A stretch of DNA of 64,000 nt from Pseudogemmobacter bohemicus (GTDB lineage Bacteria; Pseudomonadota; Alphaproteobacteria; Rhodobacterales; Rhodobacteraceae), in assembly GCF_003290025.1 (NCBI RefSeq), contig NZ_QNHG01000007.1:117741-181740 (forward strand), given 5' to 3'. The notes under the pieces were generated by a model. It ran no database searches. It was not told the origin of the DNA and saw nothing but the letters and a program-made list of their open reading frames with translations. Both the position numbers and the translations under genes were made by a program. This document shows positions 1 to 64,000 of the stretch, piece by piece. Every line of letters begins with the position of its first letter. The first letter of the stretch is position 1.

Positions 1-504
1 CTCAGGGGACTGGTTGCCATAGGGCTTCTTGCGCTTCATCAGCATCTCGATGGTGCGGATCCTGCCCTGAAGCGTTGTGGGGCTGACAGCGGCATAAAGG
101 CGGTGAAAGGCGGCGCTGGATCTGGTCTCCTCAAACGCAGTCAGCATTTCGAGGATCAACTCGCCCTGGCTGCGGGGCCTATCAGACAGATCGGCGCCAC
201 CGCCTCGCCTGAGCGAAGGATCTGCATCGGCACTGTCCAAACCAGCCCTGTTCGCTGCGATGATCCTGTTGGTCAGGTCGTTCCGGTAGTCCTGGTTTCT
301 CCGCTCGTGGTCATCCCTGACATAGGGGTTGGGGAAGCGGAAATGTTTTTTCACAGCAGCGGGAAGCATCGTTTCAGCATTGATCACGATGGTCAGCAGT
401 TGTTGAACCGACTGGGCATTTGGCTCAGAACCCCACTCATCTATCGATTCAAGCTGGTTCATTACACAATCCGTTACAGGATCACCCGTGGTCCAATATC
501 TCAC
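1..504 (-). CDS. hypothetical protein, partial (runs off left edge)
   Basis: This is an open leftward frame with no stop before the window edge, so at least 168 residues are coded. I chose the GTG at 504-502 because it shares a GTGA overlap with the stop of the preceding gene and has a GGGAG-like ribosome site; the in-frame ATG at 462 is the alternative. The product is charged and soluble, with no membrane segment and no family I recognise. A basic stretch (MKRKKPYG) lies near the visible end. It is the last visible gene of four leftward genes that touch or overlap, so it is probably co-transcribed with them and belongs to the integrated element. Confidence 0.6.
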   Translation of the reverse strand, partial: MRYWTTGDPVTDCVMNQLESIDEWGSEPNAQSVQQLLTIVINAETMLPAAVKKHFRFPNPYVRDDHERRNQDYRNDLTNRIIAANRAGLDSADADPSLRRGGGADLSDRPRSQGELILEMLTAFEETRSSAAFHRLYAAVSPTTLQGRIRTIEMLMKRKKPYGNQSPE

Positions 505-728
505 GTCTCCCGTCCTCTCAGCGCAATCTCCCGGACATGGCACTTCATTGCGTGTTGCATAATGGCTTGATCAAGATTTCGCTCAAATTCCCGCCAGTCG
601 TCTTTTGTCGATACTTGCCGGAAGGTTTTTTCAAGGTGCGCCTTGATCAGCGCGGGAGATTCGCCGGATGGATAGGCGCCATCAAGCCATACAACCAACT
701 GCTCAACGGTCAGGGCGCTTATGGTCAT
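501..728 (-). CDS. small hypothetical protein (75 aa)
   Basis: The ATG at 728 overlaps the stop of the upstream gene as ATGA, which favours it over an in-frame GTG at 737. The product is about 75 residues (starts MTISALTVEQLVVWLDG), acidic to neutral, soluble and probably helical. No family is recognised. Its stop overlaps the next start as GTGA. The tight coupling on both sides is the main evidence that it is a real gene rather than a shadow of frames on the other strand. Confidence 0.55.
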   Translation of the reverse strand: MTISALTVEQLVVWLDGAYPSGESPALIKAHLEKTFRQVSTKDDWREFERNLDQAIMQHAMKCHVREIALRGRET

Positions 729-1051
729 TTGTCCCACCGTGTTTTGGCAACGCCCAGCCGCGAAGGCGCGGGCATCAAATTCGGCGCTTTGCGGGGAGGC
801 TTCGGTGGTATCGGTTCGGCCAGTGCGGCTAACCCTGCTTCGGTGATCCGATAGCCCTTGCCTCCACCCGGCACGATCTCTCCCTCGACGATCATCCCAT
901 ATTCAAGAAGCTGAGAAATAGTCTTCATCCCGCTGGGGAAGCGGCCTCGGGCGATGAAGGAACCCGGATACCCGTTTGGTCTTGTATCGTCATAGCTGCA
1001 CTCTCTGCGCAAGCCGTCCAGCGTGTCTCTGTGAAACTTGCTCAGTTCCAT
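725..1051 (-). CDS. hypothetical protein, possible winged-helix (108 aa)
   Basis: The ATG at 1051 lies 2 nt after the stop of the ribbon-helix-helix gene; the longer frame to 1141 would run inside that gene and is rejected. The N-terminal part (MELSKFHRDTLDGL) is followed by a region ending in GKGYRITEAGLAALAE, which resembles the wing and final helix of winged-helix proteins (the YRITEAG signature is common in them). The C-terminus is proline-rich and basic. A DNA-binding accessory role in the element is inferred, not shown. Confidence 0.55.
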   Translation of the reverse strand: MELSKFHRDTLDGLRRECSYDDTRPNGYPGSFIARGRFPSGMKTISQLLEYGMIVEGEIVPGGGKGYRITEAGLAALAEPIPPKPPRKAPNLMPAPSRLGVAKTRWDK

Positions 1052-1053
1052 CC

Positions 1054-1242
1054 TCAGCCCTTCCGCTCTTCCAGCACCTGGCGGATGAATTCCGGGCGGG
1101 TGGGTTCGGGGTCGAGTTTGGCGCGCTCGGTGTCTACCCATGCCAGAAGCTCGGGGTTGAGGCGGACCATCACGGGTGTGCCCTGGCCAGTAGCTGGCCG
1201 CCCACCACGGTTTTTGGTATCATTTTCTTGTTGAGCGCTCAT
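1054..1242 (-). CDS. ribbon-helix-helix DNA-binding protein (62 aa)
   Basis: A basic, flexible N-terminus (TKNRGGRPATGQG) precedes a strand-helix-helix stretch (VMVRLNPELLAWVD, then PTRPEFIRQVLEERKG) typical of MetJ/Arc/CopG-type repressors, which bind operators as dimers through the N-terminal strand. Length and motif order fit the family. It is the first gene of the leftward run and starts next to a 92-bp divergent promoter region, so autoregulation and control of the rightward genes is a reasonable inference. Its actual target is not visible from sequence. Confidence 0.7.
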   Translation of the reverse strand: MSAQQENDTKNRGGRPATGQGTPVMVRLNPELLAWVDTERAKLDPEPTRPEFIRQVLEERKG

Positions 1243-1334
1243 GTGGTTTATGATATCAGAATAATCGGACCGAGCAAGAAGGTGAGAGTTCTCGCCCGGC
1301 CCTAACCGAAACTCGTTCTTTAGGGAGAACGCGA
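1243..1334. promoter_or_regulatory. divergent control region of the element with a palindrome over the rightward RBS
   Basis: This region separates the leftward RHH operon from the rightward genes and is more AT-rich than its surroundings. It holds a perfect inverted repeat CGTTCT-N6-AGAACG at 1314-1331 that contains the TAGGGAG ribosome site of the gene starting at 1335, and a smaller GAGA-GT-TCTC palindrome at 1284-1293. These are candidate operators for the RHH protein, or an RNA hairpin masking the ribosome site. Confidence 0.4.
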
Positions 1335-1523
1335 ATGGCTACTCATTGCCATAACGGACAGGTCATGCCTGTCGCAAGCCTGCACGAAATCGCCGACATG
1401 CTCACCCTCGCGCTCGACGCGACCGAAAGCGCCTCGGGCTATCCCCAGCACATCCGCGAAGCCCGCAGCTACTGCCGCCGCGCCCTGCGCCAGACCGAAC
1501 GTCTGATGGGGGGCCTGCAATGA
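1335..1523 (+). CDS. small hypothetical protein (62 aa)
   Basis: The ATG follows AGGGAG with good spacing. The protein is short and helical (SLHEIADMLTLALDATES, then a region rich in Arg and Ala), soluble, with Cys and His near the N-terminus (MATHCHNG). No family is recognised. Its last codons overlap the next start as ATGA (1520-1523), so the two genes are translationally coupled. It is probably an accessory gene of the integrated element. Confidence 0.55.
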   Translation: MATHCHNGQVMPVASLHEIADMLTLALDATESASGYPQHIREARSYCRRALRQTERLMGGLQ

Positions 1524-2272
1524 AGCGTCGCCAGTTCATCACCGCCGCCCCCGTGGCGGCCCTCGCCCCTCTTACGGTTTGCGCAGCTTCCGCAGTTGCG
1601 GCGCCCGAGGTCGCGGAAAACCCGGCTCTGCTGGCGCTCGGCGAAGAGCTGCCGCGCGTCGAAGCGGCCTATCATGCGGCCTGCGCGGCCTGGGACGCGA
1701 TGTGGCGCGAGTGGCGCCCGAAATGGCCGCTGGCCCCGGATCCTTGCGTTGTGCAGGGCGGTGGGTGGCTCGGCGAGCTCGAGCGGAACCTTGATGGCTT
1801 TGGCCTTGTCCGCCCTGGGCAGGAAAGGCCAATGCGCCGCCTTGAGCTGCTCAATATGGAAGGCCGGCGAAACACTATGCTCGGGGCGCTGGCTCGGGCG
1901 GCGAGGCGGAAAAGGCCAACGTCTAAGAAGACATTGCTCTACTGGCAGAGCGAAGCGGATCGGGCTGAACTCGGGGTTGCGCTGCTGCCGGGGTATCTGG
2001 CGGAATGCGAGCGCATCAAGAAGGCGTCGAACTTCGATGCAGTCGATGCAGCACGTATCGATGCCCGTGATCGGATGTTCGATTTTGCCCGGCAGGTTTT
2101 GCAGGAGGCATCCAGCACGATTGAGGGGGTGCAGATCAAGGCGCGCGCGGTTGCCGCTCTTGGCAATCTGCGGACCTATGATGCGACATTGGGCAACCTG
2201 AGGGACATGACTGGTCCGAAAGGTCACATGGGGGCGATGCTCGGGAAAGCGTTGCTGGAGGTGTTGACGTGA
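1520..2272 (+). CDS. hypothetical protein with a twin-arginine-like signal (250 aa)
   Basis: The N-terminus MKRRQFITAAPVAALAPL has a twin-arginine pair followed by a hydrophobic stretch and an Ala-rich cleavage region near residue 27 (SAVA, then APEVAENP), so export or at least membrane targeting is likely. The mature part is helical, with many Arg, Glu and Trp (AAWDAMWREWRPKW), and has no enzyme motif I know. Similar signal-bearing proteins of unknown role occur in prophage-like islands of Rhodobacteraceae (general recollection). It is coupled to the preceding small gene. Function unknown. Confidence 0.6.
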   Translation: MKRRQFITAAPVAALAPLTVCAASAVAAPEVAENPALLALGEELPRVEAAYHAACAAWDAMWREWRPKWPLAPDPCVVQGGGWLGELERNLDGFGLVRPGQERPMRRLELLNMEGRRNTMLGALARAARRKRPTSKKTLLYWQSEADRAELGVALLPGYLAECERIKKASNFDAVDAARIDARDRMFDFARQVLQEASSTIEGVQIKARAVAALGNLRTYDATLGNLRDMTGPKGHMGAMLGKALLEVLT

Positions 2273-2273
2273 T

Positions 2274-2319
2274 TGACCGTAGCTGTTGGCGATGGTATGA
2301 CCGTTGCTGACAGCTACGG
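2274..2319. repeat. iterated operator-like repeat and hairpin before the MerR-like gene
   Basis: There are two direct copies of TGACCGT(A/T)GCTG, at 2274-2285 and 2298-2309, and a reverse copy, so that CCGTAGCTGT (2277-2286) and ACAGCTACGG (2310-2319) form perfect 10-bp inverted arms. The 3' arm abuts the GGAG ribosome site of the gene starting at 2329. This could be an operator for the DNA-binding protein encoded just downstream, or an RNA stem controlling its translation. Confidence 0.5.
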
Positions 2320-2328
2320 AGTTGAATT

Positions 2329-2859
2329 ATGAAAACCTATACCCATACGCCTGCGGATGTTCGTGTCGTTTCGTTCTGGTCGCCGGAGCTCCTCCGCGAC
2401 TATCGTTTGAAGGGCTACCTCGAAGCCTATGGCGAGAAGGGCGCAAATGGCCACTGGCTCTACTCGAGCCGCGACCTCGTCGCATTCTGGGTCGCCGAAG
2501 CTCTTCACGGGCGGGGTAAGCAGCTCGATCTGCCTGTGAAAGGCGAGCGGCCCATGGATTTGAAGCGCCTCTTCGAGCATTCGTGGATCATCGCGGAATT
2601 CGTTGCAAAGCATATTGCGGGCATCGACGCTCCGGTGTTCTGGGGGCACGGTGATGTGCGGCGCGAAAAGGGGGTGTCCGATCACGGTGAGACGCTCTCG
2701 CTGAACCACCCGATCCGCTTCAAGGCCAATACCTATGAGCAGATCGAGTGGCTCGACCTCTACGCAATGGATGTGGTGAACACCAAGGCCCTTGCGAGCT
2801 TCGCGTCGAGTGCTGTGTGCAAGATCGTTTCCGGCATGACTTTTGAGCCGGAGGCCTAA
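2329..2859 (+). CDS. hypothetical protein with MerR-like N-terminal domain (176 aa)
   Basis: The ATG has GGAG about 7 nt upstream. Residues roughly 18-60 read PELLRDYRLKGYLEAYG and then GHWLYSSRDLVAFWVAEAL, which matches the helix-turn-helix/wing pattern of MerR-type domains (xxLRYYE...G, GYRLYSxxDL). The remainder (residues 75-176) is not recognised and lacks the usual MerR dimerisation coil. It may be a regulator or excisionase-like factor of the element; the iterated repeat just upstream would suit autoregulation. The domain call rests on pattern only. Confidence 0.55.
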   Translation: MKTYTHTPADVRVVSFWSPELLRDYRLKGYLEAYGEKGANGHWLYSSRDLVAFWVAEALHGRGKQLDLPVKGERPMDLKRLFEHSWIIAEFVAKHIAGIDAPVFWGHGDVRREKGVSDHGETLSLNHPIRFKANTYEQIEWLDLYAMDVVNTKALASFASSAVCKIVSGMTFEPEA

Positions 2860-2862
2860 TCT

Positions 2863-3087
2863 ATGGATGCCAAAACTATCACGGCATGGAACATCCCAGA
2901 GCCCTTCCACGCTCTCCATATGCTTATCCTGCGTGAGCCGGATGGCGAAGATGATGACAACCGTTATTACCGTAAGCATCTCTATATGATTGATGCGGAT
3001 GCCGAGGGTGGAAAAGTCCTGTTGAAACGCGGTCCCCGCATTACCTATCCGAAGTTCTATAAAGTCGAATCCGAGGTCGCTGTCTGA
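2863..3087 (+). CDS. small hypothetical protein (74 aa)
   Basis: It starts 3 nt after the stop of the MerR-like gene and is probably co-transcribed with it. The product is soluble and acidic in the middle (EPDGEDDDNRYYRKH), with a predicted mixed alpha/beta content and no motif I recognise. It is followed by 136 bp of AT-rich non-coding DNA ahead of the recombination genes. A real but uncharacterised cargo or regulatory gene of the element is the best description. Confidence 0.5.
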   Translation: MDAKTITAWNIPEPFHALHMLILREPDGEDDDNRYYRKHLYMIDADAEGGKVLLKRGPRITYPKFYKVESEVAV

Positions 3088-3223
3088 TTCATGTGGAAAA
3101 CTAAAATCAGGTGCTTTGGATTTTCTCTGAGCTGAAAGACAATAGGTAAACACGCGTGATCGCACGAAAATCCGTATTTTCGATGTGGTGACCTGACACT
3201 AAAATGAGCTGCCGGATAGACTG
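3088..3223. promoter_or_regulatory. AT-rich control region before the xis/int genes
   Basis: This 136-bp gap contains a perfect palindrome CGAAAAT-CCGT-ATTTTCG at 3165-3182. ATGTGG occurs twice (3091-3096, 3183-3188) and ACTAAAAT occurs twice (3100-3107, 3198-3205), with TCAGGT and ACCTGA in opposite orientation beside them. It is a likely promoter/operator for the excisionase and integrase genes; some repeats could be recombinase arm sites. Confidence 0.4.
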
Positions 3224-3481
3224 ATGACCCGAGTGCAACCGCATATCACCCCGCCGGGGAGCCTGCGCCGCGAAGATGCGGCCCGGTATTGCGGTTGCTC
3301 GCCCGCCCATTTCGACAAGCTGGTGAGGGAGGGCATCATGCCGGAGGCGCGCAATTTGGGCGGCGTTAAGGTCTGGCTGCGTGAGGAACTCGAACAGGCA
3401 ATGTATGCCTTGCCGGTCTTCGGCAGAGCTCCCGGTGATGCAGGAGGCGGCAATTCATGCGACGCGGCCTTCGGTCTGTAA
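3224..3481 (+). CDS. excisionase-like helix-turn-helix protein (85 aa)
   Basis: Residues about 14-55 (SLRREDAARYCGCSPAHFDK, then GGVKVWLREELEQAMYAL) have the winged-helix layout of AlpA/Xis-type small DNA-binding proteins, in which an N-terminal 'xxxxAAxxxGxSxxxF' helix pair precedes a short wing. Such proteins steer tyrosine integrases toward excision or regulate them. It overlaps the integrase start by 25 nt, as xis/int pairs often do. The C-terminal tail (GDAGGGNSCDAAFGL) looks unstructured because it overlaps the integrase ribosome site and start. Confidence 0.7.
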   Translation: MTRVQPHITPPGSLRREDAARYCGCSPAHFDKLVREGIMPEARNLGGVKVWLREELEQAMYALPVFGRAPGDAGGGNSCDAAFGL

Positions 3482-4578
3482 AGCTCAAACACCTGAATCC
3501 GTCTGGCATCTGGCCCAGCGGAAATCCCCGATTTTACTATCGCCCCAAGGGCAAGAAGGGCATTCCGATGCCCGATCTGCCGATAGACCATCCTGCTTTC
3601 CTCAAAGCCTATGCCGAGGCCCATGGAGCGCCTGCGCCGGTAGTGGTGCGGTCGGGGACGCTTGCGGCGGCTGTGGTGGCCTATAAGGGGTCGGAGGTGT
3701 TTCGGGGGCTGGCCGCCTCGACCAGGGCGCGGCGGCGCACGGCGCTGGATGATATTCTCACCCTGTATGGGTCCGGCAAGGTTGCTGATCTTGAGGATCG
3801 TCATATTCGGAAGGATCTTGAGCGGTTCCAAACGCATGCCCGGAATGGCCGTCTTAAGATCTGGAGGGCGTTTTGCGCCTGGATGGCCACAGAATACAAA
3901 TTGCCTGCCAGTGCCGCCGCGACGCTGTCCCGGGTCAAGGTGCCGAAGTCCGATGGTCATATCCCGTGGGACGGTGAGCAGATCTCGCAATTCCGCGCTT
4001 TCTGGCCGATTGGTTCTGTCGAGCGTCTGGCTTTCGAACTGCTCTACTGGACGGGTGCCCGCATCTCAGATGCGGTGTGCCTGGGTGAGGGTAACATCGA
4101 CCATGACGGGTGGTTGAATTTCCGCCAGGTGAAGACCGGCGGTGAGGTTTCAATTCCGTATGACCGTGAGTTGCCAACCTTCGCCGAAGACTTTGCCGAG
4201 GATCTCGCCCAGTTGCACCGCGCGATCAACGCCCGGAATGACCGGCATGTGACCTTCATGACGACCAGGCAGGGGGCCAGTCGGTCTGCCAAGTCGGTTT
4301 CACAGTGGTTCGCCAGAAAGGTGCGGGAGGCTGGGATCGAGGGGCGCACCGCGCACGGCCTCCGGAAATCCCGCACCATAGACCTGATCGAGGCCGAGGC
4401 GACCACACACCAGATTGGTGCCTGGACGGGTCATGAATCTCTCAAAGAAATCGAAAACTACGGAAAGAAATACGGGCGCCGCAGGGCTCTCTCCAAAACG
4501 AAAAAAGAACAGAAAGTTCCAACTATTCCGGAAAAGTTCCAAAAGAAGCAAAAAAATGAAACAAAAACGGCTAGTTGA
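3457..4578 (+). CDS. tyrosine-type site-specific integrase (373 aa)
   Basis: It cuts and rejoins DNA to integrate or excise the element. The catalytic set is visible: Arg202 in GARISDAV, Lys226 in KTGG, His300-x-x-Arg303 in HGLRK, His326 in GHES, and the nucleophile Tyr335 in IENYGKKY. The core-binding region is about residues 70-160. An AGGAGG site about 9 nt upstream supports the ATG at 3457. The tail after Tyr335 is Lys-rich and coded by AT-rich DNA unlike its neighbours. The gene points toward pepA and is the outermost gene, as expected at an element boundary; the rest of the element lies to the left. Confidence 0.9.
   Translation: MRRGLRSVKLKHLNPSGIWPSGNPRFYYRPKGKKGIPMPDLPIDHPAFLKAYAEAHGAPAPVVVRSGTLAAAVVAYKGSEVFRGLAASTRARRRTALDDILTLYGSGKVADLEDRHIRKDLERFQTHARNGRLKIWRAFCAWMATEYKLPASAAATLSRVKVPKSDGHIPWDGEQISQFRAFWPIGSVERLAFELLYWTGARISDAVCLGEGNIDHDGWLNFRQVKTGGEVSIPYDRELPTFAEDFAEDLAQLHRAINARNDRHVTFMTTRQGASRSAKSVSQWFARKVREAGIEGRTAHGLRKSRTIDLIEAEATTHQIGAWTGHESLKEIENYGKKYGRRRALSKTKKEQKVPTIPEKFQKKQKNETKTAS
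4513..4542 (+). repeat. direct repeats AAAGTTCCAA inside the integrase 3' end
   Basis: AAAGTTCCAA occurs at 4513-4522 and 4533-4542, exactly 20 bp apart (about two helical turns), within unusually A-rich integrase sequence close to the element edge. They may be integrase arm-type sites or simply reflect the Lys-rich tail. Confidence 0.35.
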
Positions 4579-4593
4579 AAAACGGGTGGCAAT

Positions 4594-4618
4594 CCGGAGG
4601 GGTGCAAAACCCCTCCGG
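4594..4618. terminator. strong stem-loop between integrase and pepA
   Basis: Perfect 10-bp arms CCGGAGGGGT and ACCCCTCCGG flank the 5-nt loop GCAAA. The stem sits between two convergent genes (stops at 4578 and 4634) and can act in both directions. No long T-run follows immediately on either strand, so efficiency is uncertain. It may also lie at or near the integration site. Confidence 0.6.
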
Positions 4619-4633
4619 GTGCCAGCCAGCGGC

Positions 4634-6133
4634 TCAGGCGCCGGCCCTGAACGCCGCCGCCGCTCCCGAGGAAATCCATTCCTCCAGCAATTGCACCCCG
4701 AACCCGGCGCCGCCGGCCCGTGCATGAGGGCGGTCTTCGTCGATCAGCTCCTTGCCGGCGATGTCGAGATGTACATAGGGCACGCCTTCCGCGAAATTCT
4801 TCAGGAAAGCGGCCGCGACCGGCGCGTCACCATCCTCCAGATCGCGGCCATGCTGGCGCAGATCGGCGATCGGAGATTTCAGGTTCTCGTCATAGGCCGG
4901 GTCCAGCGGCAGCCGCCAGAACCGCTCGCCCGTGGCCTCCCCGGCGGCCAGCAGCGCATCGGCCAGCGCGTCATGCGTGGCGAACAGCCCGGCAAAGACA
5001 TGACCCAGTCCACGCATCACCGAATAGGTCAGCGTTGCCAGATCGATGATGGCTTTCGGCTCAAACCGAGTCGCGGTGTAATGCAGCACATCGGCCAGCA
5101 CCATGCGGCCCTCACAATCGGTGTCGAACACCTCGACCGTGCGGCCCGACATCGTGGAGACCACATCGCCTGGCTTATATGAGCTGCCCGAGAGCATATT
5201 CTCCGCCACGCCCAGCACGCCGACCACATGCACCGCTGCCTTCTGCCGCGCCAGCGCCAGCATCGCGCCGATCACCGCCGCCGCGCCGCCCATATCGCCC
5301 TTCATGGTGAACATCTGCGGCCCGGTCTTGATCGCGAGGCCCCCGGCATCGAAACACATGCCCTTGCCGACCAGCGCCAGCGGTTGCCCCTCGGCCCCTT
5401 TATAGCTCAGCACGATCACCCGGGGCGCGCGGGCCGAGCCATTGCCGACCGCCAGCACCGCGCCCATGCCCAGACGCTCCAGATCGGCGCACTCCAGCAC
5501 TTCGATGCCGATCCCGGCCTCGCGCAGCGGGTTCAGATAATCGGCGAAAGTGTCGGGGTTCAGATGGCTGGCCGGGTAATTCACCAGGCTGCGCGCAAGG
5601 CTGACCCCTTCGGCCAGCGCCTCGCTGCGAGGAAGCGAGGCGGTTTCGGTGGTTTCCAGCGTCAGGGCAAGATCAAAGGGCCTGTCCGCCTTTGCCATCA
5701 TCTCGAAGCGGTAATTCCCGAGCCGCATTCCCAGCACCAGCTGTGCCAGAACCGCATCGGTTGCCAGCGGGCCCGCGCCGCATTCGAACAGCATGAGCGC
5801 CGCCGGCTCGGCCTCGGTCTCCAGATGCCTCGCGAGCGCCGATCCGGCCCGGCTGGCGATCAGCGGCGTCAGCACCTCAGCCGGCCCCAGATCCAGCACC
5901 ACCACGCGCCGCGCTTTCAGCCCTTGCGGCGCCAGCAGGTCGATGCACTCCCCGGCTTTCCCGGTGAACCGCGGCGCCTCCGCCGCGCGGCTGATCGCCC
6001 CACCGCTGAGCGCATCCAGCGCAGCGGCTCCTGAACCGAACCCCCCGCCGCCATTGCGCAAAATCACAATCGCGCCCTCATAATGCGACAGTTCAGTGCT
6101 GCCGGGCTGCGCCAGGTGGAGGGTGATGGACAT
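4634..6133 (-). CDS. pepA: leucyl aminopeptidase, M17 family (499 aa)
   Basis: This is a cytosolic two-metal aminopeptidase that releases N-terminal residues from peptides. The C-terminal catalytic domain shows the metal and catalytic residues: VGKGMCFDAGG (Lys, Asp), KGDMGG (Asp), and the signature region DTDCEGRM, where the family norm is NTDAEGRL. The ligand Asp, Glu and the active-site Arg are kept, but Asn is replaced by Asp and Ala by Cys. Length fits the family (about 480-500). It is a single gene ending against the integrated element, whose insertion seems to have left its coding frame intact. An earlier start is unlikely because the frame opens at MSITLHL. Confidence 0.9.
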   Translation of the reverse strand: MSITLHLAQPGSTELSHYEGAIVILRNGGGGFGSGAAALDALSGGAISRAAEAPRFTGKAGECIDLLAPQGLKARRVVVLDLGPAEVLTPLIASRAGSALARHLETEAEPAALMLFECGAGPLATDAVLAQLVLGMRLGNYRFEMMAKADRPFDLALTLETTETASLPRSEALAEGVSLARSLVNYPASHLNPDTFADYLNPLREAGIGIEVLECADLERLGMGAVLAVGNGSARAPRVIVLSYKGAEGQPLALVGKGMCFDAGGLAIKTGPQMFTMKGDMGGAAAVIGAMLALARQKAAVHVVGVLGVAENMLSGSSYKPGDVVSTMSGRTVEVFDTDCEGRMVLADVLHYTATRFEPKAIIDLATLTYSVMRGLGHVFAGLFATHDALADALLAAGEATGERFWRLPLDPAYDENLKSPIADLRQHGRDLEDGDAPVAAAFLKNFAEGVPYVHLDIAGKELIDEDRPHARAGGAGFGVQLLEEWISSGAAAAFRAGA

Positions 6134-6403
6134 GGGCCGATCCTGTCATTTGATCATATTGCCGCAATACTAGACCCCGGGCGCGGCAATGCAATGGGTC
6201 AAAAGGGCTGCCCGGACCTGTGATCGGAGAATATTCCTGTTGCAACGCAGCATGTTACCAGAATTGAGAGCCTGGTCATATCTGGTCAGCATCGGCACTG
6301 GAAGGCTGGGGATGTGCCTTGTCCGACCCATGCCCGGGCGGGGCTGCGATCCGGGATAAAACGCCATCCGGCCGGCACCGGACCGCCAGCAGCAGGAGCG
6401 ATC

Positions 6404-6870
6404 TTGACCAATCCTTCCCAGGGGCAGGCCTCTGCCGCCGATCTCCCCTCTACATTTGGCCTGTCGCAAGGAGGTTTCGGTGCCTTCGCCTGCCGCCTGC
6501 CGCCTGCCGCCGATCTGACCGATGCGCTGCGCGCCTTTCAGCGCCAGAGCGGGGTCGCGGCGATTTCGGTTGTTCCCTGTGCCTGCCGCCTGACCCGGGC
6601 GCTGATCCGCCATGCGAACCGGCCCGAAGGCACGCTCTGCCAGGGGCATTTCGAGATCACCTCGCTGACCGGCACCGTCGATCCGGGTGGCGAGCATGTG
6701 CATCCCACCATCACCGATGGCGAGGGGTGCGCCTTTGGCCGCCATCTGCTGCCAGACAGCGCCGTCTGTACCACAGCCGGGATCACGGTTCGCTGCCGGT
6801 TGACCTCATCTTCACCCGCGAGCCCTGCGCTTTGCCCGGCTATGACGAGCTGGTCATCCATCCCGCTTAA
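6404..6870 (+). pseudogene. PPC-domain (DUF296-type) DNA-binding protein, frameshifted
   Basis: From a TTG at 6404 (AGGAG 5 nt upstream) the frame reads a PPC/DUF296 protein: DLTDALRAFQRQSGVAAISV, then HANRPEGTL, EITSLTGTVDPGGEHVHP and DGEGCAFGRHLLPDSAV. Near 6787 the reading frame changes, and the usual ending (SLPVDLIFTREP, then LPGYDELVIHPA) continues in another frame to the stop at 6868-6870. One indel is enough to explain this. PPC proteins of this type often precede ECF-transporter genes in Rhodobacteraceae (recollection), and decayed ECF genes follow here. The 270 bp before it, back to pepA, hold no feature I can support. Confidence 0.75.
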
Positions 6871-6893
6871 ATTGAATCCAGAGGAGCCCATCC

Positions 6894-7475
6894 ATGACAT
6901 CCTGACTTTCCTCTCCCCGCAACCTGGTGCTTGTGGCCATCGCGATCGCGCGGAACATCGCGCTTGGCCAGGCCGCGTCGTTTCTGAAACTGCCGATCGT
7001 TTTTGATTCGATCAGGACAGTGCTGGCGACGGTATTGGCCGGGCCGGTGGCAGGCGGGCTCATGGGGCTGTTGACCAACCTGATCCGGGGTCTGATCCAG
7101 GGGCTGACCGCCGCCTTCTTCGCGCCGGTTGCGCTGGTGACAGGGGTCGTGGCCGGCCTTCTTGCCCGGGTGGGCTTTTTCCGCGAGGTCTGGCAGGCGG
7201 CGATCTCCGGCGTAATCGTCACCATCGCGCTGGCCCTTATCCCGGTTCCGATCCGGATTTACCTGTTCGGAGGCGTCACCGGATCGGGCGCCGATTTCCT
7301 GACCGCCTATCCGCTGAAACTCGGCCAGGACCTGTTCCCCTCGGTGCTGATCACCGTGCCGGGCTGGAACATCGCCGATCAGGTGCTGACCTGCGTGCTG
7401 GTCTGGGGCATCCTGCGCGGGCTGCCCGGGCGAGCGACCTCGGACTGGCCGTTTCTCGCCCATAGCCGGGCCTGA
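6894..7475 (+). pseudogene. ECF transporter S component, nonsense codon 4
   Basis: An ATG at 6894 follows GAGGAG and opens the frame, but codon 4 is TGA (6903-6905). After it the frame is fully open to 7475 and encodes a hydrophobic substrate-binding subunit (NLVLVAIAIARNIALGQAAS, DSIRTVLATVLAGPVAGG, PIRIYLFGGVTGSGADF) with about five or six membrane segments, as in energy-coupling-factor vitamin importers. Re-initiation at GTG 6927 could yield most of the protein, but no good ribosome site is seen. The substrate is unknown. It lies 23 nt after the PPC gene and before the T-component remnant. Confidence 0.75.
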
Positions 7476-7502
7476 GCACCGCAAAAACCCAAGGTAAGAA
7501 CC

Positions 7503-8130
7503 ATGTATCGGCCTGGTCCGAAGCGCTCTGGCAGCGCGCCTGCCTGTGGCCGGATGCTCTGCCTGAGGATGCTGATGCTGCCGGTCGGGCTCGCGCCGGC
7601 CTTGTCCATGGTTTCCTGATCGAGCGGGCGGCCCGGCACTGCGGCCCGTTCTCTTGCTGTTCCGAGGGGCTGCGCTATGCGCTCCTCGTCTTTTCGCGCC
7701 TTGCGCTGCTCTTGTCGGTGAGCCTCATTTTCGTGATGACCACGCGGCCATCGGATCTTGCCCGCGCACTGGACGGGGCAGGGGCAGGCCCTCGGTTTCC
7801 TATCTGCTGACCGCGCCGCTGCCGCTGGTGGAAAGCGTTGTCCAGGAGGCGCGGCAGATCCGCGACAGCCTGCAGATGCGCGGGTTCTCGGCGCGCAACC
7901 TGCTGCGCGAGCGGTTCCGGATGCTTGCCGGCATGGTCAATCCGCTGGTGCGCGGGCTGATTACCGAGGCGCCGATCCGTGCCGGGGCGCTGGAGATGCG
8001 TGGCTTTCGCGCCCGCCCCCGGCGCGGGCTGATTGACCCGGTCGAAGACAGTCCGGCCGAGATCTGGCTGCGACGGGGTGTCCTGGCTCTGGCTGTACTG
8101 CAACCGGTGTTCTTGCTGCTATGGCGCTGA
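7503..8130 (+). pseudogene. ECF transporter T (transmembrane coupling) component, frameshifted
   Basis: The start at 7503 enters a frame that stops at 7619, while the expected N-terminal sequence (EALWQRACLWPDAL) is in another frame. The middle part (LLLSVSLIFVMTTRPSDL) and the C-terminal part (YLLTAPLPLVESVVQEARQI, then QMRGFSAR and ALEMRGFRARP) are again in different frames. The two Ala-Arg-Gly/MRGF-type coupling-helix motifs are characteristic of T components. At least two indels are needed. Its stop overlaps the ATPase start (8121-8130), the usual coupling in such operons. Confidence 0.75.
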
Positions 8131-9348
8131 GTGTAAAAGATCTTTTTCTGCGCGCCGGGGAAGGCGCCTTTGTTCAACGGGTTGTCCATCACGCTGGAAG
8201 CCCGGCGCGCAACTGTCGGTTCTCGCCGGAAATGGCATGGGCAAGACCATTCTGGCGCGCTGTCTTTCCGGCCTTCTTGCGGCTGATCGCATGCTGATCT
8301 GGACCGGCACCGCCCTGCGCGCCATGCCCCGGGCCGATCATGCGCGGCTGGTTCAGGCGGTCGGGCAGCGCCCGCATCTGCAACTCAGCGGTCGCCCTGT
8401 GCTTTGCGCGAAGAGGTGGCTTGCGGCCGGAAAACCCTGGCCTGCCGGTCGGGGAAATCCGGGCGCAGACCGTTGAGGCGCTGGACGATCTGAACTTCAT
8501 CTGATCCATCGCGATTGCCGCCGCCTTTCCGGGGGGCGAGACGCCAGCGCCTGTTGATGCTTGAAGAGCCGATGGCCGATCTTGATGCGGCAAGCCGAGA
8601 TCTGCGGGCCGGGCATCTGCGCAGACCGCCCTGGGGGATGGCGGTGATCTTTCTGGATATCGGCTGGCAGGGCTGGATGGAGGGGCTTCTCGACCGGCAT
8701 CTGATCCTGAATCAGGGCCGGGTGCCCCGGCCATTCACCAGCAGCACGCTGGCCTCGACCGCCTTGCCCGAGCGCATCTGCCCGGTCGGGATTGCGGCAT
8801 GTGCGGCGGGCAGGATCAGGGCAACACCGTCACCATCGAGGCGCTTGCCTTTGGCTATCCGGGCCAGGTGCGGTTGTTTGACGGGCTGGAACAGCCGCTT
8901 TCCGGCCGGATACCGGTGGCCGGGATCGACCCTTCCGGCCCGGGGGGCGACAGATCCTGCCCGGGTGGCGGGAATGGTCGCGCAATCCTCGGACCGGCAT
9001 CTCCTGTCGGTCAAAGTGCTTGATGAGGTGGCGCTGGCTGCGCGCAATCCGGGCCTTGCGGGCCCGCCGGCTTTGGCGCTCGCGGTCTTGCAGCAGCTGG
9101 CGATCGCGGATCCGGCGGATCAGCATCCGCTTGATCTTGATGCCGGGCAAAAGCGGCTGGTGGCGCTGGCCGCCGGCATAGCGTATGGCCCGCGCGTCTT
9201 GCTGCTCGATGAGATCCAGCGCCGGCTGATCGGCGTGGAGGCTTTGACCAGCACCACCATTCTCGCCGTAACCCATGATCCCGATTTCTCCGCCGCCATC
9301 GCCAATGCGTGGCTGGTTTATGGCGAGGACGGCATTCGTCTTACATGA
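8121..9348 (+). pseudogene. ECF transporter fused double ATPase, heavily degraded
   Basis: Pieces of two ABC ATPase domains are spread over several frames. The first half has MALSVKDLFLRA, a Walker A (LAGNGMGKT) in a second frame near 8211-8246, and a Walker B-like LLMLEEPMADLD near 8550. The second half has IEALAFGYPG, then QSSDRHLLSVKVLDEVALAA, LDLDAGQKRLVALAAG and PRVLLLDEIQ; its Walker A loop is not recognisable. Multiple frameshifts and internal losses mean no functional motor. The gene ends 8 nt inside the 3' end of the convergent eptA. Confidence 0.75.
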
Positions 9349-10978
9349 TGACATCTTTACGGCAGGGCGCGGTCAGATCGAGGCCCGGGTTGCGCACCGA
9401 GGTACTGACATCCATCAGCCCCAGCACGGTATGGAAGAAATTGTCGTGACTGACGGGCTTTGCGGCCTCATACGCCAGACAGCTGCGGTCAAGCCCCATC
9501 ACCGCCGTGAACCGCGGGTCGAGCCAGAGGATGAAGGGGACTTTCACCTGCTCTGCCGGCGCCATGAACGAGGGCGCGGCATGCAGGTAAAGACCGTTCT
9601 CGCCCAGAGACTCGCCGTGATCCGACATATAGACCATGGCCGGGATCACATTCTGCGCATCCGCCAGCATGTCGATGGTGCTGGCAAGGACATGATCGGT
9701 CTCGCGGATCGAATTGTCATAGGCATTGACGATCTCTTCGGTGCTGCAATCGGCGAATTGCGCGGTCTCGCAGGCGGGGGAGAAACCGGCCCGCTCCGGC
9801 GCAGAGCGCAGGAAATAGGCGGGGCCATGGCTGCCGATCATATGCAGGACCAGCACCGTATCGCGGTCGATCCCGGCCAGGGTATCGCGGATTACCGGCA
9901 AAAGCGCCTCGTCGGTGCATTCGACCTTGCAGGCCTCCGGCGCCAGCGTCGCGTCGATCCTGGACCAGCCAGTGCGCTTTGCCACATTCTGATCGCCGGT
10001 ATTGTTGTCGGCCCAGAGCGGCCGGATCCCGGCCTGGCCGAGGATATCCATCAGATTCTCGCGCCCCAAAGCGGCCTCACGGCTATAGCCCGCCTGACCG
10101 AGCCCCGAGAACATGCAAGGCACCGATACGGCGGTCGAGGTGCCGCAGGAGGTGGCATCGGTAAAAGCGATCACATCGCGCTTTGCCAGCTCCGGCGTGG
10201 TGTCACGCGCATAGCCGTTCAGCCCGAAATTCTGCGCCCGGACGGTTTCGCCCACGAAAACCACCAGGAGAACCGGCTTGTCGGCACTGGCCAGCGCGGT
10301 TCCGGGTTTCGCATCCCGCCCCCAGGGCGCGGCAACAGGGTCGGCGGTCTTCCACTGCTCGCGGGCAAAGCGGATACCGGCGGTGAGACTGGCGCCCGGC
10401 TGATAGGCGCCCATCAGATCATGGCGCTCGCGCAGCATGGCCGAGTAATCCTTGTAATGGCTGAACAATGCCCCGACCATCAGCGCGAAACTCAGCGCCA
10501 CGCCGGTCGGCCAGCGCCAGAGCTGATGCACCAGCCCGACGCGGCGCACCTTCGGCCAGAAGACCAGCGCCGCCGGCACCACGCCGGTCAGGAAGATCGC
10601 CACCCCCATCCGCAGCGTTACCAGGTGGCGCGATTCCGTGTAGGTGGTCTCAAAGATGTTGCGCACCATCTCACGGTCGATCAGCACGCCGAAATTGCGC
10701 TCGTAATAGCTGGCGGCGGCCGCGACCATGATCAGGATCGCCGCCACCGGTTTTTGCAGCCGCCCGGGGCCAAACAGCTCCAGCGTCATCAGTGTCAGCG
10801 CCCAGACCCCGATCCCGAAGATCACCACCCGGCCGGGGGAGCCGGGAAACTGCGCCATGAGCCGCGACCAGAATCCGTGATTGAGCGCCAGCATCACCCA
10901 GCTGGAGATGAGGAGGTTCAGGGCGCTATGCGGGAGGACCGGACGCGGGATGCGCCGGAGAAAAGCGGGAAGGGGCAT
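9341..10978 (-). CDS. eptA: lipid A phosphoethanolamine transferase, EptA family (545 aa)
   Basis: It transfers phosphoethanolamine from phosphatidylethanolamine to lipid A at the periplasmic face of the inner membrane, lowering surface charge and binding of cationic peptides. The N-terminal half has about five membrane helices. The sulfatase-like domain shows the nucleophile region FVGETVRAQNF (Thr near 245), TSCGTSTAVSVPC, HMIGSHGPAY and the metal-binding SDHGESLGENGLYLH. I start at the ATG at 10978 because it gives the family length and a proper first membrane helix; the longer frame to 11521 runs antisense into the regulator gene. A two-component system is divergent to it. Confidence 0.88.
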   Translation of the reverse strand: MPLPAFLRRIPRPVLPHSALNLLISSWVMLALNHGFWSRLMAQFPGSPGRVVIFGIGVWALTLMTLELFGPGRLQKPVAAILIMVAAAASYYERNFGVLIDREMVRNIFETTYTESRHLVTLRMGVAIFLTGVVPAALVFWPKVRRVGLVHQLWRWPTGVALSFALMVGALFSHYKDYSAMLRERHDLMGAYQPGASLTAGIRFAREQWKTADPVAAPWGRDAKPGTALASADKPVLLVVFVGETVRAQNFGLNGYARDTTPELAKRDVIAFTDATSCGTSTAVSVPCMFSGLGQAGYSREAALGRENLMDILGQAGIRPLWADNNTGDQNVAKRTGWSRIDATLAPEACKVECTDEALLPVIRDTLAGIDRDTVLVLHMIGSHGPAYFLRSAPERAGFSPACETAQFADCSTEEIVNAYDNSIRETDHVLASTIDMLADAQNVIPAMVYMSDHGESLGENGLYLHAAPSFMAPAEQVKVPFILWLDPRFTAVMGLDRSCLAYEAAKPVSHDNFFHTVLGLMDVSTSVRNPGLDLTAPCRKDVIM

Positions 10979-11176
10979 TTGCCTGTCTTTCTTGCGCCGG
11001 CAGGGCCTGGCGAGGGTTGCGATCTGGCCGGTTACAGGCCGCTGATCCGCCGCTTTTCTGCCCCGAACCTTGCGCCTGGCTTGCAGAAGCCGCCCGCACC
11101 CTGGTTTTCCGCGCGGGCCACTGCCGGAATGTGCATTTTCCTCGCCTGACCTGCGGCCCGGCGCTATGCAGGGGCT

Positions 11177-11830
11177 ATGCGCCTGCTTCTTGTCGAGGAT
11201 TCCGCTGAACTCGCCGGCTCCGTGCTGCGCCATCTGGCGGTGGCGGGGCATGCGGTCGATCATGTCTGTGACGCGGCTGGCGCGCTGGCCGCGATGGCGG
11301 TGGGGGAGTATGCCTGTGTGATCCTGGACCTTGGCCTGCCCGACGGATCGGGGCTCGCGGTCCTGGTCGAGCGCCGCCGTGCCGGCGACCGCACGCCGGT
11401 GATCATCGCGACCGCGCTTGACCAGATCAGCGACCGTATCGCGGGGCTTGATGCGGGCGCAGATGATTATGTGGTAAAGCCCTTTGACCTTGCCGAGCTG
11501 TCGGCCCGCATCCGCGCCCATGCAAGGAGAGGCCAGTTCCTGCCGGAAACCCGGCTGCAGGTCGGCGATATCGAGGTGGACCGCGCGGCGGCGCGGCTGT
11601 GGCGCGGGGCCGAGGAGATCCGGCTGACCTCACGCGAATGGGCTTTGTTCGACGCGCTTCTTGGCGCGCGGGGGCGGGTGCTGGGCAAACCCGCGCTGGA
11701 AGAGGCGCTTTATAATTTCGATGCCGCGATCGAGGGCAATGCGGTCGAGGTCTATATCTCCCGCCTGCGCCAGAAAATCGGCGCCGGTATGATCGAGACC
11801 CGGCGCGGCCTCGGCTATGTGCTGACATGA
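11177..11830 (+). CDS. OmpR-family response regulator, PmrA/BasR-like (217 aa)
   Basis: The receiver domain (residues 1-115) has the acidic pocket Glu7/Asp8, phospho-acceptor Asp51 in VILDLGLPDGSG, and Lys in VVKPFD. The C-terminal winged helix (residues about 125-217) carries LTSREWALFDALL and a recognition helix ending NAVEVYISRLRQKIG. It is coupled to the kinase gene by an ATGA overlap and is divergent from eptA. By analogy with PmrAB-eptA it probably controls lipid A modification. I did not find a clear 11-bp direct-repeat box in the 198-bp region between it and eptA. Confidence 0.88.
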   Translation: MRLLLVEDSAELAGSVLRHLAVAGHAVDHVCDAAGALAAMAVGEYACVILDLGLPDGSGLAVLVERRRAGDRTPVIIATALDQISDRIAGLDAGADDYVVKPFDLAELSARIRAHARRGQFLPETRLQVGDIEVDRAAARLWRGAEEIRLTSREWALFDALLGARGRVLGKPALEEALYNFDAAIEGNAVEVYISRLRQKIGAGMIETRRGLGYVLT

Positions 11831-13092
11831 GCGCCGCCCGGAAACCCTGGTCGATCCGCCGCCGGCTGACACGGCGGGTTCTGTGGCTGGTGCTTTTGGC
11901 CTGGCTGGGGGCCATGGCGCTGGCGACCGTGTTTCTTGACAATGAAATCAATGAGATGCTGGATGAAGAGCTCCAGGCCATGGCTGAGACCACGGTGCTT
12001 TACATCGAGGCGAGCCCCGGCCAGGTGATCCCCCGGAATATCGGCACAGATCCGGGGAATGGCGAACGGGTGCTGCGCATCCTGCGCGCCGGCGATCCGG
12101 TGCCGGCCGCGCCCTGGCCCACGCTGACCACCGATGGTTTTCACGATCTCAACGACTGGCGCGTGTTGCGGGTGACGGCGGAAAACGCGGTGATCGAGGT
12201 CGCCCATAACGACGCCTGGCGGCGCGACGAGATGCTCGAGGCGGCCTCGGCCTTCCTTGTGCTGATCCTGCCGATGGTGGCGCTGCTGGTCTGGGGGCTG
12301 CGCCAGAGCCTCGCCCGGGGGTTCGCGCCGCTCGAAGCGCTGAGCGCGGGCATCGCCGCGCGTTCGCCCGCCGATCTCTCACCGGTTCCCGAGGCCGGCC
12401 TGCCGGATGAGCTGCATCCGCTGGCCAGCGGGCTGAACCAGTATATCGCGCGGATCGGCACCATGCGCGATGCCGAACGCGCCTTTGTCGCCAATGCCTC
12501 GCATGAGCTGCGCACGCCGGTCGCGGCGATCCGGGCGCGGCTTGACCTGTCGGATGACCCCGAAGCGCGGGGTGCGCTGCCGATGCTTGATGCACTGACG
12601 CGGCGGGTCGAGCGGCTCTTGCAGCTTTCACGCTCCGAGGCGGGTCTGGGCCTCGGGCGCGGGCCGGCGGATCTGATCCGGATCACCCGGCTCCTGCTGC
12701 GCGAGATCGGGTTGCGGGAGGCCGGATCGGGTCAGATCCGGTTCGACGATGGCGATCTTGAGACTTTGCCGGTGGCCGTAGACCCGGATGCGCTGGCGAT
12801 CCTGTTGCGCAATCTGATCGAGAACGCGGTCGGGCATGGCACCGGCCCGGTGCTGATCCGGATCGGCAGCGGGGCTGCGGCGCAGGTGCTGATCGAGAAC
12901 CCGACCAGCGGCACCGAATTCCACGATCAGGCCTTTGCCAAACGGCCAGGATCGACGGGGACCGGGCTCGGGCTGACCATCAGCGACCAGCTGGCCACCG
13001 CCATGGGCACAAGGATCAGCCGCCAGATCCTCGACGGGCGGGCGCGGGTGGAAGTCTCCTTCCCGCTGGCGGCCGTTCAAAGCCCGATCTGA
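11827..13092 (+). CDS. sensor histidine kinase, PmrB/QseC-like (421 aa)
   Basis: It is an inner-membrane kinase partner of the preceding regulator. Membrane helix 1 is at about residues 15-38, followed by a short periplasmic domain of about 90 residues and helix 2 near 140-160, then a HAMP-like linker. The phospho-acceptor His (near 225) is in NASHELRTP. The ATPase domain shows NLIENAVGHG and GTGLGLTISDQLATAMG. The start overlaps the regulator stop as ATGA. The 3' end overlaps the convergent hydrolase gene by 16 nt. The signal sensed cannot be told; cationic peptide or metal stress would fit the eptA neighbour. Confidence 0.85.
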   Translation: MSAARKPWSIRRRLTRRVLWLVLLAWLGAMALATVFLDNEINEMLDEELQAMAETTVLYIEASPGQVIPRNIGTDPGNGERVLRILRAGDPVPAAPWPTLTTDGFHDLNDWRVLRVTAENAVIEVAHNDAWRRDEMLEAASAFLVLILPMVALLVWGLRQSLARGFAPLEALSAGIAARSPADLSPVPEAGLPDELHPLASGLNQYIARIGTMRDAERAFVANASHELRTPVAAIRARLDLSDDPEARGALPMLDALTRRVERLLQLSRSEAGLGLGRGPADLIRITRLLLREIGLREAGSGQIRFDDGDLETLPVAVDPDALAILLRNLIENAVGHGTGPVLIRIGSGAAAQVLIENPTSGTEFHDQAFAKRPGSTGTGLGLTISDQLATAMGTRISRQILDGRARVEVSFPLAAVQSPI

Positions 13093-14138
13093 TCCAGCGC
13101 ATAGGCCCCGGCCTGGCGCAGCCCTTCGAAAATGCTGGTCACCGCATTTTCTTCGGCCCCGGACAGCAGGCTGACATAGCGGCTATGGGCGGGGTCCTCG
13201 CTGGGCAGGTCGGTGATGTCGATGATGCGGATCCCAAGATTTTGCGCCATTTTGCGGATCCCGGGGTCATGGACATCCGCAGTGCCAAGCCGGCCATGCC
13301 GCGCCGCCAGCCGGGCCGAGAAGGCCAGCGCCTTGTCATCCGACGAGACCAGCACCGTCAATGGATGTTTCAGCGGGCCGATCACCGCCATCTGCTCGCG
13401 GAACATGTCGATATCTATATCGGGCGCGGCCAGCACCACTTCCAGCCGGTCCAGCACATCGCTGCGGCCGCTCAGCTTCAGCTGACGCAAAGCCTCCATC
13501 GTCAGACGCCCGCCCATGGAGTGTCCGAGGATCAACACCGGCTTTTTCGTGCTGCGCCCGCGCGTCAGGTCCGACATCAGCCCGGCCAGCGCCGAGCGGG
13601 AATAATCCGCCCCGTCACGGTCGGCGATATAGCCCGCGATATGCGCCTGGGAGGGCCAGGAGAACAGGATCGGCTTGCCGTCGACATGCGCATCCGCCGA
13701 AAGCTGCGCCAGCCGGTACAATGCTTCCTGAAACGAGGTGTTGTAGCCATGGACATAGACGCCGATCTGGTCATTGCCGACATCTTGCAGAAAGCGCCGC
13801 GCGGGAAGGGCCACCTGATCCAGGGTGACGAAATCCTTTGCCGGATCGGGGCGCCCTTTCGGCCAGTCGATGGCGCCGCTTTTATGGCCGGGCGGGATCG
13901 AGATATCGAAATAGCCATAGCTCGGTGCCGGCGCGCGGTCCTGGCCGAAACTCCAGGGGGCGGTTTTGTCGCGGGCGCGGGTGGTGACCATCCAGATGCG
14001 GGTTTTCTTGCTGCCCTGGAGTGCTGGGTCCTGGAGTACGGGCGCGGTGACCGGCAGCAAGACATCAGGGCCGGGACGCGGCGCGCAGGCCACAAGCGGC
14101 AGGATCAGCATCAGCGCAAGAAGGGCGATATGGCGCAT
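13077..14138 (-). CDS. lipoprotein alpha/beta hydrolase, DUF900 type (353 aa)
   Basis: The N-terminus MRHIALLALMLILPLVACAPRP is a lipoprotein signal with a lipobox (LVAC), placing it in the cell envelope. The body is an alpha/beta hydrolase of the DUF900 group: VYVHGYNTSFQEALYR (oxyanion region), nucleophile Ser in LILGHSMGGRLTMEAL, and Asp/His candidates further on (AAPDIDIDMF, DPAHSRYV). The substrate is unknown; such proteins are usually annotated as esterase-like. It is monocistronic and converges on the kinase gene, overlapping its last 16 nt. Confidence 0.8.
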   Translation of the reverse strand: MRHIALLALMLILPLVACAPRPGPDVLLPVTAPVLQDPALQGSKKTRIWMVTTRARDKTAPWSFGQDRAPAPSYGYFDISIPPGHKSGAIDWPKGRPDPAKDFVTLDQVALPARRFLQDVGNDQIGVYVHGYNTSFQEALYRLAQLSADAHVDGKPILFSWPSQAHIAGYIADRDGADYSRSALAGLMSDLTRGRSTKKPVLILGHSMGGRLTMEALRQLKLSGRSDVLDRLEVVLAAPDIDIDMFREQMAVIGPLKHPLTVLVSSDDKALAFSARLAARHGRLGTADVHDPGIRKMAQNLGIRIIDITDLPSEDPAHSRYVSLLSGAEENAVTSIFEGLRQAGAYALDQIGL

Positions 14139-14247
14139 GGCCCGCTCCGGTTATGCGGTGGCGCCGGAGGGTCCGGCACCAGAGTCACGACGGCGTAGCA
14201 AAACCATAGCCGGGGTAACCTGCGGTTGAAACCCCGGCTGCAGCCAC

Positions 14248-15666
14248 TCACCTCATCGGAGCCGCCGCCGCGATCGAGACCGCGACATAGGCCGCCGCCT
14301 GATCGCGCAGCGCGCCGGCCAGGGCGGTGCGGGCGGAAAGCGCGGTGCGCTCGGCATCAAGCACGGTGAAGAAATCGGTCTGGCCCGCACCCCAGGCATC
14401 GCGGGCAAGGGTCACCGTTTCCTGCGCGGTCGAGACGAGCTTGCGCTGCGCCGCCACATTGGTGCCGCCGCGCCGCCAGGCGGAAAGACCGTTCTCGACC
14501 TCTTCGACCGCGTCGAGGATCCCGGCCTGCCAGCGGATATGGGCCTGCACCGCCCTGGATTCAGCCGCTTTCAGCTTTGCCTTATTGGCGCCGCCGGTGA
14601 AGATCGGCAGGTTGATCTGCGGTCCGAAGGACCAGGAGGTCGGGTTGCCGCCACCTTGCACATTCATCGGCCGGATCGAGCCCGAGAGGCTGACCGAGGG
14701 CCAGAAATCCGCCTCGGCCACGCCGATCTGCGCGACGGAGGCGGCAAGATTGCGCTCGGCGATCTGCACATCGGGGCGCGCGCGGATCACTTCGGCGGGG
14801 AAGCCGACCGAAGGCTTCGCCCTGGCAGCCGGCTGCGAGCCGCCCTTTTGCAGCCTTGGGCGAAGATCGGCGCTGCGCGATGCGGTCAGCGTCGCCAGCC
14901 GGTTCACCGCCTGGTCAAAACCGATCTCCAGCGAGGGCAGCCCGGCTTCGGCCTGGGCCACAGCCTGTTCGGCCTGGAGAACATCGAGACGACTGGCCTG
15001 GCCCACCTCTTCCATCCCCTGCGTCAGCCTGAGCGTCTCTCGCCGGCTGGAGATGCTTTGCCGGGTCAGGGCGATGCTTTGCTGGTAATAGCGCAGGTCG
15101 ATATAGGCGGTGGCGACGGCGGCGGTCACTGCCCGGCGCGCGGCCTCTTCCGAGAGTTTCGCGGCTTCCAGCCCGGCAATCGCAGCGGCGCGGGCGGCGC
15201 GGTTGCCGCCAAAGATATCGAACATCCAGGAGGTGGAAAGCGTCGCAGAGGTGCTTTCCGAAATCACGCCGGAGCCCTGGCTGTCGCCGCGTGTCGCGCC
15301 GGCGCTGGCGCTGGCCTGGGGCAGATCGGCGGCGCGGGCGGCGGCGATGCCGGCCCCGGCCTCGTCGATCACCGCCACCGCCTCATGGATCGAGAGGTTG
15401 CGCGAAAGCGCCGTCGTCACCAGCCCGTCCAGTGTGGTGTCGCGGAAGCTGAGCCACCAGGCGCCGCTGGCGCTGCGGGCGGGGGCGGCGGTGGCGAAGG
15501 CCGCAGCGGTATCGGGGGTCGGCGCGGTATATTCCGTCGTGACACAGGCCGAAAGCGCCAGCGTCAGCGGCAGGATCGTGAGAAACCGCCCGAGCCTGGA
15601 GCCCGGACTATGCCCGAAGTCCGGGCGGGGCCGGAATTGGGGGCGGCTGGATGGGGTGCTGCTCAT
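14248..15666 (-). CDS. outer-membrane efflux lipoprotein, OprM/NodT type (472 aa)
   Basis: It forms the outer-membrane exit duct of a tripartite efflux pump. A signal ending in a lipobox (TLALSACVTTEYTAP) is followed by two repeats of the TolC-like helical barrel, recognisable by WWLSFRDTTLDGLVTTAL, AYIDLRYYQQSIALTR and, in the second half, FPAEVIRARPDVQIAERNL. I chose the ATG at 15666; an in-frame TTG at 15708 is possible. It is the last gene of a leftward three-gene operon, 78 nt after the RND transporter stop. Confidence 0.87.
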   Translation of the reverse strand: MSSTPSSRPQFRPRPDFGHSPGSRLGRFLTILPLTLALSACVTTEYTAPTPDTAAAFATAAPARSASGAWWLSFRDTTLDGLVTTALSRNLSIHEAVAVIDEAGAGIAAARAADLPQASASAGATRGDSQGSGVISESTSATLSTSWMFDIFGGNRAARAAAIAGLEAAKLSEEAARRAVTAAVATAYIDLRYYQQSIALTRQSISSRRETLRLTQGMEEVGQASRLDVLQAEQAVAQAEAGLPSLEIGFDQAVNRLATLTASRSADLRPRLQKGGSQPAARAKPSVGFPAEVIRARPDVQIAERNLAASVAQIGVAEADFWPSVSLSGSIRPMNVQGGGNPTSWSFGPQINLPIFTGGANKAKLKAAESRAVQAHIRWQAGILDAVEEVENGLSAWRRGGTNVAAQRKLVSTAQETVTLARDAWGAGQTDFFTVLDAERTALSARTALAGALRDQAAAYVAVSIAAAAPMR

Positions 15667-15744
15667 GGCTCTGGTCTTTTTGTTATGGGGTAAGAGACGT
15701 ATAGACAAGAGACGGGGGCATGCTCTGCCATGCCCCCGTCAGGG

Positions 15745-18700
15745 TTATTCCGCCGGTAGGACAGTCCCTTGGGTATTGCTGGCGGAACCCGTCTTGCTGA
15801 GGCGCTTATGCGTCCCGAAGAGTTTCATCACGAAGACAAAGAATACCGGCGCGAAGAGAACGCCGAGCACGGTGGCCGCGACCATACCGCCCACCACATT
15901 GATCCCGATGGCATTCTGGCTGGCGGCCGAGGGGCCGGTTGCAATGGCCATCGGCACCACGCCCATGGTGAAGGCAAGCGACGTCATCAGGATCGGGCGG
16001 AACCTGAGCCGGCAGGCCTCGACCGTGGCGGCCATCAGCTCCTGGCCTTCGGCGATCAGGTCTTTGGCAACCTCGACGATCAGAATGGCGTTCTTTGCCG
16101 AGAGCCCGACGATGGTGATCAGGCCGACGGTGAAGAAGACGTCATTCGAAAGCCCCGCCCACATCACCGCCGCGACCGAACCGATTGCGCCCATCGGCAC
16201 GATCAGCATGACAGAAAACGGGATCGACCAGCTGCCGTAAAGGCCGGCAAGGCAGAGGAAGACGAAGAGGATCGACAGCCCGATCAGCATCGGCGCCTGC
16301 GAGCCGCTTTCGATCTCCTGCCTCGACTGGCCGGTCCATTCATAGGCGAAGCCGGCCGGCAGTTCAGCGGCAAGGCGCTCCATCTCGGCGATGGCCTCGC
16401 CCGAGGAAAAGCCGGGTGCGGCCTCGCCGTTGATCCTGAGCGCGGGATAGCCGTTATAGCCCACGATCTGCGTCGGGCCATAGCCCCATTCCGCCGTGGC
16501 AAAGGACGAGAGCGGCACCATGCCCCCCTGCACATTGCGGACGTTGATCTTCATCACGTCTTCAATATTCATCCGGCTCGACGCTTCGGCCTGGACCATG
16601 ACACGCTGCATTTTCCCCGCATTGGGGAAGTCGTTCACATAGCCCGAGCCAAGCGCGACCGAGATGGTGCGGTTGATCTCGCCAAAGGTGACGCCGAAGG
16701 CATTGGCCTTCTCGCGATCGACTTTGAGGCTCAGCTGCGGGCCGGCGGGGAGGCCTTCGATATACATCTGGCCAAGGATCGGGCTGTCCGCGGCCCCCGC
16801 CATGATCTGCCCGGCGGCGGCCTGCAAGGCGGCATTGCCCATATTTGCGCGGTCTTGCAGACGGAAGGCAAAGCCCGAGCTGGTCCCCAGCCCCTGGATC
16901 GGCGGCGGCGACAGCGCGAAGGCGATGGAATCGCGGATCGAGAACAGCATTCCCGAAAGCTGACCGGCAAGACCACCGGCAGACAACTCGGGCGTGGTGC
17001 GTTCGGCCCAGTCTTTAAGCGTCACAAAGGCAAGGCCCGAATTCGGCCCCTGGCCGAAGAAGGAATAGCCCTGGATCACCACGATGGAATCGACGCCATC
17101 CATGCCAAGGGCAAAGCCCTCTGCCTGTTTGGTGACTTCGCGCAGGCGGAAGGTGGTGGCGCCGGGCGGAGCCTGGAGGTTGGCGATCAGGAAGCCCTGG
17201 TCTTCATCGGGCAGGAAGGCCGAGGGGATTTTGACATAGAACCAGCCAAGCCCGGCAACCAGCGCCAGATAGATGATCATCATCCGGCCCGCCCGCCGAG
17301 TCAGCCCGCCGACAAGGCCGGTATAGCCTTTGGTGGCGCGGTCGAAATTGCGGTTGAACCAGCCGAAGGGGCCACGTTTCGCGTGACCGTGACCCTTGGC
17401 GACCGGCTTGAGGAAGGTCGCGCAAAGCGCAGGCGTCAGCGAGAGCGCAAGGAAAGCCGAGAACGCAATCGACACAACCATCGTCAGCGAGAATTGCTGA
17501 TAGATGATGCCGACCGATCCCGGGAAGAAGGCCAGCGGAATGAACACCGCCATCAGCGCCAGCGTGATCCCGACAATCGCGCCGGAAATCTGCCCCATCG
17601 CCTTTTTCGAGGCCTCTTTCGGTGAGAGCCCCTCTTCGGACATGATCCGCTCGACGTTTTCCACCACCACGATGGCGTCATCGACGAGGATACCGATGGC
17701 GAGGATCATCGCAAACATGGTGAGTACGTTGATCGAGAACCCCGCCGCCAGCATCACCGCCAGCGTTCCCGCCAGCGCGATCGGCACCACAAGGGTCGGG
17801 ATCACGGTATAGCGGAAATTCTGCAGGAAGACGAACATCACGACAAAGACCAGACCCACGGCCTCCAGCAGCGTCATCACCACCTTCTGGATCGAGGCCG
17901 AGACGAAGGGCGTGGTGTCATAGGGGATCTCATAGCCGATCCCCTCGGGGAAGAGCGGCTCAAGCCGTTCCATCACCGCGCGCACGCCCGCTGCCGTGTC
18001 CAGCGCATTGCCGGTGGGCGACAGCTGGATGCCGATGGCGGCGGTATCCTGGCCATTGAGGAAGGTCTTGAAAGCGTACATCTCGGCGTCGATTTCGATC
18101 CGCGCGACGTCCTTGAGCTGCACCAGACCGCCGCCCTCTGCCGAGCGCAGCACGATATTGCCGAATTGCTCAGGTGTAGAGAGCTGACCGGTGACCAGCA
18201 GGGTTGCCTGCAGCTGGGTGCCGGCGGGGGCGGGGTCTGCGCCTACCGACCCGGCAGCAACCTGGGCGTTTTGTTCGGCAATCGCCGCGGTGATATCGGT
18301 CACCGAGAGGTCAAGACCCACCAGCTTTGCCGGGTCGATCCAGACCCTGAGCGCGCGTTCGGTCGCAAAGACCTGGGCGCGGCCGACACCGTCGACACGG
18401 CGCAGTTCATTGACGATATTGCGCGAAATGTAATCGCCAAGGGCCACCGCATCGAGACCGCTTTCTTCGGTTGCGGTCAGCGCCACAATCATCAGAAAGC
18501 CCGCGCCGGCCTCTTCGACCAGGACACCCTGTTGCTGCACCTGTTGCGGCAGGGCGGATTCCACCCGGCGCAGACGGTTTTGCGTGTCGACCACGGCCTG
18601 GGCCACTTCGGTCCCGGCCTCGAAGGTCACATCAATGGTGACCGCACCGGTCGATTCCGAGGTGCTCTGGAAATAGAGCATGCCGGGAATGCCGTTCAGC

Positions 18701-18903
18701 TCTTCCTCGATGGGCTGGGTGACCTGCTGATACAGATCCTCCGGCGAGGCGCCGGCGAAACGGGTCGAGATCGAGACCTGCGGCGGCGCAACATCGGGAT
18801 ATTGCGAGACCGGCAGCATCGGCAGCGACAGCGCCCCCGCCAGCGTTATGAAGATCGCGATGACCCAGGCAAGAACCGGGTTGTCGATAAAAAACTTTGC
18901 CAT
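15745..18903 (-). CDS. RND multidrug efflux transporter, AcrB/MexB-like HAE1 type (1052 aa)
   Basis: It is a proton-driven inner-membrane pump expelling hydrophobic compounds. Length (1052) and sequence match the HAE1 family: MAKFFIDNPVLAWVIAIFI at the start, the paired Asp of helix 4 in ILVDDAIVVVEN, ISVALGSGYVNDFPN in the docking region, and GLSAKNAILIVEVAKD in helix 10. Twelve membrane segments and two large periplasmic loops are implied. It starts 10 nt after the stop of the adaptor gene and precedes the outer-membrane factor, so the whole pump is one operon. Confidence 0.93.
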   Translation of the reverse strand: MAKFFIDNPVLAWVIAIFITLAGALSLPMLPVSQYPDVAPPQVSISTRFAGASPEDLYQQVTQPIEEELNGIPGMLYFQSTSESTGAVTIDVTFEAGTEVAQAVVDTQNRLRRVESALPQQVQQQGVLVEEAGAGFLMIVALTATEESGLDAVALGDYISRNIVNELRRVDGVGRAQVFATERALRVWIDPAKLVGLDLSVTDITAAIAEQNAQVAAGSVGADPAPAGTQLQATLLVTGQLSTPEQFGNIVLRSAEGGGLVQLKDVARIEIDAEMYAFKTFLNGQDTAAIGIQLSPTGNALDTAAGVRAVMERLEPLFPEGIGYEIPYDTTPFVSASIQKVVMTLLEAVGLVFVVMFVFLQNFRYTVIPTLVVPIALAGTLAVMLAAGFSINVLTMFAMILAIGILVDDAIVVVENVERIMSEEGLSPKEASKKAMGQISGAIVGITLALMAVFIPLAFFPGSVGIIYQQFSLTMVVSIAFSAFLALSLTPALCATFLKPVAKGHGHAKRGPFGWFNRNFDRATKGYTGLVGGLTRRAGRMMIIYLALVAGLGWFYVKIPSAFLPDEDQGFLIANLQAPPGATTFRLREVTKQAEGFALGMDGVDSIVVIQGYSFFGQGPNSGLAFVTLKDWAERTTPELSAGGLAGQLSGMLFSIRDSIAFALSPPPIQGLGTSSGFAFRLQDRANMGNAALQAAAGQIMAGAADSPILGQMYIEGLPAGPQLSLKVDREKANAFGVTFGEINRTISVALGSGYVNDFPNAGKMQRVMVQAEASSRMNIEDVMKINVRNVQGGMVPLSSFATAEWGYGPTQIVGYNGYPALRINGEAAPGFSSGEAIAEMERLAAELPAGFAYEWTGQSRQEIESGSQAPMLIGLSILFVFLCLAGLYGSWSIPFSVMLIVPMGAIGSVAAVMWAGLSNDVFFTVGLITIVGLSAKNAILIVEVAKDLIAEGQELMAATVEACRLRFRPILMTSLAFTMGVVPMAIATGPSAASQNAIGINVVGGMVAATVLGVLFAPVFFVFVMKLFGTHKRLSKTGSASNTQGTVLPAE

Positions 18904-18913
18904 GGATCAGGTC

Positions 18914-20110
18914 TCAGTTCGTGCCGGCTTCTGCCGGGGCAGCAAGCGCTTTGGCGCAGACATCAGGCGGCGTGTCGCCGGTCGAAGGGTCAGCCCAGCA
19001 GACAGGGGACACCGGCGCGCCGGGGCCCATTTTCTGGAACCCGTCGACGATCAGCATATCACCGGTGGCAAGGCCCTCATGCACGGTGACGCGGTTGCCG
19101 ACCGAACGGCCTAGGGTGACCTGGCGCAGCTCTGCCACGCCATTCGCCACCACATAGACCATCGCCGCGCCGGACGCATCGCGCTGCACCGCCTGGCCGG
19201 GGATCGCGAAAGCCGCCGTCTCGGTCGCCTGTTCCACGGAAACGCGGACATACATGCCGGGCAGCAGGATGCCGTCCGGATTGGGGAATTCGGCGCGCAG
19301 CGTCACCTGGCCGGAGGACCGCTCAACCGAGGCCTCGGCGAAAAGAAGCTTGCCGGGATGGGTATATTGCGAGCCGTCATCCAGCAGCAGCACGACTTTG
19401 GCGGCGCCGGGCTCAACCTGCATCAGCGCGCCGGAATCCAGCGCCTGGCGCAGACGCAACAATTCAGAGACCGGTTGCTGCATATCGGCATAGACCGGAT
19501 CAAGCTGCTGGATCGTGGTCAGCACCTCGCCCTGGGCGGAAACCAGCGCGCCTTCGGTGGTCTGCGCGCGGCCAATGCGGCCGGAAATCGGCGCCTTCAC
19601 CTCGGTATAGCCCAGGTTGATCTCGGCGGCGCGCAGCTGCGCTTTGGCCTCTGCCAGGGCGGCGGCAGCCTGGAGGCGTGTCGCGGTGGCGGTCTCGAAC
19701 TCGGCCTGGCTGGTGATGTTGCGCTCATTGAGCGAGGCATAGCGCCGCTCGGTCGCTTCAGCCTCGGCCAGCACGGCCTCGGCGCGCGCGACAGAGGCCT
19801 TCGCCGCATCGACCGCGATCTCGTAACTGGCGCGGTCCAGCCGGAACAGCACATCGCCCTCTTTCACGAGGCTGCCCTGTTCAAAGACCCGGCTCTCGAT
19901 GATGCCGCCGACCCGAGGACGCACATCGGCGACCTGGGTTGCGGAAACCCGGCCCGGCAGTTCCGAGGTCACGGCGATATTCTCGGGTGTGACAACCACC
20001 ACACCGACCGGGGCGGGCGGCATCGCCCCCTCCTGCGCCAAAATCGAAGTGGTCGACAACAGGGACATGCCGGCGACAACGGCCAGGGCACGGAAAAGCG
20101 ATACGGGCAT
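18914..20110 (-). CDS. RND efflux periplasmic adaptor protein, AcrA/MexA-like (398 aa)
   Basis: It is a periplasmic adaptor linking pump and duct. The signal peptide is about residues 1-24 (AGMSLLSTTSILAQ). The typical order of beta-barrel, lipoyl and hairpin pieces is visible: VTSELPGRVSATQVADVRP, GSLVKEGDVLFRLD, an Ala-rich coiled hairpin, then GYTEVKAPISGRIGRA and AFAIPGQAVQ. The C-terminus contains two Cys (VCWADPSTGDTPPDVCAKA), unusual for the family and possibly disulphide-bonded. I start at the ATG at 20110, at the signal peptide; the frame upstream to 20386 is antisense to the regulator. Confidence 0.88.
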   Translation of the reverse strand: MPVSLFRALAVVAGMSLLSTTSILAQEGAMPPAPVGVVVVTPENIAVTSELPGRVSATQVADVRPRVGGIIESRVFEQGSLVKEGDVLFRLDRASYEIAVDAAKASVARAEAVLAEAEATERRYASLNERNITSQAEFETATATRLQAAAALAEAKAQLRAAEINLGYTEVKAPISGRIGRAQTTEGALVSAQGEVLTTIQQLDPVYADMQQPVSELLRLRQALDSGALMQVEPGAAKVVLLLDDGSQYTHPGKLLFAEASVERSSGQVTLRAEFPNPDGILLPGMYVRVSVEQATETAAFAIPGQAVQRDASGAAMVYVVANGVAELRQVTLGRSVGNRVTVHEGLATGDMLIVDGFQKMGPGAPVSPVCWADPSTGDTPPDVCAKALAAPAEAGTN

Positions 20111-20158
20111 AGGATGTCCTGAAAAGCAGGGAGGAGAAGTCAGGTTTGTTCTGGTCGT

Positions 20159-20212
20159 ATGTCCAAGTTGAACGCATGTCCAGCTTGTTTTTGCGCCATG
20201 ACCTGATAAAAT
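20159..20212. promoter_or_regulatory. divergent promoter/operator between TetR gene and efflux operon
   Basis: Two direct repeats, ATGTCCAAGTTG (20159-20170) and ATGTCCAGCTTG (20176-20187), sit 17 bp apart. They also give a near-inverted pair CAAGTT/AGCTTG. A rightward promoter-like pair TTGTTT (20185-20190), 16 bp, TAAAAT (20207-20212) overlaps the second repeat. A TetR dimer bound here could block both directions. Confidence 0.45.
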
Positions 20213-20242
20213 GAATGAAATGCTGAAATCGGAGGCAGTGAT

Positions 20243-20842
20243 TTGGCCTATATGTCGCGCGAGGCACGGCGCGAGCAGATTATGAATGCTGTGGTTGAAC
20301 TTGTGGCGCAGGAGGGACTTGCGGCGGCCACGGTGCGGCGCATTGCCTGCCAGTTGCAGTGTTCGCCCGGCCAGATCCACCACCATTTCGATTCGGCCGA
20401 AGCGCTGCGCGCCGAGGCCGTGCGTGAGGTCTGGAGCCGGCTGGAGCCGCAGCTGGTGACCGCTTTGCGCAAATTGCCGCCGCGCGAAAGGCTGGTCACG
20501 GTGCTGTCGGGCTGCAAGGCGCAGATCCTTGGCGAGGACAATCCGCTGCTGATGGTTGCCGAGCGGCTCTGGAGCGAGGCCTGGGAGACGCGGCGCGATT
20601 CCGCAGTGCGAGTGGCGATTGTCGAAGGCGTCGGCAAGATGCGCAACGAGATTTGCGCCAGCCTGTCCGAGGGCGTGGCGGCAGGGGATTTCCCGGCCGG
20701 CATGGATGTGCCGCGGATGTCACTTCTGCTGATCGCCGCCTCGCAGGGCTTTGATTTTCTGGAAGAAGTCGGGATCGAGAACGAACTTGGCATCGACAAA
20801 CGCAGCTATATCGAGGAAGTGCTGCGCCGCGAGGGGCTCTGA
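20243..20842 (+). CDS. TetR/AcrR-family regulator of the efflux operon (199 aa)
   Basis: The N-terminal helix-turn-helix (residues about 5-50) reads ARREQIMNAVVELVAQEG, then LAAATVRRIACQLQCSPGQI and HHHFDS, typical of TetR repressors and close in style to BetI. The remainder is an all-helical ligand domain. A perfect GGAGG lies 7 nt before a TTG at 20243, making this the likely start; the in-frame ATG at 20252 is 16 nt from that site. It is divergent from the RND operon and presumably represses it until a substrate binds. Confidence 0.85.
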   Translation: MAYMSREARREQIMNAVVELVAQEGLAAATVRRIACQLQCSPGQIHHHFDSAEALRAEAVREVWSRLEPQLVTALRKLPPRERLVTVLSGCKAQILGEDNPLLMVAERLWSEAWETRRDSAVRVAIVEGVGKMRNEICASLSEGVAAGDFPAGMDVPRMSLLLIAASQGFDFLEEVGIENELGIDKRSYIEEVLRREGL

Positions 20843-20868
20843 GGCCCGGGGCTGTGAGCCCGAAGGCC

Positions 20869-21849
20869 TCAGCCGAGGCCGCTGATCTCGATCAGGATCA
20901 TGTCGTGATCCGAGAGCGGCCTCCCGTCGGGATCGGTCGATTCCACGATCCAGGACCGCGCGACCTGCAATCCGCGCGTCAGGAACCAATCAAGCTTCAT
21001 CGCACGGTCCGGCCAGCGGGTGATCAGGCTGGGGCGGGTGGTCATCTGACCCTCCGGCCCGCCATGGCTGGTAAAGCCGCGTGACCCGGCAAGGCCGAAC
21101 AGTGTCTCGGCCTGCCAGCCGCCCGCGATATGGTTGCCGGTGTTCAGATCGCCGCCGATCAGCGCCGGCAGGCCGGGAAAGCGCTGGTCGATCAGGTCGA
21201 TGATCGCGCTCATCTGCGCTGCGCGGCCCGATGCGGTGCTGACGCTTTCAAGATGGGTCGAGACCATGACCACCGGGCCGTCAACCGTCGTGATCAGGCC
21301 ACCAATCGCGATGCGTTCCCCAAGGCGCGGCTGGTCGCCGCCATCGAGAAACCAGTGCCGCTCACCCGGCAGGCGCAAGAGGAAAGGGTGTTCAAAACCG
21401 GCAAGGCTCAGCGCGGCATTGCCGTGAAATCCGCGTGCATTGTGGTCATCACGGCAGAAATCGCGTTCGGTTTCCGAGCCGAGGCCGAGTTCCAGAAACT
21501 CAACGCCGTAAAGGTAATCCATGCCAAGCGCTTCGGCGAGATCTGCGGTGGTGTGGCGCTGGCCGGTGCGGGCCATGCCGTCATCCATCTCGGAGAGCAA
21601 CACCACAGCCGCACCGCTGGTCGCGATCTTTGCAGCGCTGGCAGCGGAAAACAGACAGCGTTCGAGATTCCAGGCCGCGACGGTCAGCGGAAAGCCCGGC
21701 GCGACCCCGGTGCCGGTGCCGCCGGCCTCGATCCCGGTCATAGCGGGCAGACGGGCGAGATACGCGTCATGCATCGCGACACTGCGGGGCAGGGCGCGGA
21801 TCTCGTCGCCGGTGCCTTCCGGTGGCAGAGGCAGGCGTGGCAGGATCAT
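20869..21849 (-). CDS. endonuclease/exonuclease/phosphatase-fold phosphodiesterase (326 aa)
   Basis: The protein shows the order of the Mg-dependent EEP fold: AAWNLERC (Asn), [13 protein letters not shown] (Glu metal ligand), STHLESVS (His region), GGDLNTGNH (Asp-x-Asn), and the C-terminal [10 protein letters not shown] (Asp-His). There is no signal peptide, so it is probably cytosolic. It is the last gene of the ugp-type operon and overlaps the ATPase stop as ATGA. Given that context, hydrolysis of an imported glycerophosphodiester or related phosphodiester is a fair inference; DNA or lipid substrates remain possible. Confidence 0.75.
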
Positions 21850-22931
21850 GCGGTCTCCGTCACGGCGAGGCCCGGGCGCGCGGCAGTGGCGATGCGCCTG
21901 CCCGAGGTGGTGTCGAACAGATGCAGCCTGGCCGCCGCCACCGAGAGGCGCATCTCGCTGCCGACCGGTACGGCGGGATCAAGGGCCAGAACCACGGGCT
22001 GGCCCTCGATATGGCCATGGACCAGGCGCTGCGCCCCCAGCTCCTCGATGAAATCAGGACGGAAGGGCAGGCCGGTGGCGGCAGGGGTCAGGTCTTCGGC
22101 GCGGATCCCCAGTGTCACCGCTCCCCTTGCTGCCGGCAGATGGCCCAGCTCGATCACCGAAGTGCCAAGCCGCAGCCGCGCGCCCTCAAGCCCGGCATCC
22201 AACAAATTCATCGCCGGCGAGCCGATGAAAGAGGCCACAAAGGTCGAGGCCGGCCGGTGATAGATGTCAAGCGGCGCCCCCACCTGCTCGATCCGGCCAC
22301 CGTTCAGCACGACCAGCCGGTCGGCCAGCGTCATCGCCTCAAGCTGGTCATGGGTGACGTAAAGCGCAGTGGTGCCGAGGCGCTTTTGCAGCCGACGGAT
22401 CTCGCCCCGCATGGTGACGCGCAGTTTCGCATCCAGATTGGAGAGCGGCTCGTCGAAGAGGAACGCGGAGGGCTGGCGCACCACCGCGCGGCCCATCGCA
22501 ACCCGCTGGCGCTGGCCACCCGAAAGCGCGCGGGGCTTGCGGTCGAGATAGGGGCCAAGCTCCAGCATCCTGGCCGCTTCGGCCACCCGCGTCTCGATCT
22601 CTGCCTTCGGTGTGCGGCGGTTCTTCAGCCCGTAAGCCATGTTTTCCCGCACCGTCATATGCGGATAGAGCGCGTAATTCTGGAACACCATCGCAATGTC
22701 ACGGTCGGCGGGATCGAGGCGGTTCACCACCCGATCCCCGATCCTCACCTCGCCGCCCGAGATGTCTTCCAGCCCCGCCACCATGCGCAAAAGCGTCGAC
22801 TTGCCGCAGCCCGAGGGGCCAACCAGCACGATAAACTCGCCATCGCGGATCGAAAGATTGATCCCCGTGACCGAAGGCGCGGGCGCCCCCGGATAGGTTT
22901 TCGACACATCGGTAATCGTGATCGAGGCCAT
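21846..22931 (-). CDS. ugpC: ABC transporter ATPase, UgpC/MalK type (361 aa)
   Basis: It energises the CUT1 importer. Walker A is GPSGCGKST, the signature is [14 protein letters not shown], Walker B is [11 protein letters not shown], and the switch His is in [15 protein letters not shown]. The C-terminal third (from about residue 235) is the regulatory TOBE region found in MalK/UgpC. The start overlaps the permease stop as TAATG and the stop overlaps the next gene as ATGA, so translation is coupled along the operon. Substrate assignment (sn-glycerol-3-phosphate or its diesters) rests on similarity of the whole set. Confidence 0.88.
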
Positions 22932-23773
22932 TATTTATCGCTTTCCGTCAGGCCCTTGATGAACCAGCGCTGGAACACCACCACCACGATCACGGGCGGC
23001 AGCAGCGCCAGAACGGCAAGGGCGAAGGCTTCGTTGTAATCGGGGATCTGGCTGCCGATCCAGACCTGGAGGATCTGCTTGATGCCGCGCATCAGGGTGA
23101 AGAAGCGTTCCTCGGTCGTCATCAGCATCGGCCAGAGATACTGATTCCAGCCATAGACGAACATGATGATGAAGATCGCCGCCATCATGGTTTTCGAGAG
23201 CGGGATCAGGACGTCCCACAGAAATTTCCACGGGCCGGCACCGTCGATGCGGGCGGCCTCCAGCAACTCATCCGGGACGGATTTGAAGAACTGGCGAAAA
23301 TAGAACGTTCCGGTGGCCGAGGCCAGCAGCGGCACGATCAGCCCGGTATAACTGTTCAGCAGCCCCAGCGAGGACATGACCTGGTAAGAGGGCATGATGC
23401 GGACTTCCAATGGCAACAATAGCGTCGTGAAGATGATCCAGAACAGGAATGTCGCGAAACGGAACCGGAAATAGACCAGCGCATAAGCGGCGGCCATCGA
23501 AAGCACGATCTTGCCCACCGCAAAGCCGACGCCAAGAATCAGCGAGTTCATCAGCATGGTCATGCCGGTGACCTGGCCGGTGAATCCGCCCTGACGGGTC
23601 AGCACGGTCTGATAGGTCTCGACCGCGTTGTCACCCGGGGTGAGGTAAAGGCCATTCATATGGATATCGACCGCCGAATGGGTCGAGGTCATCACGGCGA
23701 CCAGGACCGGCACGCACATGAACAGCGTGCCAAGGATCAGGATGAGGTGGTCAAAGGGTCGGATCCGGTTCAT
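22931..23773 (-). CDS. ugpE: ABC transporter permease, UgpE type (280 aa)
   Basis: It is an inner-membrane subunit with about six helices; the first is [19 protein letters not shown]. The cytoplasmic EAA loop that contacts the ATPase reads [20 protein letters not shown]. Length fits UgpE (about 280). It lies 4 nt after UgpA and overlaps UgpC by one base. The early periplasmic stretch ([21 protein letters not shown]) is in line with UgpE proteins. Confidence 0.87.
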
Positions 23774-23777
23774 CGCC

Positions 23778-24737
23778 TCACCCGTAATGCACGCGGCGTT
23801 CCAGCCAGCGGAACTGGATCAGCGTCAGGACCAGCACGATCACCATCAGGATCACCGATTGCGCCGCCGATCCGCCAATATCATTGCCGCGGAAGCCGTC
23901 ATTATAGACCTTGTACACAAGGGTCAGCGGGTTGTTCGCGGGCTTGTCCTTCACCATCACGTCGATCACTGCGAAAGTGTCGAACAGCGCGTAAGTGATG
24001 TTGATGATCAGCAGGAAAAACGCGGTCGGCGCCAGCAAGGGCAGGATCGCGGTGCGGAACCTTGTGAACCCGTTGCGGCAGTCGATCACCGACGCTTCGC
24101 GGACGCTTGCCGGGATCCCCTGCAGGCCCGAAAGGAAGAAGATGAAGTTGTAGGGCACCTGCTTCCAGACAGAGACCAGGATCATCGCAAAGGCGGTATC
24201 CCAGTAATTGATGCCGACCTTCATGTCATAGCCGAACCAGGCGGCAAGCTGGACGAAGGGTCCGATATGCTGGTCAAACAGCATCATCCCCATCAGCCCG
24301 GCAACCGGCGGCGCGATGGCATAGACCGCGATCAGCGCGGTGCGATAAGCGGTGCGGCCCCGGATCACTTTATCGGCCTTGACGGCGAACAAGAGCCCCA
24401 GCCCCAGCGAAAACCCGGTTACCAGAACCGTGAACAGCGCGGTAAATCCCGCGATCCGCTGATACTCCGCCGATCCGAGCGCGTCCTTGTAATTGTCGAG
24501 CCCGACAAAGGTGGCGCCAAAGCCGAACGGGTCTTCGATATAGAAGGATGAGGTGATCGCCTGGACCGAGGGCCAGTAGAAAAATACGAAAATCACCGCC
24601 AGCTGCGGCGCCAGAAACAGCCAGGGCAGCAAGGGCTGATCGAACTGAACAGGTTTCGCGGGCGCGGCCCTGGCGGGGCGGGACAGCCAGCGCCGGATCA
24701 TTCCGGCAGATTTCATGGGTTGGGCGGCGTCACTCAT
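23778..24737 (-). CDS. ugpA: ABC transporter permease, UgpA type (319 aa)
   Basis: It is an inner-membrane subunit with a cytosolic N-terminus of about 35 residues and six predicted helices. The EAA loop reads SVREASVIDCRNGFTRFRTA, with Cys where Gly is usual (IDG), a small deviation. FIEDPFGFGATFVGLDNYK early in the protein matches the UgpA pattern. It follows ugpB after 72 nt that contain a hairpin, so it may be transcribed at a lower level than the binding protein. Confidence 0.86.
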   Translation of the reverse strand: MSDAAQPMKSAGMIRRWLSRPARAAPAKPVQFDQPLLPWLFLAPQLAVIFVFFYWPSVQAITSSFYIEDPFGFGATFVGLDNYKDALGSAEYQRIAGFTALFTVLVTGFSLGLGLLFAVKADKVIRGRTAYRTALIAVYAIAPPVAGLMGMMLFDQHIGPFVQLAAWFGYDMKVGINYWDTAFAMILVSVWKQVPYNFIFFLSGLQGIPASVREASVIDCRNGFTRFRTAILPLLAPTAFFLLIINITYALFDTFAVIDVMVKDKPANNPLTLVYKVYNDGFRGNDIGGSAAQSVILMVIVLVLTLIQFRWLERRVHYG

Positions 24738-24767
24738 CAGTGGCCTTTACGGGCGGAAACAGCGAGA

Positions 24768-24792
24768 CCGGGCCCGCTTCGCGCAGGCCCGG
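24768..24792 (-). terminator. intercistronic hairpin after ugpB
   Basis: Seven-bp arms CCGGGCC (24768-24774) and GGCCCGG (24786-24792) lie between ugpB and ugpA. There is no T-run, so this looks like an RNA-stabilising or partially terminating stem that lets the binding protein outnumber the membrane subunits. Confidence 0.45.
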
Positions 24793-24809
24793 CTGTCTAC
24801 AAAAAGGGG

Positions 24810-26105
24810 TCAGCCAGAGGTTTTGGCGAAGCGCGCCAACAGCGCGTTGCCCTCGGTTTCGATCGCCTTGAACGCGTCTTCCACCGTGGTCTCGCCCGAG
24901 AAGATCTTGTTGAATTCACGCTCTTCGATCACGCGGATCTGCGGGTAAAAGCCGAGGCGGTAGCCTTTCGACCATTCGCCTTGCGGCAGCATCAGCTGCT
25001 GGATGCCCACTTCGGCGACCGGATTCTTTTCATACCAGCCATCCGCCTTCGATTTCTCATAGGCGGCCTTGGTGATCGCGACATAGCCGGTGGCCTGGTG
25101 ATAGAAGGCCTGGATCTCGGTCGAGGTCAGGAAGCTGAAGAAATCGGCCGAGCATTTGTTCTGATCATCGGGCTTGCCGGCCATCGCAAACAGTGCCGCA
25201 CCGCCAATAAAGGTCGATTTATTGCCGTCGGCCACGGTCTCGTCATAGGGCATGAGGGTTGCCGAGAAGGGCATGGTTGCCGTCTTCGACAGCCCGCCGA
25301 ACGAGCCCGAAGAGCCGATCCACATCGCAACCTTGCCCTCCTCGAACGGCTTCTGGTTATCGGCCCAGCCGGCGCCGTAGAACCCGAACAGCTCTTCGGA
25401 ATGCCAGGTCTTCACCCGGTTCCAGAAAGCGATCATCTCGGGCGCGGTGGCGCGCAATTCGGTGCCGTCAAAGCCGTCATAGCCATTCACATTGCTGGCC
25501 ATCTGCACATTGTTGCGCGAGTAGTAGTTTTCAAAGAACATCCAGGTCAGCTGGCTGGCGGTCAGCGGGATATAGCCCGCCTCTTTCAGCTTCGGCGCCA
25601 CGGCTTCGAACTCGGCCCAGGTTTTCGGGGCCTCAACCCCGGCTTTCGCGAAAGCCTCGGTGTTGAGATACATGATCGGCGCCGAAGAGTTGAACGGCAT
25701 GCCGATGAACTTGCCTTCGGCATCGGCGTAGAAATAGCGGATGCCGTCGATAAAGGCTTCGCGGTCAAAGGTATAACCGTTCTGGGTCAGCAGATCCTCG
25801 GCCGGGATGGTGGCACCTTTGGCATTGATGATCGTCGCGGCACCGGCGTCAAACACCTGCAGGATATTCGGCTGCCCGCCCGAGCGGAACGCGGCGATGC
25901 CGGAGGCCAGCGCCTCTTCATAAGTGCCTTTGGAAACCGGAGTGATGGCGCAGGCCGATTGCGCTGCGTTGAATTTCTCGGCGACCTGGTTGATCACTTG
26001 CTCATTGGCGCCGCCCATGCCGTGCCACCAGGTAATCTGGACCGGGTTGGCAAAGGCCGGGGCTGCGGTTGCCAGCAGTGCCAGCGCGGGAAGGACTTTT
26101 TTCAT
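24810..26105 (-). CDS. ugpB: periplasmic binding protein, UgpB type (431 aa)
   Basis: It captures substrate in the periplasm for the UgpAEC importer. The signal peptide is MKKVLPALALLATAAPAFA, with cleavage before NPVQITWWHG. The TWWHGMGG start, QPNILQVFDAGAATI and a C-terminal REFNKIFSGETTVEDAF segment match the UgpB family (about 430 residues). GAGGA lies 8 nt before the ATG at 26105. It is the first gene of the operon. Whether the ligand is sn-glycerol-3-phosphate, glycerophosphocholine or another glycerophosphodiester cannot be told by eye. Confidence 0.87.
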   Translation of the reverse strand: MKKVLPALALLATAAPAFANPVQITWWHGMGGANEQVINQVAEKFNAAQSACAITPVSKGTYEEALASGIAAFRSGGQPNILQVFDAGAATIINAKGATIPAEDLLTQNGYTFDREAFIDGIRYFYADAEGKFIGMPFNSSAPIMYLNTEAFAKAGVEAPKTWAEFEAVAPKLKEAGYIPLTASQLTWMFFENYYSRNNVQMASNVNGYDGFDGTELRATAPEMIAFWNRVKTWHSEELFGFYGAGWADNQKPFEEGKVAMWIGSSGSFGGLSKTATMPFSATLMPYDETVADGNKSTFIGGAALFAMAGKPDDQNKCSADFFSFLTSTEIQAFYHQATGYVAITKAAYEKSKADGWYEKNPVAEVGIQQLMLPQGEWSKGYRLGFYPQIRVIEEREFNKIFSGETTVEDAFKAIETEGNALLARFAKTSG

Positions 26106-26231
26106 CGCAAGGTTCCTCATCGGGAAGATGGGCGGACCCTGGCGGGGCTTTGTAACGCCTGCACTGCAATGGCGCAGCAGTTTCGCGACAATCCGGCCGC
26201 ACCCCGGTTTGAGGCCTGGCAAGTGGTTCAG

Positions 26232-26770
26232 AACTGATCACCCCGGCATCCACATTAAGGGTCTGGCCGGTGATCCAGGCCGCGTCACCTGGTACCAGAA
26301 TCGCCATCAGTGCGCCTGGACCCACTTCCCCCCGGATCCGGCTCCGGTCGCGGCATGATGCCGCGTATAGAGGAAACTCTGCCGCGCCTGGCCGGATGCG
26401 GTGTTGATCGGCCACCCTTTGTGCCGCTGGCGCGGAAGCGCTTCACCGCCTCCTCGCAGCAGAGAAAAATACCTCAGGTGTTCAGATCGCGATGCAGATC
26501 CCATTCGCGGCCGCCCGGATCCTCGACTTTTTCGATGGTGAAGACCCCCGCATTCCACGCCGGGGCAGACAGCACCCAGTCTTCGCCTCAACACAGGCGT
26601 AAGCCTCTCAAGCCTGTTTCCGGGGGGCTTCGCCCTGGTTCCCGCCGCGATGTCGGGCGTATAGGTCTCGATCACGGTGACGGCGCCGCTGGCGCCTTTC
26701 CGGGGCGAAACAGGTGGCGACATCCGCGCCCGATCCGCTTAGTGCCCCTGCACCCTGAACCGCTTGCAGA
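26232..26770 (-). pseudogene. short-chain dehydrogenase/reductase remnant
   Basis: Scattered pieces of a short-chain dehydrogenase lie on this strand in shifting frames: GADVATCFAPE (cofactor region, near 26715), NAGVFTIEKVED (the NAG motif, near 26540), GIFLCCEEAVKRF and NTASGQ...YTRHHAAT (catalytic region with the Tyr-x-x-x-Lys lost), and WITGQTLNVDAGV (the usual C-terminus, near 26260). There are several frameshifts and stops. It starts its decay just upstream of ugpB and was probably a polyol or acyl reductase once. Confidence 0.6.
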
Positions 26771-26990
26771 ACGACATCCGGGGCATGGCGATCTCTCAGG
26801 CAAAGCGGCAGGGTGTGATCGGGATCCGCTATGGCGAATGCCAGCATATTCATAGGGATACTGGCACCGCATTCAATCGCGACGCGCCCGACAACGTCTG
26901 GTCTGTGTCGAGGGATACCGGATGATCGGGATCGCCAGGACACGAAGACTGAACGCGCGACCGTTGATCCCTGACGCGCCCACCGCAGCG

Positions 26991-27070
26991 TCTGGCTGCG
27001 TCTGGCTGCGTCTGGCTGCGTCTGGCTGCGTCTGGCTGCGTCTGGCTGCGTCTGGCTGCGTCTGGCTGCG
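26991..27070 (+). repeat. 10-bp minisatellite, eight perfect copies of TCTGGCTGCG
   Basis: Eight uninterrupted, identical copies of TCTGGCTGCG run head to tail in the pseudogene patch. The unit is not a multiple of three, so copy-number change would shift any reading frame crossing it. Perfect identity points to recent expansion by slippage. No unique spacers are present, so it is not a CRISPR array. Confidence 0.95.
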
Positions 27071-27074
27071 AAGA

Positions 27075-27264
27075 GATGCAATTGCCGTTTCACCTCGTCA
27101 AACGGCTGAAGGCCGATGGCGGCGGCATTCTCTATATCCCGCACCGGCTGGATGAGATCCACCAGATCATTGAAGCGCTGGCCGCCCGCCCGCTGGAGCG
27201 TATGTTCCCCGGCATGCCGGAACCCGGTGAGGATGTGGTGCCGGCAACACCTTCCGCGACGTGA
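27075..27264 (+). pseudogene. sugar ABC transporter ATPase fragment (RbsA/XylG type)
   Basis: The short stretch LPFHLVKRLKADGGGILYIP followed by HRLDEIHQIIEALAARPLER resembles the part of sugar ABC ATPases after Walker B, where GxxILYISHRLDEI is conserved, joined to LERMFPGMPEPGEDVV as in the linker between the two halves of RbsA-type proteins. The DNA before and after is missing or replaced by the tandem repeat. It is a remnant without a start or catalytic motifs. Confidence 0.55.
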
Positions 27265-27296
27265 ATTCCAGGTGCGGCGCGATCCTTTGGCATTGC

Positions 27297-27662
27297 CGGG
27301 CTGATGGGCGCGGGTCGGTCATCAACATCGTCTCTATGTCAGGGATGATCGTCAATCGCAGCCTGTCGCAATGCCATTACAACGTCTCGAAAGCCGGGAT
27401 CCCGCTGTCGAAATCCATGGCGATGGACCGGGTGATGCGCGGCCTGCGGGTCAACACCGTCTCGCCAGGCTATACCGCCACGCCGACGAACACCCACCCC
27501 GACAGCGTGCATCAGACCAGATTGTTCGGGGCTGGTCCGCTGATCGGGCGCATGGCTTCGGTCGATGAAATGGTCGGGCCGGCGGTCTTCCTGCTCCGAG
27601 AGCCGGCGCGCTATGTCACCGGCGTCAATCTGCTGGTCGGTCACGGTTTCTGCTGCTGGTAA
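27297..27662 (+). pseudogene. short-chain dehydrogenase, 3' fragment
   Basis: This continuous frame holds only the C-terminal half of a short-chain dehydrogenase: SVINIVSMSGMIVN (Ser), CHYNVSKAGIPLSKSMAMD (Tyr-x-x-x-Lys), LRVNTVSPGYTATPTNT, and DEMVGPAVFLL...YVTGVNLLVGHGFCCW. The cofactor-binding N-terminus (GxxxGxG) is absent, and the reading frame before 27297 is unrelated. The adjacent sugar-ABC fragment suggests that a lost sugar or polyol operon stood here. Confidence 0.65.
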
Positions 27663-27743
27663 GCGGGCTTGTCTTTGCCGGGCGGGTAAGACAGAAATCG
27701 CGGCAACGGCGCTGAATGACCAGGCCGGACCCGGATCACCAAT

Positions 27744-28634
27744 ATGCAAAGCCCCGACGCCCGCAATCGTCTCGCCCTGCCGGGGCTGCTGCTTGGCGGC
27801 GTGCTGATCGGCTGTTCGCCGATCTGGGTGCGGCTGTCCGAGGTCGGTTCGGTCTCGACCGCCTTCTGGCGGCTGGCGCTGGCACTGATCCCGCTGCTGC
27901 TGCTGGCCGGGCGGGAACGGGCAGGCGGTGCGACCCGGCCCAAAGGACTTGCCGATATAATCACCATCAGCCTGCCCGGAGTGATTCTTGGCGCCGAGCT
28001 GGTGGCCTGGCATATCTCGCTGAATCTGACTTCGGTGGCGAATTCGACGCTGCTGGTGAATATGGCGCCGGTATTTGTCGCGCTATTCGCCTGGATCGCG
28101 CTGCGAAAACCCCCCGGAGCGCTGTTTGCGCTGGCCCTTGCGGTGACGATCTTCGGTGTCGTCGTGCTGAAGGGCGGGCCGACCGCACTGGGCGAGGGTG
28201 ATCTCAGGGGCGACGCGGTGGCGATCTTCGCCGCCATGCTTTACGCCGCCTATATCCTGATGCTGGGCCGCGCGCGGCAGCGTTTCGCGACCGGCACCAT
28301 CATGCTGTGGAGCACCGTCGCCGCGGCCCTCGCCGTCTTCCCCTTCGCGCTGATCACCGAGCCGATGCTGATTCCGTTGAGCCTTGCCGGCTGGGCTGTG
28401 CTGCTTGGCCTGTCATGGATCAGCCAGGCCGGCGGCCAGAGCCTGATCGCCTGGGCGCTGGCCTTCCTGCCCGCGACCTTCTCGTCGCTGACGCTTTTGT
28501 TGCAGCCGGTGATTGCCGCATTGCTGGCCTGGGTGGTGCTGGATGAAGCACTGACGCTTTCCCAGGCGCTTGGGGGCGTGATCGTGCTTTGTGGCATATG
28601 GATCGCACGTGCGGCACAGATGCGACAGCTGTGA
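27744..28634 (+). CDS. EamA/DMT-family exporter (296 aa)
   Basis: It is an inner-membrane protein with ten predicted helices in two EamA repeats (first from GLLLGGVLIGCSPIWVRLSE; second from GDAVAIFAAMLYAAYILML). DMT proteins of this size export amino acids or metabolites, and some import nucleosides; the substrate cannot be inferred. It is a single gene, separated from the pseudogene patch by 81 nt and from the L,D-transpeptidase by 63 nt. The latter gap carries the direct-repeat operator described below. Confidence 0.82.
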   Translation: MQSPDARNRLALPGLLLGGVLIGCSPIWVRLSEVGSVSTAFWRLALALIPLLLLAGRERAGGATRPKGLADIITISLPGVILGAELVAWHISLNLTSVANSTLLVNMAPVFVALFAWIALRKPPGALFALALAVTIFGVVVLKGGPTALGEGDLRGDAVAIFAAMLYAAYILMLGRARQRFATGTIMLWSTVAAALAVFPFALITEPMLIPLSLAGWAVLLGLSWISQAGGQSLIAWALAFLPATFSSLTLLLQPVIAALLAWVVLDEALTLSQALGGVIVLCGIWIARAAQMRQL

Positions 28635-28638
28635 GGCA

Positions 28639-28655
28639 TTTAAGCTCTGGTTAAG
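28639..28655 (+). promoter_or_regulatory. OmpR-type direct repeat, copy 1 (before L,D-transpeptidase 1)
   Basis: TTTAAG-CTCTG-GTTAAG places two TTAAG half-sites 11 bp apart, the spacing used by OmpR-family regulators and close in form to PmrA boxes. It lies 43 nt before the ATG at 28698. A near-identical copy precedes the second transpeptidase gene and a diverged one precedes the local two-component operon. Confidence 0.65.
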
Positions 28656-28697
28656 GTATGCGGGCAAGATCCGCCCGAAATATTCCGGAGTAGTCCC

Positions 28698-29417
28698 ATG
28701 CCCAACCTGTCCGGCGCCGCCTTTCTTGCGCTGTCGCTCTTTGCCATGACCGCCTGTGTGCCGGTCGAGCCGACGCCCACCGACCCGGCCGCCGCCGCTG
28801 CGGCCGCCGAGGCAAAGGCCGAAACCGCGCGCGCCGAGGCGCAAAGGCGCATCGCCTTTGCCCCGGTCAGCGGCGATGTGGCCGAGATGTATGCCGCGCG
28901 CGAGGATGGCGGCCAGATGATCGCCGGCATCGACCCGGCAAAGATGAACCCGGATCATGTCCGCCGTGTGATCGCATTCCAGACCGAAGAGGCTCCGGGC
29001 ACCATCATCGTCGATCAGGGTGCCCGCGTGCTTTACTTCGTGATGCCCGAAGGCAAGGCGCTGCGCTATGCGATCGGCGTCGGCCCGGATGCGATGCGTT
29101 TTGACGGTGGCGATGCGATCATCGACCGCAAACAGGCCTGGCCGCGCTGGATCCCCACCGCCGATATGGTGAAACGCAATCCGGGCCGCTACCTGCAATT
29201 TAAGGACGGAGTGCCGGGCGGTATCTCGAATCCGCTGGGCGCGCGCGCACTTTATATGCAGAAAGACGGGCGCGACACCTATTACCGGGTGCATGGCACC
29301 AATGACCCTTCCTCGGTGGGCCGTGCGGTTTCGGCAGGCTGTATCCGGATGCTGAACCAGGATGTGATTGATCTTCACGCCAGAGTGAGCATCGGCGCGA
29401 AAATCGTGGTGCGCTGA
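28698..29417 (+). CDS. L,D-transpeptidase (YkuD) lipoprotein (239 aa)
   Basis: It is a cell-wall cross-linking or protein-anchoring enzyme. A lipoprotein signal (FLALSLFAMTACVPVEPTP) is followed by an Ala/Glu-rich linker, then the YkuD domain (residues about 95-239). The catalytic region reads YYRVHGTNDPSSVGR, then AVSAGCIRMLNQDVIDL; His, Gly, Cys and Arg are all present. VDQGARVLYFVMPEGKALRY is the domain start. GGAG lies 7 nt before the ATG. It has its own operator-like repeat upstream and is followed by a second member of the same family. Confidence 0.9.
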   Translation: MPNLSGAAFLALSLFAMTACVPVEPTPTDPAAAAAAAEAKAETARAEAQRRIAFAPVSGDVAEMYAAREDGGQMIAGIDPAKMNPDHVRRVIAFQTEEAPGTIIVDQGARVLYFVMPEGKALRYAIGVGPDAMRFDGGDAIIDRKQAWPRWIPTADMVKRNPGRYLQFKDGVPGGISNPLGARALYMQKDGRDTYYRVHGTNDPSSVGRAVSAGCIRMLNQDVIDLHARVSIGAKIVVR

Positions 29418-29426
29418 GGCTGATGT

Positions 29427-29443
29427 CTTAAGCTCCGGTTAAG
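29427..29443 (+). promoter_or_regulatory. OmpR-type direct repeat, copy 2 (before L,D-transpeptidase 2)
   Basis: CTTAAG-CTCCG-GTTAAG matches copy 1 in 15 of 17 positions and has the same 11-bp half-site period. It lies 62 nt before the ATG at 29505. Its presence between two same-strand genes indicates separate transcription of the second gene under the same regulator. Confidence 0.65.
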
Positions 29444-29504
29444 GCCGGGGAGTGATCGGGGCAATCAGGGGCGGCAAACGCCCGTGACTGTAAGGAGAGC
29501 AGAG

Positions 29505-30080
29505 ATGAGCGATACCCAAATGCGCCGCCGGGCACTGCTGACCGGTGCCGCCGCGTTTGCCACCCTGGCGATGCCGGCGGTGCTGCGCGCCGAGAGCCAG
29601 GCATTGCCGGCCTATCCGCGGCACAATTCCTCGGGTTTCCGGATGCAGGACTGGCGCGACCATTTCGACAGCCTCGGCTCGGGGGTGATCGTCGCCGATT
29701 TCACCTCACGGGCGCTGCATTACTGGTCGGGGGACGGGACGGATTACCGCCTGTACCCCACGTCGGTGCCGTTGACCGAAGAGCTGACCAAACGCGGCTA
29801 TACCGAGGTGGTCCGCAAGAAAGTCGGACCGTCCTGGACCCCCACCGCCGATATGCGCCGCCGCGACCCGTCGCTGCCGGCCTTCCTGCCGCCGGGCAAG
29901 GACAATCCGTTGGGGACACATGCGATGTATCTCAGCTGGCCCGCCTATCTGATCCATGGCACCCATGACACGAGGAAGATCGGGCGGCCGTCCTCCTCTG
30001 GCTGTATCGGGCTTTACAATGAGCATATCCAGCAGCTTTTCGCCGTGGTGCCGATAGGCACCCGCGTGCGGATCATCTGA
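29505..30080 (+). CDS. L,D-transpeptidase (YkuD) with Tat-type signal (191 aa)
   Basis: This is a second YkuD enzyme. The N-terminus MRRRALLTGAAAFATLAMPA is a twin-arginine-like signal, so it may be exported folded. The catalytic region reads YLIHGTHDTRKIGRPSSSGC followed by IGLYNEHI; the Cys and upstream His are present, but the Arg normally after Cys-Ile is Gly. DFTSRALHYWSGDGTDYRLY is the domain start. AGGAG lies 8 nt before the ATG at 29505; an in-frame start 21 nt earlier lacks a ribosome site. It is convergent with the kinase gene 5 nt away. Confidence 0.87.
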   Translation: MSDTQMRRRALLTGAAAFATLAMPAVLRAESQALPAYPRHNSSGFRMQDWRDHFDSLGSGVIVADFTSRALHYWSGDGTDYRLYPTSVPLTEELTKRGYTEVVRKKVGPSWTPTADMRRRDPSLPAFLPPGKDNPLGTHAMYLSWPAYLIHGTHDTRKIGRPSSSGCIGLYNEHIQQLFAVVPIGTRVRII

Positions 30081-30085
30081 CCGGA

Positions 30086-31456
30086 TCAGGCGGCGGGCAG
30101 GATCAGCTCTGCCCGTTCGCCACCGCCGTCCCGCGGCGAGAGGCTGAGCCTGCCGCCCATCCGTTCCATCACCGCCGCAACGATTGCAAGCCCCAGCCCG
30201 CTGCCCTGCCCCGAAGGGCTTGAGGCGCCGCGCCAGAACCGCTCGGTCACATGGGCACGGTCGGAGGCCAAAATGCCGGGGCCACGGTCCAGCACGGTGA
30301 AGCGGACCTCTTGTGTATCGCAGGCCATGCTGGCCTCGACCACAGCCCCGGGGGGCGAGGCGAGGATCGCATTTTCGATCAGATTGCGCAAAGCCGGAGC
30401 CAGCAGCATCGCCTGGCGGGTGCGCCAGAGCCCGGTCGCAGCCCTGGTCTCAAGCCCCACACCGCGCTGCGCGGCCAGTCCGTGCAACCCCTCGGCCAGA
30501 TCGGCCAGCAGCCGGGCGCCATCCTGTTCCGGCCCGCTTTCACCGCTGGTCTCGGCGGCATTCTCGGCCGCCGTCATATCCAGCAGCTGGCGCACCATGC
30601 GGTCAGTCCTGGCCACCCCGGTCGAGATCTGCGCCAAAGCGCGGTTGCGGGTCGCCTCATCCGGCGCAATCGTCGCGATTTGCGCCTGGGTCTTCAGCCC
30701 CGCCAGCGGCGTCTTCAGCTCATGCGCGGCAAAGGCGGTGAAGCTGCGTTCCCGCTCGCGGGCGGAGTTCACCCGGCGAAACAGCCCGTTCAGCGCCGAA
30801 ACCATCGGGCGCAGCTCACGCGGCCCGGGCGGCAGATCAAGGGCCGAAAGATCGGTCGCCGGTCGCGCCGCCAGCCCCCGCGCCAACCGGTCAAGCGGCG
30901 CGAGACCGCGCCCCACCGCGAACCAGATCAGCGCCGCCAGCACCGGCAAAATGGCCAGAGCCGGCGCCAGCAGACCCAGAATCACGCCACGCACCAGCCG
31001 CTCGCGCATCGAAAGCGCATCGCCGACCATCACGCGGACCCCCAGTTCGGTGTCGATATGGGAATAGACCCGCCAGGTCTCTCCCTCGACCTCGCGTTCG
31101 GAAAACCCGGCCGCATCATCGGCCAGCCGCGCCCTGGGCGCCCCGTCGGATTCGCTTTTCAGCCGGCCGTCAAAGCCCCAGACCTGACAGATCAGCTCAT
31201 GCGAATAGCCCTCGGGGCCGCCTTCGGGCAGGATATGCGGCCGGGGATGCGCCAGTTTCTCCACCGCCTCGCCGACCACACCGCCATTCCGCGCAATCAG
31301 CGAGGCCACCATATGTGCGGATTCCTGCAGCCGGCGGTCCAGCACATGATTGACCTCCATTCGGGTCGAATACTGGATCCAGATCACGGCCGAGAGCCAG
31401 ACCACCCCGGTCGCCGCCATCAGGATCAGGAAAAGCCGCATCCGGATCGAGGACAT
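30086..31456 (-). CDS. sensor histidine kinase, QseC/PmrB type (456 aa)
   Basis: It is an inner-membrane kinase. Helix 1 (MRLFLILMAATGVVWLSAVI) and helix 2 (GVILGLLAPALAILPVLAAL) enclose a periplasmic domain of about 125 residues, in the QseC style. The His box is FAAHELKTPLAGL (His near 245), with NLIENAI, GPGI and GSGLGLAIV in the ATPase domain. The ATG at 31456 shares one base with the regulator stop (TGATG); a GTG one codon earlier is equally possible. It probably senses envelope stress, given the operator copies at the cell-wall genes next door. Confidence 0.85.
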   Translation of the reverse strand: MSSIRMRLFLILMAATGVVWLSAVIWIQYSTRMEVNHVLDRRLQESAHMVASLIARNGGVVGEAVEKLAHPRPHILPEGGPEGYSHELICQVWGFDGRLKSESDGAPRARLADDAAGFSEREVEGETWRVYSHIDTELGVRVMVGDALSMRERLVRGVILGLLAPALAILPVLAALIWFAVGRGLAPLDRLARGLAARPATDLSALDLPPGPRELRPMVSALNGLFRRVNSARERERSFTAFAAHELKTPLAGLKTQAQIATIAPDEATRNRALAQISTGVARTDRMVRQLLDMTAAENAAETSGESGPEQDGARLLADLAEGLHGLAAQRGVGLETRAATGLWRTRQAMLLAPALRNLIENAILASPPGAVVEASMACDTQEVRFTVLDRGPGILASDRAHVTERFWRGASSPSGQGSGLGLAIVAAVMERMGGRLSLSPRDGGGERAELILPAA

Positions 31457-32136
31457 CACGCCTGCCCCCCGGGCGATGTCCCGGGTGCCAGCCGGTAGCC
31501 CGCGCCCCGCACCGTCTCGATGAAATCGGGGCCGAGCTTTGCGCGGAGTTTGTGGATATGCACTTCGACCGTGTTCGAGCCGACCTCTTCCTGCCAGCCA
31601 TAAAGCCGGTCCTCAAGGAAAGCCTTGCCGAGGATCGCGCCGGGGCGCTCCATCAGGGCCTGGATCAGGGTGAATTCGCGGTTCGGAAAGACCACTTCGC
31701 GCCCGCCGATCGTGCCGCGCATCCGCGCCGGGTCGAGCGTCAGCCCGTTCCAGCTGAGCACGCCTTCGGCCCGGCCCTGGCGGCGCCTGAGGATCGCGCG
31801 CAGCCGTGCCGCCAGCTCGTCCAGCTCGAACGGTTTGCCGAGATAATCATCCGCCCCGGCATCAAGCCCCGCGACCTTGTCTTCCAGCCGGTCGCGGGCG
31901 GTCAGCAAAAGGACCGGCAGGTCGCTTTCCTCTGCCCGCATCTCGCGCAACAGCCCCAGCCCCGAGCCATCGGGCAGCATCAGGTCCAGTACCATCGCCT
32001 CGAAACTGCCCGCCGCCAGCGCCACACGGGCATCAGAAACCGAGCCCACCGCATCGGGCGAGAATCCGGCCAGCCGCAGCCCGACGCTGAGCCCGTCGCG
32101 CAAAAGGTCGTCATCCTCGACAATCAGGATCCGCAT
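31456..32136 (-). CDS. OmpR-family response regulator, QseB/PmrA type (226 aa)
   Basis: The receiver domain has Glu7/Asp8, phospho-acceptor Asp51 in MVLDLMLPDGSG and the Lys in LGKPFELDEL. The winged-helix domain contains FPNREFTLIQALMERPGAIL and the recognition part SNTVEVHIHKLRAKLG. I prefer the ATG at 32136; a GTG precedes it directly. The gene is followed by its kinase with overlapping stop and start. A direct repeat resembling those at the transpeptidase genes lies 41 nt upstream, suggesting autoregulation. Confidence 0.87.
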   Translation of the reverse strand: MRILIVEDDDLLRDGLSVGLRLAGFSPDAVGSVSDARVALAAGSFEAMVLDLMLPDGSGLGLLREMRAEESDLPVLLLTARDRLEDKVAGLDAGADDYLGKPFELDELAARLRAILRRRQGRAEGVLSWNGLTLDPARMRGTIGGREVVFPNREFTLIQALMERPGAILGKAFLEDRLYGWQEEVGSNTVEVHIHKLRAKLGPDFIETVRGAGYRLAPGTSPGGQA

Positions 32137-32176
32137 CACATCCCCGCATTTCCACCGGTGGCAATGCCCGGCCCGG

Positions 32177-32193
32177 ACTAAGCCATATTTAAG
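32177..32193 (-). promoter_or_regulatory. OmpR-type direct repeat, diverged copy 3 (before the two-component operon)
   Basis: Read on the minus strand this is CTTAAA-TATGG-CTTAGT: two CTTA-type half-sites 11 bp apart, 41 nt before the regulator ATG. It is less exact than copies 1 and 2, but the period and core agree. Confidence 0.5.
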
Positions 32194-32215
32194 CCGGGCG
32201 TGGGAAGGGCACCAG

Positions 32216-34150
32216 TCACAGGCTTACCTGGGTGCCGATCTCGACCACCCGGCCGGCGGGAATGCGGAAGTAATCCTGGGCGCTGGCGGAATTGCGCGAC
32301 ATCCAGATGAAAAGCCGCGCCTGCCACATCGGCATCCGGGGCCGGACCGAGGGGCGCAGGCTGCGCCGCGACAGGATGAACGAGGTGGACATGATGTCGA
32401 ATTTCAGCCCCTTCTGCCGCGCCAGCAGTAAGGCGCGCGGCACGTCGGGGTCTTCGGCATACCCGTAATGCAGAAGGATGCGGCGAAAGCCGGGGGCGAT
32501 CTCCTCCATCCGCATCCGGGTCTCGTCGCTGAGGCGCGGCAGGTCGCGGGTCACGATTGACAGGATGATATTCTGCTCATGCAAAGCGCGGAAATGCTTC
32601 AGACTGTGCAAAAGCGCGACCGGCGCCTTGTCGGGGGAGGCGGTCAGGAAGACGGCGGTGCCGGGAACCCTTGCGATGCGGTCAGAACCGAGCTTGCCGA
32701 CCAGCGCATTCAACGGCAGCTGGCCCTCGCTCTCTTTGGCCAGCACGATGGCCGAGCCGCGCCGCCAGATCAGCATCACGACCAGCATCACCGCCGCCAG
32801 CGCCAGCGGCACATAGCCGCCATCCGCCACTTTCATCAGGTTCGACCCGAAGAAGACCAGTTCCAGCGCCACCAGCGGGCCAAGCACCGCAAGGATTGCG
32901 AAGGCTGGCCAGCGCCAGTGCCAGCGCACCACGACGACGGCCAGCAGCGAGGTCACCAGCATCGCGCCCGAAACCGAGATCCCATAGGCCGCCGCCAGCG
33001 CCGAAGAGCTGCCAAAGGTGATCACCAGCGCCAGCACACCGAACATCAGAAGGCCGTTGACCAGCGGAATATAGATCTGGCCCTGCTGTTCCTCGGATGT
33101 CTGGCGGATCTTCATCCTGGGCAAGAGCCGCAGCTGGATCGCCTGTTGCACCAGCGAAAACGCCCCGGTGATCACCGCCTGGGCCGCGATCACGGTGGCC
33201 ATCATCGCCAGCACCACCATCGGCACCAGCATCTGCGGCGGAAACATCAGATAGAACGGGCTCTCCAGCGCCTCGGGGCGGGTCAGAAGCTCTGCCCCCT
33301 GGCCCAGGTAATTCAGCATCAGGGCCGGGAAGGTCAGGTAAAACCAGCCGATCCGGATCGGGCGGGCGCCGAAATGACCCATATCGGCGTAAAGCGCCTC
33401 GGCGCCGGTGACGGCAAGGAAGACCGAACCCAGCACCGCCAGCGCCACACCCTGATGCGTCACCAGAAAGGTCAGCGCGTGATGCGGCGACAGGGCCGCC
33501 AGCACCTCGGGCGCCTCCCAGAGCCGCCATAGCCCGCCGGTGGCCAGCACCAGGAACCACAAAAGCATGACCGGGCCGAAAAAGCGCGACACAAGGTCAG
33601 TCCCGTGTTTTTGCACCCAGAAAAGCGCGATGATCACCGCCATGGCGACGGGTTCCACGAAGGGTTCACTGCCCGGCGCGATCAGCTTCAGCCCTTCGAC
33701 AGCCGACAGGACCGAGACCGCCGGCGTGATCACCGCATCACCAGAGAAAAGCGCCGCGCCAAGGATCCCCAGCACGACAAGCACCAGCCCCCGGCGCCCC
33801 CGCATCTGCCCAAGCGCGCGCTGCGCCAGCGCCAGCAGGGAAAGCGTCCCACCCTCGCCGTCATTATCGGCACGCAACAGGATCACCACATATTTGACCG
33901 AGACGATCAGCGTCAGCGTCCAGATGATCAGCGAAATCACCCCGAAGATATTCTCCGCCGGCACATGGCCGGGCCTTGCGCCGCTGGCCATCATCGCCTC
34001 GCGCAGCGCGTAAAGCGGCGAGGTGCCGATATCGCCGTAAACCACCCCCAGCACACCCAGCGTCAGCGCCGCCATCGCGGGCTTGCGCGCGACATGTGTG
34101 GCCTCGGCTGCATGATCGGCGGCAGCCGGGTCCAGCGCAATCTCTTGCAT
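32216..34150 (-). CDS. kup: potassium uptake protein Kup (644 aa)
   Basis: It is a K+/H+ symporter of the KUP/HAK family with about twelve membrane helices and a C-terminal cytoplasmic domain. The family pattern is clear: LGVVYGDIGTSPLYALREAM in helix 1, GEGGTLSLLALAQRAL, GDAVITPAVSVLSAVEG, and DMGHFGARPIRIGWF. Of several in-frame starts I choose the ATG at 34150, because AGGAG lies 7 nt before it; the ATG at 34156 sits only one base after that site. It is divergent from a KdpD/KdpE-like pair and shares its control region. Confidence 0.92.
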   Translation of the reverse strand: MQEIALDPAAADHAAEATHVARKPAMAALTLGVLGVVYGDIGTSPLYALREAMMASGARPGHVPAENIFGVISLIIWTLTLIVSVKYVVILLRADNDGEGGTLSLLALAQRALGQMRGRRGLVLVVLGILGAALFSGDAVITPAVSVLSAVEGLKLIAPGSEPFVEPVAMAVIIALFWVQKHGTDLVSRFFGPVMLLWFLVLATGGLWRLWEAPEVLAALSPHHALTFLVTHQGVALAVLGSVFLAVTGAEALYADMGHFGARPIRIGWFYLTFPALMLNYLGQGAELLTRPEALESPFYLMFPPQMLVPMVVLAMMATVIAAQAVITGAFSLVQQAIQLRLLPRMKIRQTSEEQQGQIYIPLVNGLLMFGVLALVITFGSSSALAAAYGISVSGAMLVTSLLAVVVVRWHWRWPAFAILAVLGPLVALELVFFGSNLMKVADGGYVPLALAAVMLVVMLIWRRGSAIVLAKESEGQLPLNALVGKLGSDRIARVPGTAVFLTASPDKAPVALLHSLKHFRALHEQNIILSIVTRDLPRLSDETRMRMEEIAPGFRRILLHYGYAEDPDVPRALLLARQKGLKFDIMSTSFILSRRSLRPSVRPRMPMWQARLFIWMSRNSASAQDYFRIPAGRVVEIGTQVSL

Positions 34151-34264
34151 CGTCATTCTCCTGGCCGACAAGGCGCGGGCGAGGAGCAGACCCCGCACGG
34201 CCCTGCGGCCTCACAGATCTGTGCTTTGCCGTGTAAGGAAGCGATGGGGAAAGCGGCAGGCGGT

Positions 34265-34281
34265 ATAAGGATCGCATAAAG
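34265..34281. promoter_or_regulatory. 11-bp-period direct repeat between kup and the kdpDE-like genes
   Basis: ATAAGG-ATCGC-ATAAAG (on the other strand CTTTAT-GCGAT-CCTTAT) is a tandem half-site pair with the spacing used by OmpR-family regulators such as KdpE. It lies 38 nt before the kinase start and about 115 nt before kup, so one bound regulator could serve both directions. Confidence 0.45.
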
Positions 34282-34319
34282 ATTGTGGACAAATCCCGGT
34301 TCCGGGGTTTCATCAGCGC

Positions 34320-35831
34320 ATGGAGCCTGTGTTCGTTACCCCTCCCGGCCCGCGTCCGGCCGGCCCCTTGTCAAAGCGTCCGGGCCAGATCCTGGCGGCG
34401 GCGCTGGTGCTGATCCTGGTGACGGCGATTGTGGTGCCCTCGCGCGGCTGGATGAGCGAGATCATCGCGCTTTTGCTTCTCCTCATGGCGGTGCTGGTCA
34501 ATGCGGCGGCCTTTGGCTTCTGGTCCGGGTTTGGATCGGCGCTGGTGGCGCTGGCGGTGTTCAACTTCTTCTTCATCGAGCCGCATTTCAGCCTGGTGGC
34601 GGCACGGCCGCAGGATATGGTCGTGCTGCTGGCCTTCCTTGCAGCGGCGGGGCTGACCGGGTTTCTCGCCGGGCGGATGCGCGAACAGGTGGACAGCGCG
34701 CGCGACCGGGCACTGGTGCTTGAGGTGCTGTCCTCGGCCAGCGGCGCACTTTCCCGCGCGACCAGTGAAGAGCAGATCCTGGAAGCCGTGATCCGCCATA
34801 TCGCCACGCTGTCGGAGGCGCCGGTGGCAGCGTTGAGCCGCAATTCCGACGGGTTGCGCCCGATCCCCGGCAGCCTGGTGCCGCGCCCGGCCGATCTGCA
34901 GGCGGCGGAACAGGCGCTGGCCCGCGGCCGGGTCGAGATCGCCATCGCCGATGGCTGGACCGGCTCGCATCTGACCTTCCATCCGCTGCCCCTCGGCACC
35001 GGGGCCAGCCATGCGATCGGCCATCGCCTGCCCGAGGCGGTGGACCGCGACAGCGTCTACCGCGAGCAGGCCATCGACACCGTGCTGCACCAGGCAGAGG
35101 CGGCGCTGGAGCGGCTGGAGCTGGGCCGAAAGGCCAACACGGAACGCGAGATTTCGGACCGCCAGGCGCTGCGGGCGGCACTGCTTTCCTCGCTGTCGCA
35201 TGATCTGCGCACACCGCTGGCAACCATTCTGGGCTCGGTCACCACCTTGCGCGATCTGCGGGACGGCCTGCCCCCCGAGGCGCAGGAGGACCTGCTGGGC
35301 GCCATTTCCGAAGAGGCAGGCCGCCTCGCGCGCTATGTCGAAAACCTGTTGCAGATGACGCGGCTGGTGGCGGGGTCCTCGGTCACGCTTCACCCGGTGG
35401 CGCCCGGCGATTGCGCCCGCGCCGCTGTCAGCCGGGCGCTGCGGGCTTTTCCCGATGCCAAGATCAGCGCCGATCTGCCCGAACTGCCACTGGTCATGGC
35501 CGAGGCGGGGCTGGTCGAACAGGTGATCTTCAGCCTGATCGAAAACGCGCGGCACTATGCGCCCGGGCCGATCCTCGTCACCGGCGCCACCGATGGCGAC
35601 CTGATCCGGCTTGAGGTGCAGGATCAGGGGCAGGGTCTGCCCGCGCCGGTCACCCAATGGCTTGCCACCCCCGACCTGACCCGGGGCGAAGAGAAAAGCG
35701 GTCTCGGCCTGCCGATCTGCAAGGGGATCGCGCAGCTTCTGGGCGGGCGGCTTGAGGCTGTGGCCGGCCCCGGCGCGCGGCTGGCGCTGATCCTCCCCAC
35801 CGCGCAATCCGCCGGGGTGCAGACCATATGA
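34320..35831 (+). CDS. KdpD-like sensor kinase lacking the N-terminal KdpD/Usp region (503 aa)
   Basis: It corresponds to the C-terminal part of KdpD: a DUF4118 block of four membrane helices (residues about 25-115, including FGFWSGFGSALVALAVFNFF), a GAF-like domain (about 140-260), a His kinase domain (LSSLSHDLRTPLATILGS, His near 294) and an ATPase domain (NARHYAPG, GLGLPICKGIAQLLGG). Full KdpD is about 900 residues and begins with a cytosolic KdpD/Usp module that is absent here. FNFFFIEPHFSL after the helices is a KdpD hallmark. It is coupled to the regulator by ATGA and divergent from kup. Confidence 0.85.
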   Translation: MEPVFVTPPGPRPAGPLSKRPGQILAAALVLILVTAIVVPSRGWMSEIIALLLLLMAVLVNAAAFGFWSGFGSALVALAVFNFFFIEPHFSLVAARPQDMVVLLAFLAAAGLTGFLAGRMREQVDSARDRALVLEVLSSASGALSRATSEEQILEAVIRHIATLSEAPVAALSRNSDGLRPIPGSLVPRPADLQAAEQALARGRVEIAIADGWTGSHLTFHPLPLGTGASHAIGHRLPEAVDRDSVYREQAIDTVLHQAEAALERLELGRKANTEREISDRQALRAALLSSLSHDLRTPLATILGSVTTLRDLRDGLPPEAQEDLLGAISEEAGRLARYVENLLQMTRLVAGSSVTLHPVAPGDCARAAVSRALRAFPDAKISADLPELPLVMAEAGLVEQVIFSLIENARHYAPGPILVTGATDGDLIRLEVQDQGQGLPAPVTQWLATPDLTRGEEKSGLGLPICKGIAQLLGGRLEAVAGPGARLALILPTAQSAGVQTI

Positions 35832-36517
35832 GCGCGCGCCAGCTGATCCTCGTCGTCGATGATGAGCCGCAGATCCAGCGCTTCCTCGTCCATGCGCTGA
35901 ATGCCTCGGGCTATGATACCGTGCTGGCCTCGACCGGCGCCGGGGCGCTGGAGGCCGTCGCGCAGCACAGGCCCGATCTGATGGTGCTGGATCTGGGGCT
36001 GCCGGATATGAACGGCAAAACCGTTATCGAAAAGCTGCGGGCGGATACGGACCTGCCGGTGATCGTGCTGTCCGCCCATGACCAGGAGATGGAGAAGATC
36101 CTGGCGCTGGATCTCGGCGCCAATGATTTCGTGGCCAAGCCCTTCGCCATCGGCGAATTGCTGGCGCGGCTCAGGGTCTCGTTGCGGCCAAAGCGCGGGG
36201 CAGGAGCGCCGGGCCTTTTGCGCAGCGGCAATCTGACGCTTTCACGCGATCTGCGCGAGGTCACCATCGCCGGCGAGACACTGAAACTGACCCCCAAGGA
36301 ATTCGACCTGCTGCTGGCCTTGCTGGAACAGCCCGACCGGATCGTGACCCATCGCCAGCTTTTGCTGCATGTCTGGGGACCGGCCCATGTCGAGGATATC
36401 GTCTATCTTCGGGTATTTATCGGGCAGCTGCGGCAAAAGCTGGAAGCGGCGGGCTTTGATGCCAGCGCGATCCGGACCGAGGCCGGCATCGGCTATCGCT
36501 GGATCAGCCCGGACTGA
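35828..36517 (+). CDS. KdpE-like response regulator (229 aa)
   Basis: The receiver domain shows VVDDEPQIQRFL and phospho-acceptor Asp55 in VLDLGLPDMNG, with Lys in VAKPFAIGEL. The winged helix has LKLTPKEFDLLLALLEQPDR and VLRVFIGQ-type recognition sequence (YLRVFIGQLRQKLE), as in KdpE. It overlaps the kinase stop as ATGA. A short palindrome CAATTC-T-GAATTG lies at 36525-36537 just after the stop. No kdpFABC genes are in the window, so kup is the only nearby K+ gene it could control. Confidence 0.86.
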   Translation: MSARQLILVVDDEPQIQRFLVHALNASGYDTVLASTGAGALEAVAQHRPDLMVLDLGLPDMNGKTVIEKLRADTDLPVIVLSAHDQEMEKILALDLGANDFVAKPFAIGELLARLRVSLRPKRGAGAPGLLRSGNLTLSRDLREVTIAGETLKLTPKEFDLLLALLEQPDRIVTHRQLLLHVWGPAHVEDIVYLRVFIGQLRQKLEAAGFDASAIRTEAGIGYRWISPD

Positions 36518-36718
36518 ACCACCGCAATTCTGAATTGTATATGTGGGATTTATCGCAATCTCAGGATGTTGACAGAGAGAATGCTGCCAGTGCACATCTG
36601 ACAGGCGCATTCATGGCTCACGGGCCGCGCATTCTTTCCCGCCGACGGACACCATTGCCGGCTGCGATCTGACACCGGGCAAGTACAGCCGGGGCAGATT
36701 TACCTGAGGACAGATGCC

Positions 36719-37786
36719 ATGAAAAACTCCACCCGCAAATTCATCATGCCTGCTGTGCTGCTGATTGCCGCCGGTATCGGCTATTACGCCTGGACGCGGA
36801 TGCAGGATCCCGGCCTGCCGGCAGGCTTTGCCGCCGGAAATGGCCGGATCGAGGCGACCGAGACCGATATCGCCGCGCTGACCGGTGGGCGGATCGCCGA
36901 TATTCTGGTGACCGAGGGCGATCTGGTGCAGCCGGGCGATGTGCTGGTGCAGATGGATGTGGTGCAGCTGACCGCGCAGAAACGCCAGGCCGAGGCGCAG
37001 CTGCGCCGCGCCGGGATCGCGGTCGAGACCGCCGGCGCCCTCGTCACCCAGGCCCAAGCGCAGGAGCGGGCAGCGGCGGCAACGGTCGATCAGGCCCGGG
37101 CCGTGGCCGATGCAGCGGCGCAGCGCTATGCCCGTTCGGTCCAGCTGGCGGCCAGTTCCACAGTTTCGCAACAGGTGCTGGATGATGATCTGGCGAAAGA
37201 CCGCCAGGGCAAGGCGGGGCTTGCTTCGGCCGAGGCCTCGCATGCGGCGGCGGTTGCCGGGGTCAGCAGCGCGAAAGCCCAGGTGGTGGATGCCGGCGCG
37301 GCGGTCGATGCCGCAAAGGCTTCGATCGACGCCATTCAGGCCACGCTGGACGATGCCACGCTGAAAGCGCCGCGCGGCGGGCGCATCCAGTATCTGATCG
37401 CGCAAGAGGGTGAGATCGTCGCCTCGGGTGGGCGGATCCTGAACCTCGTCGATCTGGGCGATGTCTATATGACGATCTTCCTGCCCACCTCGCAGGCCGG
37501 TCGGGTCAGGATCGGCACCGAAGTGCGCCTCGTGCTGGATGCGGCGCCGGAATTCACCATCCCGGCCACGGTTTCCTATGTCGCCGATGTGGCGCAGTTC
37601 ACGCCGAAAACAGTGGAAACCGCCGATGAGCGTGAAAAGCTGATGTTCCGTATCCGCGCCCGGATCGAGCCGGAATTGCTGGCCCGCTACACCGAATATG
37701 TCAAAACCGGCCTGCCGGGCATGGCTTATGTGCGGCTTGATCCCGATGCCGTCTGGCCCGCATTCCTGAACACTGTCGTGAAATGA
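36719..37786 (+). CDS. HlyD-family adaptor, YhiI type (355 aa)
   Basis: It is a membrane-anchored periplasmic adaptor: one N-terminal helix ([18 protein letters not shown]), then [20 protein letters not shown] and [17 protein letters not shown] of the lipoyl half, a long Ala-rich coiled-coil, and [20 protein letters not shown]. This matches the YhiI/YbhG-like partner of ABC-2 exporters. The stop overlaps the next start as ATGA. The 201-bp gap before it, back to the KdpE-like gene, holds a TTGACA at about 36569 but no convincing -10. Confidence 0.85.
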
Positions 37787-40515
37787 TCGGGGCCGCGGAC
37801 CCTGTCGCCGGGGTCTCGGGCCTGTCGCTGCGCTATGGCGCGGTGACAGCGCTGAAGGCGCTTACCCTTGATATCCCGGCGGGGCAGATGGTCGGGCTGA
37901 TCGGGCCGGACGGGGTGGGGAAGTCGAGCCTTTTGTCCCTGCTGGCCGGGGCGCGACAAATCCAGGATGGCGAGGTTCGGGTGCTGGGCGGCGATATGCG
38001 CGACACCCGCCATCGCCGTGCGGTCTGCCCGCGCATCGCCTATATGCCGCAAGGCCTGGGGAAAAATCTCTATCCAACGCTTTCGGTTCAGGAGAACCTG
38101 GATTTCTTCGGCTCGCTTTTCGGCCATGACAGGGCGGCGCGCGCTCACCGGATCACCGATCTGCTGGCCGCGACCGGCATGTCGCCGTTCCGCGACCGGC
38201 CGGCGGCGAAACTCTCGGGGGGGATGAAGCAGAAACTGGGCCTGTGCTGCGCGCTGATCCATGATCCGGATTTCCTGATCCTGGACGAGCCGACCACCGG
38301 CGTCGATCCGTTGTCGCGCCGCCAGTTCTGGGATCTGATCGACCGCATCCGTGCCATGAGGCCGCAGATGAGCGTGATCACCGCCACCGCCTATATGGAG
38401 GAGGCCGCGCGGTTCGACTGGCTGGTCGCGATGAATGCGGGCGAGGTTCTGGCAACCGGCAGCCCGGCTGAATTGCTCGCCCGCACAGGTGCCGGCAATC
38501 TCGACGAGGCCTTCATTGCGCTTTTGCCCGATACCGGGCGTGGCGACAGCTCTGCCGTGGTGATCCCGCCACGCGAGGCCAGCCCGGAAATCGCCATCGA
38601 GGCCGAGGGGCTGACCCAGCGTTTCGGCAGCTTTACCGCCGTCGACACCGTTTCTTTCCGCATCCCCAGAGGCGAGATTTTCGGCTTTCTGGGGTCAAAT
38701 GGCTGCGGCAAGACCACCACGATGAAAATGCTCACCGGGCTGCTGGAGCCGACCGAGGGCCGCGCAAAGCTCTTCGGCCAGGAGGTCGATGCCAGCGATC
38801 TTTCGGTGCGGCGGCGGGTGGGGTTCATGTCCCAGGCCTTCTCGCTTTACGCCGAGCTGACGGTGCTGCAGAACCTTGAATTGCATGCGAAACTCTTCGC
38901 GATGGAGCCGGCAAAGATCCCGGCCCGCATCGAGGAAATGATCGCGCGCTTCGATCTGGAAGAGATCCGCCATGCCCTGCCCGAGGCGCTGCCTCTGGGC
39001 ATAAGGCAGCGGCTGTCGCTCGCGGTGGCTATGATCCACGGGCCAGAGATCCTGATCCTGGACGAGCCGACTTCGGGCGTCGATCCGGTGGCCCGCAATG
39101 GCTTCTGGCGCATTCTGGCGGAACTGTCGCGCAAGGATGGGGTGACGATTTTCGTGTCGACCCATTTTATGAACGAGGCGGAATGGTGCGACCGCATCAG
39201 CCTGATGCATGCGGGGAAGGTGCTGGTCTCGGACACTGCCGCCGCGATCACCGCGTCAAAGGGCGCGGCGGCGCTGGAAGACGCGTTCATCGCATATCTG
39301 GAAGAGGCTATTGGCGAGAGCACACCGGCGGCGGAACCCGCCGCGCCCGCACCCCAGCCTGCCAGTGAGGCCCTGCAAACACCCGCCGGCTTCAGCCTGC
39401 GCCGCTTGCTGAGCTATTCAAGGCTGGAAAGCCTGCAATTGCAGCGCGACCCGATCCGGATGACCATGGCGCTGATCGGCTCGCTTCTGTTGATGATCGT
39501 GATCGGCTTCGGCATCAATATGGATGTCGAGGATCTGAGTTTCGCCGTTCTCGACCGCGACCAGACCACCACCAGCCGCGACTATATCGCGGATATTTCC
39601 GGCTCGCGCTATTTCACCGAAAAGCCGCCGCTGACCGGCTATGACGATATGGATGCGCGCATGCGCTCGGGCGAGCTGGCGCTTGCCATCGAGATCCCGC
39701 CGGATTTCGCCGCCAATATCGCGCGCGGCCGTGATGTCGAGGTTGGGGCCTGGTTTGACGGCGCCAATCCGCAGCGCGCCAGCACGGTGCAGGGCTATGT
39801 CCAGGGCATGCATTCGACCTGGCTTTTGCGCCATATGCGCGAGGCTTATGGCGAGGCGGCCGTGGCCGGCAATTTCGAACTGGTGACGCGCTATCGCTAT
39901 AACCCCGATGTGCGCTCGATCATCGCCATCGTGCCGGCGGTGCTGCCGATTCTCTTGCTGATGATCCCCGCCATCCTGACCACCCTGTCGGTGGCGCGGG
40001 AAAAGGAACTCGGCTCGATCATCAATTTCTACGTCACTCCGGTGACGCGGCTGGAATTCCTGATCGGCAAGCAGCTGCCCTATATCGCGCTGGCGATGCT
40101 GAACTTCTTCCTGATGCTCGGCATGGCGCGGCTGTTGTTCGGAGTGCCGTTCAGCGGCAATCTTGCAGGCTTTTCGCTGGCCGCGCTGATCTATGTTTCG
40201 GCCACCACCGCGCTTGGCTTTCTGGTTTCGGTCTTCATTGCAAGCCAGGTGGCGGCGCTGTTTGCGACCGCGCTGCTGACGCTGATCCCGGCGGTGTCCT
40301 ATTCCGGGCTGATCGACCCGGTCTCCTCGCTTTCAGGTTTTGGCCGGGTGATTGGCGAGGTCTATCCGACCACCTGGTTCATCACCGCCGCGCGCGGGGC
40401 CTTTTCCAAGGCCTTCGGCTTTGCCGAGCTTGCCCAGCCGATCTTCGCCATGGCGCTGGCAGTGCCGGTGATCCTGGGCCTTGCCGCGTATTTCCTGAAG
40501 AAACAGGCGAGGTGA
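37783..40515 (+). CDS. rbbA: RbbA/YhiH-type fusion of two ABC ATPases and an ABC-2 permease (910 aa)
   Basis: There are two nucleotide-binding domains in one chain: the first with [19 protein letters not shown] and [12 protein letters not shown]; the second (from about residue 265) with GSNGCGKTT (near 305), an altered signature [12 protein letters not shown], and [12 protein letters not shown]. After an Ala/Pro linker (about 515-545) comes an ABC-2 membrane half with six helices. This order and length match E. coli RbbA (about 911 residues), reported as a ribosome-associated ATPase. The adaptor and second permease around it argue that here it works as an exporter. Confidence 0.9.
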
Positions 40516-40519
40516 GGGG

Positions 40520-41632
40520 ATGAATTTCCGCAATATCCTCAATCTCGGTGTCAAAGAGCTGCTTGGCCTGTGGCGCGACTGGATCATGCTGATCCTGATC
40601 GTCTATTCTTTTTCGCTTTCGGTCTGGACCTCGTCCCATGCCAGTCCCGAGGCACTGAACAATGCCGCCATCGCGGTTGTCGACGAGGACCGCTCGCAGC
40701 TCTCGACCCGCATCATCCAGGCCTTCTACCCGCCCTGGTTCGTTCGCCCCGCCACGATCACCACATCGGAAATGGATGCGCGGATGGATGCCGGGCTGGA
40801 TACTTTCGCGCTGAATATCCCGCCGGATTTCGAGCGCGACGTGCTGGCGGGCAAGGCGCCGGCGATGCAGCTGAATGTCGACGCGACCCGCATGAGCCAG
40901 GCCTTTACCGGCAATGGCTATATCCAGCAGATCGTGACCTCCGAAGTCGCGGAATTCGTCGCGGGCTACCGGGGCGAGACCGCGATGCCGGTGGGGCTGT
41001 CGCTGCGCGCGCGGTACAACCCCTCGCTGGATCCCAGCTGGTTCGGGGCCATCACCAGTGTGATCCAGTCGATCACCATGCTGTCCCTCGTGCTGACCGG
41101 CGCGGCGCTGATCCGCGAGAAGGAACATGGCACGGTCGAGCATCTGCTGGTGATGCCGGTCACCGCCTCCGAGATCATGCTCTCGAAAATCTGGTCGATG
41201 GGGCTGGTGGTGCTGCTGGGTTCGGCCTTCTCGCTGGCGGTGGTGGTGCAGGGGCTGATGCAGGTGCCGGTGGCGGGCTCGGTGCTTTTGTTCCTTGCCG
41301 GTTCCGTGCTGATGCTGTTTGCGATGACCTGTCTGGGGATCTTCCTTGCCACCATCGCAGGCACCATGCCGCAATTCGCGCTGCTGATGATGCTGGTTCT
41401 CTTGCCATTGCAGGTGCTTTCCGGGGCGATGACGCCGCGCGAGTCGATGCCCGAGGTGATCCAGACCATCATGCTGGCCGCGCCCAACACCCATTTCATC
41501 ATCCTCTCGCAAGGCATCCTGTTTCGCGGCGCCGGAATCGAGACCGTCTGGCCGCAATTCCTGGCCCTTGCGGCGATCGGGCTGGTGCTCTTCCGCCTCG
41601 CCCTCGCGCGGTTTCGCAAATTCCTGCGCTAG
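40520..41632 (+). CDS. ABC-2 type permease, YhhJ type (370 aa)
   Basis: It is the second membrane subunit of the export system. One N-terminal helix (LIVYSFSLSVWT) precedes a periplasmic domain with ALNNAAIAVVDEDRS, then five or six helices: LIREKEHGTVEHLLVMPVTA marks the conserved ABC-2 cytoplasmic loop, followed by GSVLLFLAGSVLMLFAMTCL. Length fits YhhJ (about 375). It starts 4 nt after RbbA. The exported substrate is unknown. Confidence 0.86.
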   Translation: MNFRNILNLGVKELLGLWRDWIMLILIVYSFSLSVWTSSHASPEALNNAAIAVVDEDRSQLSTRIIQAFYPPWFVRPATITTSEMDARMDAGLDTFALNIPPDFERDVLAGKAPAMQLNVDATRMSQAFTGNGYIQQIVTSEVAEFVAGYRGETAMPVGLSLRARYNPSLDPSWFGAITSVIQSITMLSLVLTGAALIREKEHGTVEHLLVMPVTASEIMLSKIWSMGLVVLLGSAFSLAVVVQGLMQVPVAGSVLLFLAGSVLMLFAMTCLGIFLATIAGTMPQFALLMMLVLLPLQVLSGAMTPRESMPEVIQTIMLAAPNTHFIILSQGILFRGAGIETVWPQFLALAAIGLVLFRLALARFRKFLR

Positions 41633-41692
41633 ACGCCCCGCCCCAGGGATGCATAGACTGGGGAAACATCAAACGGGGGAGGACCGGATCAG

Positions 41693-41989
41693 ATGTGTGA
41701 GTTATTCGCGAGGCAGGACCCGGCCCGTTATGTGCCCGTCACCCGCCGCATCCGCCTGAACGGGCAAAGCACCTCGGTCCGGCTGGAGGCCGCTTTCTGG
41801 ACCATCCTTGACGAGATCGCGCGCGAGCAGGGGGAATCGACCGGCGCCTTTCTCTCGACGCTGCATCGCGAGGTGCTGGAATTCCATGGAGAGCCGGTGA
41901 ATTTCGCCTCGCTTTTGCGCTGCACCTGCCTGAGACGGCTGGAACACCGCCGCGCCGCGCAGATGCCGGAAAAGCGGGCCGTCGCCTGA
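41693..41989 (+). CDS. ribbon-helix-helix (RHH_4 type) protein (98 aa)
   Basis: The stretch RRIRLNGQSTSVRLEAAFW followed by TILDEIAREQGESTGAFLST fits the RHH_4 group common in alphaproteobacteria, where a beta strand (STSVRLE) and two helices form the DNA-binding dimer. The C-terminal half (LRCTCLRRLEHRRA) has a Cys-x-Cys. A GGAGGA site lies about 10 nt before the ATG. It is followed by the D-lactate dehydrogenase gene after 85 nt and may or may not regulate it. Function is unknown beyond the fold. Confidence 0.7.
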   Translation: MCELFARQDPARYVPVTRRIRLNGQSTSVRLEAAFWTILDEIAREQGESTGAFLSTLHREVLEFHGEPVNFASLLRCTCLRRLEHRRAAQMPEKRAVA

Positions 41990-42074
41990 AAAACGCTTGC
42001 AGGACAAGATGATACTACCCGTTGCGCGCCGGGTCGGCCCATGATGGCGACCGGGAACCGGCAGGGAGAGGGAT

Positions 42075-43784
42075 ATGCGCGACCAGGGTGACTTGCTGGC
42101 AGAGCTGCGCGGGCTGATCGGCGCCGGCCATGTGCTGACCGGTGCGCGCGCCACGCGGCGATTCACGCGCGGCATCCGCTATGGCGGCGGCCCGGTCGAG
42201 GCGGTGCTCTGCCCCGGCTCACTGGTCGGAATGTGGCGCGCGCTGAATGCGGTGATCCAGGCCGGGCGGGTGGTGATCTTTCAGGCGGCGAATACCGGGC
42301 TCACCGGTGGCTCCACCCCCTGGGGCGAGGCTTATGACCGCCCCGTCATGCTGATCAGCGTGATGCGGCTTAAGGGCATCCATCTGATCGGGGGCGGCAA
42401 ACAGGTGCTCTGCCTGCCGGGATCGACGCTGGACGGGCTGGAGCGCGCACTGAAACCCCTGGGGCGCGAGCCGCATTCGGTGATCGGGTCCAGCTGTATC
42501 GGCGCCTCGGTGCTGGGCGGCATCTGCAACAATTCCGGCGGCGCGCTGATCCGGCGCGGGCCCGCCTATACCGAGATGGCGCTTTATGCCGAGGTGCGGG
42601 AAGATGGCTCGGTCGCGCTGGTGAACCATCTGAGTTTTGAACTGGGGGATGACCCCGAGACGATCCTTGCCCGCGTCGAGGCCGGCGATCTGCCGCCACC
42701 CGCGCCCGGCGATGCCTGGGGGTCTGACCGCGAATACGGCGACCATGTCCGCGATGTCGATGCGGCGACGCCCGCGCGGTTCAACGCCGATCAGCGCCGG
42801 CTGCGCGAGGCCTCGGGCTCTGCGGGCAAGCTGGCGGTTTTCGCGGTCAGGCTGGATACATTCGAGGCCGAGAAAGAGACGGCGGTGTTCTGCATCGGCA
42901 CCAATGACCCGGCCGAGCTGACGCAGATCCGCCGCGATATGCTCTCGGGGTTCACAACCCTGCCGATTGCGGGCGAATATATCCACGGCACCGCCTGGGA
43001 TATTGCCGAGCGTTATGGCAAGGATACTTACCTCCTGATCCGCAAGCTTGGCACGCAGCGGATTTCCGGCGTTTTCGCGCTGAAATCAAAGCTCGACGGC
43101 TGGACCGAACGGCTGGGGCTGGGGACCACGCTGACCGACCGCATCGCGCAGGCGCTGTCTCGCCTGTTTCCCCGCCACCTGCCGCCCCGGCTGCGGGCGT
43201 TCCGCGAGCGTTATCAGCATCACCTCTTTCTGCGCATGGGCGGCGCGGGGATCAGCGAGGCCCGCGCATACCTGACCCGCATGTTCCCCACCGCCAGCGG
43301 CGATATGTTCGAGGCTACGACCGAGGAGGGTGCCGCCGCCTTCCTGCACCGTTTCGCCGTGGCGGGGGCGGCCAACCGTTACCGCGCCGTGCATAAGCGC
43401 GAGGTCGAGGATATCGTCGCGCTGGACATCGCGCTCAGGCGCAATGACCGCGCCTGGGTCGAGCATCTGCCGCCGGACCTCGACGCCCAGATCGCCCATA
43501 AGCTTTATTACGGGCATTTCTTCTGCCATGTCTTCCACCAGGATTATGTGGCGAAAAAGGGGGTGGATTGCCTCGGTCTGGAACATGCAATGTGGCATCT
43601 GCTGGATCAGCGCGGCGCGCAATATCCGGCGGAACACAATGTCGGCCATCTCTACAAGGCGCCGCCGCAGCTGGCTGGCTTCTACCAGTCACTCGACCCG
43701 ACCAACAGCCTGAACCCCGGCATCGGCCAGACCCCCACCGCCCGCAACTGGCAGACCGGCTGCGGCTGCGGCAAGACGCATTGA
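42075..43784 (+). CDS. dld: respiratory D-lactate dehydrogenase, Dld type (569 aa)
   Basis: It is a peripheral membrane FAD enzyme oxidising D-lactate to pyruvate and passing electrons to the respiratory chain. The FAD-binding PCMH domain shows VIFQAANTGLTGGSTPWGE, VIGSSCIGASVLGGICNNSG and IRRGPAYTEMALYAEV; the C-terminal part matches the Dld membrane-binding and cap region (EYIHGTAWDIAERYGKDTYL), and length matches E. coli Dld (571). The C-terminus ends CGCGKTH. A cytochrome c gene follows 35 nt later on the same strand, and glyoxalase I is nearby. Confidence 0.9.
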   Translation: MRDQGDLLAELRGLIGAGHVLTGARATRRFTRGIRYGGGPVEAVLCPGSLVGMWRALNAVIQAGRVVIFQAANTGLTGGSTPWGEAYDRPVMLISVMRLKGIHLIGGGKQVLCLPGSTLDGLERALKPLGREPHSVIGSSCIGASVLGGICNNSGGALIRRGPAYTEMALYAEVREDGSVALVNHLSFELGDDPETILARVEAGDLPPPAPGDAWGSDREYGDHVRDVDAATPARFNADQRRLREASGSAGKLAVFAVRLDTFEAEKETAVFCIGTNDPAELTQIRRDMLSGFTTLPIAGEYIHGTAWDIAERYGKDTYLLIRKLGTQRISGVFALKSKLDGWTERLGLGTTLTDRIAQALSRLFPRHLPPRLRAFRERYQHHLFLRMGGAGISEARAYLTRMFPTASGDMFEATTEEGAAAFLHRFAVAGAANRYRAVHKREVEDIVALDIALRRNDRAWVEHLPPDLDAQIAHKLYYGHFFCHVFHQDYVAKKGVDCLGLEHAMWHLLDQRGAQYPAEHNVGHLYKAPPQLAGFYQSLDPTNSLNPGIGQTPTARNWQTGCGCGKTH

Positions 43785-43819
43785 CCCCTATCCCAGCTTT
43801 CCCGCCAGGAGTAACCACC

Positions 43820-44200
43820 GTGAAGATCCCCGCTTTGTCGCTGACCCTTATGCTCGCCCTCGCCTCTGCCGCCCATGCCGAAGGCGATGTGGAAAAGGGC
43901 GAAAAATCCGCGAAGAAATGCATGGCCTGCCATACCTTCACCACCGATGCGCCCAATAAAACCGGCCCGACCCTGTTCGGGATCATCGGTCGCAAGACCG
44001 GTTCGGTCGAGGGCTATGCCTATTCGAATGTTATGAAGGCCTGGGGCGAAGAGGGGCATGTCTGGACGCCCGAGGAACTCGACGCCTTTCTCGAAGCGCC
44101 AAGAGCGGTGCGGCCGGGTAACAAGATGCCCTTTGCCGGGATCAAAAAGCCCGAGGAACGTGCCGATCTGATTGCATATCTTGCAACGCTGACGGAATGA
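43820..44200 (+). CDS. periplasmic class I cytochrome c (126 aa)
   Basis: The signal peptide is MKIPALSLTLMLALASAAHA; the mature protein has one haem site (CMACHTF) and a distal Met ligand in GNKMPFAGIK, typical of small soluble cytochromes c of the c2/c552 kind. The start is a GTG at 43820, with AGGAG 8 nt upstream; the longer frame in the same phase runs inside dld and is rejected. It may accept electrons from D-lactate dehydrogenase (same strand, 35 nt) or from the convergent GMC dehydrogenase. Confidence 0.88.
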   Translation: MKIPALSLTLMLALASAAHAEGDVEKGEKSAKKCMACHTFTTDAPNKTGPTLFGIIGRKTGSVEGYAYSNVMKAWGEEGHVWTPEELDAFLEAPRAVRPGNKMPFAGIKKPEERADLIAYLATLTE

Positions 44201-44203
44201 GAA

Positions 44204-44230
44204 AGGGGCGGAACCGAAAGGTCCGCCCCT
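44204..44230. terminator. bidirectional stem-loop between cytochrome c and GMC genes
   Basis: AGGGGCGG-A-ACC pairs with GGT-CCGCCCCT around a GAAA tetraloop (one bulged A). The stem begins 3 nt after the cytochrome stop and ends 7 nt before the convergent stop, and is followed by a pyrimidine-rich stretch on both strands. Confidence 0.7.
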
Positions 44231-44237
44231 CTCCGTT

Positions 44238-45809
44238 TCAGAGGTTCTGTTTCGACAGCTCACCTGCGATGAACTCGGCCTGACGGATCGCGAGCGCCAC
44301 GATGGTCAAAGTCGGGTTCTCGGCCGCGCCGGTGGTGAACTGACTGCCATCCGAGACAAAAAGGTTCGGTATATCATGGCTTTGCCCGTGTTTGTTCACC
44401 ACACCGTCACGCGGGTTTTCTGACATCCGGTTGGTGCCGAGGTTATGCGTCGACGGATAGGGCGGCGTCGGGAAGGTGCGGGTGGCCCCTGCGGCGCGGT
44501 AGATCGCCTCGCCCGCTGCATAGGCATGGTTGCGCATCGCAATATCATTGGGGTGATCGTCGAAATGCACATTCGGCGCCGGCAGGCCGAACTGGTCGAC
44601 CACCGTGGCATGAAGGGTGATGCGGTTGGTCTCCTGCGGCATATCCTCGCCGACGATCCACATGCCGGCCATGTTCTCATAGCCATCCATTGCCGAGGTG
44701 AAGCTGCGCCCCCATCCGCCCGGATCAAGGAAGGCCGCCATGAAGGGAACGCCAAGCGCCAGCGTTTCCAGCTCATAGCCGCCGACGAAACCGCGCGACG
44801 GGTCAAGCCTCGCCTCGTCCTGCACGATCCCGGCCATGGTGGTGCCGCGCCACATCTTCACCGGCTTTTCAAACACGCCGTAAACCGAGCCGGTGACATG
44901 GCGGAGATAGTTGCGCCCGACCTGGCCCGACGAATTCGCCAGCCCGTCCGGGAACATCGAAGAGGCCGAGTTCAGCAGGATCCGGGGGCTTTCGATCGAG
45001 TTCCCGGCAACGCAGACCACGCGCGCCTTCTGGAAATGCTGGTTGCCATCCTTGTCGGCATAAAGCACGCCGGTCACCTTACCCTTGTCGTCATGCTCGA
45101 TCTTCAGCGCATGGCAGCGGTCGCGGACTTCCAGATTGCCGGTCGCCTCTCCTTTCGGGATATCGGTATAGGCCGAGGACCATTTGGCGCCCCATTTACA
45201 GCCCTGAAAGCAAAAGCCGGTCTGCTGGCAGGCGAGACGGTCATCGTAATCGACCGAATTGATCGCCATGCGACCAGTATGGACCTCTTTATAGCCAACT
45301 GCCAAAGCGCCCTTTTCCAGCACCTTGTAATTGTTGTTGCCGGGCAGGCCGGGGCGGTCACCGGTGCGGGTCACGCCCAGCTTGGTCTCGGCCTTTTCAT
45401 ACCAGGGCGCCATTTCCGCCCCGTCAATGGGCCAGTCAAGGAGGTTCGCCCCGGTGACATGGCCATAATTGGTGCGCGCCTTCCATTCATGGTCCTGGAA
45501 GCGCAACGACGCCCCCGCCCAATGGATCGAAGTGCCGCCAACCGCCTTCACGATCCAGGCCGGAAGACCCGAAAAGTCCTTCGCCACCCGCCAGTCACCC
45601 GAGGTGGTGCGGTTATCCAGCCAGGCCAGCTGGGCAAAGCTGTCCCATTCGTCATTGATGTAATCCTCGGGCATATAGCGCCCGCCGGCCTCAAGCGAGA
45701 CGACCTTGACACCCTTTTGCGCCAGTTCATTCGCCAGCACGCCGCCACCCGAGCCCGTGCCGATGATCAGAACGACGGAATCGTCGTCCAGTTCAAATTT
45801 CGCAACCAT
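44238..45809 (-). CDS. GMC-family dehydrogenase, large FAD subunit (523 aa)
   Basis: It is an FAD alcohol/sugar dehydrogenase of the gluconate 2-dehydrogenase-like group. The N-terminal dinucleotide motif is VVLIIGTGSGGGVLANELAQ; GGTSIHWAGASLRFQDHEWK and NSIESPRILLNSASS follow; the C-terminal signature is HNLGTNRMSENPRDG and VSDGSQFTTGAAENPTLTI. The start at 45809 (ATGGTTGCGAAA) follows a purine-rich site; the longer frame overlaps the small-subunit gene. It follows that gene by 13 nt, forming a two-subunit enzyme probably held at the periplasmic face. The substrate is unknown. Confidence 0.85.
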   Translation of the reverse strand: MVAKFELDDDSVVLIIGTGSGGGVLANELAQKGVKVVSLEAGGRYMPEDYINDEWDSFAQLAWLDNRTTSGDWRVAKDFSGLPAWIVKAVGGTSIHWAGASLRFQDHEWKARTNYGHVTGANLLDWPIDGAEMAPWYEKAETKLGVTRTGDRPGLPGNNNYKVLEKGALAVGYKEVHTGRMAINSVDYDDRLACQQTGFCFQGCKWGAKWSSAYTDIPKGEATGNLEVRDRCHALKIEHDDKGKVTGVLYADKDGNQHFQKARVVCVAGNSIESPRILLNSASSMFPDGLANSSGQVGRNYLRHVTGSVYGVFEKPVKMWRGTTMAGIVQDEARLDPSRGFVGGYELETLALGVPFMAAFLDPGGWGRSFTSAMDGYENMAGMWIVGEDMPQETNRITLHATVVDQFGLPAPNVHFDDHPNDIAMRNHAYAAGEAIYRAAGATRTFPTPPYPSTHNLGTNRMSENPRDGVVNKHGQSHDIPNLFVSDGSQFTTGAAENPTLTIVALAIRQAEFIAGELSKQNL

Positions 45810-45822
45810 TGATCCGCCCCCC

Positions 45823-46362
45823 TCAGAGCCAGTTGATATCGTCGAAACCGCGATGCAGATAACCGCCCTGGCTGAAGGATTCTCCCTCATAGCCAAAGAT
45901 CGGCCAGACGGCCTTCTGGTTATAAAGTCCCGTCACGAGACCGCCACGGATCTGCTGGAAGAAGGCGGAAGTCTCCATCGCGCGCAGCAAAGCCACCCGG
46001 TCATCCTCCCACCCGATGGAGAGGTAATCGGCGTGTCCTGCGCCCTGGGCCGCAGCGTTCAGCGACGCAATCCCGGCTTCGATCCCGGGCGCGGCATCGG
46101 CCGTGTCATAGCCTTTGACGGCGATGACATAGAACTCATCGGCGATACGGTCATGGGGGTAGATATCGCGCGCCATGCGAACCAGCGTGGCCATGGTCTC
46201 TGGCTTCAGCGTGGTGGGCGCGTAAGCCCAGGCGGCGTCGGGGGCGGCGATAAAGCCCGCGCCGATGATCATTCCCGCGCTTGCGGCAAAGCTTCGCGAG
46301 ATCAGCTGGCGACGGGTGAGGGTTTGCCCCCTCAGCCCGCGGCTTGCGGTCAGGGTCGTCAT
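45823..46362 (-). CDS. gluconate 2-dehydrogenase subunit 3-like protein with Tat signal (179 aa)
   Basis: The twin-arginine signal LTRRQLISRSFAASAGMIIG ends near AAWA, so it is exported folded and can carry the large FAD subunit with it. The mature part (LVRMARDIYPHDRIADEFY, RGGLVTGLYNQKAVWPIFGY) matches the small-subunit family. It is the first gene of the pair. No cytochrome subunit is co-directional; the only nearby cytochrome c gene is convergent, beyond the large subunit. Confidence 0.83.
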   Translation of the reverse strand: MTTLTASRGLRGQTLTRRQLISRSFAASAGMIIGAGFIAAPDAAWAYAPTTLKPETMATLVRMARDIYPHDRIADEFYVIAVKGYDTADAAPGIEAGIASLNAAAQGAGHADYLSIGWEDDRVALLRAMETSAFFQQIRGGLVTGLYNQKAVWPIFGYEGESFSQGGYLHRGFDDINWL

Positions 46363-46441
46363 AGTCTCCTCCTTGCTTATCGTAGTTCGGCTGGGAGTTC
46401 CCGGTGCGGCTCCTCTTCCGCGCAGGAAAGGCCGTTTCAGA

Positions 46442-46837
46442 TTATTGGTAGCGCCCCGCGCGCTGCAGCACTTCGATCTGGTAACCGTCGGGATCGGCTA
46501 TGAAGAAAAACCGCGCGATGACTTCGCCGCCAGGGGCGAAATCGACCAGTTTGCGGGGGGTAAGGCCGGCGGCTTCCAGCCGCGCATGCTCGGCATTCAC
46601 GTCAGAGACCGAAAACGCCAGATGGCCGTAACCATCGCCAAGATTATAGGGCTCAACGCGGCCTTTGTTGACGGTCAGTTCCAGCTCGAACCCGGTCTCG
46701 GCATTGGCGAGATAGATCAGCGTGAAGCTCTCGAAATCGAGGCGGTCCACCACTTTCAGGCCGAAAGCCTGGTCATAGAATGCGAGCGAACGGGCTTCGT
46801 CCAGCACGCGGATCATGGTGTGAATCATACGGGCCAT
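46442..46837 (-). CDS. gloA: lactoylglutathione lyase, glyoxalase I (131 aa)
   Basis: It converts the hemithioacetal of methylglyoxal and glutathione to S-lactoylglutathione, which yields D-lactate after GloB. Vicinal-oxygen-chelate pattern: MIRVLDEARSLAFYDQAFGL with metal ligand His in IHTMIRV, ELELTVN (Glu), YGHLAFSV (His) and DPDGYQIEVLQ (Glu). Length (about 130) matches the Ni-type bacterial enzyme. Its proximity to D-lactate dehydrogenase completes a plausible methylglyoxal disposal path. Confidence 0.88.
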   Translation of the reverse strand: MARMIHTMIRVLDEARSLAFYDQAFGLKVVDRLDFESFTLIYLANAETGFELELTVNKGRVEPYNLGDGYGHLAFSVSDVNAEHARLEAAGLTPRKLVDFAPGGEVIARFFFIADPDGYQIEVLQRAGRYQ

Positions 46838-46971
46838 AGTGTCTCCTTGCTTTCTGGCAGGAAACGGCAGATCGGCACGGAAGGGGTAGTATTATGCTAC
46901 TGACCGGGAAATTGTTCCGGTAAATCCCTGAAATGAAATGGCCCGCACCGGCGCGCGGGCCATAGCTCCGG

Positions 46972-47220
46972 TCAGGGCGCCTTTGTCTGCGGCAACGCGC
47001 CGAGGATCGTCAGATCCAGCCGGATCACCGAGCCCATGGTGCCGGCGGCATAGTCGGGATGCGTATCGCTGGAAGGTTCCGAGACGGAGGCGAACAGAAC
47101 CTGGCCCGACTCGTCCAGAGAAAGGTTGCTGGGGAAGGTCTTCACCGCCAGATCGCGGGTCACGGTATAGTCTTTCGTATTGACCACTTTGAGACCGCCG
47201 GTGTCCGAAGGCGCGGGCCG
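46972..47220 (-). pseudogene. C-terminal fragment of a YncE-like beta-propeller protein
   Basis: The readable frame (LKVVNTKDYTVTRDLAVKTF, then PSNLSLDESGQVLFASVSEP and SSDTHPDYAAGTMGSVIRLD) looks like the last blades of a YVTN/YncE-type propeller and ends in a normal stop. Nothing upstream continues it: the LacI gene stop is 4 nt before the remnant. The first part of the gene has been replaced or lost. No start codon with a ribosome site is visible. Confidence 0.55.
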
Positions 47221-47223
47221 GGT

Positions 47224-48285
47224 TTACGGCCCCTCCGCCACCGGCGGAAAGGGCGGCGCGGCGAAATGGGTGGGGATTTCGCTGACGCCGGGCGGTGGGG
47301 TGCCGGCGTCGATCAACCCGAACAACGCCTCCAGCATCGCCGGAACATCCTGCTGCACCATAACGATATTCTCGGTGAGGATAGCCGCCAGCGGATCCCA
47401 GTCGAAACAGCCGACATGGGGCGCCATGGCACCAAAATGACCGGTCGAGCGGGTCCAGTGCAGCACCCCCTCCAGCGCGATGGTGGAGTTGACGAAGATC
47501 GCGCGTGGCAGCGCGCCGCGCCGCGCCGCCAGATCGGCCAGCGCGGTGATGGCGCGCTCCGGCGCATAGCCGGTGGCAAGAATCATCGCCTCGTCCACCG
47601 CGATCCCCGCCTCGTCATGGGCGGCGCGAAAGCCCCGGATCCGCTCGGAGGTATTGTGATCGCTGGCGCGGCCGCCAATGAAGGGGATCGGCTCGCCCCG
47701 GTGGCGCTGGCTGGCCGAGGCCGCGAGAATCCGCCGCGTCAGCGCCAGCGCGCCGCCGAAATTATCCGAGATCACCGAGGGCGCCAGACTGCCCGGCAGG
47801 TCAAGGTTGAGCGAGCGCACCCCGGCGCCCTCGCAGATCGCGGTGATGCGGTCGGGATCGGTGGCGCCGGTCGCAATCAGGCAATCCACCTGATGCGAGA
47901 TCATCTCGCGCGCGGCCTGGATCTCAAGCGCGGGGTCGCGCATCGTGCAGGTGATGATCGGAAAAAGGTCGCGCGACCGGGCCATTGCCTCGAACCGCTC
48001 GACGATCGAGCCGAAATAGCGGTTGTCGTATTTCGGCACGATCATCCCGATCAGCCGCGATTTCTCACGCCTGAGCCCGCTGGCCTGGAGGTTCAGCGCA
48101 TAGCCCTGTTCCTCGGCGGTGCGGGTGATGCGTTCCGCCAGCGAGGCGCTTATGCGGCGCTTTTTCCAGGTGCCGTTCAGCACCGCGCTGACCGCCGTTG
48201 GCGAGGCCCCGACCAGCACCGCCAGATCGTAAATCGTGGTGCGCCGCGCACGGGTCGGCGCCGGGTTGGGGCGGGGTGCTGTCAC
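47224..48285 (-). CDS. LacI-family transcriptional regulator (353 aa)
   Basis: The N-terminal helix-turn-helix (residues about 16-65) reads TTIYDLAVLVGASPTAVSAV then LNGTWKKRRISASLAERITR, with the hinge Leu region after ALNLQASGLRREKSRLIGMI. The rest is a periplasmic-binding-protein-like effector domain (DCLIATGATDPDRI, SDNFGGALALTRRIL, RGFRAAHDEAGI). It is divergent from the ribitol-type operon and is its likely repressor, with a pentitol or its phosphate as inducer (inference). Confidence 0.88.
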   Translation of the reverse strand: MTAPRPNPAPTRARRTTIYDLAVLVGASPTAVSAVLNGTWKKRRISASLAERITRTAEEQGYALNLQASGLRREKSRLIGMIVPKYDNRYFGSIVERFEAMARSRDLFPIITCTMRDPALEIQAAREMISHQVDCLIATGATDPDRITAICEGAGVRSLNLDLPGSLAPSVISDNFGGALALTRRILAASASQRHRGEPIPFIGGRASDHNTSERIRGFRAAHDEAGIAVDEAMILATGYAPERAITALADLAARRGALPRAIFVNSTIALEGVLHWTRSTGHFGAMAPHVGCFDWDPLAAILTENIVMVQQDVPAMLEALFGLIDAGTPPPGVSEIPTHFAAPPFPPVAEGP

Positions 48286-48312
48286 GGTTTCCTCATTCCC
48301 TGGAAATGCAGC

Positions 48313-48357
48313 TTGACAGTTTCAACGGGCTGACGCAACCTCATGCTACATCGGTTG
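48313..48357 (+). promoter_or_regulatory. promoter/operator of the ribitol-type operon
   Basis: TTGACA at 48313-48318 is a good -35; no strong -10 is seen at the usual distance. An imperfect inverted repeat with CAACC/GGTTG ends covers 48336-48357, where the -10 should be, a fitting place for a LacI-type repressor. The rest of the 276-bp gap up to the first gene is otherwise featureless apart from the GGAGGAGAG ribosome site. Confidence 0.45.
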
Positions 48358-48561
48358 AGCAGGAGGGCTACACCGATGGAACACGGATAATTCACGCCGC
48401 CGGACCGGATGCCGGGCCTGAGGGAGGATCACTGCACAGCTTCGACCCGCCGGTTTTCCGGCTTCGTCCTGCTGCGCGGTCTTCGTCTCTCTGACCGTGT
48501 CGGTCGCGGTTCTGTTCAGCGGGGACCCAGGGTCGCCCGTGCTTTGTGGAGGAGAGACGAG

Positions 48562-49608
48562 ATGAAATTTTTCACCCTGCCCGCAGCGGCATCGGCGATG
48601 GCCGTGCTTCTGGGCTCTGCGGCGCTCGCCGAGCCTTCGGGCGTCGTGGGCTTCCTGATGCCCGACCAGGCTTCGACCCGCTATGAAGAGCATGACTTCC
48701 CGGGCTTTAAAGCCGAGATGGACAAGCTCTGCCCGTCCTGCGAGGTGATCTACCAGAACGCCAATGCCGATGTGGCGCTGCAACAGCAGCAGTTCAACGC
48801 GCTGCTGACCCAGGACGCAAAGGTCATCGTGCTTGATCCGGTGGACTCGGCGGCGGCGGCGGGTCTGGTGACGCTGGCCCAGGCCCAGGGCGTCAAAGTC
48901 ATCGCCTATGACCGCCCGATCCCGGCGACCCCGGCCGATTACTATGTGTCTTTCGACAATGAGGGCATCGGCTATGCCATCGCGAAATCGCTGGTCGAAC
49001 ATCTGAAGGCCTCGGGCGTGCCGGATGGGGCAGGGGTCTTGCAGATCAACGGCTCGCCCACCGATGCAGCCGCCGGCCTGATCCGTGACGGCATCCACCG
49101 CGCGCTGAAGGAATCGCCCTATAAGACACTGGCCGAGTTCGACACGCCGGACTGGGCGCCGCCGAAGGCCCAGGAATGGGCGGCAGGCCAGATCACCCGT
49201 TTCGGGGCCGAGATCACCGGCGTTGTGGCGGCGAATGATGGCACCGGCGGCGGCGCGGTTGCGGCCTTCAAGGCGGCGGGCGTGAACCCGGTTCCACCGG
49301 TCACCGGCAATGACGCGACCATCGCGGCGCTGCAGCTGATCATTTCGGGCGACCAGTATAACACCATCTCGAAACCCTCCGAGATCGTGGCGGCAGCGGC
49401 AGCGAATATCGCGGTCACCTTCCTCAATGGCGAGACGCCCGAGGCGAAGACGAGCCTGTATGACACCCCCTCAGAGTTGTTCGTGCCGGCCGTGGTGACC
49501 AAGGAAAACATCAAGGCCGAGATCTTCGACAAGGGGATCCAGACGCCCGAGCAGATCTGCACCGGCGAATATGCCGAGGGCTGCAAGGCGCTCGGGATCA
49601 CCCAGTAA
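48562..49608 (+). CDS. sugar/polyol ABC transporter binding protein, CUT2 type (348 aa)
   Basis: The signal peptide is MKFFTLPAAASAMAVLLGSA ending ALA, then EPSGVVGFLMPDQASTRYEE. The XylF/RbsB-like fold is shown by CEVIYQNANADVALQQQQFN, VIVLDPVDSAAAAGLV, VIAYDRPI (the XylF hallmark) and VVAANDGTGGGAVAAFKAAG. GGAGGAGAG lies before the ATG at 48562. First gene of the operon; with an SDR and a ribulokinase downstream, ribitol or a similar pentitol is the likely ligand. Confidence 0.87.
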   Translation: MKFFTLPAAASAMAVLLGSAALAEPSGVVGFLMPDQASTRYEEHDFPGFKAEMDKLCPSCEVIYQNANADVALQQQQFNALLTQDAKVIVLDPVDSAAAAGLVTLAQAQGVKVIAYDRPIPATPADYYVSFDNEGIGYAIAKSLVEHLKASGVPDGAGVLQINGSPTDAAAGLIRDGIHRALKESPYKTLAEFDTPDWAPPKAQEWAAGQITRFGAEITGVVAANDGTGGGAVAAFKAAGVNPVPPVTGNDATIAALQLIISGDQYNTISKPSEIVAAAAANIAVTFLNGETPEAKTSLYDTPSELFVPAVVTKENIKAEIFDKGIQTPEQICTGEYAEGCKALGITQ

Positions 49609-49621
49609 GCTTTCTGGCTGG

Positions 49622-49650
49622 CCCGACCGGTGCGCTCCCCGTCGGTCGGG
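49622..49650 (+). terminator. intercistronic hairpin after the binding-protein gene
   Basis: Perfect 8-bp arms CCCGACCG (49622-49629) and CGGTCGGG (49643-49650) lie 13 nt after the stop, followed by TCCTGTTTTC. This is a probable partial terminator or stabilising stem that lowers expression of the ATPase and permease genes relative to the binding protein. Confidence 0.55.
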
Positions 49651-49676
49651 TCCTGTTTTCAGCGCAAGGTGCAGAT

Positions 49677-50477
49677 ATGACGGATGCGAATACGCCCCCG
49701 AAAGGGGAGCTGCTTTTGCAGCTGGAAGGTGTTTCAAAGAATTTCGGGGCCGTCTCGGCCCTGAGCGATATCGAACTGGAGGTTCACGCCGGCGAGGTTG
49801 TGGCCCTGGTCGGTGACAATGGCGCCGGCAAATCGACACTGGTGAAGGTGCTGGCCGGGGTGCATCAGCCCTCGGCCGGGGTGGTGCGCTTCATGGGGAA
49901 ACCCGTGACGCTCGACAGCCCGGCAAAGGCGCTGGATCTGGGGATAGCGACAGTCTTCCAGGACCTGGCGCTGTGCGAAAACCTCGATGTGGTTTCTAAC
50001 CTGTTTCTGGGCCATGAGATTTCACCCTGGCGCCTTGACGAGGTGCAGATGGAGGTCCGGGCCTGGACGCTTTTGCGCGAGCTGGCGGCACGGATTCCTT
50101 CGGTGCGCGAACCCGTCGCCTCGCTTTCGGGCGGGCAGCGGCAGACGGTGGCGATTGCGCGCTCGCTGCTGACCGATCCGAAGATCATCATGCTGGATGA
50201 GCCGACCGCCGCGCTTGGCGTGGCGCAGACGGCCGAGGTGCTGAACCTGATTGACCGCGTGCGCGCGCGGGGTCTGGGCGTGATCATCATCAGCCATAAT
50301 ATGGAAGATGTCCGCGCGGTCGCCGACCGCATCGTCGTGCTGCGGTTGGGCAAGAACGGCGGTGTCTTCACCCCGGACTCCAGCAACCAGGAGCTGGTCG
50401 CCGCCATCACCGGCGCGTCGGAAAATGCGGTCTCGCGCCGCGCAAGCCGCAAGGCGGCGGAGGTGCATGATGAGTGA
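49677..50477 (+). CDS. sugar/polyol ABC transporter ATPase, single-domain (266 aa)
   Basis: It has one nucleotide-binding domain: VGDNGAGKSTLVKVLAG, LSGGQRQTVAIARSLL, IIMLDEPTAALGVAQ and IIISHNMEDVRAVADR. CUT2 ATPases such as XylG or RbsA carry two domains (about 500 residues); this is the half-size type seen in FrcA-like systems, acting as a dimer. VFQDLALCENLDVVSNLFLG is typical of sugar ATPases. It overlaps the permease start. Confidence 0.87.
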   Translation: MTDANTPPKGELLLQLEGVSKNFGAVSALSDIELEVHAGEVVALVGDNGAGKSTLVKVLAGVHQPSAGVVRFMGKPVTLDSPAKALDLGIATVFQDLALCENLDVVSNLFLGHEISPWRLDEVQMEVRAWTLLRELAARIPSVREPVASLSGGQRQTVAIARSLLTDPKIIMLDEPTAALGVAQTAEVLNLIDRVRARGLGVIIISHNMEDVRAVADRIVVLRLGKNGGVFTPDSSNQELVAAITGASENAVSRRASRKAAEVHDE

Positions 50478-51717
50478 TGTGAAACCGGCAACCCAACCCC
50501 TGGATCGCGCGGATGAGCGGGTCAGGAATGATGACAGCCTCTCGGGTGCTGTGCGGCAATTCGTTGACCGGGTGCGCTCGGGCGATCTGGGCATTCTGCC
50601 GGTCGCAGTGGGGCTGGTGGTGATCTCGGTGGTCTTCTCCAGCCTGAACCCGGTGTTCCTCTTGCCGAACAACCTTGTGAACCTGCTGTTTGACTGCGCC
50701 ACGGTGGGGGTGATTTCGCTCGGGATCGTCTGCGTGCTGATGCTGGGCGAGATTGACCTTTCCGTGGGCTCGATGAGCGGGCTGGCCTCGGCAATGGTGG
50801 GCGTGGTCTGGGTGAATATGGGGCTGCCTTTGCCCATTGCCATCGGGGCGGCGCTGCTGGCCGGGCTGGTGATCGGCTTTGTCTATGCGACGCTTTACAC
50901 GCGGCTTGGCATGCCCAGCTTTGTTGCAACCCTGGCGGGGCTGTTGGCGATCCTGGGGATGCAGCTTTACATTCTCGGGCCGACCGGCTCGATCAACCTG
51001 CCATTCTCGTCGCCGCTGGTGGCCTTTGGCCAGCTTTTGGTGATGCCGGCATGGCTCTCGCATGGGCTGGCGCTGATCCCGGGGCTGGTGGTGCTGATCG
51101 GCGGGCTGAACACCGCCAGGCGCCGCCGCGAGGCCGGATTGACCGCGCTGCCGATGAGCCTCTTGCTGATCAAGGCCGGCGTGCTGACCGCCGCGCTGCA
51201 ATTCGCGGTCTGGTATCTGAACCTTGGCCGGGGCGTTCCCTGGATGTTCGGGCTGTTCGTCGGCCTTGTAGTCGCGATGCAATACGCACTGACGCGTACC
51301 AAATGGGGACGCTCCCTCTTTGCCGTCGGCGGCAATCGCGAGGCGGCGCGGCGTTCGGGCATCAATGTGCGGCGGATCTATTACTCGGCCTTTATGCTTT
51401 GCTCAACGCTCGCCGCTCTGGGCGGGGTTCTGGCGGCGGGGCGGCTGGCATCCTCAAGCCAGCAGGCGGGCACGGGCGATGTGAACCTCAATGCCATCGC
51501 GGCGGCGGTGATCGGCGGCACCAGCCTCTTTGGCGGGCGTGGTTCGGCCTGGGCGGCGCTTTTGGGCATCATCGTGATCCAGGCAATCTCCAACGGGCTG
51601 ACGCTGCTGAACCTGTCGTCGAGCCTGCGCTACATGATCACCGGCGGCGTGCTCGCCATTGCGGTGATCGTCGATTCCCTTGCCCGCCAGTCGCGCGCGA
51701 CGCATGGACGTGGTTGA
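50470..51717 (+). CDS. sugar/polyol ABC transporter permease, XylH/RbsC type (415 aa)
   Basis: It is an inner-membrane protein with about ten helices; GVISLGIVCVLMLGEIDLSV is the family signature helix and GGNREAARRSGINVRRI with AAVIGGTSLFGGRGS the cytoplasmic loop. Length (about 415) is on the long side, like XylH. The ATG at 50470 is favoured because GGAGG lies 6 nt upstream and it overlaps the ATPase stop; a preceding ATG at 50467 is possible. The N-terminus is a hydrophilic stretch of about 40 residues. Confidence 0.87.
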   Translation: MSDVKPATQPLDRADERVRNDDSLSGAVRQFVDRVRSGDLGILPVAVGLVVISVVFSSLNPVFLLPNNLVNLLFDCATVGVISLGIVCVLMLGEIDLSVGSMSGLASAMVGVVWVNMGLPLPIAIGAALLAGLVIGFVYATLYTRLGMPSFVATLAGLLAILGMQLYILGPTGSINLPFSSPLVAFGQLLVMPAWLSHGLALIPGLVVLIGGLNTARRRREAGLTALPMSLLLIKAGVLTAALQFAVWYLNLGRGVPWMFGLFVGLVVAMQYALTRTKWGRSLFAVGGNREAARRSGINVRRIYYSAFMLCSTLAALGGVLAAGRLASSSQQAGTGDVNLNAIAAAVIGGTSLFGGRGSAWAALLGIIVIQAISNGLTLLNLSSSLRYMITGGVLAIAVIVDSLARQSRATHGRG

Positions 51718-51747
51718 GTATACGGGGCTGACCTGAAGGAGTGAGAT

Positions 51748-52476
51748 ATGGCTGAATCAATGGAAGGCAAGGTGGTCGCGATCACCGGCGCCGCCTCGGG
51801 GATCGGGCTGGCCTGCGCGCGCATCCTGGTGGAAGCGGGCGCGAAAGTGGTGCTGATCGACCGCGCCGAAGACCGGCTGAAAGCACTTTGCGCCGAGATC
51901 GGGCCGAAGGCGCTGCCGCTGGTGGTCGATCTGATGGATGGCAGGCAGGTCTCGGCCATGCTGCCGAAGATCCTTGATCTGGCCGGGCGGCTTGATGTCT
52001 TCCACGCCAATGCGGGCGCCTATATCGGTGGCCCGGTGGCCGAGGGCGACCCCGACGCCTGGGACCGGATGCTGAACCTCAATATCAACGCGGCCTTCCG
52101 CTCGGTCCATGCGGTGCTGCCGCATCTGATCGCGCAGAAATCCGGCGATATCCTCTTCACCTCCTCGATCGCCGGCATGGTCCCGGTGGTGTGGGAGCCG
52201 ATCTATACCGCGTCGAAATTCGCAGTGCAGGCCTTCGTCCATTCCACCCGCCGCCAGGTGGCGCCGCATGGCGTCCGCGTTGGCGCGGTGCTGCCCGGCC
52301 CGGTGGTCACCGCGCTGCTTGACGACTGGCCGAAGGCCAAGATGGACGAGGCGCTCGCGAATGGCAGCCTGATGCAGCCGGTCGAGGTGGCAGAAGCGGT
52401 GCTCTTCATGCTGACAAGGCCCCGCAATGTGACGATCCGCGACCTGGTGATCCTGCCGAATTCCGTCGATCTCTGA
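51748..52476 (+). CDS. short-chain dehydrogenase, probable ribitol 2-dehydrogenase (242 aa)
   Basis: NAD(P)-binding motif [19 protein letters not shown] motif [11 protein letters not shown], Ser in [12 protein letters not shown], and catalytic [11 protein letters not shown]. The length and the C-terminal [16 protein letters not shown] match ribitol/polyol dehydrogenase-like SDRs. It would oxidise ribitol to D-ribulose, the substrate of the kinase encoded next. AAGGAG lies about 8 nt before the ATG. Exact substrate is inferred from the operon. Confidence 0.8.
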
Positions 52477-52485
52477 GGCCATGCC

Positions 52486-54093
52486 ATGACCCCTGCCCCC
52501 CAATATCTGATCGGCGTCGATGTCGGCACCGGCAGCGCCCGCGCCGGGGTATTCGATCAAAGCGGTCGCCTGCTGGCCTCTGCAAAGCGCGAGATCACCA
52601 TCTGGCGCGGGCCGGGCGCCATGGTCGAACAATCCTCCGCGCAGATCTGGGAGGCGGTGGCGGCCTCGGTGCGCGAGGCGATGGCGGGGATCGACCCTGC
52701 TTTGGTGGCGGGGATCGGTTTTGATGCCACCTGCTCGCTGGTGGTGCTGGGAGAGGGCGGCGTCTCGCTGCCGGTGGGCCCCTCAGAAGACCCGGGCCGC
52801 GATGTGATCGTCTGGATGGATCACCGCGCGGTCGACCAGGCGGAACGGATCAATAAACAGGGCCATAAGGTGCTGGATTATGTCGGCGGTCGCATCTCGC
52901 CCGAGATGGAGACGCCGAAACTGCTATGGTTGAAAGAGAACCGGCCGCTGGTCTTTGCCGAAGCCCGGCATTTCTTTGATCTGGCCGATTTCCTGACCTG
53001 GAAGGCAACCGGGGACGAGGCGCGCTCCACCTGCACCGTCACCTGCAAATGGACCTATCTGGCGCATGAAAACCGCTGGGATCCGTCTTACTTCCGTCAG
53101 ATCGGGCTGGAGGCGCTGGCGGATGAACAGTTCGCCCGCATCGGCACCCGCGTGGTGCCACCGGGAACCGCGCTTGGCCAGGGGCTGAGCGCGGCGGCAG
53201 CGGCGGATCTGGGCCTTGCGCCCGGAACCCCGGTGGGTGCCGGGATGATCGACGCCCATGCCGGCGGCATCGGCACGGTGGGTATCGAGGGCTCGCCCGC
53301 GACGCATATGGCCTATGTCTTCGGAACGTCCTCCTGCACCATGACCTCGACCGAAGCTCCGGTTTTCGTGCCCGGGGTCTGGGGGCCGTATTTCTCGGCC
53401 ATGGTGCCGGGGATGTGGCTGAATGAGGGCGGCCAGTCTGCGGCGGGTGCGGCGATTGATCAGCTGCTTGATTTCCACCCGGCAAGCGCGGGCGCAATGG
53501 TACAGGCGCGCGGTGCAGGGCAATCGCTGGCGCTCTGGCTGACCGGGCGGATCCTGGCGCGTGAACCTGACCTCTCAAAGACTGTCGCGCTGGCGGGAGA
53601 GGTGCTTGTGGTGCCGGAATTCCTTGGCAACCGCGCGCCCCATGCCGATCCGCATGCCCGCGCCGTGATCGCCGGACTGGGGATGGAGCGCGATATTGAA
53701 AGCCTCGAGGCGCTCTACCTCGCCGGGATCTGTGGCGTGGCCTATGGGCTGCGACAGATCCTTGATGTGCAGCATGCGGCGGGCGCAAAGGTGGAAAAGA
53801 TCGTGATCTCGGGCGGGGCAGGGGAATCGCGGCTGATCCGCCAGATCCTCGCCGATGCGACGGGGCGGGTGGTGATGGGCTCGGCCTCGGATGAGCCGGT
53901 GCTTCTGGGCGCGGCCACGCTGGGCGCGGTGGCGGGCGGCCTTTTCCCCGGGATGCGCGCCGCCATGGCCGGGCTCTCGGCACCGGGCGAGGCGCATCAG
54001 CCCGCAGGCGGCGCGGTGGCTTTGCGCCATGAACGCCGCTTCCGCGCCTTTACCCTGTTGCAAGAGGCCGCAAGGGCGGCACGCAACGCCTAA
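52486..54093 (+). CDS. FGGY-family carbohydrate kinase, probable D-ribulokinase (535 aa)
   Basis: It phosphorylates a ketopentose with ATP. The N-terminal phosphate loop is LIGVDVGTGSARAGVFDQSG; GIGFDATCSLVVLGEGG and VIVWMDHRAVDQAERIN are marks of the D-ribulokinase (YDxx) branch of FGGY kinases; the C-terminal ATPase motif is VISGGAGESRLIRQILAD. Length fits (about 530-550). Together with the SDR it feeds ribitol into the pentose phosphate pathway. Its stop overlaps the convergent ABC ATPase stop by 4 nt (CTAA). Confidence 0.86.
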   Translation: MTPAPQYLIGVDVGTGSARAGVFDQSGRLLASAKREITIWRGPGAMVEQSSAQIWEAVAASVREAMAGIDPALVAGIGFDATCSLVVLGEGGVSLPVGPSEDPGRDVIVWMDHRAVDQAERINKQGHKVLDYVGGRISPEMETPKLLWLKENRPLVFAEARHFFDLADFLTWKATGDEARSTCTVTCKWTYLAHENRWDPSYFRQIGLEALADEQFARIGTRVVPPGTALGQGLSAAAAADLGLAPGTPVGAGMIDAHAGGIGTVGIEGSPATHMAYVFGTSSCTMTSTEAPVFVPGVWGPYFSAMVPGMWLNEGGQSAAGAAIDQLLDFHPASAGAMVQARGAGQSLALWLTGRILAREPDLSKTVALAGEVLVVPEFLGNRAPHADPHARAVIAGLGMERDIESLEALYLAGICGVAYGLRQILDVQHAAGAKVEKIVISGGAGESRLIRQILADATGRVVMGSASDEPVLLGAATLGAVAGGLFPGMRAAMAGLSAPGEAHQPAGGAVALRHERRFRAFTLLQEAARAARNA

Positions 54094-55847
54094 CCCGCGA
54101 CGAGGTGGCCGCCGCCGATATCCGTCAGACGCACCGGTTCCGGACCCTGGCCAATGGGCCAGACCGGGCTGGGAATATCGCCCGCCATCCGCGCCGCAGC
54201 CAGGCGCGGGCGCGTTGGGTCGGGCACCGGCACCGCAGCCAGCAGCCGCTGCGTATAGGGATGCTGCGGGTTTCCGAACAATTGTTCGTGACTGCCCATC
54301 TCGACGATCTGCCCCAGATACATCACCGCCACCCGGTCTGAGATATTCTCGACCACTGCCATGTCATGGCTGATGAACAGAAAGCTCACCCCCATCTCGC
54401 GCTGCAAATCGCGCAAGAGATCCAGCACCTTCGCCTGAATAGACACATCCAGCGCCGCCACGCTTTCATCGCAGACGATCAGCTTTGGCTTCAGCGCCAG
54501 GGCGCGGGCGATGCAGATCCGCTGCCGCTGCCCGCCCGAGAACTGATGCGGATAGCGGTTGAAAGCCGCGACCTGCAGCCCGACGCGCTCCAGCAGATCG
54601 CGCACCCGGGCCTTTTGCTCGTCGGGCGAGCCTATGCCATGGATCACCAGCGGCTCGCGGATCAGCTCGCCCACTGTCATCCGGGCATCAAGCGCCGCCA
54701 TCGGATCCTGAAAGACGATCTGCAAATCGCGGCGCAGCGCCTTGCGACCGGCACTGTCGAGATCAGCCAGCGCCCGGCCCCCGACCTCGATCCGTCCCTC
54801 ATGCGGCACCAGCCCCACCAGCGCCCGCGCCATGGTGGATTTGCCGCAACCGGATTCCCCGACCAGCGACAGGGTCTCGCCCCGGAAGATCTCCAGCGAG
54901 ACATGTTCGACCGCATGAACCTGGGCCGAGACGCGCCCCATGAACCCCTGGCGGATCGGAAAGCGGACCGAGACATCCTGGTAACGCATCAGCACCTCTT
55001 GTGCGGCAAGCGGGGGCCGTACGGGGCCGCCACCGATCCGGGGCACGGCGGCCAGCAATTCGCGTGTATAGGCCTCGCGCGGCGCCTCAAACAGATCGAC
55101 CGTCGCGGCGCTTTCCACCACACGGCCCCGCTGCATCACGATCACCCGGTCGGCCATTTCCGCAACCACGCCCATATCATGCGTTATCAGGATCACCGCC
55201 GTCCCCAGATCCCGTTGCAGATCGCGGATCAGATCCAGCACCTCGCGCTGCACGGTCACATCCAGCGCCGTGGTCGGCTCATCGGCGATCAGCACATCGG
55301 GTTTCAGCGCAATCGCCATCGCGATCATCACCCGCTGCCGCATACCGCCCGAAAGCTCATGCGGGTATTGTTCCAGCCGGCGCTCGGGCTGCGACAACCG
55401 CACCGCCTTCAGCGCCTCCAGCGCGCGGGCGCGGGCCTCGCGCATCGGCACGGGATCATGCGCCCGGATCGCCTCGGTCAGCTGGCGGCCGATCGACATG
55501 ACCGGGTTCAGCGCGGTCATCGGCTCCTGAAAGATCATCGCGATACGGGCGCCGCGCAGGCCCTGCATCCTGGCCTCGGGCAGGCTGGTCAGCTCGGTCT
55601 GGCCCAGATGGATGGTGCCGCCGGTGACCCGTACCGCCGGAACCGGCAGCAGCCCCATGATCGCAAGCGAGGTGATGGATTTCCCCGAACCGCTCTCTCC
55701 CGCAATCGCCAGGGTCTCGCCGCGGGCAAGATCAAAGCTCAGCCCTTCGACCAGGGGAACCAGCCCCTGGTCAGAGCGTGCCGAGACCGTCAGGTCCCGG
55801 ACCGAAAGCACCCCTTCCGGGGCCGAAGAAAGCGCCGGGGCAATCAT
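54090..55847 (-). CDS. fused double ATPase of a peptide-type ABC transporter, DppD-DppF/GsiA type (585 aa)
   Basis: It carries two complete ATPase domains: the first with GESGSGKSITSLAIMG, LSGGMRQRVMIAMAI and VLIADEPTTALD; the second (from about residue 295) with GESGCGKSTMARAL, FSGGQRQRICIARALA and a Walker B with Ser (LIVCDESVAALD). Each ends with the oligopeptide-type C-terminal region. It is the last gene of the leftward amide operon, coupled to the amidase gene by ATGA. Its stop interlocks with that of the convergent kinase gene. Confidence 0.89.
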   Translation of the reverse strand: MIAPALSSAPEGVLSVRDLTVSARSDQGLVPLVEGLSFDLARGETLAIAGESGSGKSITSLAIMGLLPVPAVRVTGGTIHLGQTELTSLPEARMQGLRGARIAMIFQEPMTALNPVMSIGRQLTEAIRAHDPVPMREARARALEALKAVRLSQPERRLEQYPHELSGGMRQRVMIAMAIALKPDVLIADEPTTALDVTVQREVLDLIRDLQRDLGTAVILITHDMGVVAEMADRVIVMQRGRVVESAATVDLFEAPREAYTRELLAAVPRIGGGPVRPPLAAQEVLMRYQDVSVRFPIRQGFMGRVSAQVHAVEHVSLEIFRGETLSLVGESGCGKSTMARALVGLVPHEGRIEVGGRALADLDSAGRKALRRDLQIVFQDPMAALDARMTVGELIREPLVIHGIGSPDEQKARVRDLLERVGLQVAAFNRYPHQFSGGQRQRICIARALALKPKLIVCDESVAALDVSIQAKVLDLLRDLQREMGVSFLFISHDMAVVENISDRVAVMYLGQIVEMGSHEQLFGNPQHPYTQRLLAAVPVPDPTRPRLAAARMAGDIPSPVWPIGQGPEPVRLTDIGGGHLVAG

Positions 55848-56803
55848 TCAAAAACCGCGCGCGGAAAGTAAAAGCTGACCACCATATTCGGCATATCGAC
55901 GATTTCCGAGATCCTGAGATCGCCGCAGACCGAACAGAGCATATAGGCCTCGACCGGGTCGAGCTTCTGCGTCACGCAAAGCAGGTCGATCATCCCCGAG
56001 ACCGCGTCCTTCGCCGCCGTCCAGAGATCGGGGCCGATGCCGGTGGTGGCCTCGTAACCCTTCGCATCCAGATGCCGCGTCACCGGCCCCGGCGTGGTGA
56101 AACGCGGGAATTTCAGCGGCTGGCCTTTGATCAGATCCAGCGTCAGCACCACATCGAACGGGCTTTCAATCGCGGTGCCGCAGACCTCGCCATCGCCCTG
56201 CGCCGCATGGGTGTCACCGATCGAGAACAATGCGCCTTCGACCTCGACCGGCAGGTAAAGCGTGGTGCCAGCCGCCAGATCGCGGATGTCGAGATTGCCG
56301 CCCACCCGGCGCGGCGGCACGACCGAGTGATGCCCGGCCTCGGCCAGGGCATTGCCGATGGTGCCGGCAAAGGGCTTCAGCGGCACCCGGGCATGTTTCC
56401 CGAACAGCGCAGGCTCCAGGCTGGCGGGATCGAATTTCCACACATTCAGCGCCGGTTCCTCGAACTGGTCTGTCAGAAGGCCAAAACCCGGGATATTCGC
56501 CGTCCATCCGAACCCCGCGCCGTCCCGCGCCTGCGGGGTGAAGCTGTCAATCGTCACCTTCAGCACGTCGCCGGGCTTTGCGCCGTCGACAAAGACCGGC
56601 CCCGAGACCGGGTTGATCCTCGCGAAATCCAGCGCGCCGACATCCGCAACAGTCGAGCGGGGGCCAAGCTGGCCCCCGGAACTGTCGAGGCACTGGAACA
56701 GGATCGTCTCACCCGGGGCAGCCTTCAGCGTCGGCACGAATGAATTGTCCCAGCCGAAATGGTGCTGATGGGCGTGGATCGTATGATTGCAGTGCTTGCA
56801 CAT
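55844..56803 (-). CDS. acetamidase/formamidase, FmdA/AmdA family (319 aa)
   Basis: It hydrolyses short amides to ammonia and the acid in the cytosol. The protein opens MCKHCNHTIHAHQHHFGWDN and continues with VFVDGAKPGDVLKVTIDSFT, FSIGDTHAAQGDGEVCGTAI (the most conserved block) and VEAYMLCSVCGDLRISEIVD, as in the FmdA_AmdA family. Length is in the normal range (about 300-410). It starts 9 nt after the binding-protein gene and sits among transporter genes, so uptake and hydrolysis are coupled. The AmiC/ANTAR genes upstream suggest amide induction. Confidence 0.87.
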   Translation of the reverse strand: MCKHCNHTIHAHQHHFGWDNSFVPTLKAAPGETILFQCLDSSGGQLGPRSTVADVGALDFARINPVSGPVFVDGAKPGDVLKVTIDSFTPQARDGAGFGWTANIPGFGLLTDQFEEPALNVWKFDPASLEPALFGKHARVPLKPFAGTIGNALAEAGHHSVVPPRRVGGNLDIRDLAAGTTLYLPVEVEGALFSIGDTHAAQGDGEVCGTAIESPFDVVLTLDLIKGQPLKFPRFTTPGPVTRHLDAKGYEATTGIGPDLWTAAKDAVSGMIDLLCVTQKLDPVEAYMLCSVCGDLRISEIVDMPNMVVSFYFPRAVFE

Positions 56804-56812
56804 GGGCGGGCC

Positions 56813-58417
56813 TCACTCCTTGATATAGACGTAATCGTAATTGACCGGGATCGAGACCGGATCGACGTAAAGCGCATCCGCCCCGCCCATGCGCGGCGAT
56901 TTCAGCGTAAAGCGCTGCTCGTTGAACACCGGCGCCCAGGGGGCATCCTCCATCACGCCCATATAGACATCGGACCAGAGTTTCAGCCGCTCATCCGCCC
57001 TGGCCGGGTCAACGGTGCTGTCCGCTTTGGCCGCCAGCGCGTCGAGATCGGCATTGCAGTATTTCGACCAGTTCCAGCCGCCTTCGACCGCGCCGCCGCA
57101 ACCGAGGATCGGGCCGTAGAAGTTCGAGGGATCGGGGAAATCGGCGATCCAGGCCATGCCGCCCGACCAGATCATCGGAGCGGTGCCGGCACCGCCGGCC
57201 TCGATCACATTGGCCTGCGCGAGGGAGCGGATATTGGCGGTGATACCGATGGCTTTCAGATCCTGCTGGATCGCCTGGGCGATCCGCGGGTTCGGATCGG
57301 TATTCATAACGTAAAGCTCGGTTTCGAATCCGTCCGGGTAGCCGGCCCCGGCCAGCAGCGCTTTGGCCGCGTCGATGTCATAGGCATAGCCGGCGTAATC
57401 TTTGGTATAGCCCGGCATCGAAGGCGGCAGCGGCTGGGTCGCCGGCACCGCGCGGCCATTGATCACCTGGACGATGCGGTCCTTGTTGATCGCCATATTG
57501 ACGGCGCGGCGCACCTCGACTTTGTCAAACGGCGCGGCGGTGACGTTCATCGTTATGTAACCGGTATGAAGCTGGCCACCCTCGACCACATTCGCCGCCT
57601 GGGCCGGATCCCCCATCACCTCGGTGAATTTCGCGGGCGGGATGCCGTCGCCGGGAATATCCACCTCGCCATTCTGCGCCCGCAAGAGTGCGACGACCGG
57701 CTCCTGTCCGACCTCGACGGTGAAGCTGTCGAGATAGGGAACGCCTGCGATCCAGTAATCCGGGTTCTTCGTGAAGACGAGGCGCTGACCCAGCGTCCAT
57801 TCCGTCAGGCTGAACGCGCCGGTGCCGACCGGCTTCTTGCCGAAATCGGCGCCCTCTGCCTCGACCACTTCCTTCGGGACGACATAAGAGAAGTTCAGCG
57901 CCATGACATGGAGGAAGGTCGCATCCGGGCGCGAGAGTTTGAACACCACGGTCGAGGCATCCGGTGCCGAGACACCCGACAGCGCCGAGCCATCGGCGGC
58001 CGAGGCATCAAAGCCCTCGATCATGCCGAAGAACCCCTGGCCAGGGCTTTGCGTTGCCGGGTTCACCACGCGGTTGATCGAATAGACCACATCTTCCGCC
58101 ACCATCTCGCGGCCATTATGGAATTTCACCCCGGGGCGGAGTTTGAACGTATAGGTCAGCCCGTCATCCGAGATCGTATAGCTTTCAGCCAGCCCCGGGC
58201 GCAGCACGGTGGTGCCCGGCTCGTAATCCATCAGCCCGTCAAAGACCGATTTGATCATTGACCAGTTCTGCCAGTCATAGCCGATGGCCGGGTCCAGCGT
58301 CGCCACATCATCCTTATAGGTGACGATCATATTGCCGCCCGGGATGGGGGTCTCTGCCAGCGCGGGGCTGATCGCCATCATGGCGGCAAGGGCGGTGGAA
58401 AGGATCAGTTTTTTCAT
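56813..58417 (-). CDS. peptide/nickel-type ABC binding protein, SBP_bac_5 family (534 aa)
   Basis: The signal peptide is MKKLILSTALAAMMAISPALA, then ETPIPGGNMIVTYKDDVATL. Family features: GLAESYTISDDGLTYTFKLR, VKFHNGREMVAEDVVYSINR, and VRRAVNMAINKDRIVQV. These proteins bind oligopeptides but also other small solutes; the amidase downstream and AmiC-like sensor upstream suggest an amide-containing compound. It follows the permease gene by 34 nt. Confidence 0.88.
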   Translation of the reverse strand: MKKLILSTALAAMMAISPALAETPIPGGNMIVTYKDDVATLDPAIGYDWQNWSMIKSVFDGLMDYEPGTTVLRPGLAESYTISDDGLTYTFKLRPGVKFHNGREMVAEDVVYSINRVVNPATQSPGQGFFGMIEGFDASAADGSALSGVSAPDASTVVFKLSRPDATFLHVMALNFSYVVPKEVVEAEGADFGKKPVGTGAFSLTEWTLGQRLVFTKNPDYWIAGVPYLDSFTVEVGQEPVVALLRAQNGEVDIPGDGIPPAKFTEVMGDPAQAANVVEGGQLHTGYITMNVTAAPFDKVEVRRAVNMAINKDRIVQVINGRAVPATQPLPPSMPGYTKDYAGYAYDIDAAKALLAGAGYPDGFETELYVMNTDPNPRIAQAIQQDLKAIGITANIRSLAQANVIEAGGAGTAPMIWSGGMAWIADFPDPSNFYGPILGCGGAVEGGWNWSKYCNADLDALAAKADSTVDPARADERLKLWSDVYMGVMEDAPWAPVFNEQRFTLKSPRMGGADALYVDPVSIPVNYDYVYIKE

Positions 58418-58451
58418 TGTTTCTCTCCTGTTGGGTCGGTGTTGTTTCGGG

Positions 58452-59372
58452 TCAGCGCAGTTTGATGCGCGGGTCGATAAGGGGGGAAATCAGGTCGGCA
58501 ATCAGATTGCCGATCACGATGGCAAAGGCCGAAACGAGGGTGACACCCATGATGATCGGGATATCGACGCGCTGAATGGCCTGCCAGGCCAGCTGGCCGA
58601 TGCCGGGCCAGCCGAAAACGCTTTCGACCACCACGATCCCCGACATGAAGATGCCGATATCAATCCCGATCATCGCAATGACCGGCAGGATCGCATTCGG
58701 CACCGCATGGCCAAGGATGATGCGCCCGCGTCCCAGCCCCTTGGCCCGCGCCGTGCGGATGAAATCGGCGCGCAGCACATCGAGCATCGAGGAGCGCATG
58801 ATCCGCGCATACCAGCCCGAGCCGAGGATCCCCAAAGTCAGCGCCGGCAGCACCAGATGCGCGAATGTGCCGTAGCCTCCGATCGGGAACCAGCCAAGCT
58901 GGACGGCAAAGACGTAAAGCAGCAGGAGCGCCACCACGAATTGCGGCGCGGATACCGTGACGAAGCTCGACAGCATCAGCACATTGTCAAGTGCGCGGCC
59001 CCGGTAAAGTGCCGCAATGACGCCAAGGGTCAGCCCGATCACCAGTTCGCAGACAATCGCGGCCAGCATCAGCAACAGCGTCGCCGGCAGGCGGGCCGAG
59101 ATCAGCACCGCAACTTCGGTCTTTTGCAGATAGGAACGGCCCAGATCGCCCTGCAAAAGGTTCCACAAATAGCGGCCATATTGCACGATGAAGGGCTGAT
59201 CGAGGCCAAGCTGGCGGCGGATGCTCTCGACCGTTTCAGGCGTGGCAGAGCGTCCGGCGATCTGGCGCACCGGATCGGCGGGCAGCACATAAAGCAGCAC
59301 GAAGGTGATGAAGGAAACGCCAAGCAGGATCAGCGCAGACATCACCAGGCGGCGCAGGATATAGGCCAGCAT
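58452..59372 (-). CDS. peptide-type ABC permease, DppB type (306 aa)
   Basis: Six helices; MLAYILRRLVMSALILLGVS at the N-terminus and LGLDQPFIVQYGRYLWNLLQ with GDLGRSY are DppB signatures. The EAA-type loop reads ADFIRTARAKGLGRGRIILG. It shares its first base with the stop of the DppC-type gene (59372), so translation is coupled. Confidence 0.89.
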   Translation of the reverse strand: MLAYILRRLVMSALILLGVSFITFVLLYVLPADPVRQIAGRSATPETVESIRRQLGLDQPFIVQYGRYLWNLLQGDLGRSYLQKTEVAVLISARLPATLLLMLAAIVCELVIGLTLGVIAALYRGRALDNVLMLSSFVTVSAPQFVVALLLLYVFAVQLGWFPIGGYGTFAHLVLPALTLGILGSGWYARIMRSSMLDVLRADFIRTARAKGLGRGRIILGHAVPNAILPVIAMIGIDIGIFMSGIVVVESVFGWPGIGQLAWQAIQRVDIPIIMGVTLVSAFAIVIGNLIADLISPLIDPRIKLR

Positions 59373-60289
59373 CAGTCGCGCCCCTGTTGCGTTGGGTCGA
59401 GAATGTCACGCAACGCGTCTCCGACCAGGTTGAAGGCCAGCGCAAGCAAAAGGATCGCAGCACCCGGGATAAAGACGAGCCAGGGCGCCGCCTGAAACCA
59501 GGTCTGGTTTTCAAAGATGATATTGCCCCAGGAGGGAGTCGGCGGCTGCACTCCGACACCAAGGAAGGACAGCGTCGCCTCCAGCAGCACCGTGGTCGAA
59601 ATCCCCAGCGTCCCCCAGACGATCAGCGTCGGCAAAAGATGCGGCAGGATATGTCGGAACAGAATGCGGCCATGTCCGGCGCCCAGCGTCTTTTCAGCGG
59701 CGATAAAGTCGCGCTCGGCAAGCGACGAGGTCTGGGTATAGACCACCCGCGCCGTCTGCACCCAGTTCACAAAGGCGATCACCAGGGCCACGATCCACAG
59801 AGAGGGCTGGAAAATGGCGGCCAGACAAATCGCCAGCAACAAGGCCGGAAAGGCCATCATCAGATCGGTGAAGCGCATCAGCACAGTGCCGGTAATGCCG
59901 CGGAAATAACCCGCCGTTACCCCCACCAGCGTGCCGATGAACAAGGCCGCGCCATTGGCGACCAGCCCGATGATCAGCGAGGTCTGCGCGCCGTATAACA
60001 GCCGCGACAGCAGATCCCGGCCCAGGAGATCGGTGCCGAACCAATAGACCGGTCCGGGCGGCATCGGGGCACCCTCGATGGTCAGCCCATCGAAGAATTG
60101 CTCATCGGGATCAAAGGGTGCCAGCCAGTCCGCAAAGACCGCGCCGCCGACACAGATCAGGATCGCCAGAAAGCCGAACAGCGCCAGTTTGCGTCCCATG
60201 AGGCGGCGCAAAACCGAAGGACCGCGCGGGGCCGGCCCGATTGCGCCCGGCGTTGCGCCCTGTGTTGCGCTTGGTGCGGCAGCTGTCAT
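59372..60289 (-). CDS. peptide-type ABC permease, DppC type (305 aa)
   Basis: After a hydrophilic N-terminus of about 30 residues come RRLMGRKLALFGFLAILICV and the DppC pattern YWFGTDLLGRDLLSRLLYGA, then RDFIAAEKTLGAGHGRILFR as the EAA loop and EATLSFLGVGVQPPTPSWG near the end. Length and order fit. Its start overlaps the ANTAR gene stop as ATGA, so regulator and transporter are in one transcript. Confidence 0.89.
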   Translation of the reverse strand: MTAAAPSATQGATPGAIGPAPRGPSVLRRLMGRKLALFGFLAILICVGGAVFADWLAPFDPDEQFFDGLTIEGAPMPPGPVYWFGTDLLGRDLLSRLLYGAQTSLIIGLVANGAALFIGTLVGVTAGYFRGITGTVLMRFTDLMMAFPALLLAICLAAIFQPSLWIVALVIAFVNWVQTARVVYTQTSSLAERDFIAAEKTLGAGHGRILFRHILPHLLPTLIVWGTLGISTTVLLEATLSFLGVGVQPPTPSWGNIIFENQTWFQAAPWLVFIPGAAILLLALAFNLVGDALRDILDPTQQGRD

Positions 60290-60921
60290 CTGCGCTCCTC
60301 TCTGCCCGGTTTGCCGGCCTGGTTTTCCGGACCCTGTCCGGGCTCGTTCCGGGCGCGGTGATTGGCCACCAGCCGCGCGGCGGCGATCTCGATGGTGACG
60401 CGCCAGGCCATGGCGGTCTGGCGCAAAAGCTCATAGGCCTCGGCTTCGGATTTGCCGCGCAGGGCGAAGATCATCACCGCCTGCACCACGGTCTGGCGGG
60501 CGGAAAGCCGGTCCTCCAGATCCAGGATCAGGGCATCCGATTCCCGCGCCCGGTCGAAATTCGCCCTGGCGACCAGCAAAGCCGCATAGACCCCCTTATC
60601 GCCAACCGGCTTCAGAAGCTGCGCATGCGCCCCCATGGTCAGCGCCCAGTTCAGCCGGCCCGGCGCCTCGGATCCGATCAGCGCGATCATCGGCATGGGC
60701 GAGGCGCCCGGCTTCCAGGGAAATTGTTCGTCATGGCCGGTATCGGCGTCATAAAACACGAAATCGGCGCTGATAGCCCCGGCGGGCAGGTCGGGCCAGG
60801 CCTCACGCACCTCCAGCCCGATAACGTTCAGCTGGCGGGTCAGCACCTGGATGCCGGGATGCGGCCGGTGCAGCACCCAGGCCAGCGCATTGCCGAGATT
60901 GCCGGTGCGGATCCGGCTCAT
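60286..60921 (-). CDS. ANTAR-domain RNA-binding antiterminator, AmiR-like (211 aa)
   Basis: The N-terminal 120 residues form a degenerate receiver-like domain (GIQVLTRQLNVIGLEVREAW, ADFVFYDADTG) without a clear phospho-acceptor. Then comes a helical linker and an ANTAR domain (residues about 140-195) of three helices: LEDRLSARQTVVQAVMIFAL, SEAEAYELLRQTAMAWRVTI, EIAAARLV. ANTAR proteins bind paired hexaloop RNA hairpins and prevent formation of a terminator. As in P. aeruginosa amiC-amiR, it follows the AmiC-like gene (ATGA overlap), whose product probably holds it inactive until an amide binds. Confidence 0.86.
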   Translation of the reverse strand: MSRIRTGNLGNALAWVLHRPHPGIQVLTRQLNVIGLEVREAWPDLPAGAISADFVFYDADTGHDEQFPWKPGASPMPMIALIGSEAPGRLNWALTMGAHAQLLKPVGDKGVYAALLVARANFDRARESDALILDLEDRLSARQTVVQAVMIFALRGKSEAEAYELLRQTAMAWRVTIEIAAARLVANHRARNEPGQGPENQAGKPGREERR

Positions 60922-61988
60922 GACACCACCCGCAGCACCGGAGCAGCCGGCAGATCACGGTCGCGGGCGGTCAGATAGGGGTCGGCGCCGCGCGGCGGGT
61001 GGCGCAGGATCTCGTGAAAGCGGCCCGCGCGGATCTGCGCGATCACCACCGGCTGGCGGGCATGGAAATGGGTCGGATCGGGGCGCGGTTTTTCTCCCGC
61101 CGCCAGCGACAGCGCCACCAGCTCCGAGAGGCTCAGCGTTTCGGCCCCGGGCCGGCCATTAAGCAGCCGCGCCAGCTCATGCACCGCCTGGCGCGCCATC
61201 TCGGCCAGCGAACCGCCGCGCCCCTCCCCCGGCTCGAACCAGGGACCGGCGGCAACGAGGCCCTCGGCCCCGGCATCACAATAGGCGATCTCGCATTCGG
61301 TGAAATTGCCGGACAGCACCGGCAGGGCGGCGCCGGTCTTTTGCCGCAGCTCTGCCAGTTGCGCGAGAAAGGCGTAAGAGCTTTCCCCGACCAGAGAATT
61401 GACGATGAAGTCAGGCCGCAATGCGGTGATCTCGGCGATCAGATGGTCGGCCTCGGTGTCGCCAAGCGCGAGATACCGGTCGCCGGTCACCTCGCCGCCC
61501 GCCACCGCAATCCGCTCGCGGGCGATCTGCGCAATCTCCCAGCCCCAGATATAGTTGGAGCCGACCAGATAGCCGCGCGGCCCAAGCGCCGGCAGCGCCC
61601 AGTCGAGCAGCGGCAGCAGGTGCTGGTTCGGGCAGGAATGCATATAGGCGACGCGTTCTGACGCCTCGAACCCCTCATAGGGCACCGGATACCAGAGCAC
61701 GCCGTCAAAGCGCTCCAGTTCGGGGATCACCTCTTTGCGGCTCGATGAGGTGACGCAACCGAAGATATGGCGCACTCCGGTCTCGCGCAGGATCTCGCGG
61801 CACAAAGGGGCATAGCGGTCATTGCGCCCCTCGGGGTCGCGCGCGCTGACGCGGAAGGTCAGATCGTAATCGCTGCTGGCATTCACCTCGGCCACGCCCT
61901 GAAGCGCGCCTGTGCGCGATGCTCCCGACAGCACCGCATAATTGCCACTCAGCGACTGCAGGATTCCGATGTCGATGATACGTTTCAT
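60918..61988 (-). CDS. AmiC-like amide-sensing negative regulator (356 aa)
   Basis: It belongs to the cytosolic branch of Leu/Ile/Val-binding-like proteins: IDIGILQSLSGNYAVLSGAS with no signal peptide, HIFGCVTSSSRKEVIPELER, GVLWYPVPYEGFEASERVAY, MHSCPNQHLLPLLDWAL and GSNYIWGWEIAQI are as in AmiC/FmdD-like proteins. I start at the ATG at 61988; the longer frame to 62069 would run through an intrinsic terminator and is rejected. It is the first gene of the operon and overlaps the ANTAR gene. It likely binds short amides and releases the ANTAR protein. Confidence 0.84.
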   Translation of the reverse strand: MKRIIDIGILQSLSGNYAVLSGASRTGALQGVAEVNASSDYDLTFRVSARDPEGRNDRYAPLCREILRETGVRHIFGCVTSSSRKEVIPELERFDGVLWYPVPYEGFEASERVAYMHSCPNQHLLPLLDWALPALGPRGYLVGSNYIWGWEIAQIARERIAVAGGEVTGDRYLALGDTEADHLIAEITALRPDFIVNSLVGESSYAFLAQLAELRQKTGAALPVLSGNFTECEIAYCDAGAEGLVAAGPWFEPGEGRGGSLAEMARQAVHELARLLNGRPGAETLSLSELVALSLAAGEKPRPDPTHFHARQPVVIAQIRAGRFHEILRHPPRGADPYLTARDRDLPAAPVLRVVS

Positions 61989-62002
61989 CTGGGCCCGAAT
62001 AT

Positions 62003-62049
62003 AAAAAACCCCGCACCGATCCGCGTTGAAAAACGCGATCGGAACGGGG
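62003..62049 (-). terminator. intrinsic terminator 14 nt before the amiC-like start (candidate attenuator)
   Basis: On the minus strand, CCCCG-TT-CCGATC-GCGTT pairs with AACGC-G-GATCGG-TG-CGGGG around a TTTC loop (62009-62049), followed directly by TTTTTT (62003-62008). Only 14 nt separate the T-run from the ATG of the amiC-like gene. A competing small stem GGC-AGTCAC-GCC (62048-62059) uses the first two bases of the terminator arm. A similar stem GCC-AGAGAC-GGC lies upstream at 62121-62132. Confidence 0.85.
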
Positions 62050-62186
62050 CGTGACTGCCGGTATTTCATTGAATTCTGACATGCATTCTGCGCGAAAGAT
62101 AGCGCGAACAGCGGCGCCTTGCCGTCTCTGGCCCGCAGCGCGCGGCTTTTCGGCGCTTTTTGCTGAAAATGCAGGCAATCCCGTGC

Positions 62187-62237
62187 CGGCCCGGGAGGTA
62201 TGTGGCACCCCCCGGGCCGACGAAACCCCGTCCGGGG
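62187..62237 (-). terminator. hairpins just after the Liv-type binding-protein gene
   Basis: CCCCG/CGGGG at 62226-62237, followed on the minus strand by TTTCG, begins 1 nt after the stop codon. A stronger stem with perfect 9-bp arms CGGCCCGGG (62187-62195) and CCCGGGCCG (62211-62219), extended by GGT/ACC, follows. These would end or reduce transcription from the upstream operon. The remaining leader sequence to 62050 shows no open frame of note. Confidence 0.6.
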
Positions 62238-62238
62238 C

Positions 62239-63417
62239 TTACTTCATCAGCGCCTCCAGCGGAATCGGTTCCGAGATGGTCCAGCTGTCAACCACGGCCG
62301 GTTTGCCGTTCTCGGTGCCGATGATGCGGTATTCCGCCTTGTTCTGGTGGTGGAGCTCCGGCGTAAAGGTGCGCGGGCCGAAAAGCGTCGGCTCGGCATT
62401 CATCTTCTCAAGTTCCGCCACGACGGCAGCGGTCTCGGTGGTGCCGGCGCGCTCGACCGCCTTGGCCCAGACGTCGATCATCACATAGCCCGGGAAGGTG
62501 TATTGCGTCGCCGGCGGCGCGCCGGTGGTTTCCTCATATTTCTTGACGAAGGCATTCACATCGGGGTTCGGGTCATCGCCAAAGACCGACCCCTGGGCCG
62601 GCACGAAGAAGTTCGACAGATCCGGCACCGCCGACATCCAGTAGCTGCCATCGGCGCCCGAGCCGTTCAGGAGCATCGAATTGATCCCCGCAGCCCGGAT
62701 CTGCTTCACCGCCGAAACAAAGCCCGGCATCATCGAGCAGAGCATGATCGCATCGGGCTCTTCCGGCAGCGCCTTGATCCGCGAGATCTGTGCGGCAATC
62801 GAGGCATCCTCGTTCAGGAACGTGTCCTCGCCGACCAGTTTGGCCTCGGGAAGTTGCGGCAGCATCCAGTCGAAACCGTCGCAGATGCCCTTGTTATACT
62901 CGGTCCAGGTGTCGAGCAGGCGGTAATAGGTGCGGGCGTTCTTTTGCTTATAGGACCATTCCGCCATGGTCGCGCCCTGAACGGCCGCCAGAACCGAGGC
63001 AGAGAAGCTGTTCGGCCCGACGCCCTGGATGCCCGCCTTGACCGATTCCGCGCAGATGAAGAACGAGATCACGCCGAGGCTTTCCGCCGCCAGCGCTGCA
63101 GGTGCGCCAAAGTCATAGTCGCAAGAGACCACGACCAGATCGGCGCCCTGATCGACGACCGAAAGCCCGGCTTTCGCGCCCTCGGCCATATCGGTCTTGG
63201 TGTCGGCGGTGACCACTTCGATCTGTTTGCCCAAAAGGCCGCCGGCCTCGTTGATTTCCTTGATGCGGATCATCGCGGCATCTTCGGCGGGTTTGTCATA
63301 GCCCTGCATGAAGCCGGTCTGCGCGGTGGCGAAACCCACCACGATCCGCTCATCATCAGCCAGCGCCGGACCTGCGAGGCAGGTGGTGGCGGCCAGCATG
63401 GTCATCAGTTTTTTCAT
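62239..63417 (-). CDS. Liv/urea/amide-type ABC binding protein (392 aa)
   Basis: The signal peptide is MKKLMTMLAATTCLAGPALA, then DDERIVVGFATAQTGFMQGY. It has the type I periplasmic-binding fold of branched-chain amino acid systems: AEDAAMIRIKEINEAGGLLG, VVDQGADLVVVSCDYDFGAP, QISRIKALPEEPDAIMLCSM and PGYVMIDVWAKAVERAG. The group includes amino acid, urea and amide transporters; the AmiC/ANTAR operon just downstream makes amides possible. It follows a permease gene by 65 nt on the same strand. Confidence 0.86.
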   Translation of the reverse strand: MKKLMTMLAATTCLAGPALADDERIVVGFATAQTGFMQGYDKPAEDAAMIRIKEINEAGGLLGKQIEVVTADTKTDMAEGAKAGLSVVDQGADLVVVSCDYDFGAPAALAAESLGVISFFICAESVKAGIQGVGPNSFSASVLAAVQGATMAEWSYKQKNARTYYRLLDTWTEYNKGICDGFDWMLPQLPEAKLVGEDTFLNEDASIAAQISRIKALPEEPDAIMLCSMMPGFVSAVKQIRAAGINSMLLNGSGADGSYWMSAVPDLSNFFVPAQGSVFGDDPNPDVNAFVKKYEETTGAPPATQYTFPGYVMIDVWAKAVERAGTTETAAVVAELEKMNAEPTLFGPRTFTPELHHQNKAEYRIIGTENGKPAVVDSWTISEPIPLEALMK

Positions 63418-63482
63418 GTTATAGCTCCCTGTTGCATGGATGGTTGCGCCGGTTTTTCCGGCGGTTTTGGTGCCCCGGGCGA

Positions 63483-64000
63483 TCAGCGCCGCCAGGGGAA
63501 TTTCAACTCACGATTGCCCATGATGCCGGTCGGACGGAACATCAGGATCAGGATCATCACGACGCCGAGGCCGATCTCCTGCACACCGCCCGGCAGTGCG
63601 AAGGTCGAGGTGCCGATCTGCACCCCCGCCTCCAGCCAGCGCAGGACCTGGATCAGCGACGAGAGGATCAACACGCCCAGCACCGCGCCCGAAAGCGAAC
63701 CCATGCCGCCGACAACCAGCATCGAAAGCGTGGTGAAGGTAAGGCCCAGGTAAAAGGTGTTCGGCGTAACCACCCCGATGGACAGCGCAAGCATCGCGCC
63801 GCCCGCCCCCATCACCGCACCCGAAAGCACGAAGGCGATCAACCGCGCGCGGGGGATATCGACGCCCGAGGCGCGGGCGGCAGTCGGCTCGTCCCGGGCG
63901 GCGCGTAAGATCAGCCCGTGGCGCGAGATGGAATAGGCCCAGGCGATGATGACGGCGAGGCTCGCCACCGCCAGATAGGGCCAGACCGAGCGGATGATCG
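63483..64000 (-). CDS. branched-chain-type ABC permease, LivM/UrtC type, partial
   Basis: The frame is open to the right edge, so the N-terminal half is missing. The visible part has SVWPYLAVASLAVIIAWAYS, the cytoplasmic motif GLILRAARDEPTAARASGVD, and the membrane stretches ARLIAFVLSGAVMGAGGAML and TLSMLVVGGMGSLSGAVLGV, all typical of LivM-type permeases. The C-terminus FRPTGIMGNRELKFPWRR is also usual. It precedes the binding-protein gene; the LivH-type permease and ATPases should lie beyond the window. Confidence 0.87.
   Translation of the reverse strand, partial: IIRSVWPYLAVASLAVIIAWAYSISRHGLILRAARDEPTAARASGVDIPRARLIAFVLSGAVMGAGGAMLALSIGVVTPNTFYLGLTFTTLSMLVVGGMGSLSGAVLGVLILSSLIQVLRWLEAGVQIGTSTFALPGGVQEIGLGVVMILILMFRPTGIMGNRELKFPWRR

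Follow-up and report, generated by a model that had tools for sequence, protein, structure and literature searches.

Two L,D-transpeptidase genes of Pseudogemmobacter bohemicus lie beside a two-component system, and similar repeats with an 11-bp period stand before the transpeptidase genes and before the regulator gene. This raises the question of which regulator owns these repeats and to what condition it responds. The window analyzed here is a stretch of 64,000 nucleotides, to which all coordinates refer unless stated otherwise, and the features concerned are as follows.

28639..28655, + strand: operator 1 (candidate), TTTAAG-CTCTG-GTTAAG, 42 nt upstream of the LDT1 ATG
28698..29417, + strand: LDT1, YkuD L,D-transpeptidase (Pfam YkuD, 60.4 bits)
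29427..29443, + strand: operator 2 (candidate), CTTAAG-CTCCG-GTTAAG, 61 nt upstream of the LDT2 ATG
29505..30080, + strand: LDT2, YkuD L,D-transpeptidase (Pfam YkuD, 68.9 bits)
30086..31459, - strand: HK, sensor histidine kinase with 2CSK_N sensor domain, HisKA and HATPase_c
31456..32136, - strand: RR, OmpR-type response regulator of a PmrA/QseB-like clade
32177..32193, - strand: operator 3, CTTAAA-TATGG-CTTAGT, degraded putative autoregulatory box upstream of RR

The boxes are real. Re-reading of the window returned exactly the sequences and coordinates of the original prediction for all three, except that operator 3 lies 40 nt, and not 41 nt, from the RR ATG (which ends at 32136). The claim that the window contains no other such pair was also borne out, since TTAAG-N6-TTAAG with at most one mismatch was found at the three box places only. 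When up to two mismatches were allowed, YTTAAG-N5-GTTAAG gave four matches in the window (29427 counted on both strands, and 26587 included) versus 0.65 expected, a number reached in 0 of 100 shuffles, and TTAAG-N6-TTAAG gave no significant excess in the window (11 matches, reached by 7 of 100 shuffles). In the 5.6 Mb genome, the exact form YTTAAG-N5-STTAAG occurs at the two LDT promoters only. This count is in itself no excess, the reversed pattern, a control with unmatched base-step content, being found 3 and 4 times, and the evidence thus lies in the position of the boxes at the LDT promoters. A larger regulon in this genome was considered and rejected, as five further one-mismatch places adjoin genes of other kinds (judged by eye, except for a SPOR protein). 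Downstream of the box, the search for a -10 element yielded weak preferences at fixed positions, and we claim no conserved element there.

We then scored the window with a matrix built from 31 sites of other genomes, some of them homologous sites from two close relatives. The LDT boxes obtained 25.0 and 22.1 bits, far above the rest of the window, and the next distinct place was operator 3 (7.4 bits in the + reading, 5.4 in the - reading), narrowly ahead of the unrelated place 26587 (7.0 bits). The system is of the OmpR type with an 11-bp-period repeat upstream of its own gene, although in this species this repeat has three mismatches to CTTAAG-N5-CTTAAG and, taken alone, is a weak box. Operator 3 aligns with a perfect CTTAAG-N5-CTTAAG in loci L041 and L042, and the site aligned to it in Paracoccus sp. 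IB05 is perfect (CTTAAGTCTGGCTTAAG), indicating that the box of the window looks decayed rather than fortuitous. L041 and L042 have operator 1 in the same position, and the LDT2 box is present too in these two loci and in L181, L185, L190 and L191.

To identify the owner of the boxes, we looked at the relatives of RR, which has a receiver and a Trans_reg_C domain and an adjacent kinase gene. Including the window, 65 regulators form a monophyletic clade (FastTree support 0.90); a looser cut gave 71 regulators that were not monophyletic, and the 65-member set was used. Among the 64 clade members outside the window, which are not independent of each other because LDT1 similarity led to the loci of 51 of them and many are from closely related Methylobacterium, 60 carry CTTAAG-N5-CTTAAG with at most one mismatch 34-64 nt upstream of their own gene (57 exact, 3 with one mismatch). 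Such an own-gene box was found for 1 of 12 lower-scoring regulators, alignments below 180 residues being dropped from both counts. The four clade regulators devoid of it (L183, L184, L190 and L192) have boxes elsewhere in their genomes. The autoregulation originally predicted is therefore well supported for the clade and weakly so for this species, whose own box is degraded.

The box is conserved across genera and orders. Among 149 genomes of the family, a perfect box was found in all 7 others that encode an RR ortholog (65-80% identity) and in none of the 141 that lack one (Fisher p ~4e-12, genomes being treated as independent of kinship). In 26 genomes hand-chosen from the 80 loci, 38 perfect boxes were counted, whereas the reversed pattern gave 5. 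Across the class, a sample of 289 genomes included 30 with a perfect box, just 2 of which had an RR match at 1e-55, indicating that the box pattern is not unique to the RR system; 12 of the 14 genomes with an RR match at this threshold had no perfect box, most such matches lying outside the clade.

TTAA-N7-TTAA is the site of CtrA, which is why this regulator, absent from the original prediction, was considered first as owner, the transpeptidases then belonging to the cell-cycle regulon. The genome has a CtrA gene (419.7 bits, at C1:1143870), and RR itself reaches 144 bits against CtrA, below the cut-off of 350. The LDT boxes are two of the 14 TTAA-N7-TTAA places of the genome, a number that is no excess (33 for the reversed pattern), and other such places precede a transglycosylase, a PAS/HisKA kinase and a SPOR protein. 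For Agrobacterium, a passage of PMC11527210 proposes in silico CtrA motifs of atypical spacing upstream of several LDT genes. However, CtrA was found in 139 of the 149 family genomes (E ≤ 1e-80), whereas the perfect box occurs only in the seven other genomes with an RR ortholog; genome G006 has box and RR with no CtrA match at E ≤ 1e-80, and the boxes stand before the RR gene itself. Despite the common spacing, the box distribution follows RR and not CtrA. Ownership by CtrA was thus rejected as very unlikely, and cross-binding of CtrA to the boxes is possible.

The recognition helix of RR (SNTVEVHIHKLR) also points to RR as the owner. All 65 clade members have a histidine at PmrA position 195. 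In 25 sister regulators picked by their Ser-type helix (L174 and L260 were left out though they have Ser195), the CTTAAG-type repeat with at most one mismatch was found in 0/25 versus 60/64 clade members, and CTGACG-N5-CTGACG with at most two mismatches in 21/25 versus 0/64. His195 is not sufficient alone, as only L268 among seven non-clade His195 regulators has the box (≤1 mismatch). The covariation of recognition helix and operator supports RR as box owner. Together with the cross-genus conservation and the co-occurrence of box and regulator, it bears out the original proposal that the PmrA/QseB-like neighbor owns the box, and RR (31456-32136) is the best candidate to bind it.

Such likeness raised the question of whether PmrAB or QseBC has a true ortholog here, in which case the LDTs would simply belong to a response to cationic peptides, iron or quorum-type signals. 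The best named matches are PmrA then QseB for RR, and QseC for HK. The PmrA box has half-sites one turn apart with a TTAA-type consensus; RR shares this arrangement, as well as the domain order of PmrA/BasR, whose helix NTLEVHIHNLR is nearly identical to NTVEVHIHKLR of RR. The base contacts of PmrA given in a part of PMC4660055 are Thr187, Asn188, Val192, His195, Asn196 and Arg210; with Ser187, Asn188, Val192, His195, Lys196 and Arg210, RR is identical at four of these six positions, one of the two differences being conservative. However, no score comes near its curated NCBIfam cut-off (RR versus PmrA, 229.3 bits for 330; RR versus QseB, 210.2 for 345; HK versus QseC, 210.3 for 475), the EptA/EptB-like gene of the window, of the lipid A modification type that PmrA controls, adjoins a second OmpR regulator (RR2) and not RR, and RR, LDT, Dsb and cbb3 genes make up most of those behind the boxes in relatives. 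The kinase differs too. HK has the 2CSK_N sensor domain in common with QseC, but it is set apart by a clade-specific periplasmic cysteine, Cys91 (LICQVW), which lies in this domain. An equivalent cysteine is present in 64/64 clade kinases found (none was found for L256, one of the 65 clade loci) versus 0/10 outgroup kinases listed, of which eight have other residues, one a gap and one no alignment there; second kinases in clade loci L065 and L069, which are not RR partners, are also unaligned at this position. Differing in kinase and in genes behind the boxes, the system is very improbable as a PmrAB or QseBC ortholog.

As for RR2 (11177-11830), originally suggested as a possible binder of the same box, it is encoded in the same window and is 44% identical to RR, but we rejected it as an extremely improbable owner since it has Gly187, Ser195 and Arg196 in place of Ser187, His195 and Asn/Lys/His196 of the RR clade, Ser195 regulators mostly have CTGACG-type repeats, and the region upstream of it (10901-11200) contains no CTTAAG or CTGAAG pair with fewer than five mismatches.

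With RR as the favored owner, we examined the genes behind 60 boxes outside the window, a set that excludes the two boxes of the window and one duplicate (L181/L182). Twenty-five precede RR, 14 an LDT gene, 9 a Dsb/TlpA-like gene and 4 ccoN, while 8 precede another or no clear gene; in addition to the 14 LDT boxes, two RR boxes are common to a divergent LDT gene. In total, 52/60 adjoin RR, LDT, Dsb or cbb3 genes, some genomes being scanned for part of the box forms. The LDT assignment relies on longer ORF starts in L065 and L101, the LDT of L223 starts 195 nt from its box, and SoxC-like and cytochrome genes were counted as other as their references were drawn from the loci they matched. The conservation of boxes before LDT genes in related genomes was therefore found as anticipated, the 14 LDT boxes being without RR. 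The thiol-redox genes concerned are DsbD, DsbA-like and TlpA-like, and cbb3 oxidase genes lie behind boxes in four genomes. Among the 80 loci, all found via LDT1 similarity, DsbD-like genes are present in 44/51 RR-positive versus 1/29 RR-negative ones. In this genome, Pfam detects no full DsbD, and the sole DsbD_N match is a 271-amino acid protein without a box, suggesting that this species lacks the thiol arm or has it at another place.

L,D-transpeptidases act through one cysteine. LDT2, with a twin-arginine-like N terminus (by eye), has a single one, Cys167 (SSGCIGL), and LDT1 has only Cys20 (lipobox-like, by eye) and Cys215 (SAGCIRM), the latter presumably catalytic, judged by its family. 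Altogether, the boxes are very probably operators of the adjacent two-component system, with RR likely activating the LDTs and a thiol-modifying condition likely sensed; binding, activation and signal are what we infer from sequence. Phosphorylated RR would bind two 6-bp half-sites of the CTTAAG-N5-CTTAAG type one helical turn apart, most likely activating rather than repressing LDT1 and LDT2. In most relatives it would act at its own-gene box too, this autoregulation being probably weaker here since operator 3 is partly decayed. The dependence of LDTs on one cysteine and the invariant periplasmic cysteine of the kinase make an oxidant, copper or reactive sulfur the most likely signal, which would lead to replacement or repair of single-cysteine transpeptidases. 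As the same box precedes cell-wall and cysteine-repair genes in relatives, wall enzymes that depend on a cysteine are probably what the sensor protects, and our proposal is a system that responds to thiol or metal stress and safeguards single-cysteine transpeptidases. The envelope-stress role originally suggested is likewise a putative one.

More tentatively, and with somewhat less than even chances, this could be an alphaproteobacterial thiol surveillance in which the lone periplasmic cysteine of the kinase mimics the LDT catalytic cysteine and, once oxidized, metallated or persulfidated, leads RR to induce LDTs and Dsb reductases, as well as cbb3 oxidase and sulfur genes in some species.

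For the L,D-transpeptidases of alphaproteobacteria, the system would supply a candidate regulator together with its operator. No paper on it was found among open-licence PMC papers, and other literature may have one. In E. coli, the Cpx envelope stress response likewise controls an L,D-transpeptidase, LdtD, as stated in a passage of PMC12729407, but through a different regulator. Part of PMC3526765, citing Depuydt 2009, describes the protection of single-cysteine transpeptidases by E. coli DsbG/DsbD. These are the same partners, linked there by protein chemistry, whereas here they would form one operator-defined gene set, and an operator spanning transpeptidases and periplasmic thiol reductases is in line with this DsbG chemistry. 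UzcRS of Caulobacter, a two-component system that responds to metals and acts on envelope genes in the description given in part of PMC12864828, would resemble RR/HK in these respects. Finally, one persulfide-dioxygenase-like reference had matches in 0/51 RR-positive loci, so that the persulfide or sulfur theme stays a hint. Rhodanese, metallo-beta-lactamase, TauE, DsrE and sulfite-oxidase-like genes were seen near or behind some boxes.

The original prediction had described three TTAAG-type direct repeats beside two L,D-transpeptidase genes and a two-component system, and a check against the sequence found all three exactly as described. The features concerned are as follows.

11177-11830, RR2, second OmpR regulator
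28639-28655, box before LDT1
28698-29417 (+), LDT1, YkuD L,D-transpeptidase gene
29427-29443, box before LDT2
29505-30080 (+), LDT2, YkuD L,D-transpeptidase gene
30086-31459 (-), HK, sensor histidine kinase
31456-32136 (-), RR, OmpR-type response regulator
32177-32193 (-), box before RR

Both LDT products are YkuD L,D-transpeptidases. LDT2 has a single cysteine, within its catalytic motif, and LDT1 has the catalytic-motif cysteine plus a lipobox-like Cys20. The LDT2 motif reads SSGCIGL, with Gly after Cys-Ile where LDT1 has Arg.

In the 64-kb window, TTAAG-N6-TTAAG with at most one mismatch occurs only at the three box places. With up to two mismatches, the count of the stricter box pattern lies above all 100 shuffles, and that of the looser TTAAG-N6-TTAAG is not beyond them. 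Across the whole 5.6 Mb genome, exact YTTAAG-N5-STTAAG is confined to the LDT1 and LDT2 promoters, the genome-wide number of sites alone showing no excess over the reversed pattern. YkuD places number 20 in this genome, six of them being one pair present three times on contig C5. The only boxes found in the genome are those of the LDT pair and the weak RR box, a degraded copy that aligns with the box of the relatives. No full DsbD was found in the genome.

Conservation was followed in 80 loci fetched by the presence of LDT1 relatives, 51 of which contain a clade RR, and in loci fetched afterwards, giving, beyond the window itself, 64 clade RRs that score at least 190 bits. Exact CTTAAG-N5-CTTAAG, hereafter the perfect box, stands 34-64 nt before the RR start in 57 of these 64, which are not independent since the 80 loci are mostly Hyphomicrobiales with many Methylobacterium relatives; three more have a one-mismatch box and four none. 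These 60 RR-preceding boxes fall into 13 different sequences, and only 1 of 12 lower-scoring RRs is preceded by such a box. Paracoccus sp. IB05 and Pseudogemmobacter faecipullorum retain each of the window's three boxes. The genomes from which 26 of these 80 loci come contain 38 perfect boxes, versus 5 copies of the reversed pattern.

We then tabulated 60 boxes outside the window (TTAAG-N6-TTAAG, either strand, 37 loci). They precede RR (25, often in a divergent promoter common to DsbD, DsbA-like or LDT genes), LDT genes (14, bearing out the proposed conservation before transpeptidases), Dsb/TlpA-like genes (9), ccoN (4) and other places (8, including a sulfite-oxidase-like gene, a cytochrome c, a DsrE-like gene and places without clear target); RR, LDT, Dsb or cbb3 genes thus lie beside 52 of the 60. 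The LDT2 box is present in seven genomes (the window's, L041, L042, L181, L185, L190 and L191). The boxes before the cbb3 oxidase gene ccoN, in four genomes (L181, L183, L217 and L101), point tentatively to a connection with oxygen, copper or sulfur.

Free of LDT-based selection, a sample of 149 genomes of the family contained the perfect box in G006, G026, G047, G051, G088, G091 and G138, exactly the genomes, besides the window's own, with an RR ortholog of at least 65% identity; the window's genome has only an asymmetric form, and the remaining 141 have no perfect box. YTTAAG-N5-STTAAG, whatever its form, is present in 43 of the 149. When the LDT, Dsb and RR references were run against 30 such loci, each from a different genome, LDT, DsbD or RR matches (the latter at 60% identity or more) appeared only where the genome has an RR ortholog, and the other genomes gave one distant RR match (34%) and one TlpA-like match. 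This correspondence has limits: in a class-wide sample, 30 of 289 genomes contain the perfect box, but an RR match at 1e-55 accompanies it in just two, G206 and G428, in each about 1.3 kb from the box. Two genomes without RR ortholog carry identical boxes seven times (G066, CTTAAGGAACCGTTAAG) and nine times (G034, CTTAAGTCCAAGTTAAG), perhaps as repeats or mobile elements.

CtrA, whose site has the same spacing, is a serious rival as owner of the boxes. However, it is present in 139 of the 149 family genomes and therefore cannot account for a box in seven, and G006 has box and RR yet no CtrA match at 1e-80. TTAA-N7-TTAA sites elsewhere in the window's genome (L001, L004, L009), of which some finish in TTAAC and could be genuine CtrA sites, precede a transglycosylase, a PAS/HisKA kinase and a SPOR protein.

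The neighbouring RR is the better candidate. The 65 clade RRs form a monophyletic group (support 0.90), and every one of them carries His at the equivalent of PmrA His195, a residue described as contacting bases in the PmrA-DNA structure (PMC4660055). Among 25 sister RRs, chosen by their Ser-type helix, 21 have CTGACG-N5-CTGACG (up to two mismatches) in the 150 nt upstream versus 0 of 64 clade RRs, and CTTAAG-N5-CTTAAG (up to one mismatch) precedes none of the 25 versus 60 of 64. Only one of seven His195 regulators outside the clade (L268) has such a box upstream, so His195 alone is insufficient. This joint change of helix and operator is the strongest non-experimental sign that RR binds the box, and the original prediction was in all likelihood right to name it as owner. 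The CTGACG-type repeats of the Ser195 sisters (L160-L180, L261-L266), many 72-87 nt upstream of the gene and in eight exactly 77 nt before it, would amount to another operator code belonging to the same fold. That RR and HK are PmrAB or QseBC orthologs is very improbable: PmrA, QseB and QseC are their nearest matches, yet well under curated cut-offs, and RR is probably PmrA-like in its DNA reading, without scoring as PmrA or QseB.

Kinases were found for 64 of the clade (HK included; none for L256), and all have a cysteine at position 91 (window numbering), within QL(S/T)CQ(I/V)W or a close variant of it. Among the ten outgroup kinases listed, eight show I, Y, F or R there, one a gap and one no alignment, at only 28-34% identity, which makes the alignment less certain. 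Because Dsb genes lie behind the relatives' boxes and the transpeptidase targets are of the single-cysteine kind, a thiol-active signal is, with this cysteine, the simplest reading and is predicted here. Published work lends support: transpeptidases of this kind are described as protected by DsbG in E. coli (PMC3526765), and a paper cited in PMC12729407 concerns, by its title, LDT inhibition by copper.

RR2 has the Ser-Arg pair typical of the sister regulators. An EptA/EptB-like phosphoethanolamine transferase (9503-10978) is encoded divergently to RR2 and a kinase-like gene that follows RR2 (11177-13092), and it is this pair, rather than RR/HK, that would seem to be the PmrAB-like system for lipid A in the window. 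At 32216-36517, a Kup-type potassium transporter adjoins a KdpD-C-terminal-like kinase and a KdpE-like regulator.
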